Assembly (NCBI RefSeq): GCF_014202505.1
Contig: NZ_JACHGW010000002.1
Span: 1,364,001-1,428,000 of the forward strand
Direction: 5' to 3'
DNA length: 64,000 bases
Source of the DNA: Armatimonas rosea
Lineage (GTDB): Bacteria; Armatimonadota; Armatimonadia; Armatimonadales; Armatimonadaceae
Shown: piece after piece, positions 1 through 64,000 of the stretch
Position numbering within the stretch: position 1 is the stretch's first letter
Layout of the letters: each line of letters begins with the position of its first letter
Translations under genes and position numbers: made by a program
Notes under the pieces: model-generated
Database searches by the model: none
What the model was told of the DNA's origin: nothing
Seen by the model: the letters and a program-made list of their open reading frames with translations, nothing else

Positions 1-738
1 TTCCTGCTCCAGTACGGCTGGTTCGGGATGCACAATGGCTTCCCTTGGCTGGGGACGATCAACACCACGGTCCTGCTGACCAGCTCACTCTTTATGGTGC
101 TCGCGGTCTACAATGCTCAGATCGGGCAGCGGATCAAGACTATCCTTTGGCTGTTGACGGTGGTAGGTTGTGCATTTGGCTTTATGGTGGTCAAGTACTT
201 CGAGTACACCAATAAGCTCCATGAAGGCCTCTATCCGGACCGGAACTTCAACTACGCACGCGCTCTCTACATCCTCAAGACCGAACATGCTGCCGGGCAC
301 GAGGGCCATGAGAATCCTCGGGCAAACGAGGCCTGGACAGCGATGAAGGCGGCGGAGAAGGCGGGGGCAAAGCTAACCGAAGAGGGGCTCGAGATCCCAG
401 CGACTCAGACGGCGCAGGTCGCGGGGGGGATCAACCAGAGCCTCACCGAGGTTCCAAAGGACACAATCGCCTTCTCGGTCCCGGATGCTTCCTACAGTAA
501 GTACCTCTCTGAGGCGAACCATGCTCGCCTGTTCATGAGTATCTACTTCTCCATGACCGGGCTACACGGAATCCACGTCTCCCTGGGAATCTTAATGATG
601 GGCCTCTTGATTCTCTTCTATGGAATCAAGCATCCCTGTGTCGATGACTACATGCCGCTGGAAATGATTGGCTTGTACTGGCACTTTGTTGACATCGTGT
701 GGATCTTCCTGTTCCCGCTGATGTACCTGATCTCGTAA
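1..738 (+). CDS. Cytochrome c oxidase subunit III, 5' end missing
   Basis: Membrane subunit of a haem-copper terminal oxidase. The reading frame is open from base 1, so the true start lies upstream; the internal ATG at 28 is not the start. Seen: hydrophobic helices, a segment ending FEYTNKLHEGL that matches the family's helix with its conserved Glu, and the signature LFMSIYFSMTGLHGIHVSLG (about residues 177-196 of the visible part), followed by a C-terminal helix with YWHFVDIVWIFLFPL. Between these two signature regions lies an unusually long hydrophilic insert of roughly 75 residues containing HAAGHEGHE. Subunit IV follows 10 bases later. Identification of the family is firm; whether it is a caa3- or cytochrome c-type oxidase cannot be told from this end. 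Confidence 0.93.
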   Translation, partial: FLLQYGWFGMHNGFPWLGTINTTVLLTSSLFMVLAVYNAQIGQRIKTILWLLTVVGCAFGFMVVKYFEYTNKLHEGLYPDRNFNYARALYILKTEHAAGHEGHENPRANEAWTAMKAAEKAGAKLTEEGLEIPATQTAQVAGGINQSLTEVPKDTIAFSVPDASYSKYLSEANHARLFMSIYFSMTGLHGIHVSLGILMMGLLILFYGIKHPCVDDYMPLEMIGLYWHFVDIVWIFLFPLMYLIS

Positions 739-748
739 AGGAAAGACG

Positions 749-1144
749 ATGGCAGATATAACACACGGACACGATAGCCACGGTCATGGGCGGGTACACC
801 CGGCGGTCGAGGTTATCGATCACCCAAAGCCGCTTCTCTACTGGCAGACCTATGCAGGACTCTTTGTGCTGCTCATTGTGACGGTCTTGCTCTACTACAT
901 CGACCTGAGCGCGGCGATGAAGTGGGTAGGGTGGAACTTTGTCGTGGCCATGATTGTGGCGAGCATCAAGGCCTACCTGGTCGTGCGCAACTTCATGAAC
1001 GTCAAGGGAAGCACCAAGCTGACCTTCCTTTGGGCAGTGCTTGGCTTTGTCTGGCTGATGCTCATGGCGGGAATCTTTATCGACTACCGGAGCCGTCCCG
1101 TACAAGGTGGCTGGGAGCCCCAGTTCGCCGGTCGAATGCGCTAA
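749..1144 (+). CDS. Cytochrome c oxidase subunit IV (COX4_pro type)
   Basis: Small 131-residue accessory subunit of the same terminal oxidase. It has a histidine-rich N-terminus (THGHDSHGHGRVH) and three predicted membrane helices, the middle one carrying IKAYLVVRNFMNVKG, which resembles the KA-x-LV-x-x-FMHL motif of prokaryotic COX subunit IV. A good Shine-Dalgarno (AAGGAAAG) sits in the 10-base gap after subunit III, and a strong terminator follows, so this is the last gene of the oxidase operon. The His-rich tail may be a metal-handling segment, but that is inference. Confidence 0.88.
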   Translation: MADITHGHDSHGHGRVHPAVEVIDHPKPLLYWQTYAGLFVLLIVTVLLYYIDLSAAMKWVGWNFVVAMIVASIKAYLVVRNFMNVKGSTKLTFLWAVLGFVWLMLMAGIFIDYRSRPVQGGWEPQFAGRMR

Positions 1145-1155
1145 CTTGGTTTTGG

Positions 1156-1187
1156 AGCCCGGCACGAAGGTGCCGGGCTTTTTGTTT
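1156..1187 (+). terminator. Rho-independent terminator of the oxidase operon
   Basis: Perfect 10-bp stem AGCCCGGCAC / GTGCCGGGCT (1156-1165 and 1170-1179) with loop GAAG, followed by a T-rich run. It lies 12 bases after the subunit IV stop and before the next gene's ribosome-binding site. Confidence 0.93.
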
Positions 1188-1201
1188 TGGAGAGAACGAC
1201 A

Positions 1202-1954
1202 ATGATTGTAACGGTTTGGGGGGAGAACCTCCACGAGCAACAGCATGAGGCGGTGCAAAAGGTCTATCCTAACGGTATGCACAACGCCATCGCCGAGGGG
1301 CTACGAGAGCTCCTTGGGGAAGCCGCTACGGTGCGTACCGCGACCCTGGATCAGCCGGAGCATGGCCTGACCGATGAGATCTTGGCTAGCACCGATGTCC
1401 TGACCTGGTGGGGGCACATGGGCCATGACAAGGTAGACGATGCCGTTGTCACTAAGGTCCACCAGCGCGTGCTGGAGGGGATGGGGCTGATTGTCCTGCA
1501 CTCGGGGCACTTCTCCAAGATCTTCCGCAAGCTCATGGGAACTACCTGCGGGCTGATCTGGCGTGACGACGATGTTGAGCGTGTCTGGACCGTGCGTCCG
1601 GGGCACCCGATCACCGAGGGTCTTCCTCCCGTCTTCACGGTCCCGGATACCGAGATGTACGGCGAGTTCTTTGATATTCCCCAGCCCGACGAGCTAATCT
1701 TTATCTCCAGCTACGGCGGCGGCGAGGTCTTTCGCTCGGGGTGCTGCTGGAGTCGAGGGCGCGGCAAGGTCTTCTACTTCTCGCCTGGCCACGAGACCTA
1801 CCCGATCTACTACCAGCCAGAGATTCGGCGCGTGATCGCCAATGCTTGTAAGTGGGCCGCACCGACCACCGAGCTGGGAATCCGTGTCTGTCCCCACGCC
1901 CCCAAGGGCTGGTTTGAGACCAACCCCAATCTCGGCTGGGAGAAAAAGTCGTGA
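1202..1954 (+). CDS. ThuA-like (trehalose utilisation family) protein
   Basis: About 250 residues of the ThuA class, a glutamine-amidotransferase-like fold often found beside sugar dehydrogenases. Seen: [26 protein letters not shown] and the C-terminal [20 protein letters not shown], which resemble ThuA-like proteins. I place the start at ATG 1202 because GGAGAG (1189-1194) sits 7 bases before it; an upstream TTG at 1187 would overlap the terminator. The stop overlaps the GTG of the following Gfo/Idh/MocA gene by 4 bases, so the two are translationally coupled. Likely role: cytosolic metabolism of a sugar or sugar derivative; substrate unknown. Confidence 0.87.
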
Positions 1955-2958
1955 GAAAGGCGCTCTTGGTCGGGGCGGGCGGGATGGGGCAGGCGTGGGC
2001 CAAGAACCTCGTCGCCCACGCCGATCAGGTCGCCTTTGCCGGCTGGGTGGATATCCGCGATGGTGCTGCCGCTGCCGCCGCGGAGAAGCACGCGCTCTCG
2101 GGGCTCTGGACGGGCACCGAGCTAGAGAAGGCCATCGCGGAGGTTCAGCCCGACTTTGTCGTGGATGTCACTATCCCGGAGGCCCACCACCATGTCACCC
2201 TCACCGCGCTGGCACACGGCATCCCGGTGATTGGCGAGAAGCCGATGGCGCACTCGATGGAGGCGGCACGGGCGATGGTGGCAGCGAGTGAGAGGGCGGG
2301 CAAGCTCTACATGGTGAGCCAGTCCCGCCGCTACGACAACCGCATCCGCGCCTACCGTCGGCTGATCGAGAAGACCTGCGGCCCGCTAGGAATCCTCAAC
2401 GCCGACTTCTATATCGGGGCACACTTTGGGGGCTTCCGCGACGAGATGGACCATGTCTTGCTTCTGGACATGGCGATCCATACGTTTGATCAGGCACGCT
2501 ATCTCTCCGGAGCCGATCCGGTGGCGGTCTATGCCGAGGAGTTCAATCCCGCTTGGTCCTGGTACAAAGGGGCGGCATCGGCGACCTGCCTCTTCGAGAT
2601 GGCCAATGGCCTGCGCTTTACCTACCGCGGCTCCTGGTGCGCGGAGGGCCTGCACACCAGCTGGGAGTGCGAGTGGCGCGCCAGCGGAGCAACCGGGACA
2701 GCGCTCTGGGACGGCCACAGCACCGTAAAGGGCGCCAAAGTGACCGGCACCGAGGGCTTCCACTACGCCACGGAGCCCACCGACGAGCCCATTCTTGAGG
2801 AAGTTGCGGGCGGAATCGCGGGGAGCCTTGAGGACTTCCTACACGCGCTCGAAACCGGAGCCACCCCCATGGGCGAGTGCCACGACAATATCAAGAGCCT
2901 CGCGATGGTCTTCGCCGCGGTCGAGTCTGCCACCACCGGCAAGCGCGTCACGATCTAA
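1951..2958 (+). CDS. Gfo/Idh/MocA family NAD(P)-dependent oxidoreductase
   Basis: 335 residues. The N-terminal Rossmann fold shows [10 protein letters not shown] near residue 7, and the family motif GEKPMA appears near residue 97. The C-terminal half is the alpha/beta domain that holds the substrate. GTG start overlapping the stop of the ThuA-like gene (GTGA). The ThuA/Gfo-Idh-MocA pairing is a common catabolic unit for disaccharides or inositol-like compounds; the substrate cannot be read from the sequence. The gene ends just before an inverted-repeat element. Confidence 0.92.
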
Positions 2959-2962
2959 ACCA

Positions 2963-3041
2963 GCCCCCTGACCCTCGCACGCGGGGGAACCGTAAGGAAT
3001 CGGAATCCTTGTATTTCCCCCAATCTTGGGGGTCAGGGGGC
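2963..3041. repeat. Inverted-repeat intergenic element, family 1 copy A
   Basis: Outer arms GCCCCCTGACCC (2963-2974) and GGGTCAGGGGGC (3030-3041) are a perfect 12-bp inverted repeat. Inside are a second G5/C5 pair (GGGGGAA near 2983 and TTCCCCC near 3015) and a small AAGGA/TCCTT hairpin. The layout and length match the element at 44141-44216. The right arm overlaps the last codons of the minus-strand gene ending at 3033. It could act as a bidirectional transcription barrier, but there is no T-run. Confidence 0.8.
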
Positions 3042-3560
3042 CTCGGGCAAGCGGCTCTCGCGGAGCATCTGGACGGTCCAGATGCCGGTGAAGAGCATAA
3101 AGCCGATAAAGTAGACAAAGAACAGCCCCCCGAGCTGATTGCCGCCGCTGAGGTTTGCCAGGAAGCAGCTGTGCATCACCGCCATCAGAAACGCACCGGT
3201 GGCGATCCCAAAGACCGACATCTGGTGCCCTAGGCGTGCAATTGTCTGCTCCCACCGCTCGGGGGCGAGCCAGTACTCTTTATTGGGCAGGTTGATCATG
3301 TCGTTGGGGGTCTTCTTCAAGATGGCGCCTATCCCGATCCACATCAGCGAGAAGATGCTCACCAGGGCCAAGTAGAAGATCATAAAGCTGGTCTTGCTCA
3401 TCCAGCCATCTGCCTGTCCCGATGGCCCAAAGTGCGAGGCCATCTTCTCGGGGAGGGCGCTGTAGTAGTAGGCGCAGTGCGCGGCGGCCAGCGCAGGGAG
3501 TACCAGAAGGGTCTTCTGTGCCCAGCTCAGGGGGCGCTTCTCTTGTTGCTGTTGTTGCAT
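3033..3560 (-). CDS. DUF1648-type membrane protein
   Basis: 175 residues with about four membrane helices. The N-terminal part contains YYYSALPEKMASHFGPSGQADGWMSK, matching the DUF1648 pattern of short membrane proteins related to SdpI (P-x-H-F-x-x-x-G-x-x-D-x-W). Start chosen at ATG 3560 because GAGGTA lies 7 bases before it; an upstream in-frame ATG would add 23 residues without a ribosome site. The N-terminus has a run of five glutamines. Function unknown; DUF1648 proteins are often linked to immunity against or sensing of toxic peptides, which is not shown here. Confidence 0.75.
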   Translation of the reverse strand: MQQQQQEKRPLSWAQKTLLVLPALAAAHCAYYYSALPEKMASHFGPSGQADGWMSKTSFMIFYLALVSIFSLMWIGIGAILKKTPNDMINLPNKEYWLAPERWEQTIARLGHQMSVFGIATGAFLMAVMHSCFLANLSGGNQLGGLFFVYFIGFMLFTGIWTVQMLRESRLPEAP

Positions 3561-3619
3561 GAAAGTTACCTCATCTAGCAGAAATGATACCTGAATCCGT
3601 TTTTTGTTGCGGTCGGTGG

Positions 3620-3625
3620 TAGAAT
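3620..3625 (+). promoter_or_regulatory. Probable -10 box for smc
   Basis: TAGAAT nine bases before the smc ATG, with no Shine-Dalgarno between. A transcript from it would have a leader of about 2-3 bases. No convincing -35 was seen. Confidence 0.5.
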
Positions 3626-3634
3626 GCAACGTTT

Positions 3635-6600
3635 ATGCGGCTCAAGCGGCTCACCCTTCATGGCTTTAAGACCTTCGCGGACAAGACGGAGATTGAGTTT
3701 GTCCCCGGTGTGACCTGTATTGTCGGGCCAAATGGGTCGGGCAAGTCGAATCTGCTGGATGCTCTGGTCTGGTGCCTGGGGGAGCAAAAGGCGTCGAATC
3801 TCCGTGCCACCAATGCACGCGATGTCATCTTCGCGGGCTCGTCCAAGCGCAAGCCGATGGGGATGGCGGAGGTCACGCTGACGGTGGACAACGAGGACCG
3901 TTTCCTCCCGCTGGACTTCTCCGAGGTGACGGTCACGCGCCGCATCTACCGCAATGGCGATAGCGAGTTCTTGCTCAATAAAGTCGCCTGCCGCCTCAAA
4001 GATATCGCGGATTTGTTTACGGACACGGGGGTGGGCAGGGGAGCCTATGCCATTGTCAACCAGAGCGAGATCGACGGGATTCTCTCCGCCAAGCCCGAGG
4101 ACCGGCGCGAGCTCTTTGAAGAGGCGGCGGGAATTAAGAAGTACCGGGTCAAGAAGCGCGAGGCGCAGCGCAAGCTGGAGAACACCGAGCTTAATCTGAT
4201 CCGTGTCCGCGATATTTTAGGGGAGCTCAGCACCCAGGTCGAGCCGCTCCGGGAGCAGGCCGAGGTCGCGCTGCGGCATAGGGAGCTCACGGAGCGCCTA
4301 CGCGCGGTCGAGGTGGGGCAGCTCGCGGCGGACTACAAGCGCTACAAGGACGAGCTCGCGGAGCTGGAGAAGACCGCGGAGGACGCGAAAAAAGAAGCCG
4401 AGGAGCTCGGGGTCGAGGTCGGGGAGCTGGAGGCGAGCGCGGCGGGGCTGGGGCTGCGCATCTCCGAGGCCGAGAGCCAGATGGATGCCGCTCGCATCCG
4501 TCAGCAGCTCACGATGACCCAGGTGGAGCGCCTGGAGAGCCGGATCGCGCTGGCCGAGGAGCGCAAGACCAGCGCACGGCGGACACTGGAGTCGCTGGCC
4601 ACCGACCTGGAGACCCTGGACTCGGACAAGCTCCGTCTGGCAACCGAGGCGGAGACGCTCAAGACCGAGGCCAAGACCGCCGAGGCGGGGCTTGCGGAGA
4701 AGACCAAGGTCCTCGCGGAGCACGAGGGGGTGGCGCGCGAGGCAGAGAAGGCACTGGGCGAGCTCTCCCGGATGCTGGCGGGCCAAGAGGCCGACTACCT
4801 GGCGCTCGCCCGCAAGCTCGCCGCCCAGAAAGCCGAGCGCGATAGCCTGCGCGAGCGAATCGCACGGCGCAAAGAGGAGATTGTCGAGGCCGAGGCGCGC
4901 GCCGCAACCCGCCAGGCCGAGGTCGAGGCCGCCCGCGCCGAGGCGGAGAAGCTTGGAGAGGCGCTTCTTGCGGCAAAAGTCGCCCAAGACGACGCCCGGC
5001 GCCAGCTCACCGACGAGCGCGAGCCCGCCGCGAAGAAAGCGGCCGAGGAAGTGGCCGCGCTGGGGGAGCGCCGTGCTAACCACGAGAAGAAGCTCGCTGG
5101 GCAGGAGTCCCGCCTCCGCGTGCTCGAAGAGACCGAGGCGATGCAGGAGGGCTACTTCGCCGGAGTCCGCGCCGCCCTCAATGCAGCGTCGGAGGGGAAG
5201 CTCAAGGGCGAGTTCACGCTCTTTGCCGACGCCATCAAGGTGCCGGAGGAGCTGGAGACGGCGATCGAGGTCGCGCTAGGCGGCAGTCTCCAGGACATTG
5301 TCACCGACACGGAGGCAAATGCCAAGGCGGCGATCCGGCACCTCAACGAGACCCGCGGCGGACGGGCGACCTTTCTGCCGCTCGATGCGCTCCGTGACCA
5401 GCAGATTCCCCAGTCGCTTCGTGCGGCGGCGCGTAAGTTCTCCGGCGTCCGTGGCTCCGCCGCCGATCTCGTGGCCTACGACGACAAGCTCGGGGCGGCG
5501 GTCCGGGTCCACCTTGCGCGTGTCTTGGTCGTGGACGATATCGACACGGCGACCCAGGTCTCCCGGCAGATCGAGCGAGACTGGGCGCGCATTGTGACCC
5601 TCACCGGCGAGCTGGTCGTTCCCACGGGCGCGATCACCGGCGGGCGCACGGGGCGGCAGGGGCCCAACCTGCTCTCCCGAAAGCGTGAGATCGCGGAGCT
5701 GCATCTCGCCGTGGACGCGGGGCGGCTGGAGACGGACCGCCTGCGGGAGCGCGAGACCGCCGCGCGCGCCGCTGCTGACACGGCCCGTCAAGCGGTGCGT
5801 GAGGCCGAGCAAGCCGTCCAGCGTGCACGGGAGGCCGTGCTGGATGCCGAGCGCCGCGTCCAGAGCAAGAACAACGAGGCCGAGCGGCTCCAGAAAGAAG
5901 CGCTCCAGCTCCAGACCCGCGCGGGGCAGCTCGTCAACTCCGGCGAGGCCGATGCGAGCCGGGAAGCCACCCTCTCCGCCGCCATCGAGGACGCCGACCG
6001 CACGGATGAGTCTGCCGTGGCGACGCGTGAAGAGCTCTCCCGCCGCCAGGCCGCGCTCACGGTACGCCGCGACGAAGCCCGCGACCAGGCCCGCACGATC
6101 GCCACCGAAGCAGCAAGCCTGCGAGAGCGCGTCGTCGGACTTACCCGCGACTCCAAGCGCGCCGAAGAGGGGGCCCTGCGTGCGACCATCACCGCCGACG
6201 AGCGCCGGCGCCGCGCCGCTGAGGCCGAGAACGTGATCGCTGTCGAGGAGGCGGAGGCCGTTCAGCGTGCTGCCGAACGCGAGGTGGCCCGAAAATCCCT
6301 GGAAGAGGCCGGGGCGGAGGTCGAGAAGTGGCGCGAGCGTCGGCAAGCGCTGGTCAATGAGAACTTCCAGCTCACCGAGCGCATCCGCCTGGTGCAGCGG
6401 ACTATTGGGTTTGCCACCGAGCGCGGACAGCAAGCCCGCCTGCGCGCCGCCCGTGTCGAGACCCAGGCCGAGGCAGTGGGACAGCGCCTCCAGGACGAGT
6501 ACGACCTCCACCCAGACTCCGCCGTGGCTCTTACCGGCGGCGCGCCTGTGGAGAAAGATGTCGCGCAGGAGATCGGCCGCCTGCGCCGGGAGATTCGCGC

Positions 6601-7240
6601 CCTGGGAACCGTCAACCTGGGGGCCGTCGAGGAGTACGAGCGGGTCTCGGAGCGCTACCGGTTCCTCACGGAGCAAAAAGCCGACCTGGAGAGCGCCAAA
6701 GCGAAGCTGCTCTCGACCATCACGGAGATCGACGACTCGACGCGTGGAGTCTTCGCCGAGACCTTCGATAAGGTTAATGTTGCGTTTCAGAAGTTCTTCA
6801 CCCGGCTCTTTGGCGGTGGCTCGACCGACCTGGTGATGACCGACCCAAGCGATGTGCTGGAGACCGGAATCGAGATTCTGGCGCAGCCGCCGGGCAAGAA
6901 GCGCCAGAACCTCTCGCTCCTCTCCGGCGGCGAGCGTGCGCTCACGGCCACCGCGCTGCTCTTCGCCTTCCTCGAAGTGCGCCCCGCCCCATTCTGTGTC
7001 CTCGATGAAGTCGATGCGCCGCTCGATGGTGCCAATGTTGAGAAGTTTGCGGACCTCGTGGCGGAGTTTGGCCAAGAGAGCCAGTTTATTCTCATCACGC
7101 ACAATGCCACGACGATGGAGGCCGCCCCGCTCTGGTACGGTGTCACGATGCAAGAGCCCGGGGTCAGCCGCGGCATCTCCATGCGCGTCCCCGAGTCCAC
7201 ACCTACTCCATCCGAGCCTGCTGAAGCACCACTAGAGTAG
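3635..7240 (+). CDS. smc: Chromosome segregation protein SMC
   Basis: 1201 residues, the usual size of bacterial SMC, the ATPase of the condensin complex that compacts and segregates the chromosome. Seen: Walker A GPNGSGKS at residues 31-38, long Glu/Arg/Ala-rich coiled coil to about residue 500, hinge domain around 505-680 (YFAGVRAALNAASEGKL...LGGSLQDIV), a second coiled coil, ABC signature LSGGERALTATALLFAF near 1093 and Walker B CVLDEVDAPLD near 1120. It starts with the typical MRLKRLTLHGFKTFAD. The partners scpA and scpB are not in the window. Very high GC in the coiled coil produces a long antisense open frame (5276-7153), which is a shadow. Confidence 0.98.
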   Translation: MRLKRLTLHGFKTFADKTEIEFVPGVTCIVGPNGSGKSNLLDALVWCLGEQKASNLRATNARDVIFAGSSKRKPMGMAEVTLTVDNEDRFLPLDFSEVTVTRRIYRNGDSEFLLNKVACRLKDIADLFTDTGVGRGAYAIVNQSEIDGILSAKPEDRRELFEEAAGIKKYRVKKREAQRKLENTELNLIRVRDILGELSTQVEPLREQAEVALRHRELTERLRAVEVGQLAADYKRYKDELAELEKTAEDAKKEAEELGVEVGELEASAAGLGLRISEAESQMDAARIRQQLTMTQVERLESRIALAEERKTSARRTLESLATDLETLDSDKLRLATEAETLKTEAKTAEAGLAEKTKVLAEHEGVAREAEKALGELSRMLAGQEADYLALARKLAAQKAERDSLRERIARRKEEIVEAEARAATRQAEVEAARAEAEKLGEALLAAKVAQDDARRQLTDEREPAAKKAAEEVAALGERRANHEKKLAGQESRLRVLEETEAMQEGYFAGVRAALNAASEGKLKGEFTLFADAIKVPEELETAIEVALGGSLQDIVTDTEANAKAAIRHLNETRGGRATFLPLDALRDQQIPQSLRAAARKFSGVRGSAADLVAYDDKLGAAVRVHLARVLVVDDIDTATQVSRQIERDWARIVTLTGELVVPTGAITGGRTGRQGPNLLSRKREIAELHLAVDAGRLETDRLRERETAARAAADTARQAVREAEQAVQRAREAVLDAERRVQSKNNEAERLQKEALQLQTRAGQLVNSGEADASREATLSAAIEDADRTDESAVATREELSRRQAALTVRRDEARDQARTIATEAASLRERVVGLTRDSKRAEEGALRATITADERRRRAAEAENVIAVEEAEAVQRAAEREVARKSLEEAGAEVEKWRERRQALVNENFQLTERIRLVQRTIGFATERGQQARLRAARVETQAEAVGQRLQDEYDLHPDSAVALTGGAPVEKDVAQEIGRLRREIRALGTVNLGAVEEYERVSERYRFLTEQKADLESAKAKLLSTITEIDDSTRGVFAETFDKVNVAFQKFFTRLFGGGSTDLVMTDPSDVLETGIEILAQPPGKKRQNLSLLSGGERALTATALLFAFLEVRPAPFCVLDEVDAPLDGANVEKFADLVAEFGQESQFILITHNATTMEAAPLWYGVTMQEPGVSRGISMRVPESTPTPSEPAEAPLE

Positions 7241-7244
7241 AGCC

Positions 7245-7700
7245 ATGGAACCACCCCGGCACATTGTCGCTGTCTCCGGCCTGGTCACCGATCCCCTGAC
7301 GGAAAAAGTCCTGCTCATTCGTAGCCCCCGCCGTGGCTGGGAGTTTCCGGGCGGTCAAGTGGAAGAAGGGGAGAGCCTTACCGACGCACTGGTGCGCGAG
7401 GTTCAGGAAGAGACGGGCCTTACTGTCGATATCCGCGAGCTGGTCGGGGTCTACTCCAATACCCACTCGCATATCGTCATGTTTGGCTTTCTCTGTGAGT
7501 GGCTAGAAGGCGAGCCAACCACCAGCCCCGAGAGCTTGGAGGTCGCCTGGGTCGAGCGCGACAGAGCTCTGGAGCGTGTCACCAATCCCGCTATCTACGA
7601 CCGGCTCCGCGACATGCTGGACTTTGACGGAACCGTCGTCTACCGGGCCTATGTGCGCACGCAAGAGACCTATTTGATTCAGGAGGAGCGGGAGCTGTGA
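7245..7700 (+). CDS. NUDIX hydrolase
   Basis: 151 residues. A complete Nudix box is present: G37-x5-E43-x7-R51-E52-V-x-E55-E56-x-G58-L, the Mg2+-binding catalytic loop that cleaves nucleoside-diphosphate-linked compounds. It starts 4 bases after the smc stop, so it is probably cotranscribed. MutT/ADP-ribose-pyrophosphatase type; the substrate cannot be assigned. Confidence 0.93.
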   Translation: MEPPRHIVAVSGLVTDPLTEKVLLIRSPRRGWEFPGGQVEEGESLTDALVREVQEETGLTVDIRELVGVYSNTHSHIVMFGFLCEWLEGEPTTSPESLEVAWVERDRALERVTNPAIYDRLRDMLDFDGTVVYRAYVRTQETYLIQEEREL

Positions 7701-7702
7701 AC

Positions 7703-8071
7703 CTAGACAGTGATGGGAAGAACGGTCACCTGGCCACTCTCGAAGAAATCCACAGTGAGGCGATAGTCTGCCAAAAGCGCCGTACCAAGCAGAGGGCGCT
7801 CCCCTAGTCCAAGGATGGCGACATCTATTTGTTTGTTTTGCCAGAGTATAGTCGCACTGTGAACGGGCGTGGGAACGGCGTTACCATCGGCAAGAACCGA
7901 GTCTAGCTCTAGCTCAAATGGCAACTTAAGTTGTGCTATCGTCTCCAAAGGAAGCGCAAGTGCTCCCTCAAAGCCGGTGTCTACAACGAACTCCAAGCCA
8001 ACTTGATGGCCACTAGGAAGAATCAGACGCACCGTAAGGCAGGCTTGCAGGTTTTGAACGGCTCCCCTCAT
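7703..8071 (-). CDS. Clan AA (retropepsin-like) aspartic protease
   Basis: 122 residues. The core motif FVVDTGFEGALALP (about residues 28-41) contains the catalytic DTG triad of single-domain aspartic proteases, and LLGTALLADYRL near residue 95 fits the second hydrophobic-hydrophobic-G element of the fold. Such proteins work as homodimers, usually in the cytosol in bacteria. The start overlaps the stop of the small gene upstream by 4 bases, so they form a two-gene unit. The target is unknown. Confidence 0.8.
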   Translation of the reverse strand: MRGAVQNLQACLTVRLILPSGHQVGLEFVVDTGFEGALALPLETIAQLKLPFELELDSVLADGNAVPTPVHSATILWQNKQIDVAILGLGERPLLGTALLADYRLTVDFFESGQVTVLPITV

Positions 8072-8328
8072 GGGATCGTGGTCCGTGTCCGTGTACCTCC
8101 GACAGCATAGACAGCATTGTAACCGATACGCTCGGCCCAGATGCGTGCTGAGGCGTGACGAATGCGGAGCCGGCGGCTGGCTACCAGGAGATCGCTATCG
8201 ATTTCATAGTCACCACTCTCGATATCAATGGCGACGATCTTTCCGAGGCTCTCCTGCGTCTCTACCAGAGAGCGAATGTGTTCTTGGTAAAGAGCTTTTC
8301 CACGCAAGGCAGTGTTGTCTGTGCTCAT
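8068..8328 (-). CDS. Small partner protein of the aspartic protease
   Basis: 86 residues, no membrane segment, not recognised as a named family. It has an acidic middle (VAIDIESGDYEIDSD) followed by LLVASRRLRIRHASARIWAERIGYNAVYAVGG. The start has a clear ribosome site (GGAGAA, 6 bases before ATG 8328). The 3' end overlaps the protease start (ATGA). I believe small genes of this type recur beside clan AA proteases; a toxin-antitoxin or protease-substrate pair is possible but not demonstrated. Confidence 0.75.
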   Translation of the reverse strand: MSTDNTALRGKALYQEHIRSLVETQESLGKIVAIDIESGDYEIDSDLLVASRRLRIRHASARIWAERIGYNAVYAVGGTRTRTTIP

Positions 8329-8358
8329 GGTTTGTTCTCCTTCCTGAGTATATCAAAG

Positions 8359-8364
8359 TATAAT
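8359..8364 (+). promoter_or_regulatory. Consensus -10 box, leaderless start for the propeller gene
   Basis: TATAAT, then CTCTCC, then ATG 8371. The 6-base spacing puts the expected transcription start at the ATG itself, and no Shine-Dalgarno is present. Confidence 0.65.
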
Positions 8365-8370
8365 CTCTCC

Positions 8371-9690
8371 ATGCATCAAGCCAAAGAAGCTGGGCTGGCA
8401 TTTCATGCACCCCCCAAGCCGCTCGCCGCAAACGCGATCACCCACGACTGGCGGGACTTTCTTGGCCCCAGCCACAACGCGTTTGCCACCGAGTCGCCGC
8501 TGCGGGAGACCCCCACACTGGTCTGGGAGCGGATAAAGGGGGAGGGCTACGCGTCGCCGTGTGCGGTGGCGGGGAAGGTAGTTGTCTTTCACCGGGTGGG
8601 GGAGCAAGAGACCATCGAGTGCGTCGCGGCGGAGACCGGAAAGCGGCTCTGGAAGCTTGCCTACGCCGCGCCCTACTCCGACCGCTATGGCTTCAGTGCG
8701 GGGCCGCGCTGCCAGCCGATCAGTGACGGGAAGTTTGTCTACACCTACGGGGTCGTGGGGATGCTGACCTGCCTCTCGCTGGCGACCGGGCAGGTGGTCT
8801 GGAAGCACGATGTCGCCGCTGAGTTCAAGGTGCCCCAGAACTACTTCGGGGTCGGGGCGACGCCGCTTTTAGAGGGCAATCTTCTGATTGTCGTCGTGGG
8901 AAAAGACTCCGGGCCGAGCGTGGTTGCTTTCGACAAGACCACGGGCAAGCAGGTCTGGGCGGCGGGTAAGGGCTGGACCGCGGGCTACGCCTCGCCGGTG
9001 GCCGCGACGGTCCACGGGAAGCGCCGAATTTTCGCCTTTCTCGGTGGCGATAGCCAGCCGACCCAGGGGGGACTGCTGATGCTCGACGCCGCCACAGGGA
9101 AAGTCGAGGCTAGCTTTCCCTGGCGCTCGCGCCGCTACGAGTCCGTGAACGCCTCGACACCGGTGGTGCTCGGCAACCAGGTCTTTCTCTCGGAGTGCTA
9201 CGGTATGGGCGGGACCCTGCTCGATATCTTGCCCGATGGCACGCTCAAGCCGCTCTGGACCAACAAGCGCTTTGGTACCCACTTCATGACCGCGATCCAC
9301 AAGGACGGCTACCTCTACGGAATCGACGGCCACGGGCCACAGAACGCGCCGCTGGTCTGTGTGGAGCTTAAGACCGGCAAGGAGCTCTGGCGTGAGGAGC
9401 CCGAGTGGGAGGTTGCGGTGGGGGGGAAGACCCTGCGGCTCGCCCCGGCGCTGGCGTCGCTGATCGCCCTCAAGGACCGCTGCCTGATGCTGGGCGAGTA
9501 CGGCCAGCTGGCCTGGCTGGACCTGAACCCCAAGGGCTACAAGGAGCTGGGCCGCACGACTCTCTTTGTGGCGCGGGAGTCGTGGGGGACACCGGCGCTG
9601 AGCCGCGGCCTGCTCTTTGTCTGTCAGAACGAGACCGGAGTGGATGGCTCAGCACGCCGCCTGCTCTGCTTCGACCTGAGAGGGAAGTAG
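8371..9690 (+). CDS. PQQ-like beta-propeller repeat protein
   Basis: 439 residues of repeated blades of the type A-x-x-x-TGK-x-xW-x (for example AAETGKRLWKL, SLATGQVVWKH, FDKTTGKQVWA, LDAATGKVEAS, ELKTGKELWRE), the signature of quinoprotein-dehydrogenase-like propellers. No signal peptide, and no obvious PQQ or metal site, so probably not an enzyme in its own right. Similar WRxFLGPxxNA openings occur in secreted planctomycete and armatimonadote propeller proteins. Start at ATG 8371 rather than further upstream, because upstream codons overlap the divergent small gene and a TATAAT box lies immediately before. Confidence 0.85.
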   Translation: MHQAKEAGLAFHAPPKPLAANAITHDWRDFLGPSHNAFATESPLRETPTLVWERIKGEGYASPCAVAGKVVVFHRVGEQETIECVAAETGKRLWKLAYAAPYSDRYGFSAGPRCQPISDGKFVYTYGVVGMLTCLSLATGQVVWKHDVAAEFKVPQNYFGVGATPLLEGNLLIVVVGKDSGPSVVAFDKTTGKQVWAAGKGWTAGYASPVAATVHGKRRIFAFLGGDSQPTQGGLLMLDAATGKVEASFPWRSRRYESVNASTPVVLGNQVFLSECYGMGGTLLDILPDGTLKPLWTNKRFGTHFMTAIHKDGYLYGIDGHGPQNAPLVCVELKTGKELWREEPEWEVAVGGKTLRLAPALASLIALKDRCLMLGEYGQLAWLDLNPKGYKELGRTTLFVARESWGTPALSRGLLFVCQNETGVDGSARRLLCFDLRGK

Positions 9691-9692
9691 CC

Positions 9693-10481
9693 ATGCAGAT
9701 CCTACTCCCGCCCTCAGAAGGCAAGACCAGCCCCGCCAAGGGCAAGCCGCTCGACGGGGATACCCTGCCTCTTCCATCCCTCCAGGAGCCCCGTCGCCAG
9801 GTTCTGGAGGCCCTGACCACGCTCTGCGCCGGCGACCCGGAGCTCGCGCGCACCACTCTAGGGCTGACACCGGGCCAGAGCGATGAGCTCCTGCGCAACC
9901 AGGGGCTCTGGACGGCTCCCACGGCTCCGGCCTGGCAGGTCTATACCGGAGTGCTCTACGGCCAGCTCGATGCGCCCTCCCTGACCGCTGCGCAGCGGCG
10001 CTGGCTCAGCGAGCGGGTCTTGATCGCCAGTGCGCTCTTTGGGTTTGTCGGGCTCTCCGAGCCGATCCCGGCGTACCGGCTCTCCGGGGACACGAGCCTG
10101 CCGGGTGTCGGAGCACTGGCGGGGTTCTGGCGCACGCACCTCGTCCCGCTTCTGGAAGCGACCTCGGGGCTCGTGATCGACCTGCGCTCGGGGACCTATG
10201 TCAAGCTCGCGCCCCTGACGCCGGCGCTGGCAGAGCGTACCGTGGCCGTCCGCGTGCTCCAGAAGATGCCCTCGGGGCCTCCGAAGCTCATCACGCACTT
10301 CAATAAAGCCACCAAGGGGCGGATCGTGCGTGAGCTTGCACTCCAGCGAAAGACCCTCCGAACCGCCTCGGAGCTTGCACAGCTCGTCACTGCCTTGGAT
10401 GCCGATGTGACTGTGGTTGCCCCTGCGAAGAAAGGCCCCCTGCTCCTCGATATTGTCGTCGATAGCCCGTTTCACGGGTAG
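9693..10481 (+). CDS. yaaA: YaaA family protein (peroxide stress / DNA protection)
   Basis: 262 residues. The N-terminus MQILLPPSEGKTSP is diagnostic of the YaaA (DUF328/UPF0246) family, and the C-terminal ITHFNKATKGRIVRELAL matches the conserved block with FxKxxKGxxAR. In E. coli YaaA limits intracellular iron and oxidative DNA damage during peroxide stress. The start is 3 bases after the stop of the propeller gene. Cytosolic. Confidence 0.9.
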   Translation: MQILLPPSEGKTSPAKGKPLDGDTLPLPSLQEPRRQVLEALTTLCAGDPELARTTLGLTPGQSDELLRNQGLWTAPTAPAWQVYTGVLYGQLDAPSLTAAQRRWLSERVLIASALFGFVGLSEPIPAYRLSGDTSLPGVGALAGFWRTHLVPLLEATSGLVIDLRSGTYVKLAPLTPALAERTVAVRVLQKMPSGPPKLITHFNKATKGRIVRELALQRKTLRTASELAQLVTALDADVTVVAPAKKGPLLLDIVVDSPFHG

Positions 10482-10507
10482 CCCTGCACGTCTGCCCACG
10501 CCGAGGG

Positions 10508-11359
10508 CTACATCGCCGACAGTGCCGCTGCCACGACCGCCGCGAGCGGTGTTGTGGGACGGCCCAGGAGGGCGGAGAGCTGGCGGCTCGTGTCAAAGAG
10601 CGCTCCGGTGGAGGCGGCGACATCGAAGTGCGCAAAGAGCTGCGCCAGCCCCTCGGGCAGGCCGACACTTACCAGGATGGCCGCGTAGTCTGCCTCGGGG
10701 AGGTTGGTGTAGGGGATGTCCTTGCCGGTCTGGCGGGAGAGCTCGGCGGCCAGCTCACTCAGGGTGTAGGCATTGTCTCCGGCCAGCTCGTAGGTCTTGC
10801 CCTCGTGCCCGGCGCTTGTCAGCACCACCGCAGCGGCCTCGGCGTAGTCGGTACGGGGGGCTGAGGAGATCTTCCCATCGCCCGCACTGCCCAGAAACGC
10901 GCCCCCTGCCAGGGCACCGGGGATCGAGGCGGTGTAGTTCTCGGTGTACCAGCCGTTACGCAGGATTGTGTAGGCAAGCCCGGATGCCTCTAGGGCCTGC
11001 TCGGTCGCGTGGTGCTCCACCGCCAGGCTGAGAGGGGAGCTGTCTGCATGAAGGACGCTGGTGTAGACAATCCGCTGGACACCGGCCTGCTTGGCCGCCG
11101 CGATCACATTCTGGTGCTGTGCCACGCGCTGTCCTATCTCACTGGAGGAGATCAGCAGGAGCGTCTCTACCCCGTGGAGCGCAGCCGCTAGGGTCTCGGG
11201 CTGGGCGTAGTCCGCCTCGCGCACGGCGACCCCTAGATCGGCGGCCTTGGCTGTGGAGCGAGCCAGGGCGATGAGCTGGTCGGTGGGGACCTTGGTCTTG
11301 AGGAGGTTGAGGACGAGGCGACCGAGCTGTCCGGTCGCGCCGGTGAGGGCGATACTCAT
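10508..11359 (-). CDS. NmrA-type NAD(P)H:quinone oxidoreductase (QorB-like)
   Basis: 283 residues. N-terminal dinucleotide motif ALTGATGQLG (residues 4-13) followed by VETLLLISSSEIGQRVAQHQNVIAAAK and VEHHATEQALEASGLAYTILRNGWYTEN, which closely match E. coli QorB/YtfG. It should use NADPH to reduce quinones or aldehydes in the cytosol. Its promoter contains a 22-base sequence identical to one before the Rrf2 regulator on the same strand, so this is very likely a target of that regulator and responds to electrophile or redox stress. Confidence 0.9.
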   Translation of the reverse strand: MSIALTGATGQLGRLVLNLLKTKVPTDQLIALARSTAKAADLGVAVREADYAQPETLAAALHGVETLLLISSSEIGQRVAQHQNVIAAAKQAGVQRIVYTSVLHADSSPLSLAVEHHATEQALEASGLAYTILRNGWYTENYTASIPGALAGGAFLGSAGDGKISSAPRTDYAEAAAVVLTSAGHEGKTYELAGDNAYTLSELAAELSRQTGKDIPYTNLPEADYAAILVSVGLPEGLAQLFAHFDVAASTGALFDTSRQLSALLGRPTTPLAAVVAAALSAM

Positions 11360-11378
11360 GGTTGTTTCTCTTTCTGAT

Positions 11379-11400
11379 TTGTAATGATTATAGTTACAAG
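11379..11400 (-). promoter_or_regulatory. Operator shared by qorB-like gene and rrf2 (copy 1)
   Basis: TTGTAA-N9-TTACAA, a perfect 6-bp inverted repeat. On the minus strand it contains TATAAT (11392-11387), a consensus -10 box, so bound protein would block RNA polymerase. All 22 bases are identical to 11900-11921. Confidence 0.82.
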
Positions 11401-11443
11401 TGGTGGCAAATAAAAAGCGCCCGAAGGCACTCTCTCTACCGGG

Positions 11444-11884
11444 TTATGCCGCGCGTTGCGCGGCGACGACTCTTAGCTGCGTGACAACCTGGGCCATGCT
11501 GGTCTGGGCGAGCCGCGTTTCCATGGCTTGCTGCGCCTCGGTGAAGACTCCCTCCAGGGTTTTCTGGATGTTGTTGCCCACCAGGCAAGCCGGGTGGGGC
11601 TTCTCATGGAGCGCAAACAGGTCCGCTTCCTCCACTGCGTGGACGGCGCGATAGACCTCCAGGAGCGTGATCTCGTGGAGCGGCTTGGCAAGCTGGGCCC
11701 CTGCAACCCCTTGTCGGGTGCGGACGAGCCCGGCTCGGCGTAGCATCCCGGTGACATTGCGGACGATCACCGCATTGACCCCGATGCTAGCCGCCATTAA
11801 GTCCGAGGTGGCCTCGACCTCAGGGTAGACCTCCATGAGGGCTAGGATATGGATTCCAATGGCAAACCGGCTGGCAATACGCAT
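11444..11884 (-). CDS. Rrf2 family transcriptional regulator
   Basis: 146 residues with a winged helix-turn-helix at the N-terminus (SRFAIGIHILALM...TSDLMAASIGVNAVIVRNVTGMLRRAGLV) typical of Rrf2 proteins. There is one cysteine, in HPACLVGNNIQ near residue 101, not the three-cysteine set of the Fe-S members IscR/NsrR, so it is closer to the YwnA/HypR type that senses redox state through thiols. The same operator lies before this gene and before the QorB-like gene 84 bases downstream on the same strand, suggesting autorepression and control of the oxidoreductase. Confidence 0.9.
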   Translation of the reverse strand: MRIASRFAIGIHILALMEVYPEVEATSDLMAASIGVNAVIVRNVTGMLRRAGLVRTRQGVAGAQLAKPLHEITLLEVYRAVHAVEEADLFALHEKPHPACLVGNNIQKTLEGVFTEAQQAMETRLAQTSMAQVVTQLRVVAAQRAA

Positions 11885-11899
11885 ACTCTCGCTCGTTTC

Positions 11900-11921
11900 T
11901 TGTAATGATTATAGTTACAAG
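11900..11921 (-). promoter_or_regulatory. Operator shared by qorB-like gene and rrf2 (copy 2)
   Basis: Second identical copy of the TTGTAA-N9-TTACAA palindrome, again with TATAAT (11913-11908) inside it on the minus strand, 23 bases before the rrf2 ATG. Confidence 0.82.
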
Positions 11922-11983
11922 TTGGTGGTCTGTCAAGGCGATCTTTAAATTTTTCTCTTGTTGAAGTTTGTTTGGGGAAGGGG

Positions 11984-12018
11984 CACTTGCGGAAGCCCCC
12001 TCTCTGGGGCTCGTAAGT
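11984..12018. other. Hairpin downstream of tRNA-His
   Basis: AGCCCC/GGGGCT stem with an outer ACTTGCG/CGTAAGT arm (one G-U). It lies just 3' of the tRNA on the minus strand and may help terminate or process it; there is no T-run. Confidence 0.4.
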
Positions 12019-12030
12019 ACTGTGTCGAAG

Positions 12031-12105
12031 GGCGGATGACCGGGATTGAACCGGCTACCTCCAGAGCCACAACCTGGCGCTCTAACCAAATGAGCTACAC
12101 CCGCC
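12031..12105 (-). tRNA. tRNA-His (GTG)
   Basis: Complete cloverleaf on the minus strand. Acceptor GGCGGGTG pairs with CATCCGCC over 8 bp, the extra G(-1):C73 pair being specific to tRNA-His. D arm GCTC-ATTTGGTTA-GAGC; anticodon stem CCAGG/TCTGG (one G-U) with loop TTGTGGC, anticodon GTG; T arm CCGG-TTCAATC-CCGG. The 3' CCA is not encoded and must be added by nucleotidyltransferase. Confidence 0.96.
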
Positions 12106-12137
12106 ACGAATGCAGGAAGGATTATACCGCGTCGTTG

Positions 12138-12590
12138 TTAGCTACGCAAGTGTGCACACAGCTCGACAATCACCCCGTCGGGGTCGTGGCAGTAGCAGAG
12201 GCGCTTCTGGATCCCCTCGACAATGCGAAAGGGGACGGTCACCGGCGGGGAGACAAAGACAGTCCCCGCACCCCGGAGCTTTTCGTACCAGGCATCGAGG
12301 TCGTCTACTTCCAGAGCAAAGTGGCGCAGGCCGGGCGTGTTGGGGAGGGAATTCGGCGCGAGCGCGGTGCCCTCCGGGGTGAGGTACTGCAAGAGCTCTA
12401 GGCGGCAGCCCCCGCCGTCGGGCATCACGAAGACACAGTGCGCCTTGGCCTGGGGGCAGCCGGTAACGTCCTCGATCCACTCTCCCTCCAGAAGAATGTC
12501 GAAGGTCTGGCGCATCCCGAGGAGCCCCACATAGAACGCCAGGGAGCGCGCCATGTCCCCGACCACGATATTGAGGTGGTTGACGGTCAT
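12138..12590 (-). CDS. VOC superfamily (glyoxalase/dioxygenase-like) protein
   Basis: 150 residues. N-terminal NHLNIVVGDMARSLAFYVGLLGM and C-terminal GLRHFALEVDDLDAWYEKL...CYCHDPDGVIVELC give the two beta-alpha-beta-beta-beta units and the H...E metal-ligand pattern of vicinal oxygen chelate proteins (His near residue 5 and a Glu in the last strand). Start ATG 12590 overlaps the stop of the SGNH hydrolase gene by 4 bases, so the two are coupled. Reaction not assignable: glyoxalase, dioxygenase and resistance proteins share the fold. Confidence 0.88.
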   Translation of the reverse strand: MTVNHLNIVVGDMARSLAFYVGLLGMRQTFDILLEGEWIEDVTGCPQAKAHCVFVMPDGGGCRLELLQYLTPEGTALAPNSLPNTPGLRHFALEVDDLDAWYEKLRGAGTVFVSPPVTVPFRIVEGIQKRLCYCHDPDGVIVELCAHLRS

Positions 12591-13630
12591 CCTATAAGTT
12601 TTCGCAGCGCCTTGACAAAGACCTCGGCCTGGCGTGACATGCCCAGGTCGGTGGGGTGGACGCCATCGACGGTCGCCTCGCCGTCGGTGCCCCAAGCACC
12701 GCGCATGGGGAGGTAGTGAAGGTGCGGGAGCCCCTCCCGGGTGAGCTTCTCGACCGCCTCCCGGGTGAGCTTGCTCCGAGACGGCTCCTTCGGGTTGTCG
12801 AGGAAGGCATCGCCGGCACACAGAATCGGGGTGGTGGGGCGCTTCTCCCGCAGGCGGCGTACAAACGGCTCCAGGCGCTCGCGCACCAGCTCATCGCTCA
12901 TGTTGCGCAGGCAGTCGAGCACAAACACTGACGCGTCGAGCTCCCCAAGCAGCTCCGCCAGTGCCAGCTCCATCTTCCCATTGCCCGAGAACCCCAGGTT
13001 GAGATGAGGGCGGTCCAGGGTTCGGGCCGCAATCGCCGTGAAGGCCATGCCGGGCCGCGACGCGCACCCGCCTTGGGTAATAGACGTCCCGTAGAAGACA
13101 ATCGGCTTATGGGCACGCGGGGGCGCGGGAAGTGCCGCCGCCCCCGGGGCACAGCCAAGCTCCAGGCGTATCGTGCTATTGTAGAGGGGCAGGTAGAGAC
13201 AGAACTCGCGCAGCCCGCCGCTCGCGCCGGCAAAGACCACCTGGTTGCCCACCTGCTGGCGCGGCTGCCCGACTCCGATAAAGCGCCACTTGTTGTCGCT
13301 GCCCCGGCCGTAGAGGTCCACGCCCGAGACCCCCGACGCCGGCATGTGTGGCATTGCCAGCTCCCCGCCCACCGACCAGCGGACGCCGATCTGGGGGCTG
13401 GCCGTCACGAACCGGTAGCACAGCCCCGCGCTGCTTCGTGAGAGGTTCCAGACCGCCGGGGGGACCGTCGCCTGGGCGCGCTCCGGCAGGCGGTCGAAGG
13501 GAGCGGCGGTCTGCGCCCAGCCCTTGCCCTCTACTTCGTCGCCGCGGACACTGCGCCACTCTAAACCCTGTTGCTCCATACACCCTGCCTCCAGAAACAC
13601 CAGCCCCAGAAGAAAACTCCGTCGCTGCAT
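12587..13630 (-). CDS. Secreted SGNH/GDSL hydrolase
   Basis: 347 residues. N-terminus MQRRSFLLGLVFLEAGC looks like a Tat-type signal with a cysteine near residue 17, though the lipobox (EAGC) is atypical. A beta-rich N-terminal domain precedes the SGNH domain: block I VFYGTSITQGG with the nucleophile Ser near residue 180, block III GFSGNGKME, and block V DGVHPTDLG with the Asp/His pair. Family members deacylate carbohydrates or lipids outside the cytoplasm. It precedes and overlaps the VOC gene. Confidence 0.87.
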   Translation of the reverse strand: MQRRSFLLGLVFLEAGCMEQQGLEWRSVRGDEVEGKGWAQTAAPFDRLPERAQATVPPAVWNLSRSSAGLCYRFVTASPQIGVRWSVGGELAMPHMPASGVSGVDLYGRGSDNKWRFIGVGQPRQQVGNQVVFAGASGGLREFCLYLPLYNSTIRLELGCAPGAAALPAPPRAHKPIVFYGTSITQGGCASRPGMAFTAIAARTLDRPHLNLGFSGNGKMELALAELLGELDASVFVLDCLRNMSDELVRERLEPFVRRLREKRPTTPILCAGDAFLDNPKEPSRSKLTREAVEKLTREGLPHLHYLPMRGAWGTDGEATVDGVHPTDLGMSRQAEVFVKALRKLIG

Positions 13631-13693
13631 TCGTACTGCCTCACTTCACCAAATCATCGGGAAAATCCTGGGAAATCTTGTATAGTGAGCAAA

Positions 13694-13957
13694 ATGGACG
13701 ACGAGGAAAAGCTGCCCCCCATCCCTACCAAGATTCGCTTCGACGCTCGCTACCGTGAGGCCCCCAAGGCGCGCAAGGACATCAGCCTGCGCCTCTTTGT
13801 GCTCCTGATCGTCCTGATCTCCGCGATGGGCTGGCAGGGGATTCGCAATATCGGGGTCTTTCTGGAGCTGATGCAGCAGCGCTACGCGCATCCGTCGCCC
13901 TCACCCACGCCTGAGATCGAGATTCGCTTCGAGCCGTCCACAGAGACCCGTAAGTGA
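13694..13957 (+). CDS. Small single-pass membrane protein, unknown
   Basis: 87 residues: a charged N-terminal 30 residues, one membrane helix (LRLFVLLIVLISAMGWQGI) and a short Pro/Glu-rich C-terminal tail. Not recognised. It overlaps the next gene (GTGA) and is probably the first gene of a three-gene unit with the two YcxB-like proteins. A TATAGT box lies 13681-13686, 7 bases before the ATG. Confidence 0.7.
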   Translation: MDDEEKLPPIPTKIRFDARYREAPKARKDISLRLFVLLIVLISAMGWQGIRNIGVFLELMQQRYAHPSPSPTPEIEIRFEPSTETRK

Positions 13958-14511
13958 CGATCACTTATGCGCTGACGGAAGACGATCTGCACGCGTTCCA
14001 TACGTACTTGAATAACGAATCGCCGGAGTACAAAGCGAGCCAGAGACGCAGTCGTCTTATTTTTGTTGCGCTCGGCTCTGCTGCCCTCTATATGTTTGTC
14101 TTTTTTGTGATACGGGTCATGGCACTTCCGTATCCCTACCTACCCCTTATGGTTGCATTGGGAAATGGGCTCTACTTCGCGCTGACAAAGAATGCCGTCA
14201 GTCCTAAAAAGATGCAGAGAGCGATCTCAGAGAGCGTGAAGAAGGGCGGCTTTCAAGAGTTCTTTCTCTCGCGTGATATTGTTCTGACGGAGGCTGGGCT
14301 ACGGCAGGTCACGGACCAGGGTGTGCAGTCTTGGGACTGGGAGGAGCTTCGCGCGTTGCACCCGACTCCGAGTCATCTTTTCCTAGCCGCCCCTGCCGAG
14401 CAGTATGTCGTTATCCCACGGCGGGCGTTTGGCACCGAGCCGACGGAGGCAGCGTTTCTGGAGACCCTGACACGGCACTACGACAGAGCCCACTCGGGAG
14501 CGAGTCAGTGA
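13954..14511 (+). CDS. YcxB-like membrane protein 1
   Basis: 185 residues: soluble N-terminal stretch (YALTEDDLHAFHTY), two adjacent membrane helices (about residues 34-80), then a soluble domain with VLTEAGLRQVTDQGVQSWDWEEL...YVVIPRRAF, the pattern of the YcxB C-terminal domain (beta-strands ending in a ...IPRRAF/L motif). GTG start overlapping the preceding stop. Function of YcxB proteins is unknown. The downstream gene is a diverged relative. Confidence 0.78.
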   Translation: MTITYALTEDDLHAFHTYLNNESPEYKASQRRSRLIFVALGSAALYMFVFFVIRVMALPYPYLPLMVALGNGLYFALTKNAVSPKKMQRAISESVKKGGFQEFFLSRDIVLTEAGLRQVTDQGVQSWDWEELRALHPTPSHLFLAAPAEQYVVIPRRAFGTEPTEAAFLETLTRHYDRAHSGASQ

Positions 14512-15116
14512 CCCTGGAGTACGAGCGGACGCCGGAGCACTGGACGGCGGCAAATATCGCCCTCTTTGAAAACTCCGAACGTGGGAAGAAGCGCCTGAGG
14601 GCGCTCCGTGGGGTTGTCGGGGGGCTCTGCTTGGTTGTCTCTATTCTGGTCTTCCTGGCAGTGGCGATCCTGGCGGAGCTGGCACTGCCGCTGCGCATCT
14701 TCGGGGTGGTTGCCTGTGCGGTCGTGACAGCGCTTGCCACGTACCATCTCACGCCGGTGATGGCGCGCAGTGAGATCAAGCAGGTGGTGCAGACCCTGGT
14801 GCGCCGAGGGAGACACGCCGAGTTTTTCGGGAAGAAGCGCGTGACCCTGGACGATGAGGGACTGCGTATCCGGGGCGAGACCGCTGAGGAGCTCCACTTC
14901 TGGAAGCGGGTGCGCGAGGTCCTCGTGACGGAGAGCTATATCCTGTTCCGAATCGGGGAGAACCAGCTCATGGAGCTACCGAAGTCTCTCTTTGCGACGC
15001 CCCAGCACCAGGCCGAGTTTCTTGCCGCGGTCGAGCGCTACCGGCAGGAGCAGGCTAGCCCGTCGCCTGAGCCGCAGCGGCAGGCGTGGTACCAGAGCAA
15101 GGATCAGGTGGGGTAG
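14508..15116 (+). CDS. YcxB-like membrane protein 2
   Basis: 202 residues with the same plan as its neighbour: YERTPEHWTAANIALFENS, two membrane helices, then VTLDDEGLRIRGETAEELHFWKRVREV...YILFRIGENQLMELPKSLF. GTG start overlapping the upstream stop by 4 bases. Likely arose by duplication. The last 62 bases overlap the 3' end of the convergent PcfJ-like gene in a different frame, so either its C-terminal tail (Ser/Pro/Gln-rich) or that of the other gene is recent. Confidence 0.75.
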   Translation: MTLEYERTPEHWTAANIALFENSERGKKRLRALRGVVGGLCLVVSILVFLAVAILAELALPLRIFGVVACAVVTALATYHLTPVMARSEIKQVVQTLVRRGRHAEFFGKKRVTLDDEGLRIRGETAEELHFWKRVREVLVTESYILFRIGENQLMELPKSLFATPQHQAEFLAAVERYRQEQASPSPEPQRQAWYQSKDQVG

Positions 15117-16551
15117 CCTTGGCCAGCGCGGGGAGCACGACACTCTGGTGCCAGAGAGCCACCACCCGCTGCTCGTCGGGCTCGGGCGGGCGGTTGTCGC
15201 TCCCGTGGACCTGAACCAGGACGCCATTGGTGGGGTTTACCTCGACAGTCACGCGGCGCTTCTCTTGGTAGCGCACGGAGAAGATCGCCGAGGTCCCTGA
15301 GTGGCAGCGCCTGCCGTAGCCACCGACACAGTGTCGAAGGGCCGCGCCTTCCTCGCCCAGCTGGGAGCTCTTCGTGAGCTCGGTGACACTCCAGCCGGTG
15401 ACGTCTGCGGCCTCACCTGACCAGTCCCAGCCGTGGGAATCCCAGCGGTAGAGCTCTCCCCCGGAGCGCCAGGAGTAGCGATTGCGCTGGTAGAGGAGGC
15501 TCTGCTCACGCACGGCCTGGACACTGCGGCCGCTCCAGCGGAAGGGCTGCTCGCCGCGCGCCCGTGCCTCAGTGTGGCGATGACGGCCCCAGGCAAGGAC
15601 CTGCGCAAGCTCCCCCTGGACGAGCTCTCCGCCCTGTGCCCCCAGCCAGCGAACCGTCTCTCGCCAGAAGTCCAGCTCACCGGGAGCCAGGTTGGGATCG
15701 GTAGGGTCGAGGAGGTAGGAGCGATCCAGACAAAGGCGGCGCAGGTCTGCCTCTGTGCCCCCGAGGCGCAGCACCTCGGCGCAGGCGCAGGCGAGCTCGG
15801 GAGCCATCAGGGAGGGAACCTGCGACAGAAAGTGCGGGAGCCTGCTGGGCAGGTTCCAGCCAAAAGTGGCGGCAGCGCTCTTGAGGGAGACACTGCGCCC
15901 TAGGAGAATCAACCAGCAGAGCCACTTGTAGTTCGGGAAGCGGATCGAGCGCCGCAGTGCTTGGCTCAGAAACGCAGGAACGGGGTACGGGGCAAAGAGA
16001 TGCTCGGGGAGCGAGACCCCCGACTCCGGCTGCCAGGTAAGGGGCGAGCGGTACCAAAACAGAGCGAAGAGACAGAGCTCACGGGCGGACTTCGGGAGAT
16101 ACTGCTGAAGGCGCTCCTGGCTCTGCCGGTCCAGCGCCGCGCGAAGGGTCAGCACCAGCTCGGGATCGTCGCCCTTGTAGCGCGTCAGCCGCTCGACATG
16201 CGCGGCCAGGGAGGCGACCAGTGCCTCGGGCGATCCCTCCCACAGACGGGAGGGTGTGGCGTGGGGCGTCTCGGGGAAGAGCGTCCCCAAGGCCCGGAGA
16301 GGCACGTGGTCGTGGAGGACGGCGGAGCAGAGCTGGGTGTGCCAGTAGGGGAGCGTGTCGTCCTCCCCGATCTCGTCCTCGTACCAGTCGGAGGGCCAGT
16401 CCTCCCCGCCAGGATCTTCCTCGCTGATACCGGCACGCGTCAACAGCCCCGGGTCTTTCTCACGCAGGCGACGGTACCGGGCACGGAGGGCGTTGGGCGC
16501 GAGGGGGCGGTGCCAGTTCTGAATTCTTTTCCCAAATTTTGTCTGCTTCAC
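15055..16551 (-). CDS. PcfJ-like protein
   Basis: 498 residues. The C-terminal third holds EEGAALRHCVGGYGRRCHSGTSAIFSVRY followed by RVTVEVN, the conserved block of PcfJ-domain proteins (named from a conjugative-plasmid gene; also common on chromosomes). The rest is helical and Trp/Leu-rich without recognised domains. The start is GTG 16551. The 3' end is antisense to the last 62 bases of the YcxB-like gene. Biochemical function is unknown; no other conjugation genes are nearby. Confidence 0.78.
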   Translation of the reverse strand: MKQTKFGKRIQNWHRPLAPNALRARYRRLREKDPGLLTRAGISEEDPGGEDWPSDWYEDEIGEDDTLPYWHTQLCSAVLHDHVPLRALGTLFPETPHATPSRLWEGSPEALVASLAAHVERLTRYKGDDPELVLTLRAALDRQSQERLQQYLPKSARELCLFALFWYRSPLTWQPESGVSLPEHLFAPYPVPAFLSQALRRSIRFPNYKWLCWLILLGRSVSLKSAAATFGWNLPSRLPHFLSQVPSLMAPELACACAEVLRLGGTEADLRRLCLDRSYLLDPTDPNLAPGELDFWRETVRWLGAQGGELVQGELAQVLAWGRHRHTEARARGEQPFRWSGRSVQAVREQSLLYQRNRYSWRSGGELYRWDSHGWDWSGEAADVTGWSVTELTKSSQLGEEGAALRHCVGGYGRRCHSGTSAIFSVRYQEKRRVTVEVNPTNGVLVQVHGSDNRPPEPDEQRVVALWHQSVVLPALAKATPPDPCSGTTPAAAAQATG

Positions 16552-16643
16552 GACACTGTATCCACAACCGCGAGGGTGTTGCTAAAAGTAGGAACGCGTG
16601 TAAAGGAGGAGTTTTCTCGCTCTATCCTGAAGTGGTACCCCGT

Positions 16644-19217
16644 ATGTCGCAGTGGCGTCTTGAGCTTCTGGGGGGCTTGCGTGTGATCGGAGCCAGTGGC
16701 GAGACTATCACCCAGTTTGAGGCGCGTAAAACAGCGGCTCTTTTGGCCCTCCTTGCCCTGCGCCCGGAGCATGTCCACCCACGTGAGGAGCTCGTGGCAG
16801 CGCTCTGGCCCGATGCCGAGTGGGAGAGCGGCCGAAACCGGCTAAAGCAAGCGCTCTCGATGCTCCGCAAGCGGCTGGGGGCGGTCTTTGAGGCCAGCCA
16901 CTTTGGGATTCGGCTCTTGCCTGGGACATTCGAGACCGATGTGGCCCAGTGGGAGGCTCTGGTGACGCAAGGTCGGCTCCGTGAGGCCAGCCTGCTCTGG
17001 CGAGGAGAGCTCCTTCCCGGCTTCTATGAAGAGGCACTGGTCTTGGAGCGCGAGCGGCTCAATGCGCTCCGGGAGGCCACCTGTCCCGATAGGGCGTCTG
17101 TGTGTGCCCGGCAAGTGCTACTCCCGCAGCCGCTCACACGCTTTCACGGGCGAGAGCCTGAGCTGGCGGCGCTTGCCGAGTGCTTTAAGACCGAGCGCTG
17201 GGTGACCATCACCGGGCCTGGGGGGATGGGCAAGACCCGACTTGCCCTGGAGGCTGCCCGTCGGCGGGAGCTCGACGACCTGTACTTTGTCTCGCTGATC
17301 GAGCTACGGGAGGCGAGCCAGCTTCCGGTCGCGCTCGCCAGGGCGGTACAGCTCCCTTTGAATCCAAACCAGGAGCCGCTGGAGACCGTGCTAGGGTTTC
17401 TTGGAGGGCACCCGCTCTTGCTCGTGCTAGACAATGCGGAGCACCTTGCGACAGAGAGCCTGGCCGTGCTGTGTCAGCAGCTCCTGGAGCGCTTGCCTCT
17501 CTTACGCCTGCTTGTTACGTCGCGCCAAGTGCTGGGGGGAGCCGGCGAGTGTCGCTTTCCTCTCGCTACCCTACCGATCCAGGAGGGCGCGGTGCCCCTC
17601 TTCTTGGACCGTGCACGACGTGTCCGGCCTGGCTTTGAGGAGAGCCCGGATATCGCGGCGCTCTGCGAGAGCCTGGAGGGGATGCCCCTTGCCATCGAGC
17701 TCTGTGCGGCGTGGGCGGGGGCTCTGAGCGCACGCCAGATGCGGCAGCGGCTGGAGCGGGGCGAGTTTGGTCCCTTGCTCACCGCGCACGATGCGAGCTT
17801 CCCCCAGCGCCACCGGAGTGTCGAGACGGCGTTTCTGAGCAGCTACGAGCGGCTGACGGCCCGTCAGCAAGGGCTCCTTCGTGGCCTGACGGTCTTTCGG
17901 GGGGGCTGGACCCTGGAGGCGGTGGAGGCTGTCTGCCCCACCGACAACACCCTGCGCGATCTGCTGGCGCTGACCGAGGCATCGCTGGTGCTCCCTGTGG
18001 GGGCTCGCTTCACGATGCTGGAGAGCCTGCGCCACTTTGCGAGCTTGCTGCTTACCACCGACGAGAGAGCGGGGCTCCTCGTGGCCCACCTGCGCTGGGG
18101 CAAGGCACTCGTCGCCGAGGCCACGGACGATCCCAAGGCGGAGGAGCAGGCACTTGCCCTCTTGGAGACAGAGCGTGAGAACCTGAGCGCTGCGATTCAA
18201 GAGGGCCTTGCAGATGGGCAAGCGGAGGACGCGGCTCTGCTGATTGTCGCGCTCTGCCCCTTTTTCTCGCTCCGCGCCTACGCCCAAGAGGCAGTGGGGC
18301 TCCTCAAGCAAGCGCTCGCCGCCCCGGAGCTCTCAGGGCACACGGAGGCCAGTCTCTGCATCCAGCTAGGAGCGCTTACCGTGGATAACCAAGCGTCTGC
18401 GGTTGCGGTGCAGTACCTGGAGCGAGCCTTGGCACTCCTGGCAACCCACCCTGAGCCGCACCTGGAGGCACAGGCACTCTGGCAGCGGGGCCGGCTTGCC
18501 TTTCTGAGGAAGGAGTTTGACCAGAGCAAGCGTGACCACGAGCAGGCACTGGCGCTGCGCCTTACCCTGCACGACACCGAGGGATATGCCCGCTCCTACG
18601 ATGCCCTGGCCCAGCTCGCGACCCGGCGAGGGGATGCCGAAGAGACCCGTCGTCTGCTGGCGCTCGCCGACGATGCGGCACGGCGGGTGGGGCGCAGTAG
18701 CCTCCTGACCGATATTCTCTTCAATCGTGGGCGGCTCGCACTGGTTCTGGGAGACTTTGAGACGGCTCTCTTGGCATTTGAGGCCTGTGAAGAGCGGGGA
18801 CGTCGGCTTGCCCTGCCCCGGCTCCTGGCGAAGGTCTGGAACAACCTGGGGGAGGCCGCGCGCGGGCTGGGCGATGAAGTTAGGGCGCGTCATGCCTATC
18901 TTGAGGCGGCACGGGCGTTCTGGGAGCTACGCGAGGGGGGAGCCGCCCACTTTCCCTTCTGGAACCTGGGTTGTCTCTACGGCGAGTGGGATCACTTTGA
19001 CATTGGCCTGGTCACCCTGGCGGTTGCAAGTCGGCTCTGGGAGGAGCTTGGACGTCCCCTGGATGAGGGCGACCAGCAGACCATTGACCGGATGAAGGCA
19101 CAGGCAACCGCCGCCTTTGGGCCTGAGCGCACCACCTACTACTGGACCGAGGGGCTCCAGCTCTCCCCGGATGAGGTCCTTCGACGGATCGAGCGACGCC
19201 AGCCGTCGAAGGCGTAA
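16644..19217 (+). CDS. SARP-type regulator with NB-ARC ATPase and TPR domains
   Basis: 857 residues. Residues 1-95: OmpR-like winged helix of the SARP/AfsR kind (LELLGGLRV...TRKTAALLALLAL, LWPDAEWESGRNRLKQALSMLRKRLG). The bacterial transcriptional activation (BTAD) part that normally follows is cut to about 50 residues. Next, LTRFHGREPELAAL leads into an NB-ARC/STAND ATPase with Walker A GPGGMGKTRLALE and Walker B LLVLDNAEHL, and the C-terminal 350 residues are TPR-like helices. Such proteins are ATP-gated transcription factors. ATG 16644 is chosen by domain homology; a strong AAAGGAGG lies 35 bases upstream without a suitable start codon, so the N-terminus is uncertain. It faces the secreted-protein run beginning at 19299. 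Confidence 0.85.
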   Translation: MSQWRLELLGGLRVIGASGETITQFEARKTAALLALLALRPEHVHPREELVAALWPDAEWESGRNRLKQALSMLRKRLGAVFEASHFGIRLLPGTFETDVAQWEALVTQGRLREASLLWRGELLPGFYEEALVLERERLNALREATCPDRASVCARQVLLPQPLTRFHGREPELAALAECFKTERWVTITGPGGMGKTRLALEAARRRELDDLYFVSLIELREASQLPVALARAVQLPLNPNQEPLETVLGFLGGHPLLLVLDNAEHLATESLAVLCQQLLERLPLLRLLVTSRQVLGGAGECRFPLATLPIQEGAVPLFLDRARRVRPGFEESPDIAALCESLEGMPLAIELCAAWAGALSARQMRQRLERGEFGPLLTAHDASFPQRHRSVETAFLSSYERLTARQQGLLRGLTVFRGGWTLEAVEAVCPTDNTLRDLLALTEASLVLPVGARFTMLESLRHFASLLLTTDERAGLLVAHLRWGKALVAEATDDPKAEEQALALLETERENLSAAIQEGLADGQAEDAALLIVALCPFFSLRAYAQEAVGLLKQALAAPELSGHTEASLCIQLGALTVDNQASAVAVQYLERALALLATHPEPHLEAQALWQRGRLAFLRKEFDQSKRDHEQALALRLTLHDTEGYARSYDALAQLATRRGDAEETRRLLALADDAARRVGRSSLLTDILFNRGRLALVLGDFETALLAFEACEERGRRLALPRLLAKVWNNLGEAARGLGDEVRARHAYLEAARAFWELREGGAAHFPFWNLGCLYGEWDHFDIGLVTLAVASRLWEELGRPLDEGDQQTIDRMKAQATAAFGPERTTYYWTEGLQLSPDEVLRRIERRQPSKA

Positions 19218-19298
19218 AATCCCACTCGCTACTTTTACGATTTTTTTACCGCCCCTCGCTAACCTGTGTCCATTCCGAATCACGGAGAGGATACGACA

Positions 19299-19841
19299 AT
19301 GCGAAAGACTTCTTTACTCTTGATCTGCGCGGGGCTCTTGTTAAGTGGGGGAGCACCCAGCCGGGCGCAGACCACGCCCACCCCAGGGGGCTACACACAG
19401 GCCGATGTGCGCACACTGGACCAGCAGGTCGGGCGCTTCCCCCGCAAGGCCACGGCCAGCGTCCTCTGCACCAATGAGAATGTCTCGGAGCTCAAGGCCC
19501 TTCTGGTCAAGGCGAGCAGTCTTGCCTGGCAGCGCTCTCGTGACTCGGAGGCGAGCACCAAGCGCAGCCAGCTAGAAAAGCTCCTCAAAGAGCACGAGCT
19601 CACCCCTGCCCAAGCCACAAAAATTGCCGAGGCCGCCGTGGCCTACCGGAAGGCGCGTAGCACAAGCAATGCCCGCCGGAAGAGCACCGCAGAGAAAGCA
19701 GGCGAGGCCGCTGGCGAGGCGGTCGAGGCAGCGGTAGAGACCGTAAAAGCGGGCGCGGCAGCGGCCCAAGAGCTGGCAACGGCGGCGGCGCAGGTAGCGT
19801 TTGACTTCATGAAAGGCTTCGTCCAGGAGGTAAAGAAGTGA
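19299..19841 (+). CDS. Secreted alanine-rich helical protein, unknown
   Basis: 180 residues with a Sec signal peptide (MRKTSLLLICAGLLLSGGAPSRA) and a mature part that is Gln/Lys/Ala-rich and probably all helical, ending in an amphipathic Ala/Glu region (EKAGEAAGEAVEAAVETVKAG). Ribosome site GGAGAGG (19284-19290). Not recognised. The stop overlaps the GTG of the next gene, so it heads a cotranscribed run of envelope proteins to about 23200. Confidence 0.72.
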   Translation: MRKTSLLLICAGLLLSGGAPSRAQTTPTPGGYTQADVRTLDQQVGRFPRKATASVLCTNENVSELKALLVKASSLAWQRSRDSEASTKRSQLEKLLKEHELTPAQATKIAEAAVAYRKARSTSNARRKSTAEKAGEAAGEAVEAAVETVKAGAAAAQELATAAAQVAFDFMKGFVQEVKK

Positions 19842-20530
19842 GGCAGTCTCCTCTGTTTCCCCTAATACTGATCGCCGCTCTCTCTCTGGGAGTGCAGCGA
19901 CCGGTTCTGGCACAGCAAGGACTGAGCCTCCCTCTCCAGACCATCAAGGCAGGCAACCTAGACAACCTCCCCACCGATACCGCTGAGCTTTGGCAGCTCA
20001 GGGCAGAGCTAGAGAGCACACTGGGGCGAACTCGGCGAGGGATGCCTCTTAGCCAAGAGCGTGCGCTCAAGGCTCTGACTGCTGTCTGCTCCTACGGCTA
20101 CGCGCTCAATCTCGCGGCCAGCGGTAAGCCCCGGAGCGAGTGGGGCGCGCTCCCCGGAGCCTTCCGTGAGGAGCTGGAGCGCACTCTGAAAAGTAAGGGC
20201 GTAACCTTGAGAGAGCAGGATCTGAAGGAGATTGAGACCCAGACACGTGAGCTTCTTTCCTTGCTTCAGCAGCTTATCGGAGGAAATCAAGGACGGCGAG
20301 GGCGAGCAAACAGCGCAAGCACCGCGCGCAAAAAGGATGACGAAAGCAAGGACATTAAAGAGTCCTCGGGGAGTGAGACGGGAGCAAGTGGGGGGAGTGG
20401 TGGTTCCACCAGCATCAAGCCCGGCTCGGGGAGCACGATCCCCAAAGGGCACGCCGCACCTGGCTTGAAGGCGCAGGTAAGCATCAAGATTCAGCAGCAT
20501 GCTGTCGCTCTAGATCGGTTGATGAAGTAG
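19838..20530 (+). CDS. Secreted protein, unknown
   Basis: 230 residues. Signal peptide MRQSPLFPLILIAALSLGVQRPVLA, a helical domain to about residue 150, then a low-complexity Ser/Gly/Lys linker (SSGSETGASGGSGGSTSIKPGSGS) and a short amphipathic tail. GTG start with a perfect AGGAGG at 19826-19831, overlapping the preceding stop. Not recognised. Confidence 0.7.
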   Translation: MRQSPLFPLILIAALSLGVQRPVLAQQGLSLPLQTIKAGNLDNLPTDTAELWQLRAELESTLGRTRRGMPLSQERALKALTAVCSYGYALNLAASGKPRSEWGALPGAFREELERTLKSKGVTLREQDLKEIETQTRELLSLLQQLIGGNQGRRGRANSASTARKKDDESKDIKESSGSETGASGGSGGSTSIKPGSGSTIPKGHAAPGLKAQVSIKIQQHAVALDRLMK

Positions 20531-20533
20531 ACC

Positions 20534-21661
20534 ATGAAAGCGCTCTTTATTTGTACCGCAGTGCTGGCGACACTCACCGCCACTGCTCATGCCCAGCTCC
20601 CCGATGGCTGGCTCTGGGACGATGGCTACACACTCTTTAGCGCGGTGAACAAACCGACAACCGCCAATGGGAAGCGCACCAGCCACTGGTTCCTCCAGGC
20701 TGCCCTCCGCTGCTTTGGAAGCGCCCCCGCCTATAGCACCTTCAAGGTCGTGGTGGAGAAGAATGGCAAGCCCGTGGCGACGGGCCAGAGGGAGGCGCAG
20801 CGTGTCGCAGGGAGCGAGCCCTTCCTGGTCGCACTGGCGCTGGAGACCGAGCAAGAGCTCCCCGGCCCAGGGCTCTACACGGTCAAGGTCTTCGTGATAG
20901 ACGGCGACACCAAGAGAGAGCATCTCGCACGAACCCAGACCATTGAGGTCGGAGCGGTGCGCTTCGGGGACCAGACCGAACTGGTGGTCTCGCGCCACGG
21001 TGAGGTCCTCGATAGCATTCTCTACCTGCGCGGCTCCCGCTACCCGACCTACCACCAGCGGGGACGAGGCGCGGTGCAGTCTCAGCGCTCGGTCGAGCTG
21101 AGCTTCTGGCTCTCCCCAACGGTGGATAGTGCCTTTCACCAGGGCCGCTGCAAGCTGACCGTGGATGGCAAGACCGTCATGACCGAGCTCAATGGCATCC
21201 TCCAAGACCGAACGCCCGCCGAGGTTGTGCTGAACCAGCTCTGGCGCTATAGCACGTCGGAGTACCTGCGCTTCCAGCAGGTCTCCCTGCTCTTGCCCCT
21301 CGACTGGAGCCACACGCCCTCCCCGCAGAAGAGCCCGTTTGTGAATCTCAGCGACCATCCCGGCAAGTGGGAGGTGGAGTACAGTGTCGAGGGCAAGCTC
21401 GTTCGCACCTGGCGCTTCACGGTCAACTCCGATGGCACGATCGCGCCGCACCCGGAGCAGGGCGCGGGGCTAAGCCTGGCAAAGAATGCCTACTTTGTCG
21501 AGACCGTGATCCCCACAGGCGGCTCCGCTTTTGATGCACGCCTGGTTCCCACTGCCGCCGTGCGCGGCGGTTTCTACGGCCTCCCTTGGAAAACTGCCGA
21601 GGGCAAGGCACTTGCTCAGTCACTTCCCACCAAAGGCGCTGCTTGGCCGGGTGCTAAATGA
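20534..21661 (+). CDS. Secreted beta-rich protein, unknown
   Basis: 375 residues with signal peptide MKALFICTAVLATLTATAHA. The mature part looks like two or three beta-sandwich segments (YSTFKVVVEKNGKPVATGQ..., GLYTVKVFVIDGDTK, GKWEVEYSVEGKLVRTWRFTV), the last resembling a domain that closes many secreted proteins. It starts 3 bases after the previous stop with no ribosome site, so it is probably translated by coupling. Not recognised. Confidence 0.72.
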   Translation: MKALFICTAVLATLTATAHAQLPDGWLWDDGYTLFSAVNKPTTANGKRTSHWFLQAALRCFGSAPAYSTFKVVVEKNGKPVATGQREAQRVAGSEPFLVALALETEQELPGPGLYTVKVFVIDGDTKREHLARTQTIEVGAVRFGDQTELVVSRHGEVLDSILYLRGSRYPTYHQRGRGAVQSQRSVELSFWLSPTVDSAFHQGRCKLTVDGKTVMTELNGILQDRTPAEVVLNQLWRYSTSEYLRFQQVSLLLPLDWSHTPSPQKSPFVNLSDHPGKWEVEYSVEGKLVRTWRFTVNSDGTIAPHPEQGAGLSLAKNAYFVETVIPTGGSAFDARLVPTAAVRGGFYGLPWKTAEGKALAQSLPTKGAAWPGAK

Positions 21662-21675
21662 AAGGAAATATCCCC

Positions 21676-22347
21676 ATGAAACGACTTCTCACCGCGCTTC
21701 TTGCGCTCTCGCTCACGGCACTTGCCCACGCACAGACCTACGACGCCACCACGGACTTCTCGATCACCCAGGGCAACGCCAACGGCGTTTGGAGCTACGG
21801 CTTCTCCAGCACACTGGGCGGTGCGTTGACCCTCTTTGATGTCACCGATAGTTTTCCCTCATGGAAGCATAGCGTCGTGCAAAGCCTCGGTGCCCCCACC
21901 ATTGGGCGCAACGATACCGGTGGTGTTGTCAATGGTATTCCCATGGGCTTCCTGGATCTCCATCCTGGCCCTATCGAATACACGGTTCTGCGATTTACTG
22001 CCCCCAGTACCGAAAGCTACAGCCTCTCGGCGCAGTGCTTTATCGGTGACTTCGGGGATACGGAGATGTTTGTAGTCCACAACAACAACACAAGCTCACC
22101 ACTTTTCTTCGCTGCGACAACGGATACCAACCCGTTTTTTAGCACCAGTCTCGCCCTAACCGCAGGAGACACGGTGGACTTGGTTGTCGGGAAAAAGGCG
22201 GACTTCTTCTTTGATAGCACTCCCGCTGTTTTTACGCTGATCGGTTCGGCTGGTGCGTCTGCGCCGGAGCCGGGAACGATTGGGCTCTTTACCGTGGGGG
22301 GGCTTGTCTGGATCGTCCGCCGCCGTGCGCTTCAAAAAGGAAACTAA
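21676..22347 (+). CDS. PEP-CTERM sorted exported protein
   Basis: About 223 residues: signal peptide MKRLLTALLALSLTALAHA, a beta-rich body with a CBM/pre-peptidase-like segment (IEYTVLRFTAPSTESYSLSAQCFIGDFGD...LTAGDTVDLVVG), and a C-terminal sorting signal APEPGT, hydrophobic helix, then RRR. PEP-CTERM proteins are processed by an exosortase and released or anchored. ATG 21676 has AAGGAAA 8 bases before it; ATG 21658, overlapping the upstream stop, would add 6 residues. Confidence 0.85.
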   Translation: MKRLLTALLALSLTALAHAQTYDATTDFSITQGNANGVWSYGFSSTLGGALTLFDVTDSFPSWKHSVVQSLGAPTIGRNDTGGVVNGIPMGFLDLHPGPIEYTVLRFTAPSTESYSLSAQCFIGDFGDTEMFVVHNNNTSSPLFFAATTDTNPFFSTSLALTAGDTVDLVVGKKADFFFDSTPAVFTLIGSAGASAPEPGTIGLFTVGGLVWIVRRRALQKGN

Positions 22348-22348
22348 G

Positions 22349-23200
22349 ATGACAACACGAATGAAAAAATCAGTCTCGCTCCTGCTGGCGACCACGGTTC
22401 TCTTGATCCCCGTTAAGCCCTCTCGCGCAGACACCCCCGCCGCGGTGGTCGGTGGGCTTGAGCTTGTGGTGGCGGGCGCAGCCGTGGTGGGAGCGGCCGC
22501 TGCGGTTATCCAAGCCGGGGTGGCACTCTTTGGCTCCGGGGGAGACAAGGGCGGCGATAAAGGTGGTGGCAAAGACGACTCCGGGACGACCACGACGACT
22601 ACGACCACCACCACTACCGACGAAAACGGAAACACCACGACCACCACCACAACAACGACGACATCCAAGCTGACGACGGGGGGATTGACGCCGGGAAAGT
22701 GGTTTGCCTTCGAGGAGCTGCAGCGGCTCCCGAGCACGGCAGGGGACGTGGGAATGGCCTTTGACCGCATCGACAACCAGGCAGATGTCAAGCGGACTGC
22801 GGCCACGACCCGGAAAGTGACCTACACGATCGTGCGCCGAACCTTTGTGGAGATTAGCCGCACCGCCCGTGGCCCGAAGGCTCTCACGTTGCCTATCGCG
22901 CTCCGTCTGAAGCAGCTACGGTTGACTACCAAGGAGATCCCCGCCACCCAGGGACAGTCGTCGTTTGAGGTTCAGGTCAATGCGGAAGGGCGCTCGCTCT
23001 ACCACTTCTCTGCGAGTGTCGCGCAAGGGCAGAAGCCGACGTTCACAAAAGACATTAAGTACTCTTCTACCAAAGAGGAGAACAGCGTCCTAGAGATCAA
23101 CGACCTCAGTAAAGATATCTCGTTCACGCTTCCTCCGCGTAAGGCGAAGCTTCGGCTGGAGCTCGTGGTCACGACCCAAGGGGTGGGTCAGCGCGTCTGA
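22349..23200 (+). CDS. Secreted protein with poly-threonine tracts
   Basis: 283 residues. Signal sequence near MKKSVSLLLATTVLLIPVKPSRA, an Ala/Val/Gly hydrophobic stretch (about residues 30-60), a Gly/Lys/Asp linker, then two threonine runs of 11 and 10 residues separated by DENGN, and a C-terminal beta-rich domain. The Thr runs are coded by mixed ACN codons, so they are selected at the protein level as much as slippage-prone; they look like an extended, possibly glycosylated spacer. Function unknown. The 3' end overlaps bioY by 13 bases. Confidence 0.75.
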   Translation: MTTRMKKSVSLLLATTVLLIPVKPSRADTPAAVVGGLELVVAGAAVVGAAAAVIQAGVALFGSGGDKGGDKGGGKDDSGTTTTTTTTTTTDENGNTTTTTTTTTTSKLTTGGLTPGKWFAFEELQRLPSTAGDVGMAFDRIDNQADVKRTAATTRKVTYTIVRRTFVEISRTARGPKALTLPIALRLKQLRLTTKEIPATQGQSSFEVQVNAEGRSLYHFSASVAQGQKPTFTKDIKYSSTKEENSVLEINDLSKDISFTLPPRKAKLRLELVVTTQGVGQRV

Positions 23201-23766
23201 TTGCGGGTCAGCTGCCAGGCACCTGGCAGGAGCCCGGCGGCTAGGAGCGACTTGAGCACATCCCCCGGCAGGAAAGGCAACACGCCTTGCACCACTGCCG
23301 GGGTGATTCCCCCCACAAAGTGCGCCAGCCAGAGCGCGCCAAAGAGAAAGATGGTCAGGCTGGAGGCCAGCATTCCGAGTACGGTGGTGAGCGGCTTGCG
23401 GTCCCAGCCCCGCTCGGCGAGCAGGCCGGCGACAAAGGCGGCGAGGGGAAACGCGCAGAGGTAGCCGCCGGTCGGGCCGACCAGCTTCGCCAGCCCCGCC
23501 GCGCCGCCGGCAAAGAACGGTAGCCCGAGTGCGCCCTCCAGGACATAGAGCGCAACCGCCAGCGCCCCGCGGCGGCTCCCGAGGGCCATGCCCGTGAGCA
23601 AGACAGCGAAGGTCTGGCCGGTCAGGGGGACGGGCGTGAAGGGCAGGGGAATCGCCACTTGGGCACAGGCAGCGATCACGAGGGAAGCGGCAGGAACCAG
23701 GAGCCAGGAAGGAAGCGCGAGAGTCTCCGCAAGCGTGCGCGGAGCGGGGGCAAGGGTGAGGGACAT
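23188..23766 (-). CDS. bioY: Biotin transporter BioY (S component)
   Basis: 192 residues with about six membrane helices. The N-terminal AQVAIPLPFTPVPLTGQTFAVLLTGMALGSRRGALAVALYVLEGALGLPFFAGG block is the classic BioY signature for the substrate-binding S unit of ECF biotin uptake systems. The A/A' ATPases and T component are not in the window, so it either works alone or uses a shared energising module elsewhere. Start ATG 23766, with TACACT nine bases upstream. No biotin-repressor site was recognised. Confidence 0.95.
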   Translation of the reverse strand: MSLTLAPAPRTLAETLALPSWLLVPAASLVIAACAQVAIPLPFTPVPLTGQTFAVLLTGMALGSRRGALAVALYVLEGALGLPFFAGGAAGLAKLVGPTGGYLCAFPLAAFVAGLLAERGWDRKPLTTVLGMLASSLTIFLFGALWLAHFVGGITPAVVQGVLPFLPGDVLKSLLAAGLLPGAWQLTRNQTR

Positions 23767-23809
23767 ACGGCAGGCAGTGTACCCGATGGGGGCTAGAGAG
23801 GCGAACGAA

Positions 23810-23953
23810 TGCGAGGGGTTGAAAATTCCTCGCTGAACGCCTTCGGCGGAATGTCCTGCCGGACGAGGAGGTGTGGACTTACCCGCCCGTGAGGGCGTTC
23901 GGCAACGCCCAGAGGGCACCCGGCCCCTAGCGAGGGATTTTCAACCCCTCGCA
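23810..23953. repeat. 144-bp inverted-repeat element with 25-bp arms
   Basis: Arms at 23810-23834 and 23929-23953 match at 24 of 25 positions. Each arm itself contains GAGGGGTTGAAAATTCCTC-type symmetry around TTGAAA. The inside holds further small hairpins (AACGCC/GGCGTT). It has the build of a MITE or palindromic repeat, and no coding capacity. It lies between the bioY start and the first Tat lipoprotein gene, ending 37 bases before that gene's -10 box. Confidence 0.82.
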
Positions 23954-23989
23954 CGGTATTGCTTGTGTGCAGAGTGCACGCAGGTAGGC

Positions 23990-23995
23990 TAAAAT
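23990..23995 (+). promoter_or_regulatory. -10 box, leaderless start
   Basis: TAAAAT, then TAGCCC, then ATG 24002. Six-base spacing, no Shine-Dalgarno. Confidence 0.6.
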
Positions 23996-24001
23996 TAGCC
24001 C

Positions 24002-25726
24002 ATGCTTCTCTCTCGTCGTACCCTGCTGCTGGGAGGAGCAGCACTCTCTCTCGCCGGCTGTGGTGGCAGTGAGCCCCTTATCGACCTTGCCTCGTTGCCA
24101 CGCGTTCGCCCCAAGGTGACCCTGCACTGGGCGCAGCAAGGGCGCGCGCTAAATGCCCCCAGCACGGCGAACTATGTCGATGTCACCGTGCGCTCGCTGC
24201 TCGCACCGGAGGAGATCGCCTCGCTCCTGATCTCACGGACGACGAACCTGGAGCACACGCTTACCTACGAGCTTCCCCTCGCCATTCCCGCCGGTCCCGT
24301 GGAGCTGACAGCGCGCTTCTTTGACCGGGCGTTTGAGGGAAGCGACGAGACCCACCGCACGCTGGTGGCGGTGGCGCAGGGGCAGGTGGAGCTCCGCAGC
24401 GAGAACCCCACCCTGCCCGATGTGGTGGTGGAGGGGAAGATCGCCCAGCTCAAGGTGCTGTTTCGCCCGACGCTGCTCACCAACGATATCCTCACGACAG
24501 GGTTTGAGGCGCGGGACAGCCAGGGGAACCTACTGGCGCTCCAGCCCCACCTGCCGGTCTATGAGATTGTCGAGGGGGCGGGAAGTGTGCTACGCGAGGA
24601 GGCGGCGGCCCCGATCTACCCGTACACGGTGGCGGCACTGGTGATTCGGGGGCTGGCTCCCGGAACGGGCCGCGTCCGGGTTCGCCTGGGCGACACCGTG
24701 AGTGCGCCCGTCGCGGTGAGCGTCGTGGCGTCTCTTTCCCTTGCCGAGGGGATCCGCTGTGGGTTTCTGGACCTGGCGGAGCTGGTCTGGGACGAGTCGC
24801 GGCAGCGCTTCTGGTGCGTGGACCGGGCGCTCACGGGGAGCAATACCCTGTACCGTTTTGACCCACTGACCTGGACCACCGATGTCTCGTTCACCCTCCC
24901 CGGTGGAGGGCTCCAGCGGATCGTCCTTACCCCGGATAACACATCGCTCTACGGCTACAGCGACGGCAGCCGGACGGTGGTTCGGATTCGCCTCTCCGAT
25001 GGGGTGATCCAGGAGCGTATCCCCGTGAAGCTTCCCTACAGCTCCTTCAACCGCTTCCCGCATCTCTGTCCCCTGCCCGGAGCCTCCAACACGGTGCTGA
25101 TCTCGGGAGCGCGGCTGGGGAGCTACTACAACGACGAAGCCTGGATCTACGACGGGGAGGTAGCGCGGCCCAACACGGTCCGCACGGTTCTCGCCGCCGC
25201 GGGGATGCCCCTGGGGCCCAATGAGGTCTATCTGGGGACAACCACGGTCCGCGATGATGGCAGCTATGCCTACTTTGCAGACCTGGGGGCCGGCACCCAC
25301 GGCTGGCGGGTGGCGATCGGGCCGGAGGGGTTTGTGGTGGGAAGTCTTGAAGCGGTGACGGTTGGTCGTCCCTACCTCGGCCAGCTCCTCGCCCTCGATG
25401 GCATGGTCTACGACCTGGTCACAGGGGCACCCTTGACCACGACCAGCCTCGGCAGTGTGGTCCCGAGCACGCCGCTCCAGCGGCGCTACCTTGGGTTTCC
25501 CTACAACACGTCGGACTCGCTCTCCGTGGTGCGTGCCACCCCAACTTTTGAGCCCGCCACCTACGCGCTCCCCACCGGCCTGCCGTACCAGGCGAGCGGT
25601 GCAGGAGGGACATCCAACTGGCACTTCCCACCGCAGGGCTGGGGAGCGAAGGGGGTCGCGCTGCTGGCAAGCCCCGCGACGGGGGCGACGCTCCCGCTCT
25701 TGGTTATCCTGGATCAAGTCGGTTAA
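24002..25726 (+). CDS. Tat-exported lipoprotein with propeller-like repeats, copy 1
   Basis: 574 residues. The N-terminus MLLSRRTLLLGGAALSLAGCGG combines a twin-arginine motif (SRRTLLL) with a lipobox (LAGC), so it is probably folded before export and lipid-anchored. The middle has an Ig-like region ending near residue 240 (APGTGRVRVRLGDTVSAPVAVSVV), then a seven-bladed-propeller-like part with LAELVWDESRQRFWCVD, LYRFDPLTWTTD and IVLTPDNTSLYGYS. It is paralogous over its length to the next gene. Not assigned to a named family; a sensor or surface-binding role is a guess. Confidence 0.8.
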   Translation: MLLSRRTLLLGGAALSLAGCGGSEPLIDLASLPRVRPKVTLHWAQQGRALNAPSTANYVDVTVRSLLAPEEIASLLISRTTNLEHTLTYELPLAIPAGPVELTARFFDRAFEGSDETHRTLVAVAQGQVELRSENPTLPDVVVEGKIAQLKVLFRPTLLTNDILTTGFEARDSQGNLLALQPHLPVYEIVEGAGSVLREEAAAPIYPYTVAALVIRGLAPGTGRVRVRLGDTVSAPVAVSVVASLSLAEGIRCGFLDLAELVWDESRQRFWCVDRALTGSNTLYRFDPLTWTTDVSFTLPGGGLQRIVLTPDNTSLYGYSDGSRTVVRIRLSDGVIQERIPVKLPYSSFNRFPHLCPLPGASNTVLISGARLGSYYNDEAWIYDGEVARPNTVRTVLAAAGMPLGPNEVYLGTTTVRDDGSYAYFADLGAGTHGWRVAIGPEGFVVGSLEAVTVGRPYLGQLLALDGMVYDLVTGAPLTTTSLGSVVPSTPLQRRYLGFPYNTSDSLSVVRATPTFEPATYALPTGLPYQASGAGGTSNWHFPPQGWGAKGVALLASPATGATLPLLVILDQVG

Positions 25727-25737
25727 GTTCGTTAGGA

Positions 25738-25743
25738 TAAAAT
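25738..25743 (+). promoter_or_regulatory. -10 box, leaderless start
   Basis: TAAAAT, then TGTCAC, then ATG 25750. The second paralogue therefore has its own promoter with the same six-base spacing as the first. Confidence 0.6.
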
Positions 25744-25749
25744 TGTCAC

Positions 25750-27453
25750 ATGCCATTCTCACGTCGAACCTTACTGCTCGGTGGTACCGGGCTTGCACTG
25801 GCGGGCTGTGGTGGGGGCGGGGACATCCCTGCACCGGGGCTCCTCATCCGCCTGCGCCCCCGTGTCGCCATCCGCTGGGCGGCGCGTAGCCGTGCGCTCA
25901 GTGGGCCCGCCAGCGCTCGGCTCGCGGAGATCTCGGTGCGCTCGCTGGTCCTCACTGAGCTAACCGCCTCGTTCTCAGCCTTTCGGGACTACGGAACCGC
26001 GGCGGAGCACACCAAGATCTACGAGCTCACGACCGATATCCCCGTGGGTCGGGTGGAGCTCACCGTGCGCTTCTACGACTACCTCGACTCCGACAATGGC
26101 GCGACCCGGACTCTCGTGGCGGTGGCCCAGCAGCAGGTGGAGCTCACCGCGCCCGATGGCCTCCTCCCGGATGTGGTGGTTGAGGGCCTGGTGGCATCGG
26201 TGACCCTGGCCCCAGGGCAGGTCTTTCCGGTGGGGAGCTACAGCAACCTGGCGCTCTCGGCGCGGGACCGTGCGGGCAACCTCCTGGCGCTCAGCCCCGG
26301 CTCGGTGGCGGTGGAGATCCTGGAGGGAAGTGGCACCGTGACGACCCTTACCCCCGCCAGTGCGCTGAGCTTTGGCATCCTCTATGGAGTCGCGGAGGGG
26401 ACGGCACGGGTGCGCGTGCGGGTCAACGACCAGCTCAGTGCGCCCGAGACTATCACGGTAAGCCGGGTGGTGCCTCTCGGCTCGGGGAGCTCGCTCACTG
26501 GCTTGAATACGTACCAATTGGTGTGGGATGCGCGGCGGCAGCGAATCTGGTTTGCCGACACCGCCACGTCGATCTCTAACACTCTCCAGAGCCTTGACCT
26601 TGCCACGCGCACGCTGAGCACGCCGTATGTGATCCAAGGGGGCGGGCTCTCGGACCTGGTTCTCACCCCCGATGGCAGCTCGGTCTATGCCTACGCCAGC
26701 GCGATCAACACGATCCTGCGGATCACCCTCAACGATGGCATTGTCCGTGAGCGGATTCTCCCGCCTGCCAATAGCCAGGGGAGCCGCCCGCTCTTTACGC
26801 CCCTCCCCGGTGCTCCGAATCGGGTCCTGGTCGGCTGGTTCAATGGGGACCCGGATGTCTGGGTCTACGACGGCGAGACGCCGCGGCCGATCTCTCTACG
26901 CGGGGTGCTCGCGACACCCGATACCTACATCACGCTCAATACCTTGTCCTGCAACGACGACGGAACAGTCGCCTTTATTGGGGGAGTCACTGATGGGCTC
27001 CGGGCAGAGATTGGGGCAGAGGGATTTGTGGGGAAGACTCAGAAAACCGCGAGTGGACGCTACAACCAGGGGCAGCTTGTCGATGGGTTTGGCCGGATCT
27101 ACGAGGCCACAACCGGAAAGCTCCTCAGCTCTCTCACGCCAAGCTACGGATCCAATCCTCTGCTGAAGGTCCTGGTCAACCACGCGTATCTCACGGTGAG
27201 CGATTTCTACAATGGGACAAACAGCACGAAGCTATCGGTGATCACTCCCGAGACACTCACCGAGCAGACATCCCTGACACTCCCGAGGCTCCTCCCCAAC
27301 TTCGCGGACTTCTCGACCCCCGTGAGTGTCAACGCCTCCGACATCCGCTCCGCGTGTAACTGGGGTGAGCATGGCCTTGCGCTCCTGCTGACCACCAACA
27401 ATGGCTCAGGTCTGCTACGGCTCCTCCTCTACGACACGGTTCCCGGTCTCTAG
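25750..27453 (+). CDS. Tat-exported lipoprotein with propeller-like repeats, copy 2
   Basis: 567 residues; tandem paralogue of the preceding gene. It shares the Tat lipoprotein start (MPFSRRTLLLGG...LAGCGGGG), the RTLVAVAQQQVEL and LPDVVVEGLVAS blocks, the AEGTARVRVRVNDQLSAPETITV Ig-like end, and YQLVWDARRQRIWFADT plus LVLTPDGSSVYAYAS blades. The copies are well diverged, so the duplication is old. Function unknown. Confidence 0.8.
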   Translation: MPFSRRTLLLGGTGLALAGCGGGGDIPAPGLLIRLRPRVAIRWAARSRALSGPASARLAEISVRSLVLTELTASFSAFRDYGTAAEHTKIYELTTDIPVGRVELTVRFYDYLDSDNGATRTLVAVAQQQVELTAPDGLLPDVVVEGLVASVTLAPGQVFPVGSYSNLALSARDRAGNLLALSPGSVAVEILEGSGTVTTLTPASALSFGILYGVAEGTARVRVRVNDQLSAPETITVSRVVPLGSGSSLTGLNTYQLVWDARRQRIWFADTATSISNTLQSLDLATRTLSTPYVIQGGGLSDLVLTPDGSSVYAYASAINTILRITLNDGIVRERILPPANSQGSRPLFTPLPGAPNRVLVGWFNGDPDVWVYDGETPRPISLRGVLATPDTYITLNTLSCNDDGTVAFIGGVTDGLRAEIGAEGFVGKTQKTASGRYNQGQLVDGFGRIYEATTGKLLSSLTPSYGSNPLLKVLVNHAYLTVSDFYNGTNSTKLSVITPETLTEQTSLTLPRLLPNFADFSTPVSVNASDIRSACNWGEHGLALLLTTNNGSGLLRLLLYDTVPGL

Positions 27454-27464
27454 GGCGAGGGGGG

Positions 27465-27470
27465 TACAAT
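27465..27470 (+). promoter_or_regulatory. -10 box, leaderless start for nadA
   Basis: TACAAT, then AGGCC, then ATG 27476. Spacing of 5 bases. Confidence 0.58.
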
Positions 27471-27475
27471 AGGCC

Positions 27476-28510
27476 ATGAAGAACCTGACCCTGGTGCGGG
27501 ACATGCACCAGTCCAACCCCTACGACCTGACCGCCCGCGCCGCTGCGATTGATCCGTCACTGGACCTCGTCGCCGAGATTCTCAAGCTCAAAAAAGAGAA
27601 AAACGCGGTGATCCTGGCGCACTACTACCAGGACTCCGAGCTCCAGGACCTCGCCGACTTCGTGGGGGACTCGCTCGCGCTGGCACAGGCCGCGGCCAAG
27701 ACCCAGGCGGACTGCATTGTCTTCTGCGGTGTCCACTTCATGGCCGAGACCGCCAAGATCCTCAATCCCACCAAGCCCGTCTACCTCCCCGACCTCGATG
27801 CCGGCTGCTCGCTCGCCGACCGCTGCCCCGCCGATGTCTACGCCGAGTGGCTCAAGCAGTACCCCGGGCACTATGTGGTCAACTACATCAACTCCTCGGC
27901 CGCGGTCAAGGCCATGAGCGATCTGATTGTCACCAGCAGCAACGCCGTGGCGCTCGTGGACATGATCCCCAAAGACCAGCCGATTGTCTTTGGCCCGGAT
28001 CGGCACTTGGGCAAGTGGGTCGAAAAACAAACCGGACGCGAGATGGTGCTCTGGCCGGGCTTCTGCATTGTCCATGAGCAGTTCAACGCCCGCCGCCTCG
28101 CCGCCTTGATGGCCGCCCACCCCGATGCCTGCGTGATCGCGCACCCCGAGTGCGAGGAGGCCGTGCTGGCGAAGGCGCACTTTATCGGCTCGACCCTGGC
28201 GCTGCTGAACTATGTCAAGACCCACCCCGAGCACAAGAAGTTCGTGGTCAACACCGAGGTTGGAATCCTCCACCAGATGGAAAAAGCCCGCCCCGATGCC
28301 GAGTTTGTCTGCGCCCCGCCCAACTCCGGCTGCACCTGTGCCACCTGCCCCTACATGCGCCTCAACACGCTGGAAAAACTCTACCTCTGCCTCAAAGACG
28401 GCCAGCCCGAGCTGCACATGGACGAGGACCTGCGCGTGAAATCCGAGGTTCCCCTACGCCGCATGCTAGAGTGGAGCGCCAAGATTCAGCCCGTCGCCCC
28501 AAATAAATAA
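27476..28510 (+). CDS. nadA: Quinolinate synthase A
   Basis: 344 residues. Condenses iminoaspartate with dihydroxyacetone phosphate to quinolinate in NAD synthesis, using a [4Fe-4S] cluster. Seen: VILAHYYQDSELQDLADFVGDSLALAQ, the three expected cluster cysteines (C84 in VFCGVHFMAET, one in AHPECEEAV, and one in the GCTCATCPYMRLN block), and NTEVGILHQM. nadB and nadC are not adjacent, so the pathway genes are dispersed. Probably transcribed alone from a leaderless promoter. Confidence 0.97.
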   Translation: MKNLTLVRDMHQSNPYDLTARAAAIDPSLDLVAEILKLKKEKNAVILAHYYQDSELQDLADFVGDSLALAQAAAKTQADCIVFCGVHFMAETAKILNPTKPVYLPDLDAGCSLADRCPADVYAEWLKQYPGHYVVNYINSSAAVKAMSDLIVTSSNAVALVDMIPKDQPIVFGPDRHLGKWVEKQTGREMVLWPGFCIVHEQFNARRLAALMAAHPDACVIAHPECEEAVLAKAHFIGSTLALLNYVKTHPEHKKFVVNTEVGILHQMEKARPDAEFVCAPPNSGCTCATCPYMRLNTLEKLYLCLKDGQPELHMDEDLRVKSEVPLRRMLEWSAKIQPVAPNK

Positions 28511-28520
28511 GAGACCGCCG

Positions 28521-29294
28521 ATGCTGAAATTCCATGAACACATGGTACTGGATCGCCACCCTGACGGGATCCATATTGCGCTGAGCGAGGGGCACAGCCG
28601 AGGTGGAATTTATCGGCTTGACTCTGGGGCGAAAGTCGCCGAGCTTGGTGAAGTGGAAGCCCTACGCTGGTTCGATAATGGAAATCAGTACCTGCTCGGG
28701 AAAGGCTGGGGAGATCGTACCTATGAACTCCACCAATGGCCTAGTGGGAACTTGACGGGTTCTGCAACACACCTGGCTGGCCTCGGCGAAGTGATAGCGG
28801 TCGTGATCTCACCGTCTGGCTGTGAGGCGGTGGGAGTCTGGCGCGACCAGACAGAGGCCGGCGTAGATTTTCTTCACTGGAGCAATGGGGGGCTACAAGA
28901 GCGTTCTGAGTTAAGTTATTATGGTTCGAACACGCTGGCGGAGTATCCCGTTTTCAGTTCAAATGGTTCTCATCTCGTTCTCTGTTTTTCGGGCACAATG
29001 GACAAACTTGCTTGGTGGAGCCATGACGAGGAAGACGACCCGTATGAGAGTATTTCTGAAGGGGGCACTTTTATCTGTGGCTTTATCATTATTGGGAACG
29101 TCCTCACTGGAAAGTATTGTGAACCTATTGAGATTGAAACGAAAATAGAGCCGGGATGGCAACCCGAGGAAGCAGTGATTGCAGAATGTGCCTTTGTTGG
29201 TGCCGCTATATTTTTGGATGCTTCAACCTTTGACGTGCCGCTTGGCAACGGAGAAGTGCGGCAGTTTTCGGTTGACGGCGACCTGCTACCATAA
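28521..29294 (+). CDS. Propeller-like protein of unknown function
   Basis: 257 residues, no signal peptide. Short repeats such as GIHIALSEGHSRGGIYRLDSG, QYLLGKGWGDRTYELHQWPSG and EVIAVVISPSGCEAVGVW suggest a small beta-propeller. Base composition is visibly more AT-rich than its neighbours, especially the 3' half, which hints at acquired DNA. The two next genes follow in the same direction. Not recognised. Confidence 0.65.
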   Translation: MLKFHEHMVLDRHPDGIHIALSEGHSRGGIYRLDSGAKVAELGEVEALRWFDNGNQYLLGKGWGDRTYELHQWPSGNLTGSATHLAGLGEVIAVVISPSGCEAVGVWRDQTEAGVDFLHWSNGGLQERSELSYYGSNTLAEYPVFSSNGSHLVLCFSGTMDKLAWWSHDEEDDPYESISEGGTFICGFIIIGNVLTGKYCEPIEIETKIEPGWQPEEAVIAECAFVGAAIFLDASTFDVPLGNGEVRQFSVDGDLLP

Positions 29295-29319
29295 GGCCAC
29301 TCAACATTAAGGAGAGACG

Positions 29320-29928
29320 ATGCAACTTACACTGCCTACCACGGTTCGTGGTTTCCATGATTACTACAAGCTCACCGCCAGCCCGCGTGATCTGGCGGAG
29401 GCATTTGGGTTTGGCTTTGTCGCGGAGAACCTCTCCCTTTCGGAAGCGCCGGAAGACTTGCCGTGGCTTGGTTCCCTTCAGAGCAAGCTGACCTATGCGG
29501 TCTCGCATCTTGATTTTGAGAGCGAGATGATGCGGCGGGAGTTTCTGATCGCGCCGGTGCTTTTTGAGGTTGCTCAGTATCTGAATGCCAACCTGCGCTC
29601 CGAGTACGGGATTCGGGTGAGCGACCAGCTCAAGGGCTCGCTCGACTACTATCTGCGTGCCAATCAAAATATCTGTGTTGTCGAAGCAAAGCAGGGAGAT
29701 CTGAGCCGAGGCTTCTCGCAGCTCTGTGCGGAGCTGATCGCGGTAGACCAGCAAGGGGACATGACCTCCAACGTGATCTATGGAGCGGTTTCCTTCGGCG
29801 ATCTCTGGCGCTTTGGACGGCTGGATCGTGCAGAGAAGCGCATCACACAAGACCTAGAGATTCTAGGAGTTCCTCGTGACACCGAGAGGCTGACGCGAGT
29901 GCTGATTGCAATCTTGCGGGATAGTTAG
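29320..29928 (+). CDS. PD-(D/E)XK nuclease-like protein, unknown
   Basis: 202 residues, cytosolic. The segment KGSLDYYLRANQNICVVEAKQGDLSRGFSQLCAEL has the spacing of a PD-(D/E)XK active site: an Asp at the end of one strand, then E-A-K in the next strand, followed by a helix with Gln. Family members include restriction enzymes, Holliday-junction resolvases and many defence nucleases. Strong ribosome site AAGGAGAG. It sits in a small AT-richer group between nadA and a prepilin gene, followed by an ankyrin protein. No methylase is adjacent. Confidence 0.65.
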   Translation: MQLTLPTTVRGFHDYYKLTASPRDLAEAFGFGFVAENLSLSEAPEDLPWLGSLQSKLTYAVSHLDFESEMMRREFLIAPVLFEVAQYLNANLRSEYGIRVSDQLKGSLDYYLRANQNICVVEAKQGDLSRGFSQLCAELIAVDQQGDMTSNVIYGAVSFGDLWRFGRLDRAEKRITQDLEILGVPRDTERLTRVLIAILRDS

Positions 29929-29938
29929 GGGCACTCCT

Positions 29939-30451
29939 GTGCGTCTTCCGCCACCTATAGATTGGGAAGCAAGGCTCCTGAGTGCGCTCCAAGGAGAGGA
30001 AGCTTCTCCTGTGGATTACTGGCGTCGGGGTTGTGATCTGTCGGTGCTCAATCGGTGGGAACGGACGGAATGGCTGCGTCATGCCATGCGCCACAACGAC
30101 GATGAAGCTTTTGACTACTTGCTGAGCCAAGGCTTTGCCAAGTATGCAAAATCGGGAGCAAGCTGCCTACTCTGGAGTGCCCTGATGCGTCCGGCATACA
30201 TTCGCAAACTGGTGGCGCACGGCTGCGATCCAAACTGCACCGAGAAATCGGGAAGGCCCATCTTGCATCGAGCATTGGATGATGGTTATCCTGAAATTAT
30301 AGGGGTGCTACTGGACTGCGGAGCCGATCCCAACCGAATGCACAAAAACTACCACCCACTTGATTGGGCAGACTCGTACTCAAGACCTTTACTCATGGCG
30401 GTAGGGGCCAAACCTGAGCTTGCTTTGGGACACTGGAGAGCGAGGATTTGA
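29939..30451 (+). CDS. Ankyrin-repeat protein
   Basis: 170 residues with at least three ankyrin-like units (NDDEAFDYLLSQGFAKYAKSG, AYIRKLVAHGCDPNCTEKSGRPILHRALD, DGYPEIIGVLLDCGADPNRMHKNYHPLDWA). I place the start at GTG 29939, 10 bases after the previous stop, with AGGGG before it; a TTG at 29906 inside the upstream gene is possible. Ankyrin proteins bind partners; beside a nuclease-like protein it could be an inhibitor or adaptor, which is inference. Confidence 0.72.
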   Translation: MRLPPPIDWEARLLSALQGEEASPVDYWRRGCDLSVLNRWERTEWLRHAMRHNDDEAFDYLLSQGFAKYAKSGASCLLWSALMRPAYIRKLVAHGCDPNCTEKSGRPILHRALDDGYPEIIGVLLDCGADPNRMHKNYHPLDWADSYSRPLLMAVGAKPELALGHWRARI

Positions 30452-30467
30452 GGGGCTTGCTGGCTCC

Positions 30468-31136
30468 TCACTGTAGGTCGAAGAACTTATCGGTGGGGGT
30501 TTGGTTGGCGTAGAAGGCCTCGGGGCGCTGCCACTTGATGTGGCCGTCGGTCCACTGGATATTGACTCCCTTGCTGTGCACCGTGGCGGGGCGACCCCAG
30601 CAGGGGGTGGTCGGGTTGCTCGGGGGCAGCAGGTACTTGCCGTCGGGGCCGCAGAAGCTGGTGATGCTGGCTTGGGCATCGGTGAGCAGGACGGTCTCGG
30701 TGGGGGTGTTGATCTCCGCAAGCGCGACTCCGGCGGCGGTCTGGTAGTTGGAGAAGTCCAGCCTGATGCCCGTGAGGTAGACCGCGTTGTAGCCAAAGTG
30801 CGTGCTGGTCTTGCCGTTGGAGTCGGTCTTGGGGATGAGGCTGCTGGGGCAGAGGCTGATCTGGGCGTTCTTGGCGTAGGGGTCCAGAAGATCGTGCCAG
30901 TTCGAGTAAAACGGCGACGTGCTAGTCGGGTAGCCGATCAGGGGGAAGCGCTCGTCATAGTCCTGGACATACTGAAGCACCGCCAGCCCGAGCTGCCGCA
31001 GGTTACTCGCGCAGGAGGTCTGGCGCGCCTTCTCCCGAGCTTGGGCAAAGACCGGGAAGAGAATCGCTGCGAGAATCGCGATGATGGCGATCACAACCAG
31101 GAGCTCGATGAGGGTGAAACCGGAGCGGGGACGCAT
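30468..31136 (-). CDS. Prepilin-like protein with H-x-DG-type C-terminus (DUF1559-related)
   Basis: 222 residues. The N-terminus [34 protein letters not shown] is a type IV prepilin cleavage/methylation signal with its hydrophobic helix; the C-terminal [18 protein letters not shown] corresponds to the H-x-DG motif of DUF1559-type pseudopilins. Such proteins are processed by prepilin peptidase and assembled or displayed in the envelope, and are highly multiplied in Armatimonadota and Planctomycetes. It is divergent from the esterase gene, with its own -10 box six bases before the ATG. Confidence 0.93.
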
Positions 31137-31142
31137 GCCCGG

Positions 31143-31148
31143 ATTCTA
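31143..31148 (-). promoter_or_regulatory. -10 box for the prepilin gene, leaderless
   Basis: On the minus strand TAGAAT (31148-31143), then CCGGGC, then ATG 31136. Confidence 0.58.
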
Positions 31149-31161
31149 CCAGACTCGGTGC

Positions 31162-31167
31162 TACAAT
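31162..31167 (+). promoter_or_regulatory. -10 box for the esterase gene, leaderless
   Basis: TACAAT, then AGCCCC, then ATG 31174. It lies only 13 bases from the opposite-strand -10 box of the prepilin gene, so the whole divergent control region is 37 bases. Confidence 0.58.
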
Positions 31168-31173
31168 AGCCCC

Positions 31174-32481
31174 ATGAGGCAACAAAAAGACCCCGTCGCG
31201 GCGCGCTACGAGACCGGCCAGCGCCTGCGTCAGTTCGAGCTACTCTGGGAGACGGCGACTCCTGAGCAGAAGCGCCAGGTCCTGCCGCTGGTCAATCAGG
31301 CCGTGATGGGCTTCTTTGCGGGCGGCCCCGCCGCCAGTGCGAAACCTCTGGACCTGGCATCGGCCCAGCTCTTCCGGAGTAGTGAGAGTTTTCGACCGCA
31401 CCCGTGGGTTGCATCGCTGGCCGTCACCCCCTCAGTGCGGCTCCTAGACAGTGGAGCCAAGTTCGTCACTCTCACCCTCGCGTCGCTCTACGAGACCTCC
31501 GAGAAAGCTCCGGAAGCGGTCACGTTCACGGTTGGCCCGACGGGAGTCGTTTCAATACGATCATCGAGTGTAGTAGTGCAATCGCTCAAGGCACTCCCGC
31601 AGACCCTCACGTATCCTCTGGATAATTATCGTGGTGGCGAAGGCGAACCCTCCCTCAGTGTTGAGGTAGATGCTGGAGCCGACCCTCGCCGGAGTATTGG
31701 TAGCAGGTTGTTGAACCTGGCGCTCGTCAAAGATCTCGGTGTGCGACTGGCGGCACTGGAGAGTAGTAAAGAGCCGTCGGTGGTGCACCTGCGCGGGACC
31801 CTCAAAAAGCTTGCGGCGGGCGAGGCGCTGGAGACGGACTTTCCGGGGCTGAAGCTCCTGCGGGATGCCGAGGCGGCGGCGAAGAGTGCGCCGCTCTGGG
31901 GGAAGAAGCGCCCCGGGCAGTTCTGGCTGACGCTGGCCAAGGCCCCTGTGCGGCTGCTCGCCCCCAAGGCGGTAGCGTCCGGCAAGCCCCTGCCGCTGGT
32001 GATCGCGCTCCATGGGGCGGGCGGCTCGGAGAACATGTTCTTCGATACCTACGGCGCGGGCAAGCTCGTGCGGCTCTGTGAGGAGCGGGGCTGGCTCTTG
32101 CTGACCCTGCGAAACGGCGCGGGGCTGGGCCAGCTCCCCGAGCTTCTCGCCGAGCTCGGCACGCTCTACCCCTACGACCCCAAGCGTGTCTTTTTGACCG
32201 GGCACTCGATGGGGGCGGCGATGGCGGTGCAGGCGGCGCAGGCCAATCCCAAGCTCTTTGCCGCGGTTGCCGTGCTGGGCGGCGGTGGCGCGGTGCGCTC
32301 CGATCCCGGCACGCTCCCCCCGTTTCTGGTCGGGGCGGGCGAGGCGGACTTTGGCAAGCCCATGGCCCAGAGCCTCGCCAAGGCGCTCAAGATAGAGTGC
32401 AAGGTCTACCCCCACTGCGAGCACCTGACAGTGGTCCAAGACGCTCTGGGAGATGTTATCGCGTTCTTTGGCAAGCACTGA
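31174..32481 (+). CDS. Alpha/beta hydrolase (esterase/PHB-depolymerase-like)
   Basis: 435 residues, no signal peptide. The C-terminal 180 residues form an alpha/beta-hydrolase domain: oxyanion region LVIALHGAGGSENMFFDTYGAG, nucleophile elbow TGHSMGAAMA, and a late Asp/His (GAGEADFG, PHCEHLTVV). The N-terminal 250 residues are a helical/beta region of unknown role. It resembles the feruloyl-esterase/PHB-depolymerase group of peptidase-S9-like hydrolases; substrate unknown. A terminator follows. Confidence 0.82.
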   Translation: MRQQKDPVAARYETGQRLRQFELLWETATPEQKRQVLPLVNQAVMGFFAGGPAASAKPLDLASAQLFRSSESFRPHPWVASLAVTPSVRLLDSGAKFVTLTLASLYETSEKAPEAVTFTVGPTGVVSIRSSSVVVQSLKALPQTLTYPLDNYRGGEGEPSLSVEVDAGADPRRSIGSRLLNLALVKDLGVRLAALESSKEPSVVHLRGTLKKLAAGEALETDFPGLKLLRDAEAAAKSAPLWGKKRPGQFWLTLAKAPVRLLAPKAVASGKPLPLVIALHGAGGSENMFFDTYGAGKLVRLCEERGWLLLTLRNGAGLGQLPELLAELGTLYPYDPKRVFLTGHSMGAAMAVQAAQANPKLFAAVAVLGGGGAVRSDPGTLPPFLVGAGEADFGKPMAQSLAKALKIECKVYPHCEHLTVVQDALGDVIAFFGKH

Positions 32482-32504
32482 CCGTGGTAGAATAAAAAAA
32501 CGAT

Positions 32505-32541
32505 GCGCGACGGTTGAACTAGCAACCGCCGCGCGTTTTTT
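32505..32541 (+). terminator. Rho-independent terminator
   Basis: Stem GCGCG-A-CGGTTG / CAACCG-C-CGCGC (one A/C mismatch), loop AACTAG, then six T. It follows the esterase gene by 24 bases and lies 33 bases before the lysA start. Confidence 0.88.
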
Positions 32542-32573
32542 CACATCTTAGGGATCAAGGAATCAGAATCGGT

Positions 32574-33899
32574 ATGTTGCTGGGGACCCAGAAAATCAAC
32601 GCGCAGGGGCACTTAGAGATCGGGGGGTGCGACACACTCGCGCTGGCCGCGGAGTTTGGCACGCCCCTCTATGTCATGGACGAGGCCCTGGTTCGGGAGA
32701 ACTGCCGCCGCTTTACGCAGGTCTTCACCGACCGCTACCCGGGTGAGGTCGAGGTCTCGTTTGCGGGCAAGGCGTTTTTGACCATGGCGATGGTGCGCCT
32801 GGTGCAGCAAGAGGGCCTTGCGCTGGATGTTGCCTCGGGCGGCGAGCTCTACACCGCGCTCAAGGCGGGCTTCCCGGCGGAGAAGATCCTCTACCACGGC
32901 AACTTCAAGAGCGACGAAGAGCTCGCCATGGGAGTGGCTGCGGGGGTGGGGCGGTTTGTGGTGGACAACCCCTACGAGCTCAAGCGCCTCTCCGAGCTGG
33001 CGGCGGCGCAGGGCAAGACCCAGGCGATCTTGCTGCGTGTCACCCCGGGAATCGACCCCCACACCCACGCCAAGATCAGCACGGGCCAGGAAGACAGCAA
33101 GTTCGGGATCAGTGTGTCCTCCGGTCTGGCACTGGCGACTGTCCAAGAGGCGCTCTCCCTGCCCGGTATTGACTTCAAGGGAATTCACTGCCATATTGGG
33201 TCCCAGCTCCTCGACAGCCACACCCACGAAGACGCCGCCGAGATCATGGTGGGCTTTGTGGCCGCGATCCGCGAGGCGACCGGCTTTGTCTGCACCGACC
33301 TGGATATCGGAGGGGGGCTGGGGGTGCGCTACCTGCCTAGCCACAACCCGCCGAGCTATGAGGAGTTCGCCGACTCGGTGGTGAGCGCGGTGGTGGGGGC
33401 CCTGGAGAAGCACGCGCTTCCCTTCCCCCGCCTGATGCTGGAGCCGGGGCGTGCGCTGGTCGCGGAGGCGGGGACAACCCTCTACACGGTCGGGCCGATC
33501 AAGAAGATCGAGCTGGCCGAGCGCACCAAGACCTTTGTCTCCGTGGACGGCGGCCTCTCGGACAACCCACGCCCGGTGATGTACGATGCCCGCTACTCGG
33601 TCTTGGTGGCAGGGCGCGCCGCGCAGGCGACCGATACGACCGTGACGGTCTCCGGGAAGCACTGTGAGACCGACCTGCTCTTCCCCGAGCTCGCGCTGGG
33701 GGAGGTCCACTCCGGGGATATCCTCGCGGTGCAGACCACGGGTGCCTACAATCATGGTATGGCCAGTAACTACAACCGCTTCCGACGGCCCGCGGTGGTC
33801 TTTGTCCACGACGGACAGGCGGATGTGGTCTGGGAGCGGGAGAGCTACGACGACTTGCTGCGACAGGAGCGGCTCCCGCAGCGCTTTTTGGAGGAATAG
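32574..33899 (+). CDS. lysA: Diaminopimelate decarboxylase
   Basis: 441 residues; PLP enzyme that makes L-lysine from meso-diaminopimelate, the last step of the pathway. Seen: the PLP lysine in VSFAGKAFLT, GIHCHIGSQL, the phosphate-binding GGGLGVRY, LEPGRALVAEAG, and the C-terminal TGAYNHGMASNYNRF. First gene of a tight cluster with the M50 protease and trpS. ATG 32574 has no strong ribosome site. The leader contains the upstream terminator and a possible four-codon reading frame. Confidence 0.97.
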   Translation: MLLGTQKINAQGHLEIGGCDTLALAAEFGTPLYVMDEALVRENCRRFTQVFTDRYPGEVEVSFAGKAFLTMAMVRLVQQEGLALDVASGGELYTALKAGFPAEKILYHGNFKSDEELAMGVAAGVGRFVVDNPYELKRLSELAAAQGKTQAILLRVTPGIDPHTHAKISTGQEDSKFGISVSSGLALATVQEALSLPGIDFKGIHCHIGSQLLDSHTHEDAAEIMVGFVAAIREATGFVCTDLDIGGGLGVRYLPSHNPPSYEEFADSVVSAVVGALEKHALPFPRLMLEPGRALVAEAGTTLYTVGPIKKIELAERTKTFVSVDGGLSDNPRPVMYDARYSVLVAGRAAQATDTTVTVSGKHCETDLLFPELALGEVHSGDILAVQTTGAYNHGMASNYNRFRRPAVVFVHDGQADVVWERESYDDLLRQERLPQRFLEE

Positions 33900-33902
33900 A
33901 CA

Positions 33903-34610
33903 ATGAGAGAGTTTCTGCTGCACACCCTTCACTCAATGGGCATGGCCCAGCCTGCCCTTCCCTGGTGGTTCTGGCTGATGGTCCTGATCGGGATTATTAG
34001 CTCCACGACGGTCCATGAGTTCGGACATGCCTGGATGGCGACAAAGCTGGGCGACTCGGGGCCGCGTGAGCAAGGACGGCTGACACTCAATCCCTTTGCC
34101 CACTTCGATCCGCTTGGCTTTATCCTGATGTCGGTGACCACGCTCCTGGGGATGCCTCTGGGCTGGGGTAAGCCGGTCAAGACCGACCCCGATAAGTTCA
34201 CCGTGGTCGGACGGCGCGCCGGAATGGCGTTGGTGGCGATCGCGGGGCCGGTGATGAACCTGGTCTTTGCCACCTTCCTCTCGGTCATTGTCCGCCTTGC
34301 CTTTGGGGGCTACCTGGGCGGCTTCCCGGACTGGGCGATCTATGTCTTTGTGGGCATGATGATCGCGACCATGCTCAATATCCTGGTCTTTGCGGAGAAC
34401 CTGATCCCCGTGCACCCCATGGACGCGTCCCATGTGATCGCGGCGCTCCTGCCCGAGAACCTGAGCCGTGGCTACATCGCCTTTATGCAGAAGTACGGCT
34501 TCTTTGTTCTCTTGGGGCTCTCGTACTCCGGGGCGATTGGCTGGTTCCTCCTGCCAATTATCAAGTTCCTCTTCAACCTGCTGCTCCCCATGCTTCCGCC
34601 GGTGGACTAA
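33903..34610 (+). CDS. Site-2 protease family (M50) membrane metalloprotease
   Basis: 235 residues with about five membrane helices. Zinc motif HEFGH at residues 38-42 in the first long helix; AGPVMNLVFATF and the second metal motif NLIPVHPMDASHV, in which the usual LDG is MDA. This is the compact YfmF-independent S2P type found in many bacteria. Starts 3 bases after lysA with GGAGG inside the lysA end. It may cleave membrane-bound regulators; no anti-sigma factor is adjacent. Confidence 0.9.
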   Translation: MREFLLHTLHSMGMAQPALPWWFWLMVLIGIISSTTVHEFGHAWMATKLGDSGPREQGRLTLNPFAHFDPLGFILMSVTTLLGMPLGWGKPVKTDPDKFTVVGRRAGMALVAIAGPVMNLVFATFLSVIVRLAFGGYLGGFPDWAIYVFVGMMIATMLNILVFAENLIPVHPMDASHVIAALLPENLSRGYIAFMQKYGFFVLLGLSYSGAIGWFLLPIIKFLFNLLLPMLPPVD

Positions 34611-34621
34611 ATACGTACGAA

Positions 34622-35641
34622 ATGCAAAAGAAACGACTGCTCTCAGGGATGCAGCCGACCGGGGGCGGTCGGCTGCATCTAGGTAACTACGAAGGGGCGC
34701 TTAAGCCTTGGACCAAGCTCCAAGACAGCTACGAGATGTTCTGCTTTGTCGCGGACTGGCACGCCTACACGACCCTCAATAGCGCCCCCCCCGATATCGC
34801 AGCCGCGAGCCGTGAGGTGGTCCTCGACTACCTCTCGGCAGGGCTCGACCCCGAGAAGTGTGCGATCTTCCGCCAGAGCCAGGTCCCCCAGCACGCCGAG
34901 CTCGCCGTGCTCCTCGGCATGCTCACGCCTGTCTCCTGGCTGGAGCGTGTCCCGACCTACAAAGAGAAGCGCGAGTTTGTCAGCGAGGGGGGTGGGGACT
35001 CGGGGCCGAGCTACGGGCTCCTGGGCTATCCCGTGCTCCAGACCGCCGATATCATTGTCTACCGCGCCCATGTCGTGCCGGTCGGCAAGGACCAAGCGCC
35101 CCACCTGGAGATCTCCCGCGAGATCGCGCGGCGCTTCAATCACCTGGTGGGCGAGGAGGTCTTCCCGATCCCCGATGCGCTGATCTCGGAGGCCACCGGC
35201 GTGCTACCCGGACTCGATGCCGACGAGAGCGGGCAACTGCGCAAGATGAGCAAGAGCTACGGCAACTGTATCTACCTGACCGACAAGCCCGACGAGGTCG
35301 TAACACGCCTCAAGACGGCCTTCACGACACCCACCAAGATCCGCAAGGACGATCCCGGGGTTCCCGAGGGCTGTGCGGTCTGTCAGCTCCGCAAGCTCTA
35401 CGACCCGGAGGGCTTCCAGCCGCAGTGGGACGAGTGCCGCTCTGGGGCACGGGGCTGTGTGCAGAGCAAGCGCGAGACCGCCGAGGTGCTCAACGCCATG
35501 CTAGAGCCCATCCGTGAGCGCCGCGCCCTCTACGAGAGCGATCCCGCCGAGCTGGATCGTCTGCTCAAGCGCGGGGCGGAGAAGGCCGCAGCAGTCGCCG
35601 AGGAGACCCTCCAGCAGGTCCGCCGCGCTCTGCGGCTCTAG
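34622..35641 (+). CDS. trpS: Tryptophanyl-tRNA synthetase
   Basis: 339 residues, class I synthetase charging tRNA-Trp. Seen: GMQPTGGGRLHLGNY (HIGH-equivalent HLGN), QTADIIVYRAHVVPVGKDQAPHLEISREIARRFN, and RKMSKSYGN (KMSKS). The G-M-x-P-T-G to H-L-G link has two extra glycines compared with the usual PTGxLHLG. Codons 9-20 form a perfect 13-bp hairpin (34648-34660 with 34667-34679). The stop overlaps the stop of the convergent TPR lipoprotein gene. Confidence 0.96.
   Translation: MQKKRLLSGMQPTGGGRLHLGNYEGALKPWTKLQDSYEMFCFVADWHAYTTLNSAPPDIAAASREVVLDYLSAGLDPEKCAIFRQSQVPQHAELAVLLGMLTPVSWLERVPTYKEKREFVSEGGGDSGPSYGLLGYPVLQTADIIVYRAHVVPVGKDQAPHLEISREIARRFNHLVGEEVFPIPDALISEATGVLPGLDADESGQLRKMSKSYGNCIYLTDKPDEVVTRLKTAFTTPTKIRKDDPGVPEGCAVCQLRKLYDPEGFQPQWDECRSGARGCVQSKRETAEVLNAMLEPIRERRALYESDPAELDRLLKRGAEKAAAVAEETLQQVRRALRL
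34648..34679 (+). promoter_or_regulatory. Strong hairpin in the trpS coding start
   Basis: Perfect 13-bp inverted repeat GATGCAGCCGACC / GGTCGGCTGCATC with loop GGGGGC, 26 bases after the ATG. No T-run follows. Possible translational or attenuation control; see findings. Confidence 0.6.
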
Positions 35642-37503
35642 CGCAGGTTCCCGAGGCCCCGCCCGGCTCCGGGTCCGTTCTGGAGGCTCGCGGTGGGGCC
35701 GTAGAGGGGCTGCGGCGGCGCACCCACCAGAGCCTCCCCCAGCTCCATGAGCCCATTGGCCTGGATCAAGGGGCTCCGGATATCGCTCAAGGTCTTGACG
35801 GCGAGTCCGTGGGCCTTGAGCTTATTGAGCTCGGTCGCCATGCGCTGGAGTCGGCTCTGGAGCGCCAGCGTCTCAAAGGGGTAGCTGGCGTCAAACTGGT
35901 GCAGCTCCGCCTGGAGCGCTTCGTAGCCCGCGCGGTCCCCCAGCTGGTGGTGAAGCCCCGCCAGATAGACCTTCCCCTCCGTCCGAAGCGCCATGATCGT
36001 CACCTGGGGCAGCAACCCCTCGATCTGCGTGCGGAGCTGCCCCAGGCTCGTGCGGTCCTTCAGCTTGCGGGCAAGGTCCACCGCGAGCATGGCCTCCTGA
36101 AGCTGGTGGCTTACCTTGTGGATCTGGGGGAGCTGTGCCAGAGCCCGCTTCAGCGCTTCCGCTGCCTGGACAGGACTGTCTTTTTTGAGGGCCCACTCAC
36201 ACTTTTTCAGGGTCTGGTGGCACTGAAAAGCAGGCTCGGGGTAGAGGCCCAAGAGCCGGTCGATGAGATCGGGGCGCTCCAGTTTCCAGCAGAGATTAGC
36301 AACATGCGAGCTAAAGAGGAGCCTGTCCTTATCGGTTTTTAGCTCCGCAAAGAACTGCTCGATTAGCTTTTCCTGGTAGCGGCTATCGTCGAGGCCCATG
36401 ATGCGCCCGAGGTTGCGCCCCAGAAACGTGCTACGCTCAAAGGTGCGGAGGGTCGGGGGGACGGGGGGAAGGCTCAGGTAGGGGCCCTGAGGGAGCTCCG
36501 CGTGCGCTTGTGCCTGGTAAGGACGGCTCGCCATCCGGGTGAGGGCCAGGGTCGCGAGGGCGGGGGCACCGCTCTGCTGGGCGAGTGTCGCCACCGCCGC
36601 GAGGTCGATATCGAGCTGGGGATCGGGAGTGAGTCGGCCCAGTGCCCCGGTGAGACGCTGCTCCAGAGCGGCCTTCAGGGGCGGTGTGACTCGGGCTTGC
36701 AGTGTCTTAAAGCGATCCCGCTGGAAGAGAATGGCGGAGGGCTGAATCGTTCCTCCCCACAGGAGGCAAGAGAGGGTTCGAAGCTGCTCTTGGGGCGGCT
36801 GGAGCTCCGTGCCCTTGAGGGCGGCCTCGGGCTTGCTGAGGTGGAACTGGAGCAGGATCGCGCTATGGAAGCGCTCGGTGCGCCCGCCCTCGGGGCCGCG
36901 CATCAGCGTGAAGTCAAGACGCGGCTGGAGCTCGCGGCGCAGTGCCTCCTGCGGTCCCTGATCGACTAGCGCGAGCAGCAGGCGAGGGTAGAGGAGAATA
37001 TCGAGGTTCTTGAGGTTGCGCAGCTCGTTCTCTGTGAGGGTGGTGCGCTTGAGCGCGGCGGCGCTGGTGGGCAAGACACCCTGGTAGCGGTAGGCCGTCA
37101 AGAGGCCCCGGGCACGCTCCGGCTGCTTGAGCGCCAGGTACTGGTCGGCGAGGGCGGAGCGCTCGGTGCTCTGCTGCGTCGGCGTGGCAAGGGCCTTGTC
37201 GAGGAGCTGTGCGGCTCTGTCCAGGGCGCGCACTGCCTGCTCCGACTGCCCCAAGTGCTGGTAGAGCCCCGCAAGCCGCCGCCAGGCAAAGAGGGCCTCG
37301 TTGCCACAGAGATTTAGGCGACTCTCGGTCTCGCGAAAGAGGAAGGGAAGCTGCTCCGCGGAGCGCTCGGGCCAGGGGGGGAGGGGTGTTGGTGGCGGGA
37401 GAGGCATGCTCTGCCAGCCCTCCGAGCGACAACCTGCAAGGAGCAGCAGGCCGGTGAGGGCGAGAGGAAAGTAGCGGCGCTGGACATTCCTAAGCTCAGT
37501 CAT
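35638..37503 (-). CDS. TPR-type lipoprotein, unknown
   Basis: 621 residues. Signal peptide with lipobox TGLLLLAGC. Mature part has several TPR-like helical pairs (LAGLYQHLGQSEQAVRALDRAAQLLDKAL, LADQYLALKQPERARGLLTAYR, AEALKRALAQLPQIHKVSHQLQEAMLAVDLARKL). Start taken at ATG 37503, which is 25 bases from the divergent hydrolase start; an in-frame upstream ATG at 37530 would overlap it. Probably outer-membrane or periplasm anchored; binding partner unknown. Stop shares bases with the trpS stop. Confidence 0.8.
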   Translation of the reverse strand: MTELRNVQRRYFPLALTGLLLLAGCRSEGWQSMPLPPPTPLPPWPERSAEQLPFLFRETESRLNLCGNEALFAWRRLAGLYQHLGQSEQAVRALDRAAQLLDKALATPTQQSTERSALADQYLALKQPERARGLLTAYRYQGVLPTSAAALKRTTLTENELRNLKNLDILLYPRLLLALVDQGPQEALRRELQPRLDFTLMRGPEGGRTERFHSAILLQFHLSKPEAALKGTELQPPQEQLRTLSCLLWGGTIQPSAILFQRDRFKTLQARVTPPLKAALEQRLTGALGRLTPDPQLDIDLAAVATLAQQSGAPALATLALTRMASRPYQAQAHAELPQGPYLSLPPVPPTLRTFERSTFLGRNLGRIMGLDDSRYQEKLIEQFFAELKTDKDRLLFSSHVANLCWKLERPDLIDRLLGLYPEPAFQCHQTLKKCEWALKKDSPVQAAEALKRALAQLPQIHKVSHQLQEAMLAVDLARKLKDRTSLGQLRTQIEGLLPQVTIMALRTEGKVYLAGLHHQLGDRAGYEALQAELHQFDASYPFETLALQSRLQRMATELNKLKAHGLAVKTLSDIRSPLIQANGLMELGEALVGAPPQPLYGPTASLQNGPGAGRGLGNLR

Positions 37504-37516
37504 GAGATATTTCGGA

Positions 37517-37522
37517 TATACT
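37517..37522 (+). promoter_or_regulatory. -10 box, leaderless start
   Basis: TATACT, then TTCTCC, then ATG 37529. Same six-base spacing as the other leaderless genes. Confidence 0.6.
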
Positions 37523-37528
37523 TTCTCC

Positions 37529-38476
37529 ATGCAGTATAGCCGCTTTCTTCCGCTTTTGGCACTCTGTCTGGTGATGCCCCACGCTGCAGCCCAGACCAGT
37601 AGCCTTGCTGGAATTGTCTACGATCCGGCGGCGGCGCTTCAGCCGCAGCTGACCCAGCGCAAAGATGCCCAGGGGAAGCCGCTCTCGCTCTACAACCTGA
37701 GCTTTTTGGGTGGGAGCGGTGCCCGTGTTCCCGCGCTGGTCTCGGTGCCCAATGTGCCGGCGAAGGGCAAGCGCCCGGCCGTGATCCTGCTGCATGGCCT
37801 CGGGGGCGATAAGAACCAGCTCCAGGCACTCGCGCTGCTCCTCAATGGCAAGGGCTATCTCACGGTGGCGATCGATGTGGCCGGCCACGGGGAGCGCCCC
37901 AAGGTCAATGGGAAGGGAGTGGGGGAGCAGGATCTGGCGGGGATGCGGACGATCGCGGCGCAGACGGTGCAGGACCTTCGGGCGACCGTGGACTACCTGG
38001 CCTCGCGCGACGATATCGACACCAAGCGGATTGGGTTTGTGGGGGTCTCGCTGGGCGGGGTCCTGGGCGCACGCTTCCTCGCCGACGAGCCACGTGTTGC
38101 GGCGGCGGCGCTCTGGGTGGCGGGCGGCGACTGGGGCACCCTGATCACCACCAGTGCCCATCCCTTCGCCAAGCGCTTCCGAGACACGGGCGAGACCGAT
38201 GCCGCCAAGATTCGCCAAGCCCTCGCCGATGTCGACCCCGTGCCCGCGATCAGCCACGCCGCACCGCGCCCGCTGCTCTTTCTGAACGGTGCCACCGACG
38301 ATGTCGTGCCGAAGGCCTGCAGCGAGGCGCTCTTTGCGGCGGCTAAAGACCCGAAGGAGCGCACTATCCTGCCCGGCGGCCACATCCCCAACCTCTTCGA
38401 CATGGCCAGCCGCACGATTGCGTTTCTGGAGAAGAACCTCAACAAGCCGACAACACCTGGTCATCCCAATCCTTAA
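37529..38476 (+). CDS. Secreted alpha/beta hydrolase (dienelactone-hydrolase-like)
   Basis: 315 residues. Signal peptide MQYSRFLPLLALCLVMPHAAA; then an alpha/beta hydrolase with VILLHGLGGDKNQ, nucleophile elbow GVSLGG, a late Asp (NGATDDVVP) and His (PGGHIPNLF). Typical of acetyl-xylan-esterase/dienelactone-hydrolase-type exported esterases. Start ATG 37529 rather than 37502, because the latter would begin on top of the opposite gene's start and lacks a signal sequence. Confidence 0.87.
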   Translation: MQYSRFLPLLALCLVMPHAAAQTSSLAGIVYDPAAALQPQLTQRKDAQGKPLSLYNLSFLGGSGARVPALVSVPNVPAKGKRPAVILLHGLGGDKNQLQALALLLNGKGYLTVAIDVAGHGERPKVNGKGVGEQDLAGMRTIAAQTVQDLRATVDYLASRDDIDTKRIGFVGVSLGGVLGARFLADEPRVAAAALWVAGGDWGTLITTSAHPFAKRFRDTGETDAAKIRQALADVDPVPAISHAAPRPLLFLNGATDDVVPKACSEALFAAAKDPKERTILPGGHIPNLFDMASRTIAFLEKNLNKPTTPGHPNP

Positions 38477-38515
38477 TCGGGCAAGCCCGAGCAATAGTTG
38501 GGAGTGGGAACGTTC

Positions 38516-39265
38516 CTATTTCGCCGGCTGGGCGTTCCAGACTTTGATATCGTCGAACCAGCCGTCTTTTCCCCCGACTCCTAGCTCGATCTTGGACTTG
38601 GTGGCGTGGCCGATTCCCGGTGATTTCAGATAGCCCGCCGGCTTACCGTCGATCGTGACCCGCATCTCCTCCCCGACCGTCTCGACCACCAACGTGTACC
38701 ACTTGCCGGCCTCCAGCTGGGCGGGGAAGCTCGCGCTGTGGGTTGCTTGGAGATTGCGGATCGCCTCTTTGTTGGCGACTGGGTCCTTACGCAGCTCGAT
38801 CAGCGCATTGCTCTGGCTCCCGTCGCGCTCGTCCATTAGGGTCACTTTATTGAGCCGCACCTGGGCGCGGCACAGGTGGCCGTAGTGCGAGCCCGTGAAC
38901 TTGCGGTCGTCGAACTCCACATCGATCATCGATGCGCCCTCAAAGCGAATCTTGCACTCCACCACGCTGTCTTTGGTGGGAAGCTCAAGCCCGTAGACCG
39001 CAGCATGGGCCGTGATCACCGACTTGCCATCGGCGGAGGGCATGTCTTTCTCGCGGGTCTGGGTGCCCTTGAGAGCGCCGTTTTCAAAGGCAAATGTATC
39101 CACGACCCGGTGCCAGCGCTTGTCGTGCTCGGGGCCTTGGAAGTTGTCGGAGAAGAGAAGCTCTTTCTTCTGCGCGAGCGTGCGCGTGGGGACGGTGGCA
39201 ACATCCTGCGCGAGGGCAACGGAGCCCAGGATAAGGCAGGGGATAAGAAGCGGACGAATCGTCAT
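38516..39265 (-). CDS. Secreted LamG/DUF1080-like protein
   Basis: 249 residues. Signal peptide MTIRPLLIPCLILGSVALA; body with LLFSDNFQGPEHDKRWHRVVDTFAFENGALKG, VVECKIRFEGASMIDVEFDDR and KWYTLVVETVGEEMRVTIDGKPAGYLKSPGI, the concanavalin-like jelly-roll pattern of DUF1080 (3-keto-disaccharide hydrolase) and related carbohydrate-active proteins. Ribosome site AAGGAG 12 bases before the ATG and TATACT about 30 bases before. Could be a glycoside-processing or binding protein. Confidence 0.8.
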   Translation of the reverse strand: MTIRPLLIPCLILGSVALAQDVATVPTRTLAQKKELLFSDNFQGPEHDKRWHRVVDTFAFENGALKGTQTREKDMPSADGKSVITAHAAVYGLELPTKDSVVECKIRFEGASMIDVEFDDRKFTGSHYGHLCRAQVRLNKVTLMDERDGSQSNALIELRKDPVANKEAIRNLQATHSASFPAQLEAGKWYTLVVETVGEEMRVTIDGKPAGYLKSPGIGHATKSKIELGVGGKDGWFDDIKVWNAQPAK

Positions 39266-39368
39266 GATCGGTTAAGACTCCTTGGGTTTGCGGTAGTATA
39301 CGCGCTTCTCTTACCGAAGCGCAACGACAGCAGGAAGAGCGAGCGCGGGTGCCGAAACTGGGGGCATC

Positions 39369-39746
39369 ATGAAAGTGCGCTGGATGGAGAGCTCCCTACG
39401 CCTGCGGATCACCCCGAGTGAGCTGGCGGCCCTGGAGCAAGGCGAGCCCACAACACTGGCGGCGACCTTTCCAGGCGGCTGGTCCGTGACCCTACAGCTC
39501 GGGGAGGGGAGTGGCCTGGAAGCGCCCGCGACAGGGACGGTCGTCCTGACGCTCTCGCCCGACTCCCTCGCGACGCTCCGCCAGCCCGAGACTGAGGGGG
39601 TCTACTTCACCAGCGCCAACCAGAGTTTTACCTACTTTGTCGAGAAAGACTTCCCCTGCCTCCACCCACGCCCCGAGCCGGTTCAGGAGCAGAGCGAGAC
39701 CTTCCCGGCCCCCGACGGCTTCGCGGAGCGGCACCGGACCGCATGA
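39369..39746 (+). CDS. Small cytosolic protein, DUF7009-like
   Basis: 125 residues. MKVRWMESSLRLRITPSELAAL followed by a beta-rich stretch and FVEKDFPCLHPRPEP resembles a family of short bacterial proteins starting MKIRI-x-x-x-S-x-RLRLTxSEV (DUF7009), recalled only by pattern. A cysteine in DFPCL is conserved in such proteins. Function unknown. No ribosome site is evident. Confidence 0.62.
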   Translation: MKVRWMESSLRLRITPSELAALEQGEPTTLAATFPGGWSVTLQLGEGSGLEAPATGTVVLTLSPDSLATLRQPETEGVYFTSANQSFTYFVEKDFPCLHPRPEPVQEQSETFPAPDGFAERHRTA

Positions 39747-39855
39747 ACCGAAGGCACACACCGGGAGCTTCCGGCGGGGATCTCGCTGTGTAAAATAGAG
39801 AAACTGAAGCAAGCAAGCGCCACATGGTTCTTACTTGCGAGGGAGGTCTCTGATA

Positions 39856-41706
39856 ATGTTGCGACGTGGCCTTGTGCCTTCTCAGCGGGAGGGGGCGGAC
39901 AAGTACCTCTATTCTCGTCTTGGCCTGTTTGGTGGCCGGATGGTGCTCTACAGCGCTCTGGTCAACAGGCACACGCACTCCGTGACCTATGGTGATACCA
40001 CCTGGGTGGCGACTCGCGATGGCATCAAGCGCGTGACCAAAGGGCAGCCGGTCGCGCTCTATCTTCCGGGCCGGGAGGTCCTCCAGGTAACCGCGAGCGC
40101 CGACGGGGCCGCCGCCGTGGTGCGTGCCGACGATGCTACCGTGGCGCTCTACGTCTACGAGAGCGCAAAAGACCGCTGGCGTCTCCTCGCCCAGCTTGCT
40201 TGTCCCAAGCCGGAGGAGCTCATCGGCTTGGCCCGGGGAGGGTGGACAGCAGTCCCCCCCCCTTTTGTGCTCCTTCTGACCGCAGAGCGCCTCTCTCTTG
40301 CCCCCATCCAAGTAAACGGCGGATTTCGCGGGAGCGAAAAATACACCCCCCCCGAGCTCTTCGTGGTCGAGCGTACTACCGGAGTCGTGCGTAGGCTTCC
40401 TCTGGACCTCCCCCCGCTAAACCTACTCCCCCGGAGCCTACTTCCCCTGGCAATGGTCAAGACGCCCCAGGGGCAGGTACGCTTTCTCAGCACAACAGGG
40501 GAGCTCTATACGGTCGCGGAGAAGGAAAGTAAGCTTGCCTTGGAGCGAGTTACGCCGTCTTCGGAGCGTGAGGGGGACGCCTACACCTACACGCACGCCT
40601 TGGGGACGGAGACAGGGGAGTTTTGGGCGATTCGCTTGGGGCAAGAGCGACAAGAGCGCGAGCTTCAGCGCTACGAGCTGGCCTTCTTCGATAGCCGCGG
40701 CACCCTTGCCTCCGTCGTCCCGATTCCCGCTCCGGTCTACCAAAAGGCGAACGAGGGTAGGGCGAGTCCACCGACTGTCGTGGCACGGGAGCCCGAGGGG
40801 ACCGTTCTGGTGGTGCGCCCTCGCTACCAAAGCAATAGCCGAGCCCAGACGCGCTACTCTGGTGAGGCGCTGCGCTACTCCCTCAAGACACAGGCCTGGG
40901 TTCCGGTCGCGGACCAAGACCGCTACCAGCCCCACCACGAGAATGCCTGGAACCTCCCGCCCGTGCCGCTCACGGGGCCACCGGAGCCAACACCCGGCTC
41001 CGCAAACTTTTTCGAAGCCCGGCCGGCCTGGCATGTCCGTGGCGAGAGCCAGCTCTTTTCGAACTCCGGTGACAAGAGTATCGCCCTCCCCGAGCCACTC
41101 CGCAATGCGACGGTTCTCACCACCAATGACCGAGCGATCTGGGGGATAGGCGAGCGGGTGTCTGAGCCCAAAAAGATTGTCTATTTCTATGTCGAGCTGC
41201 CAAGCAAGGCCTGCACACTCTTTGACCCGCCTGTGTTCTTTCAAAACGACCTCCCCAAGTTCTGTCTTAGCTTTGGAGAGGTCTTGGGCTCGGGAATGCG
41301 TGGGGTCTTCCGGCTAGACCGGGCGACCAAGAGCTGGAGTGAGATTCCTATTGCGGGCCAAACGGCAAGTGCTCGTCCCCGGTTGGACGCCGATCCCAAG
41401 CTGCCCATCGTGCTTCTCTGGACACAGGAGTGGGGGCGTGCGAAAAGGCTGTACTACCGCAAAGGGGGTGCTTTTGTCCCCGTGGGCGAGCTGGGGGAGG
41501 TCAGCGCCTACTTGCTCACGGAAAAGCAGCTCCTCGTCGCGGCAGGGACAGCTCTGGTGGAGCTCCGGTGGAGAGACGGCATCTTTGTGGAGACCAAGCG
41601 CACGACACTCCCTTGGCCGGGGACGACTCAGCTCTTCTATGTCCCGACCGGGGCGCTCTGGGGTTGGGTGGAGGATACGCGCGCCTTTTGTCTCACGGTT
41701 CTCTGA
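39856..41706 (+). CDS. Large protein of unknown function, beta-rich
   Basis: 616 residues, no clear signal peptide. The N-terminal part includes VNRHTHSVTYGDTTWVATRDGIKRV, and the rest has many W/Y-rich beta strands (LFVVERTTGVVRRLPLDLP, RYELAFFDSRGTLASVV, LWGWVEDTRAFCL), suggesting one or two propellers. ATG 39856 follows GGGAGG (39841-39846); TAAAAT at about 39790 is a possible promoter, giving a normal leader. The ends of the frame show many CCC/GGG runs, unusual in conserved housekeeping genes. Not recognised. Confidence 0.68.
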   Translation: MLRRGLVPSQREGADKYLYSRLGLFGGRMVLYSALVNRHTHSVTYGDTTWVATRDGIKRVTKGQPVALYLPGREVLQVTASADGAAAVVRADDATVALYVYESAKDRWRLLAQLACPKPEELIGLARGGWTAVPPPFVLLLTAERLSLAPIQVNGGFRGSEKYTPPELFVVERTTGVVRRLPLDLPPLNLLPRSLLPLAMVKTPQGQVRFLSTTGELYTVAEKESKLALERVTPSSEREGDAYTYTHALGTETGEFWAIRLGQERQERELQRYELAFFDSRGTLASVVPIPAPVYQKANEGRASPPTVVAREPEGTVLVVRPRYQSNSRAQTRYSGEALRYSLKTQAWVPVADQDRYQPHHENAWNLPPVPLTGPPEPTPGSANFFEARPAWHVRGESQLFSNSGDKSIALPEPLRNATVLTTNDRAIWGIGERVSEPKKIVYFYVELPSKACTLFDPPVFFQNDLPKFCLSFGEVLGSGMRGVFRLDRATKSWSEIPIAGQTASARPRLDADPKLPIVLLWTQEWGRAKRLYYRKGGAFVPVGELGEVSAYLLTEKQLLVAAGTALVELRWRDGIFVETKRTTLPWPGTTQLFYVPTGALWGWVEDTRAFCLTVL

Positions 41707-41721
41707 GCGAGGCGGCTCTCT

Positions 41722-42795
41722 TCACGATGTGCACTCGAACAGCTTGATGTGCCCAAAGTCCGGGGAACGGCCCTCTTTGTTCTTCTTCTCTTGGCTCGTC
41801 GCTCCCGCAAGCGCGAGCAGCGCCCCGCCGTGCAGCCAGAGCGAGTCGGTGATGCGCATCTTGCTATCGACCCCTTGGACCAGGCTACCGGAGCCGGCGT
41901 CGAAGAGCCCCGCGTTCCACTTGCCCTGCGCGATCTTGCCTGCCATCACAAAGTGCTTCTGGTTAGGGTGAAAGCGTAGGGACTCCATCAGCCCCGCGCC
42001 CGCATCGGACGCCCGAATCTCGGCGACTTTTCGTGGGGGCGTCTCGCTCCAGGCGAAGCGCTGCCAGGTCTGCTTGCCATTGCCCGCCATCGGGTCCTCC
42101 ATCGGACCCATGCCACAGGCGAGCAGCTCCTTGCTATCGGGGGTGAAGGCGAGGTCGAAGATACCGCCGATATAGTTCGGGCTCTTGATGATCCCCCAGC
42201 AGGTAAAGTCTGGCGTGGTCCAGGCCGCGAGCTGCTTGCCGCTCTCCAGGTCCCAGACCCGAATCTCCCCCATGAGGTTGGCGGCCGCCAGGTAGCGGTT
42301 GTTGGGGCTAAAGGCCACCGAGAGAACAGGAGGGACATGCGAGAGAGCCCAGCGCAGGGCTCCTGTCTCGGTATCGTAGACCTTGACACTGGGCTCGCGC
42401 TCGGCGGCGGGCTCGTACTTGTAGCCGCCCGCAAGATACTGCCCTGTGACACTCGCCACCAGCCGCTCATCGGGGGAGAGCCGTAGCTTCCACGACCAAA
42501 AACTGTGTGCCTTGACCGTGCGCAGCTCTTTGTTCTCGGTGGGGGAGAACCAGCGCAGGGTGCCGTCGTAGCCCGCCGAGAGCACCTGCTGGCTCTTGCT
42601 CAGGTAGCACACCCCGCTGGCGTAGCTCTCGTGCTTGCCGAGGCGCTGGGGGACACCCGACTCCACCGGCACCGCCCAGACACCGCCATCCAGGCAGGCC
42701 GCGAAGAGCTGCTTGCTATCGGGGGACGCCGCGACCGCGAGCACCGCGGTGGGGAGCTTCAGGTCTTTCAGGGGCTTGAGGGTGGGCTCGCTCAT
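41722..42795 (-). CDS. WD40-like beta-propeller protein
   Basis: 357 residues, about seven WD40 blades: VLAVAASPDSKQLFAACLDGGVWAVPVESG, GVCYLSKSQQVLSAGYDGTLRWFSPTE, SVAFSPNNRYLAAANLMGEIRVWDLESGK and others. No signal peptide. Its start overlaps the stop of the DUF1501 gene (ATGA). Last gene of the peptidase / cytochrome-type / DUF1501 operon. WD40 proteins commonly accompany DUF1549-DUF1553-DUF1501 clusters in planctomycetes, where their role is still unclear. Confidence 0.87.
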   Translation of the reverse strand: MSEPTLKPLKDLKLPTAVLAVAASPDSKQLFAACLDGGVWAVPVESGVPQRLGKHESYASGVCYLSKSQQVLSAGYDGTLRWFSPTENKELRTVKAHSFWSWKLRLSPDERLVASVTGQYLAGGYKYEPAAEREPSVKVYDTETGALRWALSHVPPVLSVAFSPNNRYLAAANLMGEIRVWDLESGKQLAAWTTPDFTCWGIIKSPNYIGGIFDLAFTPDSKELLACGMGPMEDPMAGNGKQTWQRFAWSETPPRKVAEIRASDAGAGLMESLRFHPNQKHFVMAGKIAQGKWNAGLFDAGSGSLVQGVDSKMRITDSLWLHGGALLALAGATSQEKKNKEGRSPDFGHIKLFECTS

Positions 42796-44129
42796 TTCAG
42801 GATCTCCCGAATCGGCTCGGCGCGGTCCTCGACACGGTAGAAGGTCGGGATATCGTCGGCCTCGTACTCCGCGTAGGGATCAAGGCCCAGCGCGGTAAAG
42901 ATAGTCGCGAAGAGGTTTTTCTCGTTGTAGGGCTTCTCGGTCACATCGACTCCATCGGTATCGGTCGCGCCCACCACGACACCCCGCTTGATCCCCGCGC
43001 CGGCCATGGCCAGGCTCCAGGCATCGGGGTAGTGGTCGCGGCCACGGGCGGCGTTGAGCCAGGGGGTCCGGCCAAACTCGCCCATCACCACCACGAGGGT
43101 CTTGTCCAGCAGGCCACGCTCCTCTAGGTCGTTGATCAGGTGCGCGACAATCCGATCCGTCTCCGGGACCAGCATCTGGTAGATCTCGTGCTGGAAGACA
43201 TGGCAGTCCCAGGGCATCCCATTGGCCACCATCACAAACGGAGCGCCGTTCTCCACCAGGTTGCGCGCCAGGAGCGTGTGGAGCCCGAAGGTCCCCGGCC
43301 CGTAGCGCTCGCGGTCCTTGGGATTGACTTTATCTAGGTCAAAGAGATCGGCGCAGCTCATCAGGCCCTTCACCCGGGAGAAGATCGCATTCTGGGAGCT
43401 GGCTGCTGCGCTGGTGCGCTCGTTCTCGTACTTCTTGGTCAGGAACCGACGGAGCGCCTCGCGCTGCTCAAAGTCTTGGGTGGTCGTGTCGGCGAGGCGG
43501 TTGACATCGGCGAGCTTGTACTGACCGCCCGCCCGCACCGGCCCGTACTGCGCGCCCAGCCAGCCCGCCCAGTTGCCCGCCTTGAACGACTCAAACTCAT
43601 TGCCGCGGGGGTTGGGATCGAGAAAGACAAAGTTGGGGATGGGATTATCGAGGTGCCCGAGCTGCTGTGCCAGCACCGAGCCCAGGATCGGGCGCACAAA
43701 GGGCTCGCGCGGCGCGGCACCGCGGGTCAGAAGGTCGATGGCCTGGAAGTGCTCGTTGGGCTTTGTCTTCATCGAGCGCACGACAGCCAGCTTATCGGCG
43801 ATCTTGGCGCAGCTGGGCATGAGCTCGCTGAACTGGACACCGGGAAGCTTGGTGGGAATCGCGCGGAACGGTCCGCCAAAGACACTGCCGGGCTTGGGGT
43901 CCCAGGTCTCAAACTGGCTGGGGGCACCACAGAGCCAGAGCAGGATGCAGTGCTTCTGCTGGCGCTTGGCCTCCGCCGCGAGCGCCGCGGGGGAGAAGAG
44001 CCCGGTCCAGCTGAGCGCCGATGCCGCGCCCGCGCCCACAAGTCCTTGGAGAAAGAGCCGCCGGTGGAGTGTGTGCTCCGGAGGCGTGCAGCTCCCCTCC
44101 TCTGCAATCGTTGTCTCGTCGTCGTTCAT
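42792..44129 (-). CDS. DUF1501 domain protein (Tat-exported)
   Basis: 445 residues. Twin-arginine signal LHRRLFLQGLVGAGAASALS with a cleavage region near AALAAEA; then KHCILLWLCGAPSQFETWDPKPG, the DUF1501 hallmark related to sulfatase/alkaline-phosphatase folds, and later VVVMGEFGRTPWLN and GRDHYPDAWSLAMAGAGIKRG. In known genomes it follows a DUF1549/DUF1553 cytochrome-like partner, as here; the pair is thought to act outside the cytoplasm on sulfated or other polymers. An inverted-repeat element separates it from that partner. Confidence 0.92.
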   Translation of the reverse strand: MNDDETTIAEEGSCTPPEHTLHRRLFLQGLVGAGAASALSWTGLFSPAALAAEAKRQQKHCILLWLCGAPSQFETWDPKPGSVFGGPFRAIPTKLPGVQFSELMPSCAKIADKLAVVRSMKTKPNEHFQAIDLLTRGAAPREPFVRPILGSVLAQQLGHLDNPIPNFVFLDPNPRGNEFESFKAGNWAGWLGAQYGPVRAGGQYKLADVNRLADTTTQDFEQREALRRFLTKKYENERTSAAASSQNAIFSRVKGLMSCADLFDLDKVNPKDRERYGPGTFGLHTLLARNLVENGAPFVMVANGMPWDCHVFQHEIYQMLVPETDRIVAHLINDLEERGLLDKTLVVVMGEFGRTPWLNAARGRDHYPDAWSLAMAGAGIKRGVVVGATDTDGVDVTEKPYNEKNLFATIFTALGLDPYAEYEADDIPTFYRVEDRAEPIREILK

Positions 44130-44140
44130 CTATTTTTTTG

Positions 44141-44216
44141 CCCCCTAACCCCCGTGCAACGGGGGGAATAGTAGGAATGTTCTGATCAGTCCCCCCGCCA
44201 GGCGGGGGTTAGGGGG
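44141..44216. repeat. Inverted-repeat intergenic element, family 1 copy B
   Basis: Outer arms CCCCCTAACCCCCG (44141-44154) and CGGGGGTTAGGGGG (44203-44216) are perfect over 14 bp; inner arms CGGGGGG (44160-44166) and CCCCCCG (44191-44197) are perfect over 7 bp. Same design and almost the same size as 2963-3041, including an AGGAAT in the centre. It lies inside an apparent operon, between the cytochrome-type gene and the DUF1501 gene. Confidence 0.82.
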
Positions 44217-44220
44217 GACA

Positions 44221-46212
44221 TTAGTGGTTCACCTGGAACTCGGCACTGGTGAGCAGGGCCCACAAGAGATTCTGGACACCGCGCTCCGCCGAGGGCGTGG
44301 TGGTAAGCAGGGCCTTGCACTGCACCAGCTCGGTCGGGTCCGGGAGGCGGGCGAAGGCGAGCTGGAAGGCGGCGCGAACCCGGGCCTCGGGGGTGGGAAG
44401 CGCCGCGAGGGCCGCGGTGGCGTTGCCGGGGGCGGGCTTGAGCAGTCTATCGACCAGCGGCGAGTTGGTCAGAAAGAGCGCTTGCTGCAGTGATGGATTA
44501 TAGGTGTCGGGCATGAGCTCGGGGAAGGCGGTGATAAAGCCGCTCTCTAGCTTCTCGGTCTCGGGGCTATCGGGCTTGGTTCCCGTGGCCACTTGGAGCG
44601 AGTGCAGGAGCTGCTCGGCGGAGAGGGGGCGCTCTAGGGCACGCGCAAACGACTCCGGTCGGGGTGGGGTCTTGCCCGCAACCTTGGTGTCGAGCTGGTA
44701 GGCACGGGTCAGGACAATGGTCGTGACAAGCCGCTTGATGTCGTAGCCGCTGCGCTCGAAGTCCTTGGCGAGCCAGTCGAGGAGCTCGGGGTGGCTGGCG
44801 CGGTGCTTGGAGTCGATTTGATCGACCGGCTGGACAAAGCCGCGGCCCATGAGCTTGGCCCATATCCGATTGACAAAGGCGCGTGCCAGCAGGGGATTGT
44901 CGTGGGTCACCGCCTCGGCGAGGGCCTCACGACGGGAGAACTTGGGCACTGCGGCGCGCCCCGGCGTGGGCGGAACGACGTAGAGCTCGGGCCTATCGAC
45001 CTCTTTTTCATCGGTGGCGGGCACCCGCTCCGCGACAGACTTGCCATTCAGAAAGACCAGCGCCGCGGGCTGGGACTCTTTCTTGAGGTTGGCGAAGTTG
45101 ATAAAGCCGCCAATCGCGCTCTCCGCGACCGCCTGGCCCATGCCGGTGTCAACATTCTTCCCGCGGTTGAAGGCCGCTACCAGGCCCCAGTAGTGCCGCT
45201 GCTCGATCTCCCAGGCCAGCGGGTGGTTGTGGCACTGGGCACACCCGATCTTCACCCCAAAGGCCACGGGGGCAACTGCCTCCGCGATCGACTGGAAGTT
45301 GTTGTTGCGGGCCGCCAAAAACCAGGTCGCGCCTCGGGCTGGTCCGTCGCTGGGACGCGCGATCAGGAGCTCACGCACCACCTGATCCCAAGGGCGGTTC
45401 CGCCGAAAGGTATCTTCCAGGTAGGTGTTCCACGCCCCGTTCTTACCCAAGCGGCGGCCCATCAGGAGCGTGTCAAAGACCTCGCGGAAGTGGCGCACGT
45501 AGTCGTCGGAGGCCAGGAGCTTGCTCACCAGCTGTGCGCGCTTGTCGCCGTGGTAGTCGCCCAGAAACTGCTTGAGCTCCGTGTCGCTGGGGATACGCCC
45601 CGCCAGATCCAGATAGACACGCCGGGCGAAAGCGGTATCGCTGGTAGGGCGGGCAGGCGTGATACGATCCGCTTTCCAGCTCGCCTGCAAGTACCAGTCG
45701 ATGGTCGCGCTGGGGCTCTGGCCCGGTGGCGGAGTCCCCACCGACGGTAGCGAGCGCTGGTAGCTCTCCAGGTAGGCGGGCACCCAGGTGTTGTTCTTCG
45801 TGGTCGCCGCCGGGGTGGGGGGCAGGAGCGTGATCCAGGTCTTGAGGATCGTGATGGCATCGGCGCTGAGCTGCTTCTTCGGGTCGGGCGGCATGTGCGG
45901 CCCCGGCTGGGGCAGGACATACTGGACCAGGCGGCTCTGGTCGGGCTTTCCGGGAATCACGGCGGGGCCTTGGTCGCCGCCGCGCAGGATGGTCTGGAGC
46001 GAGCGCAGGTCCAGGCCGCCTTGCTGACGCACACCCGCGTGGCACTTGAGGCAAGACCTATCCAGCAGCGGCTCGACCTGGCGGTACCAGTACTCCTCCG
46101 GGTTCTTGGTCGGCTCCTGGCTCCGCGCAGGCGCAAGGCAGGACAGGAGCCCCAGAAGGCACAGAACAGCACGTCCGAGCGAGAGAGGAGAGAGAGTTGC
46201 CACGCTTCCCAT
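44221..46212 (-). CDS. PSCyt1 / DUF1549 / DUF1553 protein (cytochrome-type, exported)
   Basis: 663 residues. Signal peptide MGSVATLSPLSLGRAVLCLLGLLSCLAPARS; haem-c motif CLKCH at residues 54-58 (planctomycete cytochrome C domain 1); DUF1549 region with FARRVYLDLAGRIPSDTELKQFL and a second CAQCH near residue 322; DUF1553 in the second half (FSRREALAEAVTHDNPLLARAFVNRIWAKLMGRGFV). Start at ATG 46212, where the signal peptide begins, 14 bases after the peptidase stop. Exported c-type cytochrome partner of DUF1501; electron-transfer role inferred. Confidence 0.92.
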   Translation of the reverse strand: MGSVATLSPLSLGRAVLCLLGLLSCLAPARSQEPTKNPEEYWYRQVEPLLDRSCLKCHAGVRQQGGLDLRSLQTILRGGDQGPAVIPGKPDQSRLVQYVLPQPGPHMPPDPKKQLSADAITILKTWITLLPPTPAATTKNNTWVPAYLESYQRSLPSVGTPPPGQSPSATIDWYLQASWKADRITPARPTSDTAFARRVYLDLAGRIPSDTELKQFLGDYHGDKRAQLVSKLLASDDYVRHFREVFDTLLMGRRLGKNGAWNTYLEDTFRRNRPWDQVVRELLIARPSDGPARGATWFLAARNNNFQSIAEAVAPVAFGVKIGCAQCHNHPLAWEIEQRHYWGLVAAFNRGKNVDTGMGQAVAESAIGGFINFANLKKESQPAALVFLNGKSVAERVPATDEKEVDRPELYVVPPTPGRAAVPKFSRREALAEAVTHDNPLLARAFVNRIWAKLMGRGFVQPVDQIDSKHRASHPELLDWLAKDFERSGYDIKRLVTTIVLTRAYQLDTKVAGKTPPRPESFARALERPLSAEQLLHSLQVATGTKPDSPETEKLESGFITAFPELMPDTYNPSLQQALFLTNSPLVDRLLKPAPGNATAALAALPTPEARVRAAFQLAFARLPDPTELVQCKALLTTTPSAERGVQNLLWALLTSAEFQVNH

Positions 46213-46226
46213 ATTAGCACACTGCC

Positions 46227-48050
46227 TCAGCAATTGGAGCGAAGAAACGCCAGAATATGCTCGGTAAAGCCAATCGACTGCTCGGTATTGCCCACACCGT
46301 GCCCGGCATCGAACCAGAGCACCTCGATCTGCTTGCCGAGCTCCTTGAGCTGCGCCTCGTAGACCTCCATCTGCCGACGGGGACAGCGGGTGTCGTTGAG
46401 GCCCTGAACCACCAGAACCGGGGCCTGGATCGCCGCGGCGTAGGTGTGCGGCGAGCTGCGCTCCCAGAGCGCTGGGTTCTGGTCGGGGGTGCTTTGGAAG
46501 CTGGCACGCATGATCCCTTGGAGCAAGGGCGACGAGTCTTCGTAGGTGAGGGCGTTGTTGGCGATGGCGACATGGGCCACGCCCGCTGCCCAGAGCTCGG
46601 GGCACTTTCCGAGAGCAAGCAGGGTCAGGTAGCCCCCGTAGGAGCCGCCCGTGATGACGACACGCTTCGGGTCGGCGATCCCCTCGCTAACCACAAAGGC
46701 GTGCGCGGCGATTATATCCTCCAGCTCCCAGTGCCCGACATCGCCCCAGATCTTCTGCAAGAACTCCCGCCCAAACGTCGTCGAGCCGCGGTAGTTGACC
46801 GAGAGAAAGGCGTAGCCGTTTTCCAGATAGGGAGCGCCCATGCCAAAGCTCTGGTTGGTGACTCCGTGTGGCCCGCCATGTACCTCGATCACGGTCGGAA
46901 ATGGCCCCGCGCCCTCAGGGGTCGCCAGCCAGGCCTGCACGGGCACGCCATCCGACGACGGAAAGGTCACCGAGCGTACGGTTGTCCCTTGCGGTGCCTC
47001 GCCGCCCGAGAGGAGCACTCTCCCTGCACCGCTCGCCGAGAACGCCAGGAGCTGACGCGGCTGCTGTGCGCTGGAAAAGAGAACGCTCGCCACACCGTCG
47101 TTGCTCAGAGTCGCCCCCAGCCCTCCAAAGTACGTGATGGTCCCCGACGGGTGCTCCAGCCGTGTGAGCTTTCCTGCCTTCCAAACCCAGAGCTCGTGCG
47201 CGGCGTCCACGCTCCGGCACAGCAGGATACTCTTGGCGTCCGGCGACCAGCAGAGCGGCACGACCTCACCGGGAAGCTGTCCCTCGCCCAAGAGAAGCTC
47301 GGACTCGCCCAGGGCGACGTCCCAGAGCAGCGGGCGCTTCACCCCGGAGTCATCGCTGGTGCAGAGCAAGCGGTAGTCGCCGGGGATCGGGGAGAACGCC
47401 GTGGTCTCCAGGCTGGTCGGCCCCCAGCCCTTCCAGCGCGCGAGCTCCTCGCCCTGCGTGTCGAGTACGAGCAGGTCATACTGTTGCTTGCCGGTGCGCT
47501 CGTTGGTGCAGACCACACAGACCGCGCCATCCGCCGAGAGAATCGGGCCACGCAGGAGCGGCTTGCCTTCGTGTAAGATCTTCGGCGCACCCAGCGCTCC
47601 GTCCTTCGCAATCTCAACGGTGCACAGGTGGTAGCCGTCGCCGTCGACAAAGATAAACGCAATGCGGTTGCCCGAGGCGCTCATCGAGACAATCGGTAGC
47701 GGAAACGGGGTCAGCGACGAGGAGTACGGGGCAAAGTCGGGCGTGAGGCTCTCTAGCTCCCCGGTGCCATCGTAGCGGGCGCGGACATAGTGCCCCTTCT
47801 CGTTGCCCTTGGTGTCCTTGAAGAAGTAGAACCACTCGCCATCGGGGGAGAGCAATCCAAAGCCGCTTCCCACGCCCTCCGGCAACAAACGCCGCGTCTC
47901 CCCGGTCTGCGGGTTCCATGCCAGCGCTCCCCGCTGGCTATGAAACGCCACCCCACGCTCCGGCCGCTTCGCCGCGAGCTGCGGCCACGTCACCGACCCG
48001 GTGCGGGCGATCTGCTTCCAATTCTCCGTGGTTGTGCTTGCTGTGCTCAT
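46227..48050 (-). CDS. S9 family peptidase (prolyl oligopeptidase-like)
   Basis: 607 residues. The N-terminal half is a beta-propeller-like region and the C-terminal half an alpha/beta hydrolase: VIEVHGGPHG, nucleophile Ser in ITGGSYGGYLTLLAL, Asp in GLNDTRCPRRQME and His in FDAGHGVG. No signal peptide, so cytosolic dipeptidyl/oligopeptidase or acylaminoacyl-peptidase type. First gene of the operon continuing to 41722. Start ATG 48050 has TATAAT six bases upstream. Confidence 0.92.
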   Translation of the reverse strand: MSTASTTTENWKQIARTGSVTWPQLAAKRPERGVAFHSQRGALAWNPQTGETRRLLPEGVGSGFGLLSPDGEWFYFFKDTKGNEKGHYVRARYDGTGELESLTPDFAPYSSSLTPFPLPIVSMSASGNRIAFIFVDGDGYHLCTVEIAKDGALGAPKILHEGKPLLRGPILSADGAVCVVCTNERTGKQQYDLLVLDTQGEELARWKGWGPTSLETTAFSPIPGDYRLLCTSDDSGVKRPLLWDVALGESELLLGEGQLPGEVVPLCWSPDAKSILLCRSVDAAHELWVWKAGKLTRLEHPSGTITYFGGLGATLSNDGVASVLFSSAQQPRQLLAFSASGAGRVLLSGGEAPQGTTVRSVTFPSSDGVPVQAWLATPEGAGPFPTVIEVHGGPHGVTNQSFGMGAPYLENGYAFLSVNYRGSTTFGREFLQKIWGDVGHWELEDIIAAHAFVVSEGIADPKRVVITGGSYGGYLTLLALGKCPELWAAGVAHVAIANNALTYEDSSPLLQGIMRASFQSTPDQNPALWERSSPHTYAAAIQAPVLVVQGLNDTRCPRRQMEVYEAQLKELGKQIEVLWFDAGHGVGNTEQSIGFTEHILAFLRSNC

Positions 48051-48056
48051 GGGGGG

Positions 48057-48062
48057 ATTATA
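48057..48062 (-). promoter_or_regulatory. Consensus -10 box, leaderless start of the peptidase operon
   Basis: On the minus strand TATAAT (48062-48057), then CCCCCC, then ATG 48050. No purine-rich ribosome site is possible in the six C bases. Confidence 0.68.
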
Positions 48063-48168
48063 CCTGGGGCGTTTATGCGCCCGAACCCAAAACGCCCGTC
48101 CAACCAAAACAAAACGCCCCACCAACCGCGAGGGCCAGTGGGGCGCAAAAAACGGAGCGAGGCGACGG

Positions 48169-49263
48169 TTAGATCGCGACTTCCTTGCCCTGCTCGGCAG
48201 AGGCGTAGATGCCGCTGAGCATCTTCTGCACCATCACACCGTGCTCGACCGGGCACTCGTTCTCGCGGCCGTCGCGGACCACCTCGATGAAGTGCTGGAT
48301 CTTGTACTGCCACATGTCCCACTTGGGGTAGAACGCGGGGGTGGCGTTGATCATGTAGCCTTCCCAGTCCGTGTAGGTCTCCGACGTGCTCCAGATGACG
48401 CCGCCCTTCTCGCCCATGATCTGAATGTCAAAAACATCCTCCTTGATATGGTTGCAGAAGCTCGACTCCAGAGTCAGGATCGTCCCATTGTCGAAGCGGA
48501 TCATACCGGCGGCCAGGTCCTCGACCGTGTAGGTCTCGTGGTCCCAGCCCGGCCACTGGCTCTTTACCTCGCTGGGCTTGTTGCCCATCCAGGTCCAGGT
48601 GTTGCCGGTCGCGGTGATCGGGGTGGGGTTGCCGATCAGGCTGTGCGCGGTATCGAGGATATGTACCCCGATATCGATCATCGGGCCACCGCCCTGCAGC
48701 TCCTTGCGGCCAAAGACACCCCAGTTCGGGATACCACGGCGGCGCAGGGCCTGGGCGCGGACATACATGATCTTGCCCAGGGCGCCGCTCTCGATCAGAT
48801 CGCGGACATACTTGCTCTTGGGCTCGTAGCGGTGCTGGAAGCCCATGACAAACTTGACCCCATTGGCATGCACGGCATCGGCGATCGCCTGCGCCTCGGT
48901 CGGGTTCATCGCGATGGGCTTCTCGCAGAGGATGTCCTTGCCCGCATTGGCCGCCGCAATCGCCGCCTTGGCGTGCACCCCGTTGGGCGTACAGACGGAG
49001 ATCGCGTCGATATCGTCCCCGACCGTCTTGAGCATCTCGTTAAAATCGGTGAAGAGGTGGTCGGTGGCGACCCCATGCTTGTTGTGCATGACATCCAGTG
49101 CCACCTGGCGGATATCCGCCCCCGCGACAATCGAGACACCCGGAATCTTGGTCATGTAGCCGATGTGGGTCTGCGCGATCCCACCACAGCCAATAAAGCC
49201 GACACGGAGGGGCTTGGCCTCAACCGTGCCGCCCTCGGAGATTGTTGTGATTTCTGTATCCAT
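48169..49263 (-). CDS. Gfo/Idh/MocA family oxidoreductase
   Basis: 364 residues. Rossmann motif VGFIGCGGIAQTHIG near residue 21, family motif CEKPIA near 110, and GGGPMIDIGVHILDTAHSLIG in the C-terminal domain. The Gly-Gly-Gly-x-x-x-D-x-G-x-H block is the substrate/catalytic region (Asp and His). Ribosome site GGAAGG 8 bases before the ATG. Stands alone, not next to the first Gfo/Idh/MocA gene, so a different sugar or inositol-type substrate is likely. Confidence 0.93.
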   Translation of the reverse strand: MDTEITTISEGGTVEAKPLRVGFIGCGGIAQTHIGYMTKIPGVSIVAGADIRQVALDVMHNKHGVATDHLFTDFNEMLKTVGDDIDAISVCTPNGVHAKAAIAAANAGKDILCEKPIAMNPTEAQAIADAVHANGVKFVMGFQHRYEPKSKYVRDLIESGALGKIMYVRAQALRRRGIPNWGVFGRKELQGGGPMIDIGVHILDTAHSLIGNPTPITATGNTWTWMGNKPSEVKSQWPGWDHETYTVEDLAAGMIRFDNGTILTLESSFCNHIKEDVFDIQIMGEKGGVIWSTSETYTDWEGYMINATPAFYPKWDMWQYKIQHFIEVVRDGRENECPVEHGVMVQKMLSGIYASAEQGKEVAI

Positions 49264-49315
49264 AGAAAGAACCTTCCGGGTAAAACCTTACGCCAGAGCC
49301 ATGCCAGAATCCTGC

Positions 49316-49432
49316 CCGGGGATTGAAATCCCCGGTAGATTTTTTAAGAGCGTCCCGAGGACGCAGAAACTCCCTTGGTTTTCGCGTCCTCGGGACGCTC
49401 CCTGCCTTGTGCCGGGGATTTCCAATCCCCGG
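49316..49432. repeat. Nested inverted-repeat element
   Basis: Outer arms CCGGGGATTGAAATCCCCGG (49316-49335) and its inverted match (49412-49432, one extra C); each arm is itself a near-palindrome. Inner arms 49348-49364 and 49384-49400 form a perfect 17-bp repeat (GAGCGTCCCGAGGACGC) around an 19-base loop. Sits between the divergent Gfo/Idh/MocA and trmL genes. Confidence 0.82.
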
Positions 49433-49440
49433 CGACGCGG

Positions 49441-49446
49441 TAAAAT
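49441..49446 (+). promoter_or_regulatory. -10 box, leaderless start for trmL
   Basis: TAAAAT, then CCCCTC, then ATG 49453. It begins 8 bases after the right arm of the inverted-repeat element. Confidence 0.6.
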
Positions 49447-49452
49447 CCCCTC

Positions 49453-49980
49453 ATGATCTCCGTCATTCTCCACGAGCCCGACATGCCCCAGAACACCGGC
49501 AATATCGTCCGGCTCTGTGCCAACGCGGGTGCGGCGCTGCACCTGATCGAGCCGCTGGGCTTTGCCTGGGACGACAAGCGCCTGCGCCGGGCACACCTGG
49601 ATTATGAGGAGTTTGCTGAGGTCCAGCGTCACGCGGGCTGGGCAGCGTGCAAGGCGGCGCTGGCTGGGCAGCGTGTCTTTGCCATCGAGACCGGCGGAGC
49701 GGCCACTCCCTACGAGACGGAGTTTCAGCCCGGCGATGCGCTGCTCTTTGGCTCGGAGTCCCGCGGCCTCCCCGAGGAGATTCTCGCCGAGGTGACCGTG
49801 CTGACCCTGCCGATGATGCCCGGGAGCCGGAGCCTGAACCTCTCCAACGCGGTCGCTGTCACGGTCTACGAGGCGTGGCGGCAGCTGGGCTTTGCTGCCG
49901 CCACACCGCTTGGAACCCCGCCAAGGGAGCGCTCGTTTGCGTTCTTCAACGGGAATCCTGGGCAAGAGAGTCGCGGGTGA
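49453..49980 (+). CDS. trmL: tRNA (cytidine(34)-2'-O)-methyltransferase
   Basis: 175 residues; SPOUT-fold methyltransferase that modifies the wobble position of tRNA-Leu isoacceptors using SAM. Seen: [46 protein letters not shown] and [23 protein letters not shown], the three SPOUT motifs of the knot. Normal length for TrmL/CspR. Its stop directly abuts the stop of the convergent ankyrin gene. Confidence 0.95.
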
Positions 49981-51846
49981 CTACCGCCGGGCAGTCTTGA
50001 CCTTCGGCGTGTCACTGACCTCCATCAGGGCGAGGGTTGCCCAGCCCGTCGCCGCAAACGAGACATACTGCGACTCCCCACCGGGGAAGCCACCGTCGAA
50101 GTAGTAGTTAAACGGCGCGACCGTCTTATTGACATACCAAGCCCCACTCTCGTCTTGGTGGCGCAGTAGGTAGTCCGTCGCCTTGCGCACCGCGGGATGG
50201 CTGAGCGGAGCTGCCCCGCCGACCCGCAGGCTGTAGAGCGCAAGCCCGGTGGTAAGAGGATCGCTCGGGGCACCCGGCTTCCCGCTCCAGCCACCATCGG
50301 CGTTCTGAAGCTTGGCGAGCTGGGCAACCTCGGTCTGGAGAACACGGGGCTCGGAGCCGGTCCAGCGCAGGCCAAGAAGGCGCGAGGAGCGATCTTCGAC
50401 GGTCTTGGTGGGAGCGCTGACAAACCACGCCCGCGCCTTTTTCACGGTCTCGTCCCCCTTGTCTTTCTCCAGGAAGCGGCGCATTCCCAGCACTTGAAGC
50501 GCCGTCATGGTCTGGAAGCTCTCCTGCATCGGGCCGCGGTGCAGGATGAAGCTCCAGTTGCCTGTACTTTGCTGTTGCCGACGGACATACTCGGCCATCC
50601 CGCTCAGGCCAGGGTTGGCAGGTACCTGGTTGGCATCCAGCGCCCAGAAGGTGTAGGAAGCAGCAATCGGGAACTCCTCCATCTCCGAGGTGGGGACGAT
50701 ATGAAACTTGCTGGGATCGGTTAGGGCGAGCTGCATCAGCGGAGCCCCCTGCTGCCCCACCTCACCGATGCGGTCTAGGTTGCCCTTGATGATGCCACGG
50801 TCGACCGCAAAGCCACGGAGTGCGGCATTGCCCAAGACCGCCAGGCCCAATCCTTGGTGGTGGCACGACGAGCACTCTGAGCGAGAGAGAAAACGGGTCA
50901 TGCCCGCCTCCATGGCCGTGAGACTCTTCTGGATCGCGGGGCGGGTTGCGGGTGTCGCGGCGAGCGGCTCCGGGCGCGCGCCTGCCGCCTTGAGCACCGC
51001 GGCCAGCGCGGTATGGCGGCGTGCCTGGGCCAGGCCGAGCGCGGTCTTGCCCGTGCTATCGCGGCCCGTGAGCCCCGCGCCTGCCTTGACAAGGCTCTGT
51101 GCAATCTTGGGATTTGCACTGTAGCGCGCCGCCAGATGGAGTGGGGTGGCTCCCGTTTTATCGAGCGCCTTGGCACTTGCCCCCGCCTTCAGGAGCACAT
51201 CGACCGTCTCCGGGAAGCCATTCATAGCGGCGTAGTGCAGCGCGGTTCGTCCATGGCTGTCGGTCTGCTCGGTCTTGGCTCCGGCGGCGAGGAGGAGCTT
51301 GACATTGGCGGTCTTGCCCAGGCGTGCCCCGTAGATCAGCGCCGTGGCACCGTCGATATCCTGCTGGGCAAGCTCCGCGGTGTCTTGGGGGAGCTTGGTG
51401 AGGACGGGCGGAGTGGAGTAGGCCGCGGCGAGCATCAGCGTGGTGGCCTTGTCCGGGCGCTTGGCCTCTTTGGAGATTCCCTGGCGGAGCAGGTCCAGAG
51501 CCATGCCCTCGTGCCCGCCGAGGATCGCATTGACGAGAGCAGTGCCGTTGGCTCCGCCGCTGGTCGCGGCCCCTTGGCTGAGGAGGAGCTTGGCGACCTC
51601 CGGCTGGTTCATCACAGCCGCCCAGTCTAGGGGCTGGAACATAATCCAGTTGGGGCGGTTCACATCGGCCCCGTGCTCCAGGGCTGCTTTTGTGCCAGCC
51701 ACATCCCCGAGCCGGATGGCGCGAAAGAGCTCTGCGGTGAGCTGAACGGCCTTAATATCGGGCGGCGGCGGCTGTGCGGCGGCGGGATGCACGAGAGCGA
51801 GAGCGGCGAGGGTAGCGCCGAGGAGAGGGGAGTGTTTCATTGTCAT
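49981..51846 (-). CDS. Exported ankyrin / CxxCH / alpha-toroid fusion protein
   Basis: 621 residues. Signal peptide to about residue 24 (PAAAQ). Residues about 30-300 are ankyrin repeats (NRPNWIMFQPLDWAAVMNQPEVAKLLLSQGAA, SHGRTALHYAAMNGFPETVDVLLKAGA and others). Near residue 324, SECSSCHHQGLG has a CxxCH haem-c motif. The C-terminal 220 residues have alpha-barrel repeats of the prenyltransferase/squalene-cyclase type (LAKLQNADGGWSG, DYLLRHQDESGAWYV). Exported, so possibly an electron-linked or binding protein of the envelope. Two start codons, ATG 51846 and ATG 51840, are available. Confidence 0.83.
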   Translation of the reverse strand: MTMKHSPLLGATLAALALVHPAAAQPPPPDIKAVQLTAELFRAIRLGDVAGTKAALEHGADVNRPNWIMFQPLDWAAVMNQPEVAKLLLSQGAATSGGANGTALVNAILGGHEGMALDLLRQGISKEAKRPDKATTLMLAAAYSTPPVLTKLPQDTAELAQQDIDGATALIYGARLGKTANVKLLLAAGAKTEQTDSHGRTALHYAAMNGFPETVDVLLKAGASAKALDKTGATPLHLAARYSANPKIAQSLVKAGAGLTGRDSTGKTALGLAQARRHTALAAVLKAAGARPEPLAATPATRPAIQKSLTAMEAGMTRFLSRSECSSCHHQGLGLAVLGNAALRGFAVDRGIIKGNLDRIGEVGQQGAPLMQLALTDPSKFHIVPTSEMEEFPIAASYTFWALDANQVPANPGLSGMAEYVRRQQQSTGNWSFILHRGPMQESFQTMTALQVLGMRRFLEKDKGDETVKKARAWFVSAPTKTVEDRSSRLLGLRWTGSEPRVLQTEVAQLAKLQNADGGWSGKPGAPSDPLTTGLALYSLRVGGAAPLSHPAVRKATDYLLRHQDESGAWYVNKTVAPFNYYFDGGFPGGESQYVSFAATGWATLALMEVSDTPKVKTARR

Positions 51847-51948
51847 GGCTCCAATAGTCGGTTAAGATCGATTTTACGTCTCGAACCTTAATACCATTTT
51901 CCCCTAGGATCGCATAGGGAAACGTGTATAAAACTCCACATCCCTTCG

Positions 51949-52113
51949 GCATCCCTCCCCCGGCCCCTCCCTTCGCTCTGTTTCCCGCTTCGCGGGGACG
52001 AAGGGAGGGGAGACGAGGAACGAGTGGGGGTGGGTTTGGTAGATTCACCCCCTCCTTTCCCCCCAACGAAGTTGGGTTTCAGGGGAAGGGAGGGGGCCGG
52101 GGGGAGGGATGCC
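51949..52113. repeat. 165-bp G/C-skewed inverted-repeat element
   Basis: Left arm 51949-51974 (GGCATCCCTCCCCCGGCCCC...) and right arm 52085-52113 are near-perfect inverted repeats with a small insertion. The inside holds hairpins such as CCCCTCCCTTCG/CGAAGGGAGGGG and AACGAAGTT. It lies in the 280-bp space between the ankyrin fusion and the M55 peptidase; nothing else is seen there except a TAAAAT promoter near 51875 for the ankyrin gene. Confidence 0.78.
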
Positions 52114-52126
52114 GGGAGGCCGGTGC

Positions 52127-52945
52127 TTACTTCTCTGCCTGCGGCCAGATCTGGTCCCACGCCGCCATCCAGTTCTCGGCGCGGCTGTAGACCTTCATGC
52201 CGTCTACCTCAACCCCCTTGCGGTTGCGGAACTGCCCGACCCGCTCCACTGTCTCCACCTCGACGGTGATCGTCGTGGGGGAGCCGACCGCGTAGACGCG
52301 GCCTTTCTTGACCCGAGAGAGCGCCTCGCGGGCACCGTCCTCGATCATCTGGCGGGCGCGTACGGGAGGGATCTGGCGGGCGGAGTAGCGGGAGAGGCCG
52401 CGCTTCACCGCCACATAGACCGGGTCGTCGCCCAGGATCTCGCGCCCCTCACGGCAGGTGGCTTCATCGCCCGTCACCAGCGCGACCGGGCAGCCGAAGT
52501 GCCCACAGAGCGCCGCATTGATCCCCAGCTCCCCGACTAAATCCTCGTTGAACCACAGGTTGCGCCAGGTGACAGTCGAGATCGTGTGGCACATGACCCC
52601 ATCGGGGGTTCCGGCGCGCGCGTGCATCCCCACCATCAGCGCGGCATCGCAGCCCTGCTCCAGGAGCTCGGTGTAGCGGCTCCACGTGTGGTGCGCGACC
52701 CACTCACAGGCGGGGTGGAGCAGCTCGGGGACATAGGAGTTAAAGGTCCAGTCGCCGCCCGCACCGTGGCAGTCCACCGCGACAATCTCGGTCGCACCCG
52801 CAGCAACAGCCCCGCGCACCGCGGCATTGATCTCCTCGGTGTAGAGCCGTCGCCCCTCTTCGTACATCGGCGAGCCGCCCTCGACCTGCTTCCAGGTCAC
52901 GATCCCGCTGACACCTTCCATATCCGACATGATGAGAACACGCAT
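52127..52945 (-). CDS. M55 family D-aminopeptidase (DppA-like)
   Basis: 272 residues. All zinc-ligand sites of DppA are matched: D8 and E10 in MSDMEGVSG, H60 in VDCHGAGG, His near 108 in GMHARAG, and Glu in TGDEAT. Family members are decameric, cytosolic D-Ala-D-Ala or D-aminopeptidases. Strong ribosome site AGGAG 7 bases before the ATG. Lies 35 bases after the anti-sigma-like gene and behind a symporter gene; peptide recycling is a possible role. Confidence 0.9.
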   Translation of the reverse strand: MRVLIMSDMEGVSGIVTWKQVEGGSPMYEEGRRLYTEEINAAVRGAVAAGATEIVAVDCHGAGGDWTFNSYVPELLHPACEWVAHHTWSRYTELLEQGCDAALMVGMHARAGTPDGVMCHTISTVTWRNLWFNEDLVGELGINAALCGHFGCPVALVTGDEATCREGREILGDDPVYVAVKRGLSRYSARQIPPVRARQMIEDGAREALSRVKKGRVYAVGSPTTITVEVETVERVGQFRNRKGVEVDGMKVYSRAENWMAAWDQIWPQAEK

Positions 52946-52980
52946 AGATTTTCTCCTGATTCGCTTTGTATCCCAAGTGG

Positions 52981-53376
52981 CTAGAGCGGCAAGCGCTTCT
53001 TGAGCCGCACGAGGGTCTCTCCTTCTGAGACAAAGTACTCCACCCCATCGGTGAGGGCCTCCATGAGCGCACGGCCACGCCCGCCCTCCGCATTGGCATC
53101 GGGCATGGCGGCGGGTGAGTCGGGGAGGGGGGCCTCGCCGGAGTTGCTGACCTCGACATAGAGAAAGGCATGGTCACGCAGGCAGCGTAGGGTGATCATC
53201 CCCCGCGCACCACTGTGCTCGACCGCGTTGTTGCACGCCTCGCCCACCGCGAGGCGGAGCGCCTCACGGTCGGGCTCCTTGATACGCTCTTTCCGCGCCA
53301 CCGAGACAACCGCCTCCCGCGCAACGCTCACAAAAGCGTTGTCGGTGGGCAGGCGCAGGCGCAGAAGCTCGGTCAT
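52981..53376 (-). CDS. RsbW-like anti-sigma factor / serine kinase (HATPase)
   Basis: 131 residues of the GHKL ATPase fold. N-box EACNNAVEHSGARG (near residues 46-59) and G-box GGRGRALMEALTDGVEY. Proteins of this size usually bind a sigma factor or phosphorylate an anti-anti-sigma factor (SpoIIAB/RsbW type). It has no cognate anti-anti-sigma or sigma gene adjacent. It follows the symporter by 6 bases and is probably in one transcript with it. Confidence 0.88.
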   Translation of the reverse strand: MTELLRLRLPTDNAFVSVAREAVVSVARKERIKEPDREALRLAVGEACNNAVEHSGARGMITLRCLRDHAFLYVEVSNSGEAPLPDSPAAMPDANAEGGRGRALMEALTDGVEYFVSEGETLVRLKKRLPL

Positions 53377-53382
53377 GGGGCG

Positions 53383-54681
53383 TTAGGAGAGCTGATTGGG
53401 TTCCAAGGGCTCGGTGGATTTTTGTCCGGCATCCAGCAGGATTGCCACGAGCATATCACTCATGACATTGACTCCCGAGCGGGCGCGGGCGATGATCCAG
53501 TCCACGGGAATCAGCAGGGGGAGCGCGACCGCGATGGTCTCGGCGGAGAGGCCAGCAGTGGAGAGGACGAGCGGCAGGACAATCAGGCCCGCCTCGGGGA
53601 TTCCGGCGATCCCTGCGCCGGCCATGATTGATGCTAGCACGATCTGAAACTGTGCGCCCAGACCCAGATTATTGCCCAGCGCCTGCGCCAGAAAGAGCGC
53701 CGCCATCGCCTCGTAGAGCGTGATGCCATCGTTGTTGAGGTTGGTCCCCACGCAGGCCGCCAGGCGCGCCGATGCCGTGGAGACTCCCATCTTCTCCAGG
53801 CACTTGAGGGTAATGGGGACGCTCGCGAGGCTGGAGTTGGTCGAGAGGCCCGTGAGGATTGCATCGGCACCGTTGCCCAGGTAGACCTTGGGAGACTTCT
53901 TGCCCCAGAGCCAGGCAATCGTCGGGTAGTAGATGAGGCTATGGAGCGCCAGCCCCGAGAGCGCGACCAAAAGAAAGACCCAGAGCAGGGCAAAGACTCC
54001 CAGCCCCGATGCCCCGACCACCTTGGCGACTGTCCCGAAGACCGCGTAGGGGACGGTCTTAACGATCCACTCCAGCATGACGAGAAGCACCTGGTAGCAC
54101 GCGGCGATAAAGCTCTCGACCGTCTGGATCGTCCGCTCGCCGTGGGCCTCTTGCTCGGCACGGACGCGGCGGATCGCGGCCCCCGTCAGCAGCGCCAGCA
54201 GCACCACGGAGATGAGGTTGTTGTAGACAAAGGGGCGCACCAGCGACGACGGGACGTAGTAGCTGACATTGGGGAGTAGCTCCAGGGTCGCGCCGGGTGC
54301 CTCTGGGTCCTCGACCTTCTTGAGCTCCGGGGCCTTGGCCTTGGTCTGGGCGATCAGGGTCTCCAGGTGCCCCTGCCAGAGCTTGCCCGGCTGAAAGACA
54401 TTCAGGATGGTCAGCCCGATCACCATCGCCACCGTCACATTCACCAGGCAGATCAGCATCAGCCGCCCGAACTTCTTCGCCTCGATCCGGGTCTTGGTGA
54501 AGGCATCCAGGATCGCAAAGAACACCAGCGGCACCGCCAGCGCCCGGAGCGCCTTGATCGAGAGGGTCCCAATCGCCCCGAGCGTCTCGGTCAGCTCACA
54601 CTTCCCCAAGACTGCCCCCAGCGCGATTCCCAGAGCCACCCCGATCAGCACCTGTAGCGCGAGCGGTATGCGATGTTTCAT
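53383..54681 (-). CDS. Dicarboxylate/amino-acid:cation symporter (DAACS)
   Basis: 432 residues with about eight membrane helices. Conserved parts: LGAVLGK, SIKALRALAVPLVFFAIL, the serine-rich GLSTNSSLASVPITLKC hairpin and the transport motif NLNNDGITLYEAMAALFLAQ (NMDGT region, here NNDGI-T). Imports glutamate, aspartate, serine or C4-dicarboxylates with Na+ or H+. ATG 54681 is chosen; a TTG at 54702 with AGGAAA before it would add 7 residues. Confidence 0.93.
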   Translation of the reverse strand: MKHRIPLALQVLIGVALGIALGAVLGKCELTETLGAIGTLSIKALRALAVPLVFFAILDAFTKTRIEAKKFGRLMLICLVNVTVAMVIGLTILNVFQPGKLWQGHLETLIAQTKAKAPELKKVEDPEAPGATLELLPNVSYYVPSSLVRPFVYNNLISVVLLALLTGAAIRRVRAEQEAHGERTIQTVESFIAACYQVLLVMLEWIVKTVPYAVFGTVAKVVGASGLGVFALLWVFLLVALSGLALHSLIYYPTIAWLWGKKSPKVYLGNGADAILTGLSTNSSLASVPITLKCLEKMGVSTASARLAACVGTNLNNDGITLYEAMAALFLAQALGNNLGLGAQFQIVLASIMAGAGIAGIPEAGLIVLPLVLSTAGLSAETIAVALPLLIPVDWIIARARSGVNVMSDMLVAILLDAGQKSTEPLEPNQLS

Positions 54682-54755
54682 GCCCGCATCTTCGACAGGC
54701 AAGCGGAGGTTTCCTGCTAGGAGGATATCAACCGGTTTACGACGAAACCCCTGTC

Positions 54756-56162
54756 ATGAACCTCCATCCTGATCGCTGTTTCTCGCCCGAGCCCGCTCGT
54801 CGTGGGGTGGCCCGGACCCTCTATGCCGCGGTGAAAGACCTGCCGCTGGTCTGCCCACACGGCCATGTCGATCCCGCGCTCTTCTCCAACCCGGACTACC
54901 GCTTCGGGAGCCCCGCCGAGCTGCTGCTCATCCCGGACCACTATGTCTTTCGCATGCTCTACTCGCAGGGAATCTCGCTGGAGGCGCAGGGCGTGCCGCG
55001 CCGCGACGGCGGCCCGACCGAGAGCGACCACCGCAAGATCTGGCAGGTCTTCTGCGAGCACTTCTATCTCTTTGCCGGGACCCCGAGTGGCCAGTGGCTG
55101 ACCCAGGAGCTAGTCGAGGTCTTTGGGCTCACCGAGAAGCCCAGCCCGACAAATGCCCAGCGCCTCTACGACTCGATCGCGGCGCGGCTAGAGACCCCCG
55201 AGTTCCGCCCACGGGCGCTCTTCGAGCAGTTCAAGATCGAGGTCCTCTGCACCACCGATGCCGCCAGCGACCCGCTCACCCACCACCAGGCCATTCGGAG
55301 CTCGGGCTGGAGCGGGAAGATCCTGCCGACCTTCCGCCCCGATGCGGTCGTGAATCTGGATGCGCTGGGCTGGCGCGAGAGTATCACGGCGCTGGAGCAG
55401 GCAAGTGGCGTGAGCGTGACGACCTACGCGGCATTTCTGGAGGCGCTCCGCAACCGCCGGGCGTTCTTCAAGAGCCTCGGGGCCACGGCGACCGACCACG
55501 CCGCCGTGACCGCGGACACGACGCCCCTCTCCGATTCGGAGGCGAGCACGCTCTTTGATCGGGCGCTGGCAGGGCGCTCCGAGCCGGGGGATGCCGCACG
55601 CTTCACGGCGCACATGCTCTACACGCTGGCAGGGATGAGCGCCGACGATGGCCTGACGATGCAGCTGCATGTCGGGAGCCACCGCAACCACAATAAGACG
55701 GTCTTTGAGCGGTTTGGCGCGGACAAGGGGGCCGATATCCCGGTCGCGGGGGAGTTTACGCGCAATCTCTTGCCGCTTCTTAATGCCTTTGGCACCGACC
55801 CACGCCTCTCGCTGATCCTCTTTACGCTCGACGAGACCCTCTACTCCCGCGAGCTGGCCCCGCTGGCCGGGCACTACCCGGTGCTGCGCCTCGGGCCGCC
55901 TTGGTGGTTCTTCGACAGCCGCCTGGGGATGCGCCGCTTCCTGGAGGGCGTGGTCGAGACCGCCGGAGTCTGGAACCTGGCGGGCTTCAACGACGATACC
56001 CGGGCGTTTTGCTCGATTCCCGCCCGCCACGATGTCTGGCGGCGCGTGGTGGCCGACTGGCTCGCGGGGCTGGTCGTCGAGCACGTCATCGACGAAGCAG
56101 ATGCCGCCGCGATGGCAACGGCGCTCTGCTACGACCTGGCAAAGACTGCCTACCGGCTCTAG
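54756..56162 (+). CDS. uxaC: Glucuronate isomerase
   Basis: 468 residues, the family's usual size. Converts D-glucuronate to D-fructuronate (and galacturonate to tagaturonate) in hexuronate catabolism. Conserved blocks: LPLVCPHGHVDPALFSNP, IEVLCTTDAASDPL, TLAGMSADDGLTMQLHVGSHRNHN and FNDDTRAFCSIPARHDVWRR. Metal-dependent amidohydrolase fold. No kdgK, uxaB or uxuA nearby. Its stop overlaps the stop of the convergent nuclease-like gene by 4 bases. Confidence 0.95.
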   Translation: MNLHPDRCFSPEPARRGVARTLYAAVKDLPLVCPHGHVDPALFSNPDYRFGSPAELLLIPDHYVFRMLYSQGISLEAQGVPRRDGGPTESDHRKIWQVFCEHFYLFAGTPSGQWLTQELVEVFGLTEKPSPTNAQRLYDSIAARLETPEFRPRALFEQFKIEVLCTTDAASDPLTHHQAIRSSGWSGKILPTFRPDAVVNLDALGWRESITALEQASGVSVTTYAAFLEALRNRRAFFKSLGATATDHAAVTADTTPLSDSEASTLFDRALAGRSEPGDAARFTAHMLYTLAGMSADDGLTMQLHVGSHRNHNKTVFERFGADKGADIPVAGEFTRNLLPLLNAFGTDPRLSLILFTLDETLYSRELAPLAGHYPVLRLGPPWWFFDSRLGMRRFLEGVVETAGVWNLAGFNDDTRAFCSIPARHDVWRRVVADWLAGLVVEHVIDEADAAAMATALCYDLAKTAYRL

Positions 56163-57400
56163 GTACCGCGCTCTTGGGGGGACGGGCGTCGGCGGCGCAC
56201 CAGCGCGCCCAGCCCCAAGACGGCGAGGGCGAGTGTCCCTGGCTCGGGGACGGTCAGGGCGGTGTAGTTGATGTCCAAAAAGACCGGCAGGTGCCCCCCG
56301 GAGAGCGCGGAGTTCTTGAGCGCGGTGGCGATCGCGGTGCCCACCATGCCGTTGTTGGTGGTCGTGAGCCCGGTCGCCCAGCTTGTGCCGTCGTTGCCCC
56401 AAGCCCGGTAGGAGTGGTTGGGGTCGTTCCAGGTCGTGGTGCTGTAGGCGAGCTGGGAGTTGCCCTTGTAGTCCGTACCCGTGCCATCCACGAGGCTAGG
56501 GGAGAGCAGGATCTGGTCGAAGCGGCTGTCCATGTTGCTCACCGGGTCCTGCGTGTGGACAAAGCGAAACGAGTTGTTGTTGATATCCCAGTTCCCCGGA
56601 GTCTTGATGGGGTCGAAGAACGCCCCCACCGACGAGCCATTGTAGCTACCTGAGGTCAGGGTCTGGTAGGCGGTCTCCGAGCTACTGGCGATATTAAAGT
56701 CCCCGGCCACAAGATAGTGGTAGCCGCTGGGGAGCCCACCGCCCGCAAGTGCCCCGTTGGTGTCGATCCCCTGGGCATTGCGGCGAATCCGGTCCGCCTC
56801 TAGCTGGCGTCGGGCTTCATTACTTGCGCCCGTGCTGGACTTCATGTGCACACTATAGGCACCAAACTTCTGGCTGGTATCGGCGTTGAGCTGGAAGTCG
56901 TAGCGGTAGGTATTGCGTGGCTGCTCGTTGTTGTTGACCACGGGAAAGTTCTGGGAGACATCGTTTACCGTGGTGGTGGTTAGGTACTGCACCTTGCTGG
57001 TTCGGTAGAAAAACGCACTCTCGCCCGCCAGACCCGTCCCATTGCCCGACGTGGCGACAAAGGGTGCAGCCGCCCAGTCCCCGGGGCTACCCGGAGCGCC
57101 ATTGAGGACATTGGTCAGAAAGTCCGTGGTCGCGGCCTGGCTCATAAACTCCTGCCCGATAAAGACATCGGGGGCCATCGTGAGCCCATTGGCAGCATTG
57201 ACCCCGTAGATCGCAGTTCGGAAGTCCGTGAGGCGACCCGTGGTGGTGGCACTGGTGTCGTAGGCGCTGACGTTCCACGTGACGACCCGAAGAGACTGCT
57301 GCGCGTGGGCGAGCGGTGGGCAGGCCAGCAGGAGAGTACCACCAAACACAAGCACGACAAGGCGCGAGCGGACGCTAAGGGGGAGGGGGAGACCAAGCAT
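56159..57400 (-). CDS. PEP-CTERM endonuclease/exonuclease/phosphatase-like protein
   Basis: 413 residues. Signal peptide ending near PPLAHAQ; an Exo_endo_phos-type fold: VVTWNVSAYD (start of the fold with Asn), GQEF (metal Glu), YLVAGDFNIASS (DxN motif) and HTQDPVSNMDSRFDQILLSP (SDH-type end replaced by SRFDQ). C-terminal VPEPGTLALAVLGLGALVRRRR is a PEP-CTERM sorting tag. Exported nuclease or phosphodiesterase; the final catalytic His cannot be confirmed. Promoter: see the palindrome at 57406. Confidence 0.87.
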   Translation of the reverse strand: MLGLPLPLSVRSRLVVLVFGGTLLLACPPLAHAQQSLRVVTWNVSAYDTSATTTGRLTDFRTAIYGVNAANGLTMAPDVFIGQEFMSQAATTDFLTNVLNGAPGSPGDWAAAPFVATSGNGTGLAGESAFFYRTSKVQYLTTTTVNDVSQNFPVVNNNEQPRNTYRYDFQLNADTSQKFGAYSVHMKSSTGASNEARRQLEADRIRRNAQGIDTNGALAGGGLPSGYHYLVAGDFNIASSSETAYQTLTSGSYNGSSVGAFFDPIKTPGNWDINNNSFRFVHTQDPVSNMDSRFDQILLSPSLVDGTGTDYKGNSQLAYSTTTWNDPNHSYRAWGNDGTSWATGLTTTNNGMVGTAIATALKNSALSGGHLPVFLDINYTALTVPEPGTLALAVLGLGALVRRRRPSPQERGT

Positions 57401-57405
57401 AGTTA

Positions 57406-57417
57406 CGGGTATACCCG
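57406..57417 (-). promoter_or_regulatory. Palindrome containing a -10 box before the PEP-CTERM nuclease gene
   Basis: CGGGTATACCCG is a perfect 12-bp palindrome. On the minus strand it holds TATACC seven bases before ATG 57400, so it could be both operator and -10 of a leaderless promoter. Confidence 0.5.
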
Positions 57418-57585
57418 AAACACGGCCGATTCCTTGCGGGAGCCACCAGGATTAACGCAAATTTCATCTGCACGAGCACGCAAAACGACGAGGTATCAGG
57501 TAGAATTGCAGGCAGTGCTTAGGGGCCACCCTAGGCGCTCTTGCCCCGTTTCGCCGCGCTTTTACCCGATGTGGATGGAAAATAA

Positions 57586-58416
57586 ATGACAATCACTCGC
57601 CTCGCCTCACTCTTCGCACTTGGACTTATCTCGGCTGCAGCTCATGCCCAGGTTCCTCTCTTCTCGGAGAACTTCGGAACCAATACCGACGGAACGACGA
57701 TCACCACGAGCAACACCGCGTTTACCTACGCGCGTATCAGTACGGGGGCAACCCCCATCCTTGCCTTTAAGAACCCCTCAAGCTTTGGGACGGGGGCCTC
57801 GGCTCAGCTTCTGGCCACCACAGGAAGCTTGACGGGACTCGGAGTCACCTCGGGGACCTACACCGCCTTCGATGTGGCGACCCTAAGCTTCGACCTCCGG
57901 ACTCCCACCGCCTTCTCGGCCGGGAGCTCCTTCTTCTTTGGGGCGGGCACCGGAGCGACCACGTTCACCAGTAACTCCACCTTCGCGTCTGCGGATCTGA
58001 TGGCAGGATTCCAGATAACCACGGGGGGAATCCTCCAGAGCCGCGCAACCAGTGCCTGGGGCACGGTCTCCGGGGTAACCCTCACCAGTGCGACCAACTA
58101 CTCGTTCTCCGTGGTGATGAACGGCTCCGCCAGTACGGTGAACTACGGCACCGGAGGGGCGGTGGCAGCTGCCCGAGCGCATATCTACCTCAACAATGTC
58201 TTGGTCGGAAATGTTCCGATCCAGGATAGTGCCAGTGTGACCGCGTTCCGTCTGTACGTGACTAGCCAGGCGGCGGCCAACGGGGGCTATGAGCTCGACA
58301 ACGTCCAGCTCTTCGACTCCGCAGTGATGCCCTCTGCGGTGATTCCTGAGCCGGGGACGCTGGCTCTGGCCGCCTTGGGGCTGGCCGGCCTTGCGGTAAA
58401 ACGCCGCCGCAAGTAG
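57586..58416 (+). CDS. PEP-CTERM sorted exported protein
   Basis: 276 residues. Signal peptide MTITRLASLFALGLISAAAHA, a Ser/Thr/Ala-rich beta body with LFSENFGTNTDGTTI and a jelly-roll-like pattern, and the tag IPEPGTLALAALGLAGLAVKRRRK. Surface or matrix protein anchored through an exosortase; no exosortase gene is in the window. A TAGAAT box near 57502 would give a leader of about 75 bases. A bidirectional terminator follows. Confidence 0.87.
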   Translation: MTITRLASLFALGLISAAAHAQVPLFSENFGTNTDGTTITTSNTAFTYARISTGATPILAFKNPSSFGTGASAQLLATTGSLTGLGVTSGTYTAFDVATLSFDLRTPTAFSAGSSFFFGAGTGATTFTSNSTFASADLMAGFQITTGGILQSRATSAWGTVSGVTLTSATNYSFSVVMNGSASTVNYGTGGAVAAARAHIYLNNVLVGNVPIQDSASVTAFRLYVTSQAAANGGYELDNVQLFDSAVMPSAVIPEPGTLALAALGLAGLAVKRRRK

Positions 58417-58430
58417 GACCCGATACAAAA

Positions 58431-58470
58431 AAAGCGCCCTCCGCAAGCCGGGCTTGCGGAGGGCGCTTTT
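58431..58470. terminator. Bidirectional terminator
   Basis: Arms 58431-58449 (AAAGCGCCCTCCGCAAGCC) and 58451-58469 are a perfect 19-bp inverted repeat, flanked by A-run on the left and T-run on the right. It serves both convergent genes. Confidence 0.93.
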
Positions 58471-58473
58471 GTG

Positions 58474-59181
58474 TTACTTGGGAGGAATCGCGCGGCCGGG
58501 AGCGCCGCCGCCTCCGCCAAAGAGCTGTCGGCGCTGGTCCGGGCTCATGTTCTGCATCATCTGGCCGAACTGCTGCATGAGCTTCATGCGGGCGGCGGGA
58601 TCCATCGTCATAAAGCTCCCTAGCACTTGGGAGAAGTCGGTCTGGCCATTGGCTGCCCCAAGGCCATCGGCAGAGCGGTTGCGGCGGTTGTTGGGGTTGA
58701 TGAGAACATAGACCGGCTTAAGCCCCAGCGTACTCACCACGGGAGCGGCCTTCTCCGGGGTGAGCTTCTGTCCCAGGATCTCCACCGAGGCCTGCTCACT
58801 GGCGGGGGGAGTACGCCCGAGCATCTTGGTTTGGGCATCCAGGAAGTCCGCGACATCATCGCCCTTGTAGAAGCGGGTGCTCACCGGGAGCATCGCCTTC
58901 TTCCAGATCGTCCCGGGGGGCAGGGACTTGGCGACCGCATCCAGCAGGCTCTCCAGGTTCTCGGGCGTGGCCGTAACACTCGGGTAGGCCGCTTGCGTTC
59001 CCGCCAGCGACGACTCCGCGATCACGGTGATTCCCGCGTTCTTGGTCAGGGCCTGGAGAACCGTCTCCAGGGGCCGCAGGCGTGGTGCGCGGGAGGCAGG
59101 GGCCGCGTTGTTGTCTTGAGCGTGTGCACCGACAACAGGGGCAGCCATCAGCAGTGACAGGGCAATCCAGGCATATCTCAT
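58474..59181 (-). CDS. Secreted STN-like protein, unknown
   Basis: 235 residues. Signal peptide MRYAWIALSLLMAAPVVGAHA; LETVLQALTKNAGITVIAESSLAGTQAAYPSVTATPENLESLLDAVAKSLPPG resembles the secretin/TonB short N-terminal (STN) domain, which binds partners in the periplasm; the C-terminal part is Met/Gln-rich (MKLMQQFGQMMQNMSPDQRRQLFGGGGG). Not recognised further. Divergent from hrcA, with TATAAT (59196-59191) nine bases before its ATG. Confidence 0.7.
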   Translation of the reverse strand: MRYAWIALSLLMAAPVVGAHAQDNNAAPASRAPRLRPLETVLQALTKNAGITVIAESSLAGTQAAYPSVTATPENLESLLDAVAKSLPPGTIWKKAMLPVSTRFYKGDDVADFLDAQTKMLGRTPPASEQASVEILGQKLTPEKAAPVVSTLGLKPVYVLINPNNRRNRSADGLGAANGQTDFSQVLGSFMTMDPAARMKLMQQFGQMMQNMSPDQRRQLFGGGGGAPGRAIPPK

Positions 59182-59190
59182 AATGCCGCA

Positions 59191-59196
59191 ATTATA
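59191..59196 (-). promoter_or_regulatory. -10 box of the STN-like gene
   Basis: Minus strand TATAAT (59196-59191), nine bases before ATG 59181. Confidence 0.5.
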
Positions 59197-59208
59197 TCTT
59201 ATTTTCGA

Positions 59209-59244
59209 TTGACAATTCCCTCACACCTCGTTAAAATAGCGAGG
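59209..59244 (+). promoter_or_regulatory. hrcA promoter with a possible HrcA-type operator
   Basis: TTGACA (59209-59214), exactly 17 bases, TAAAAT (59232-59237): a near-consensus vegetative promoter, ending nine bases before the hrcA ATG. CCTCG-N9-CGAGG (59226-59244) overlaps the -10; the N9 spacer is that of the CIRCE element but the arms are not the CIRCE sequence. Confidence 0.75.
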
Positions 59245-59246
59245 CA

Positions 59247-60296
59247 ATGGACCTCGATCTGCGTAAGCAGCGGATTCTCAATGCGGTTGTTCAGGACTAT
59301 GTCCTCACGGCGGAACCTGTTGGCTCCCATCTGCTCGTCGAACGCTACGAGCTTGGGGTAAAGTCGGCCACGGTTCGCAATGAGCTGGCAGAGCTGAGTG
59401 AGCGTGGGTTTCTGCGCCAGCCCCATACCTCCGCCGGTCGCGTCCCCTCCGACCTTGGCTACCGCTTCTATGTCAATCGGCTGATGGTACTCTCCCCCCT
59501 GGCACGCCTAGAGCGCCTCCAGATCCAGCAGGCCCTGCGCTCCGCCGAGAGTGAGCTCGATGCGATCCTGCGCAAGACCTGTCAGCTCCTGACCCAGCTC
59601 ACCCAGCTCCCTGCGGTGGCGACCTCGCCGGAGGCCCCCGATGAGACCTACCTACGCCAGGTCTTTCTCTCGTCGGCGGCGGCGGATAAGGCCCTCCTGG
59701 TCTTTCTTTTCTCCACGGGACGCACGGAGCACCGGCTCTTGGCCGAGGCACCTCTTAGCGCGACCGATGCCCTGATCCTTGCCAATGCCCTCACCGCCCA
59801 CTTCTGTGACAAGCCCCTCACCGAGCTCCGTCGCACGGTACGAGAGACCGAGGCCGCGCCCAGTGAGCTTGCGGGACTGGGGCGGCTCTGGCAGCGGCTC
59901 GTGCGCGAGCTGGCACTGGTGATCCAGAGCGTGGCGGAGAATGTCCCGGTCTTTGTGGAGGGCTCGCAGAGCGTCCTGGCCCAGCCCGAGTTTCGCGATG
60001 TTGAGTGCCTGAGCCAGTTCTTTGTGATGCTCCAGGAGCGCGCCGCGATGCTGGAGCTCCTGCGCATGGAGGCCGCCGAGAAGGATGTCGAGGTGCGGAT
60101 CGGCAAGGAGCTGGGCCGCCCCGAGCTCCAGTCGTTTGCCGTGGTATCGTCGCCGTATTTTGTCGGAACCCGCGAGCGGGGCAGTATCGGGGTGATCGGC
60201 CCCACCCGCATGGACTACGGGGTCGCGGTCACGCACGTGCGCTTCCTCGCCCAGGCGCTCTCCGGCCTCCTCACCAGCCTCGCCGCCACCGCGTAG
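59247..60296 (+). CDS. hrcA: Heat-inducible transcription repressor HrcA
   Basis: 349 residues, the usual size. Winged helix at the N-terminus (RQRILNAVVQDYVLTAEPVGSHLL...SATVRNELAELSERGFLRQPHTSAGRVPSDLGYRFYVN) and the C-terminal GAF-like dimer region ending ...SPYFVGTRERGSIGVIGPTRMDYGVAVTHVRFLAQALS. HrcA represses chaperone genes through CIRCE. grpE, dnaK, dnaJ and groE are not in the window: this hrcA is not in the usual chaperone operon. No classical CIRCE was found. Confidence 0.96.
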   Translation: MDLDLRKQRILNAVVQDYVLTAEPVGSHLLVERYELGVKSATVRNELAELSERGFLRQPHTSAGRVPSDLGYRFYVNRLMVLSPLARLERLQIQQALRSAESELDAILRKTCQLLTQLTQLPAVATSPEAPDETYLRQVFLSSAAADKALLVFLFSTGRTEHRLLAEAPLSATDALILANALTAHFCDKPLTELRRTVRETEAAPSELAGLGRLWQRLVRELALVIQSVAENVPVFVEGSQSVLAQPEFRDVECLSQFFVMLQERAAMLELLRMEAAEKDVEVRIGKELGRPELQSFAVVSSPYFVGTRERGSIGVIGPTRMDYGVAVTHVRFLAQALSGLLTSLAATA

Positions 60297-60304
60297 CGGC
60301 CGCT

Positions 60305-61003
60305 CTAGCCCCGGTACTCGTAGGTGCGGTAGGGGAAGTAGCTCCGGTAGAGAAGCGCCTGGATCTGCGGCACCAGCGGGTAGATCACGATCACCCCCGC
60401 CAGCGTCAGGGGCCAGACCGGCGACGACATCGCCGAGCCCGCAAAACCCGTTAAGAAGTCCAGGAACATCGCGAAGAGAATCGCATTGATGAGCTCGGGC
60501 TGGAGGGTCTCCACACTCAGCTTCAGGGTCGCCTGCATCCCCAGCTTACGCTCGGCCAGGATCGGGGTGACCAGTAGAAACACGCCCTGGAGCACCAGCC
60601 CCGGAATGTAGAACATCCCATAGCCGAGCTGGGTAACCAAGGCCACTACAAACGACGTGACCAGTGTCACTCCAATACCTGCGGTTGGTTTGAACAGCCG
60701 CCCCAGCCGCAAGGGCTCCCCCGCAAGCTGGTCTAGTGCGAGCCGACAGAGCCCCACCTGAAAGAGATTGTTGCACCCCGAGATCAGCGCCAAGAGGCCC
60801 ATGATAAAGAGGTAGTAGAGGGCAGGGCTCGTGCTCTCTGGCTCGGGGCGCTCGACCAGCCGAACGATCAGCAGCCAGAGCGCGGCCTGGATACCGCAGG
60901 CAATGCTCGCCGCGGCGATCCACTGCCACGGGTACTTGCGGTAGAGCGCCCAGGCATGGGTGGCCAGCCCGATATTGAGATGCGTCGACGGCGGAGGGTA
61001 CAT
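60305..61003 (-). CDS. Multi-pass membrane protein, DUF975-like
   Basis: 232 residues with about six membrane helices, opening NIGLATHAWALYRKYPWQWIAAASIACG and with RLFKPTAGIGVTLVTSFVVALV and GLVLQGVFLLVTPILAERKLGMQATLKLSVETLQ. Related in plan to the gene immediately upstream (2-base gap), and both resemble DUF975/glycerophosphodiesterase-membrane-type proteins. Function unknown. Confidence 0.72.
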   Translation of the reverse strand: MYPPPSTHLNIGLATHAWALYRKYPWQWIAAASIACGIQAALWLLIVRLVERPEPESTSPALYYLFIMGLLALISGCNNLFQVGLCRLALDQLAGEPLRLGRLFKPTAGIGVTLVTSFVVALVTQLGYGMFYIPGLVLQGVFLLVTPILAERKLGMQATLKLSVETLQPELINAILFAMFLDFLTGFAGSAMSSPVWPLTLAGVIVIYPLVPQIQALLYRSYFPYRTYEYRG

Positions 61004-61005
61004 GG

Positions 61006-61803
61006 CTAGCCTCCCTCGCTCATATCTGCCACACCAAAGCGCTCGGGGTAGAACGCACGGTAGAGAAGCGACGAGCCAATCGAGAGGATGGGGATGGTAA
61101 AGAGGGCACCCACTAGGCAGGCGAGTCCTCCGAGCTGGGAGATTGCGGTCAAGATAGCCATGTAGGCCGTCACGATCCACAGCTCGGAGCGGACCTTGTT
61201 CGCGCTCTCTTTTAGCGCGTCCATCGGCGACTTGTTCTGGTCCAGCACCAGCGGCAGGGCGAGGGAGAAGAGGCCCATGAGGACGGCACCGGGGATCATG
61301 GAGACCAGGTTGGCAAAGGGGCCTAGGAACTGGAGCACCAGCCCACAGACAATCCCCACCGCAAGATGCACCAGCACCATCAGAACGTTCAGGCCAAAGA
61401 CACTCCCAAACTTGGAGAAGCTGCCAAAGATATCCCCGACCTTGAGCTGGTGGCCGCGGAGCTGCTTGATCCCCATCATCTGGAGGCCCGCATGGGTCAC
61501 GGTCCCGAGGATCGTCAGCCCCAGGATCATAAAGAGCATAGGTCCAACGAGCCCCACCAAGACAGAGGGATCGAGCTTGGAGTCGCCCCGGCGGAGCATC
61601 TGAAGAAAGATGGCCCCGAGTGAGGCGTAGAAGGGAGCGACCACCGCGATAATTGCGGCAAAGGCGACCGCTGCAGCACCTACCCAGGCACCGAGCTGCC
61701 TCTGCAAGAGCTGAAACGACTCCCCGACAAACTCAAACTGAGTGCGCTGCGGGGTGTAGCTGGGGGGCTGGGGGCTAGGGGTCTGTCCTTGACCAGAATA
61801 CAT
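61006..61803 (-). CDS. Multi-pass membrane protein, DUF975-like
   Basis: 265 residues: a Pro/Gln-rich N-terminus (GQTPSPQPPSYTPQRTQF), then about six helices with the repeated theme FQLLQRQLGAWVGAAAV and GLFSLALPLVLDQNKSPMDALKESANKVRSELWIVTAYM, the last block resembling the downstream gene. Likely a duplicated pair in one transcript. Function unknown. Confidence 0.72.
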   Translation of the reverse strand: MYSGQGQTPSPQPPSYTPQRTQFEFVGESFQLLQRQLGAWVGAAAVAFAAIIAVVAPFYASLGAIFLQMLRRGDSKLDPSVLVGLVGPMLFMILGLTILGTVTHAGLQMMGIKQLRGHQLKVGDIFGSFSKFGSVFGLNVLMVLVHLAVGIVCGLVLQFLGPFANLVSMIPGAVLMGLFSLALPLVLDQNKSPMDALKESANKVRSELWIVTAYMAILTAISQLGGLACLVGALFTIPILSIGSSLLYRAFYPERFGVADMSEGG

Positions 61804-61857
61804 GGGGCTGTTCTCCTATCTCAACAGCCCCAGTATAGCGTCTCGGCTTTTTTTGTG

Positions 61858-62313
61858 CTACTTGCCGCGGCTATCCACCACCACCACGGGCACAGGGAAG
61901 CCTTGCAGGAGCTTGTCGGCCTCCGACGGTGCGCAGGGCTCCTCGCGGTGGCCGAAGTGGCTCCCAATGACGGTGAGGTCGTAGTGGTTCTCCAGAACCT
62001 CGGCGTGGAGAGCCTGGGAGGCGTCCTCTGCGACCTGGATGCGGGTGCGGACATAGTAGCCGTAGTCGCGCAGGGACTTCCGGGCGACATCGAGCGCCTG
62101 CTCCGCGTGTTTCCAGCGTGCCTGGCGGATCGTGTCCATCTCGGGGGACGTGCCCTCGGTCGGGGGGACATGGGCCAGGAGGGTCATCTGCGCGCCGGTG
62201 AGAGGAACCATGAGGCGCGCCGCTTGTAGCACCACATTGAGCGATGTCGGGGTGCAGTCTACCGGCACGAGGATCTTGGTGTAGGCGATTCGAAAGAGAG
62301 GTTCTAGTTTCAT
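61858..62313 (-). CDS. Universal stress protein (UspA family)
   Basis: 151 residues: YTKILVPVDCTPTSLNVVLQAARL start, then VIGSHFGHREEPCAPSEADKLLQGFPVPVVVVDS end. The usual nucleotide-binding G-x2-G-x9-G(S/T) loop is replaced by GSHFGHREEP..., so ATP binding is doubtful. Cytosolic stress-response protein; ribosome site GGAGCC before the ATG. Confidence 0.85.
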   Translation of the reverse strand: MKLEPLFRIAYTKILVPVDCTPTSLNVVLQAARLMVPLTGAQMTLLAHVPPTEGTSPEMDTIRQARWKHAEQALDVARKSLRDYGYYVRTRIQVAEDASQALHAEVLENHYDLTVIGSHFGHREEPCAPSEADKLLQGFPVPVVVVDSRGK

Positions 62314-62349
62314 TTTGAGGCTCCAGTAAAGGTCGTTGATGGCTTGATT

Positions 62350-62586
62350 TTAGGCCGGATCGGAGGGGAGAGAATCCGCAAAACGACGGATTCGGCGGCT
62401 GGCGACGATCTTCAGGGCGCAGGCAGGGCAGTAGTGCTTCCAGGCCTCTTGCTCCTGGACGAAGAGCCAGCGGGGCGGGGCGGCAGGACTAGGACGAACA
62501 CCGCCGAGCAACACCGGAACCGGCACCGAGGCCTCACAGCCTATGCCGTCACAGTGCAAGCAGCGTCCATCCGCAGTCCGACTCAT
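62350..62586 (-). CDS. Small zinc-ribbon-like protein, unknown
   Basis: 78 residues. Two CxxC pairs (CLHCDGIGC near residue 9 and HYCPACAL near residue 52) would form a zinc ribbon; the tail has KIVASRRIRRF. Start ATG 62586 is the first in-frame methionine after the divergent repeat region. Function unknown. Confidence 0.6.
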   Translation of the reverse strand: MSRTADGRCLHCDGIGCEASVPVPVLLGGVRPSPAAPPRWLFVQEQEAWKHYCPACALKIVASRRIRRFADSLPSDPA

Positions 62587-62659
62587 GCTGTCAGCATAAC
62601 CGCTTCGACCGCTAAAACACCTCCTCGAAATGGCGGATTCTCTCTCCTCGGTTCCTTTT

Positions 62660-62775
62660 TCATGAATCGCTCCGCCGCCGGTTGGAAACCGGCGTCTGCC
62701 ATGGCGGAGGGACGACGCCACTGATGACGCCCAATTCCATTGGGCGAACCAACGATTCGTGCAAAAGGCCCTCCT
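62660..62775. repeat. Cluster of short hairpins between divergent genes
   Basis: GCCGGTTGGAAACCGGC and CGCCCAATTCCATTGGGCG are two clean hairpins; CTCCGCC/GGCGGAG and GAATCG/CGATTC pair around them. The cores (TTGGAAA, AATTCCATT) recall the arms of the elements at 23810 and 49316. No coding capacity. Confidence 0.65.
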
Positions 62776-62783
62776 CGGTGCCG

Positions 62784-62789
62784 TAAAAT
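62784..62789 (+). promoter_or_regulatory. -10 box, leaderless start for the ribokinase gene
   Basis: TAAAAT, then GCCCAC, then ATG 62796. Confidence 0.6.
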
Positions 62790-62795
62790 GCCCAC

Positions 62796-63704
62796 ATGAA
62801 TCCAAAGCCAATTCTTGTTGTCGTCGGGAGCTCCAATACGGACTTGGTCGTCTCGGTCACGCAGATTCCCGCGCCGGGGCAGACTGTCTTGGGCGGCGCG
62901 CTCCAGACCATCCCCGGAGGCAAGGGAGCCAACCAGGCAGTCGCGGCGGCGCGGCTGGGGGGCGGTGTCCGCTTTGTGGCGCGGCTCGGTGACGATGCCT
63001 ACGGGGCTCTGGCGCGGGAGGGGTTTGCCCGCGAGGGGCTCGACACACGCTTTGTCTTTGCGACACCAGGAGTGGCATCGGGGGTGGCGCTGATCGCGGT
63101 CGATGAGAAGACGGGCGAGAATAGTATCGTGGTCGCGCCCGGGGCCAATGCCTGCCTGAGCGCCGACGACATCGCGCTCGCAGCGGCCCGCGCTGCCTTC
63201 GACGGTGCCGCTGCCGTGCTTGTCTCCCTGGAGATCCCCGATGACGCGGTCTTTGCGGCGGTGGAGGCCGGCCACGCGCGGGGCATCCCGGTGATTCTCA
63301 ACCCCGCACCGGCGCGTCCCTTGCCCGCAGAGCTCCTGCAAAAAGTGACGATCCTCACGCCCAACCAGAGCGAGCTTACCCTGCTCGGAGGGAGCGAGGC
63401 GCTCTTACGTGCCGGGGTCGCGACCCTTGTCACCACGCTGGGCGCCGAGGGGGCGCGTCTGGAGCAGCTCGGAGAGGTGCCCCAGACCTTTGCGGCTCCC
63501 GCGGTGACCGCGGTCGATACGGTCGCGGCGGGGGACTGCTTCACCGGAGCGCTGGCGGTCGAGCTTGCCCAAGGTGCCTCCCTCCCCGATGCGATCCGCT
63601 TCGCCTGCGCCGCCGCCGCCCTCAAGGTCACCCGCCCCGGTGCCCAGCCCGGCCTGCCCTACCGTGCGGAGGTGGTGGCAAGGTACAATGCCCCCAATGC
63701 GTGA
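62796..63704 (+). CDS. rbsK: Ribokinase (PfkB family)
   Basis: 302 residues. Phosphorylates D-ribose to ribose-5-phosphate. Substrate motif PGGKGANQAVAAARLGG near residue 41 and catalytic motif VDTVAAGDCFTGALAV near residue 241 with the base Asp (the usual TGAGD is here VAAGD). NPAPARPLP and ILTPNQSELTLL are typical of ribokinase. No rbs transport genes nearby. The 3' end overlaps the start of the next gene by 8 bases. Confidence 0.93.
   Translation: MNPKPILVVVGSSNTDLVVSVTQIPAPGQTVLGGALQTIPGGKGANQAVAAARLGGGVRFVARLGDDAYGALAREGFAREGLDTRFVFATPGVASGVALIAVDEKTGENSIVVAPGANACLSADDIALAAARAAFDGAAAVLVSLEIPDDAVFAAVEAGHARGIPVILNPAPARPLPAELLQKVTILTPNQSELTLLGGSEALLRAGVATLVTTLGAEGARLEQLGEVPQTFAAPAVTAVDTVAAGDCFTGALAVELAQGASLPDAIRFACAAAALKVTRPGAQPGLPYRAEVVARYNAPNA
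63684..63689 (+). promoter_or_regulatory. -10 box, leaderless start for the GAF gene
   Basis: TACAAT, then seven bases, then ATG 63697, inside the end of the ribokinase gene. Confidence 0.5.
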
Positions 63705-64000
63705 GGATCAGCTAGAGCGGCTCCAAGCTCAGGTGAGTGCGGTGGAACAGCTTCAAGGGGTCTCCGACCGTATCCACACGGAGATCCTTGCCAGCCAGAC
63801 CGGCGAGGAGGCCCTGCGCCAGTTCGCCGAGTCTGCACGGCAGCTCATTGGTGCCCAGTACTGCGCCATTGGCGTGGCACGCGCCGATGGCGCAGTACTG
63901 GAGGAGTTCCTCACCGCTGGGCTCACCCACGAGCAGGAGCGCGCCATCGGTGCCAAGCCACACGGTGTCGGGGTGCTGGGGCTGCTCCTCCACCGTGAGA
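63697..64000 (+). CDS. GAF-domain protein, 3' end missing (probable sensor)
   Basis: 101 codons visible, open to the end of the window. A short N-terminal helix (MREDQLERLQAQVSAVEQLQGVSD) leads to a GAF domain: LRQFAESARQLIGAQYCAIGVARADGAVLEEFLTAGLTHEQERAIGAKPHGVGVLGLLL, which resembles the GAF of DevS-like sensor kinases. A histidine kinase is likely but its catalytic part is outside the window. It overlaps ribokinase by 8 bases. Confidence 0.82.
   Translation, partial: MREDQLERLQAQVSAVEQLQGVSDRIHTEILASQTGEEALRQFAESARQLIGAQYCAIGVARADGAVLEEFLTAGLTHEQERAIGAKPHGVGVLGLLLHRE
63855..63901 (+). repeat. Perfect inverted repeat inside the GAF gene
   Basis: CCAGTACTGCGCCAT (63855-63869) and ATGGCGCAGTACTGG (63887-63901) are perfect over 15 bp; adding TGGCG/CGCCG with one G-U gives a 20-bp stem with a 7-base loop. 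Confidence 0.85.

Follow-up and report, generated by a model that had tools for sequence, protein, structure and literature searches.

A REPIN-like repeat family in Armatimonas rosea whose ends also enclose a DUF559 nuclease gene

REPINs, the REP doublets described by Bertels and Rainey (2011; PMC3116915), disperse as a unit made of two REP hairpins in inverted orientation and a short spacer between them, and may be depicted either as a single hairpin or as a clover. REPs tagged GTAG or CGTC, described together with TIRtrons (Di Nocera et al. 2013; PMC3733652), supply stop codons from their termini, lie next to gene 3' ends and have intragenic copies; the same paper reports Y1 genes that have long inverted repeats at both ends. 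RAYTs have been put forward as the enzymes that move REP repeats. Rickettsia palindromic elements (RPEs; PMC10969869) are palindromes of some 150 bp that sit in frame in unrelated protein genes and are translated as a peptide; no source element is known for them. Homing endonucleases (reviewed in PMC3943268) are small nucleases encoded within conserved genes. Here we describe a repeat family, Family 1, that shares features with each of these systems.

The starting point was a window of 64,000 nucleotides from Armatimonas rosea (contig NZ_JACHGW010000002.1, positions 1,364,001 to 1,428,000), meaning the whole stretch of DNA that was analysed. A preliminary description of it had reported two inverted repeats of 76-79 bp with an AGGAAT centre. 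Both elements, E1 and E2, are located where it placed them, both carry AGGAAT in the centre, and their perfect outer arms (CCCCCTGAC in E1, CCCCCTAAC in E2) span 77 bp and 76 bp, respectively. As single-stranded RNA, both fold far more stably than shuffled sequences (z = -6.1 for E1 and -5.7 for E2; none of 200 shuffles equalled either), and neither matched Rfam. The two elements belong to different subfamilies, and their parts and neighbours are as follows; gene positions come from a home-made ORF caller, and gene names that lack Pfam support were assigned by inspection.

1951..2958, forward strand: oxidoreductase-like gene (function by inspection), stop codon 5 nt ahead of E1
2964..3040, forward strand: E1, complete REPIN-like unit, TGAC subfamily (covariance model E 1.6e-14)
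2964..2971, forward strand: left outer arm of E1, CCCCCTGA
2972..2987, forward strand: first local hairpin of E1, CCCTCGCACGCGGGGG
2988..3016, forward strand: centre of E1 with the palindrome AGGAATCGGAATCCTT
3017..3032, forward strand: second local hairpin of E1, CCCCCAATCTTGGGGG
3033..3040, reverse strand: right outer arm of E1, which reads CCCCCTGA on this strand; its TGA is the stop of gene 3033-3629
3033..3629, reverse strand: convergent membrane-protein-like gene (function by inspection) ending within E1
42792..44129, reverse strand: DUF1501-like gene downstream of E2 (function by inspection), start codon 11 nt from E2
44141..44216, reverse relative to the family alignment: E2, complete REPIN-like unit, TAAC subfamily (covariance model E 2.0e-17)
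44141..44148, forward strand: left outer arm of E2, CCCCCTAA
44149..44166, forward strand: local hairpin of E2, CCCCCGTGCAACGGGGGG
44167..44190, forward strand: centre of E2, including AGGAAT
44191..44208, forward strand: local hairpin of E2, CCCCCCGCCAGGCGGGGG
44209..44216, forward strand: right outer arm of E2, TTAGGGGG
44221..46605, reverse strand: DUF1549/DUF1553-like gene upstream of E2 (function by inspection), stop codon 4 nt from E2, start over-extended by the ORF lister

One copy does overlap the end of a coding sequence, and E1 provides the TGA stop of that convergent gene. The statement that the other copy interrupts an operon is fair, because E2 occupies the gap in a tandem gene pair, 4 nt after one stop codon and 11 nt before the next start.

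Seen within the window only, E1 and E2 might be chance G/C-rich palindromes: the window holds no more than two copies and, with one mismatch allowed, no excess of the 11-mer arm. Searches of the whole genome (6.33 Mb; 98% complete, 19 contigs) refute this reading. The two-arm pattern CCCCCTRACCCN30-58GGGTYAGGGGG has 17 exact copies and its reversed control none; at up to one mismatch, the half-unit CCCCCTRACCCCCN7GGGGG is matched 137 times, again against 0; and insertion differs between species. We consider chance to have almost no probability. A covariance model built from 15 copies found at least about 65 distinct loci with strands collapsed, a lower bound in that it scored 150 of 3472 first-look candidates, and a search with the same model found about 36 Family 1 copies in a sister species of the same genus. 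Hence, the dispersed REP- or MITE-like family that had been proposed exists, and the outcome that would have spoken against it, only two copies or none in relatives, did not occur. Among 61 relatives, Family 1 is essentially restricted to the genus, with weak model matches only elsewhere, for example 12 of the CCCCCTGGCCCCCCAATCCTGGGGGG type in one relative (G019, locus L052).

Family 1 is organised like a REPIN, with two REP units head to head. From one end to the other, a copy carries CCCCCTAA (or CCCCCTGA) as its outer arm and then a local hairpin of the form CCCCCGY-NNN-RCGGGGG; next come a centre resembling GGAATCCGATTCC, another local hairpin and the outer arm in inverted form. In the 15-copy alignment, which was fitted to neither structure, the pairs that close the triloops covary in both local hairpins (CG, UA or AU, complementary throughout), whereas the equivalent long-range positions do not pair in 5 of the 15 copies. 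A single long hairpin as the conserved fold was rejected as the worse fit in these 15 copies, a distinction that weakens over all 59 copies with surrounding sequence, where the local pair 2-6 is kept in 91 of 117 halves. Like REPINs (PMC3116915), Family 1 elements comprise two inverted hairpins, for which both the single-hairpin and the clover drawing are possible. They differ from REPINs in three respects: no RAYT is bounded by the Family 1 repeat, the larger relative described below carries a DUF559 gene, and many copies lie within coding sequence or are fused to it. The tags are also different, being mostly CCCCCTAA but also CCCCCTAG and CCCCCTGA; compared with the REPs of PMC3733652, the tag is CCCCCTRA and not GTAG or CGTC, and DUF559 is absent from that paper. 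We therefore do not file Family 1 as a RAYT REPIN, since it has neither the RAYT association nor the GTAG/CGTC tag, although it works like a REPIN or MITE.

We examined placement in the same 59 copies, with genes called by a simple codon-model caller. The family is high in copy number and dispersed, and most copies, 43, are intergenic; 34 of these lie in tandem, 8 in convergent and 1 in divergent gaps (background gaps 147, 29 and 40). The other 16 are inside ORFs, though about 90% of the sequence is coding. The median distance to adjacent 3' gene ends is 4.5 nt, and 13 elements, E1 among them, supply the stop codon of a gene that ends exactly in CCCCCTAA or CCCCCTGA. The intragenic copies nearly all use a single frame, xPLTPAxRGD..., which is stop-free in 91 of 118 readings compared with 49 and 17 for the other two frames. 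In an NRPS condensation domain, the sequence of a solved homologue continues unbroken where the element is inserted, which identifies the roughly 25 residues as a clean insert. In MetH, the Family 1 peptide falls within a loop, at a place where some ten homologous residues match poorly, and in QueG (L063) the solved homologue aligns only past the insertion point, so that a clean insert is not confirmed in this case; some N-terminal intragenic copies may lie upstream of the true start. There are precedents among other REPs for stop supply, proximity to 3' ends and intragenic copies (PMC3733652), and among RPEs for in-frame palindromes (PMC10969869). Family 1 resembles RPEs in inserting in frame into unrelated protein genes as a translated peptide; what sets it apart, by description and not by sequence, is a nuclease cassette with the same ends.

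Such placement could also be read as that of hairpins that spread by rare duplication only and are retained for a function in RNA, as 3'-end stabilisers, terminators or spacers between genes. Strong hairpins lie 3-11 nt past stop codons, and divergent gaps hold 1 of 43 intergenic copies against 40 of 216 background gaps, both as this reading would have it. It also gains from sites kept in both A. rosea and the sister species, the sole genome used to find empty sites: continuous alignments of syntenic stretches identify shared copies at C8:103730, C8:95285 and C2:214255, the last in a DUF1501-like gene. Against it stand the copies in ORFs, several gene pairs of the sister species with nothing comparable at the site, and orthologous sites that are empty. 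Four sites are filled in A. rosea and empty in its sister (C8:109001, C2:887026, C7:134907 and C1:1030426), and one (C96:6702 of the sister species) is filled there and empty in A. rosea. From these comparisons, the filled and empty sites of the genus's two species show recent movement. We regard maintenance as RNA elements as improbable; an RNA role can coexist with our main explanation as a secondary use.

Most Family 1 copies have no target-site duplication. Seven of 59 copies, compared with 1 of 590 mismatched pairs, have direct repeats of 8-12 nt on their flanks, at a variable distance from the arms, which differs from the constant-length duplication of a DDE-type MITE. At C1:1030426, for example, GCGGAGAAATA is repeated on either side of the element, which is absent there in the sister species. 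At one gene junction (L090 2530-2700 / L338), the same stop codon is followed by a Family 1 element in A. rosea and by a different palindromic element in its sister, which suggests landing sites common to different elements.

A larger relative, a possibility raised in the preliminary description, was found, with a nuclease gene inside. Among the matches listed, exact half-units face each other in inverted orientation at a distance of 0.1-2 kb only once, at C2:614517-615005, and between these Family 1 ends (locus C2:614512-615010) lies a DUF559 gene (C2:614557-614868; Pfam E 1.1e-30). Both ends of the family are therefore common to a larger gene-carrying element of the same genome, as for a MITE of a DUF559 cassette, and 17 of 118 REPIN halves match the end of the cassette exactly. 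The sister species has the same arrangement in the same place, beside an argG-like gene (named by inspection), so that each species has one intact cassette with Family 1 ends. At a third locus, C7:108267, the ends are related, the DUF559 gene is truncated by a deletion, and one end, GTATAAGGAATTTTT, is similar to the AATATAAGGAAT half of REPINs. In DUF559, E, D, EVD and H residues are invariant, and it matches a solved "endonuclease-like" homologue (3hrl) at E 1.5e-18; its match to a "mobile intron protein" (3r3p) is weak and not significant (E 0.33). No DUF559 remnants were seen beside solo half-units in the stretches examined. The relative with 12 weak model matches has neither a DUF559 nor a Y1_Tnp match and is an exception to the proposed link, and across the 61 relatives co-occurrence of model matches with DUF559 or Y1 did not discriminate between the two enzymes.

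Our preferred reading, to which we give a probability of roughly 0.58, is that Family 1 is a REPIN-like, non-autonomous miniature of the DUF559 nuclease cassette that arose by internal deletion; we infer that DUF559 drives its movement. The main rival is that Family 1 is a classical REPIN moved in trans by a Y1 (RAYT/IS200-like) transposase, with the DUF559 cassette a passenger that acquired REP ends. RAYTs are the proposed movers of the REPIN architecture (PMC3116915), and the genome has seven Y1_Tnp matches (the sister species has four), mostly in palindrome-bounded units. None of the Y1_Tnp genes of the genus that were examined, however, is bounded by Family 1; other palindromes bound eight of the nine loci tested, and two of these families have short elements of their own in the window. 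Moreover, all seven matches score as IS200/IS605-like and fall under the RAYT cut-off. IS200-type movement is not known to leave a target duplication, yet 8-12 nt repeats flank some Family 1 copies. We consider a Y1 enzyme acting in trans unlikely, yet still the strongest competitor. Of the REP or MITE family with a RAYT partner that was first envisaged, then, the family stands and the partner is not supported, most of the Y1_Tnp genes being flanked by other palindromes. In the window itself, the elements at 23810-23953 and 49314-49433 (GCGAGGGGTTGAAAATTCCTCGC and CCGGGGATTGAAATCCCCGG types) are similar to terminal repeats found at Y1_Tnp loci L018 and L016.

Under the DUF559 reading, Family 1 would have arisen by internal deletion from a larger cassette that has the same two REP ends around a gene for the restriction-endonuclease-like DUF559 nuclease. 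The nuclease, in cis or in trans, would recognise the C-tract hairpin ends and cut DNA, and repair or recombination would then copy the element into new sites. Copies would persist where harm is small: just past a stop codon, where CCCCCTAA or TGA provides a new stop, or in frame through the mostly stop-free PLTP frame. The link between a REPIN-like family and a DUF559 cassette appears to be the novel part. If true, it would tie a second, unrelated nuclease to a widespread type of REP as a testable alternative to RAYTs, and would hint at what a common domain of unknown function does.

To look beyond the genus, we compared the two 300-bp flanks of each DUF559 match with each other, the downstream flank as its reverse complement, using random pairings of different loci as the control. 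Flank scores of at least 20 were obtained for 6 of 8 loci in the genus (control 2 of 48), 11 of 24 in the rest of the phylum sample (1 of 144) and 9 of 31 in other phyla (3 of 186); about half of the tested DUF559 genes have no clear flanking repeats. Records from Bacteroidota, Nitrospirota and Ignavibacteria give as example ends GCCCCCTAACCCCCGAAGGGGG or ACCTCACCCCTAACCCCTCTCC-AATT-GGAGAGGGGA. The C-tract hairpin pattern is present in eight of nine DUF559-bearing genomes of such phyla, with 2 to 43 occurrences per genome on the two strands combined (control 0), several of them arranged in close inverted pairs. The DUF559 frame runs on within an ORF longer than 300 aa at 56 of 72 loci, and Pfam places the domain inside IleS, LeuS, ValS and RecG and in an N-terminal fusion to guanylate kinase. 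In IleS of L221, residues 480-640 replace 8 residues of a solved homologue in the alignment, and the junction peptide is PLTPEGG, the same frame as in Family 1. In Bacteroidota, DUF559 lies in frame in IleS, ValS, LeuS and RecG (L219, L221, L223, L243, L260, L275 and others), often in the same place across genera.

We tentatively propose that C-tract REP elements (CCCCCTAACCCCC- or CCTCACCCCTAACCCC-hairpins) form a class spanning phyla, with a DUF559 nuclease as its cognate mobility enzyme, an idea we hold with less confidence than the origin of Family 1 itself. The full cassette would enter ileS, leuS, valS and recG in frame without splicing, the miniatures would be the dispersed REPIN families, and in the window's genus the nucleases would be co-expressed with recombination/competence-type genes. 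This pairing would parallel that of RAYTs as proposed for GTAG REPs. Homing endonucleases (PMC3943268) are likewise small nucleases encoded within conserved genes, but DUF559 comes with no intron or intein and the host frames are uninterrupted; if the proposal is true, an element enters essential genes in frame with neither. We found no paper on DUF559 with C-tract palindromes in the open-licence literature; a Legionella study describes repeated transposase-DUF559 segments as recombination hotspots.

A motif, TTTTRTCAGA-N15-CCGTTNTA, has 20 matches in A. rosea and 16 in the sister species (control 0; loci L132, L139, L143, L147, L155 and L159 in A. rosea, and L142, L144, L146, L148, L150 and L152 in its sister) and precedes most Y1 and DUF559 genes of the genus. 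We rejected this common leader as part of the elements and regard it as promoter-like, because it also lies ahead of recA, radC, comEA-like, comM-like and rpsF genes. For the L149 protein, a sigma-like identity suggested by eye was dropped, as it has no Pfam match. Possibly, the motif marks a genus-specific recombination/competence regulon that includes mobile-element nucleases; it would then make the DUF559 and Y1 nucleases available alongside recombination functions.

The window holds a further C-tract inverted repeat, CCTCCCCCGGCCCCTCCCTTCG, at 51947-52114. By eye, it is like the repeats beside the DUF559 gene of L128, and also similar to a 205-bp element (L090 5714-5918) that is absent from the sister species.
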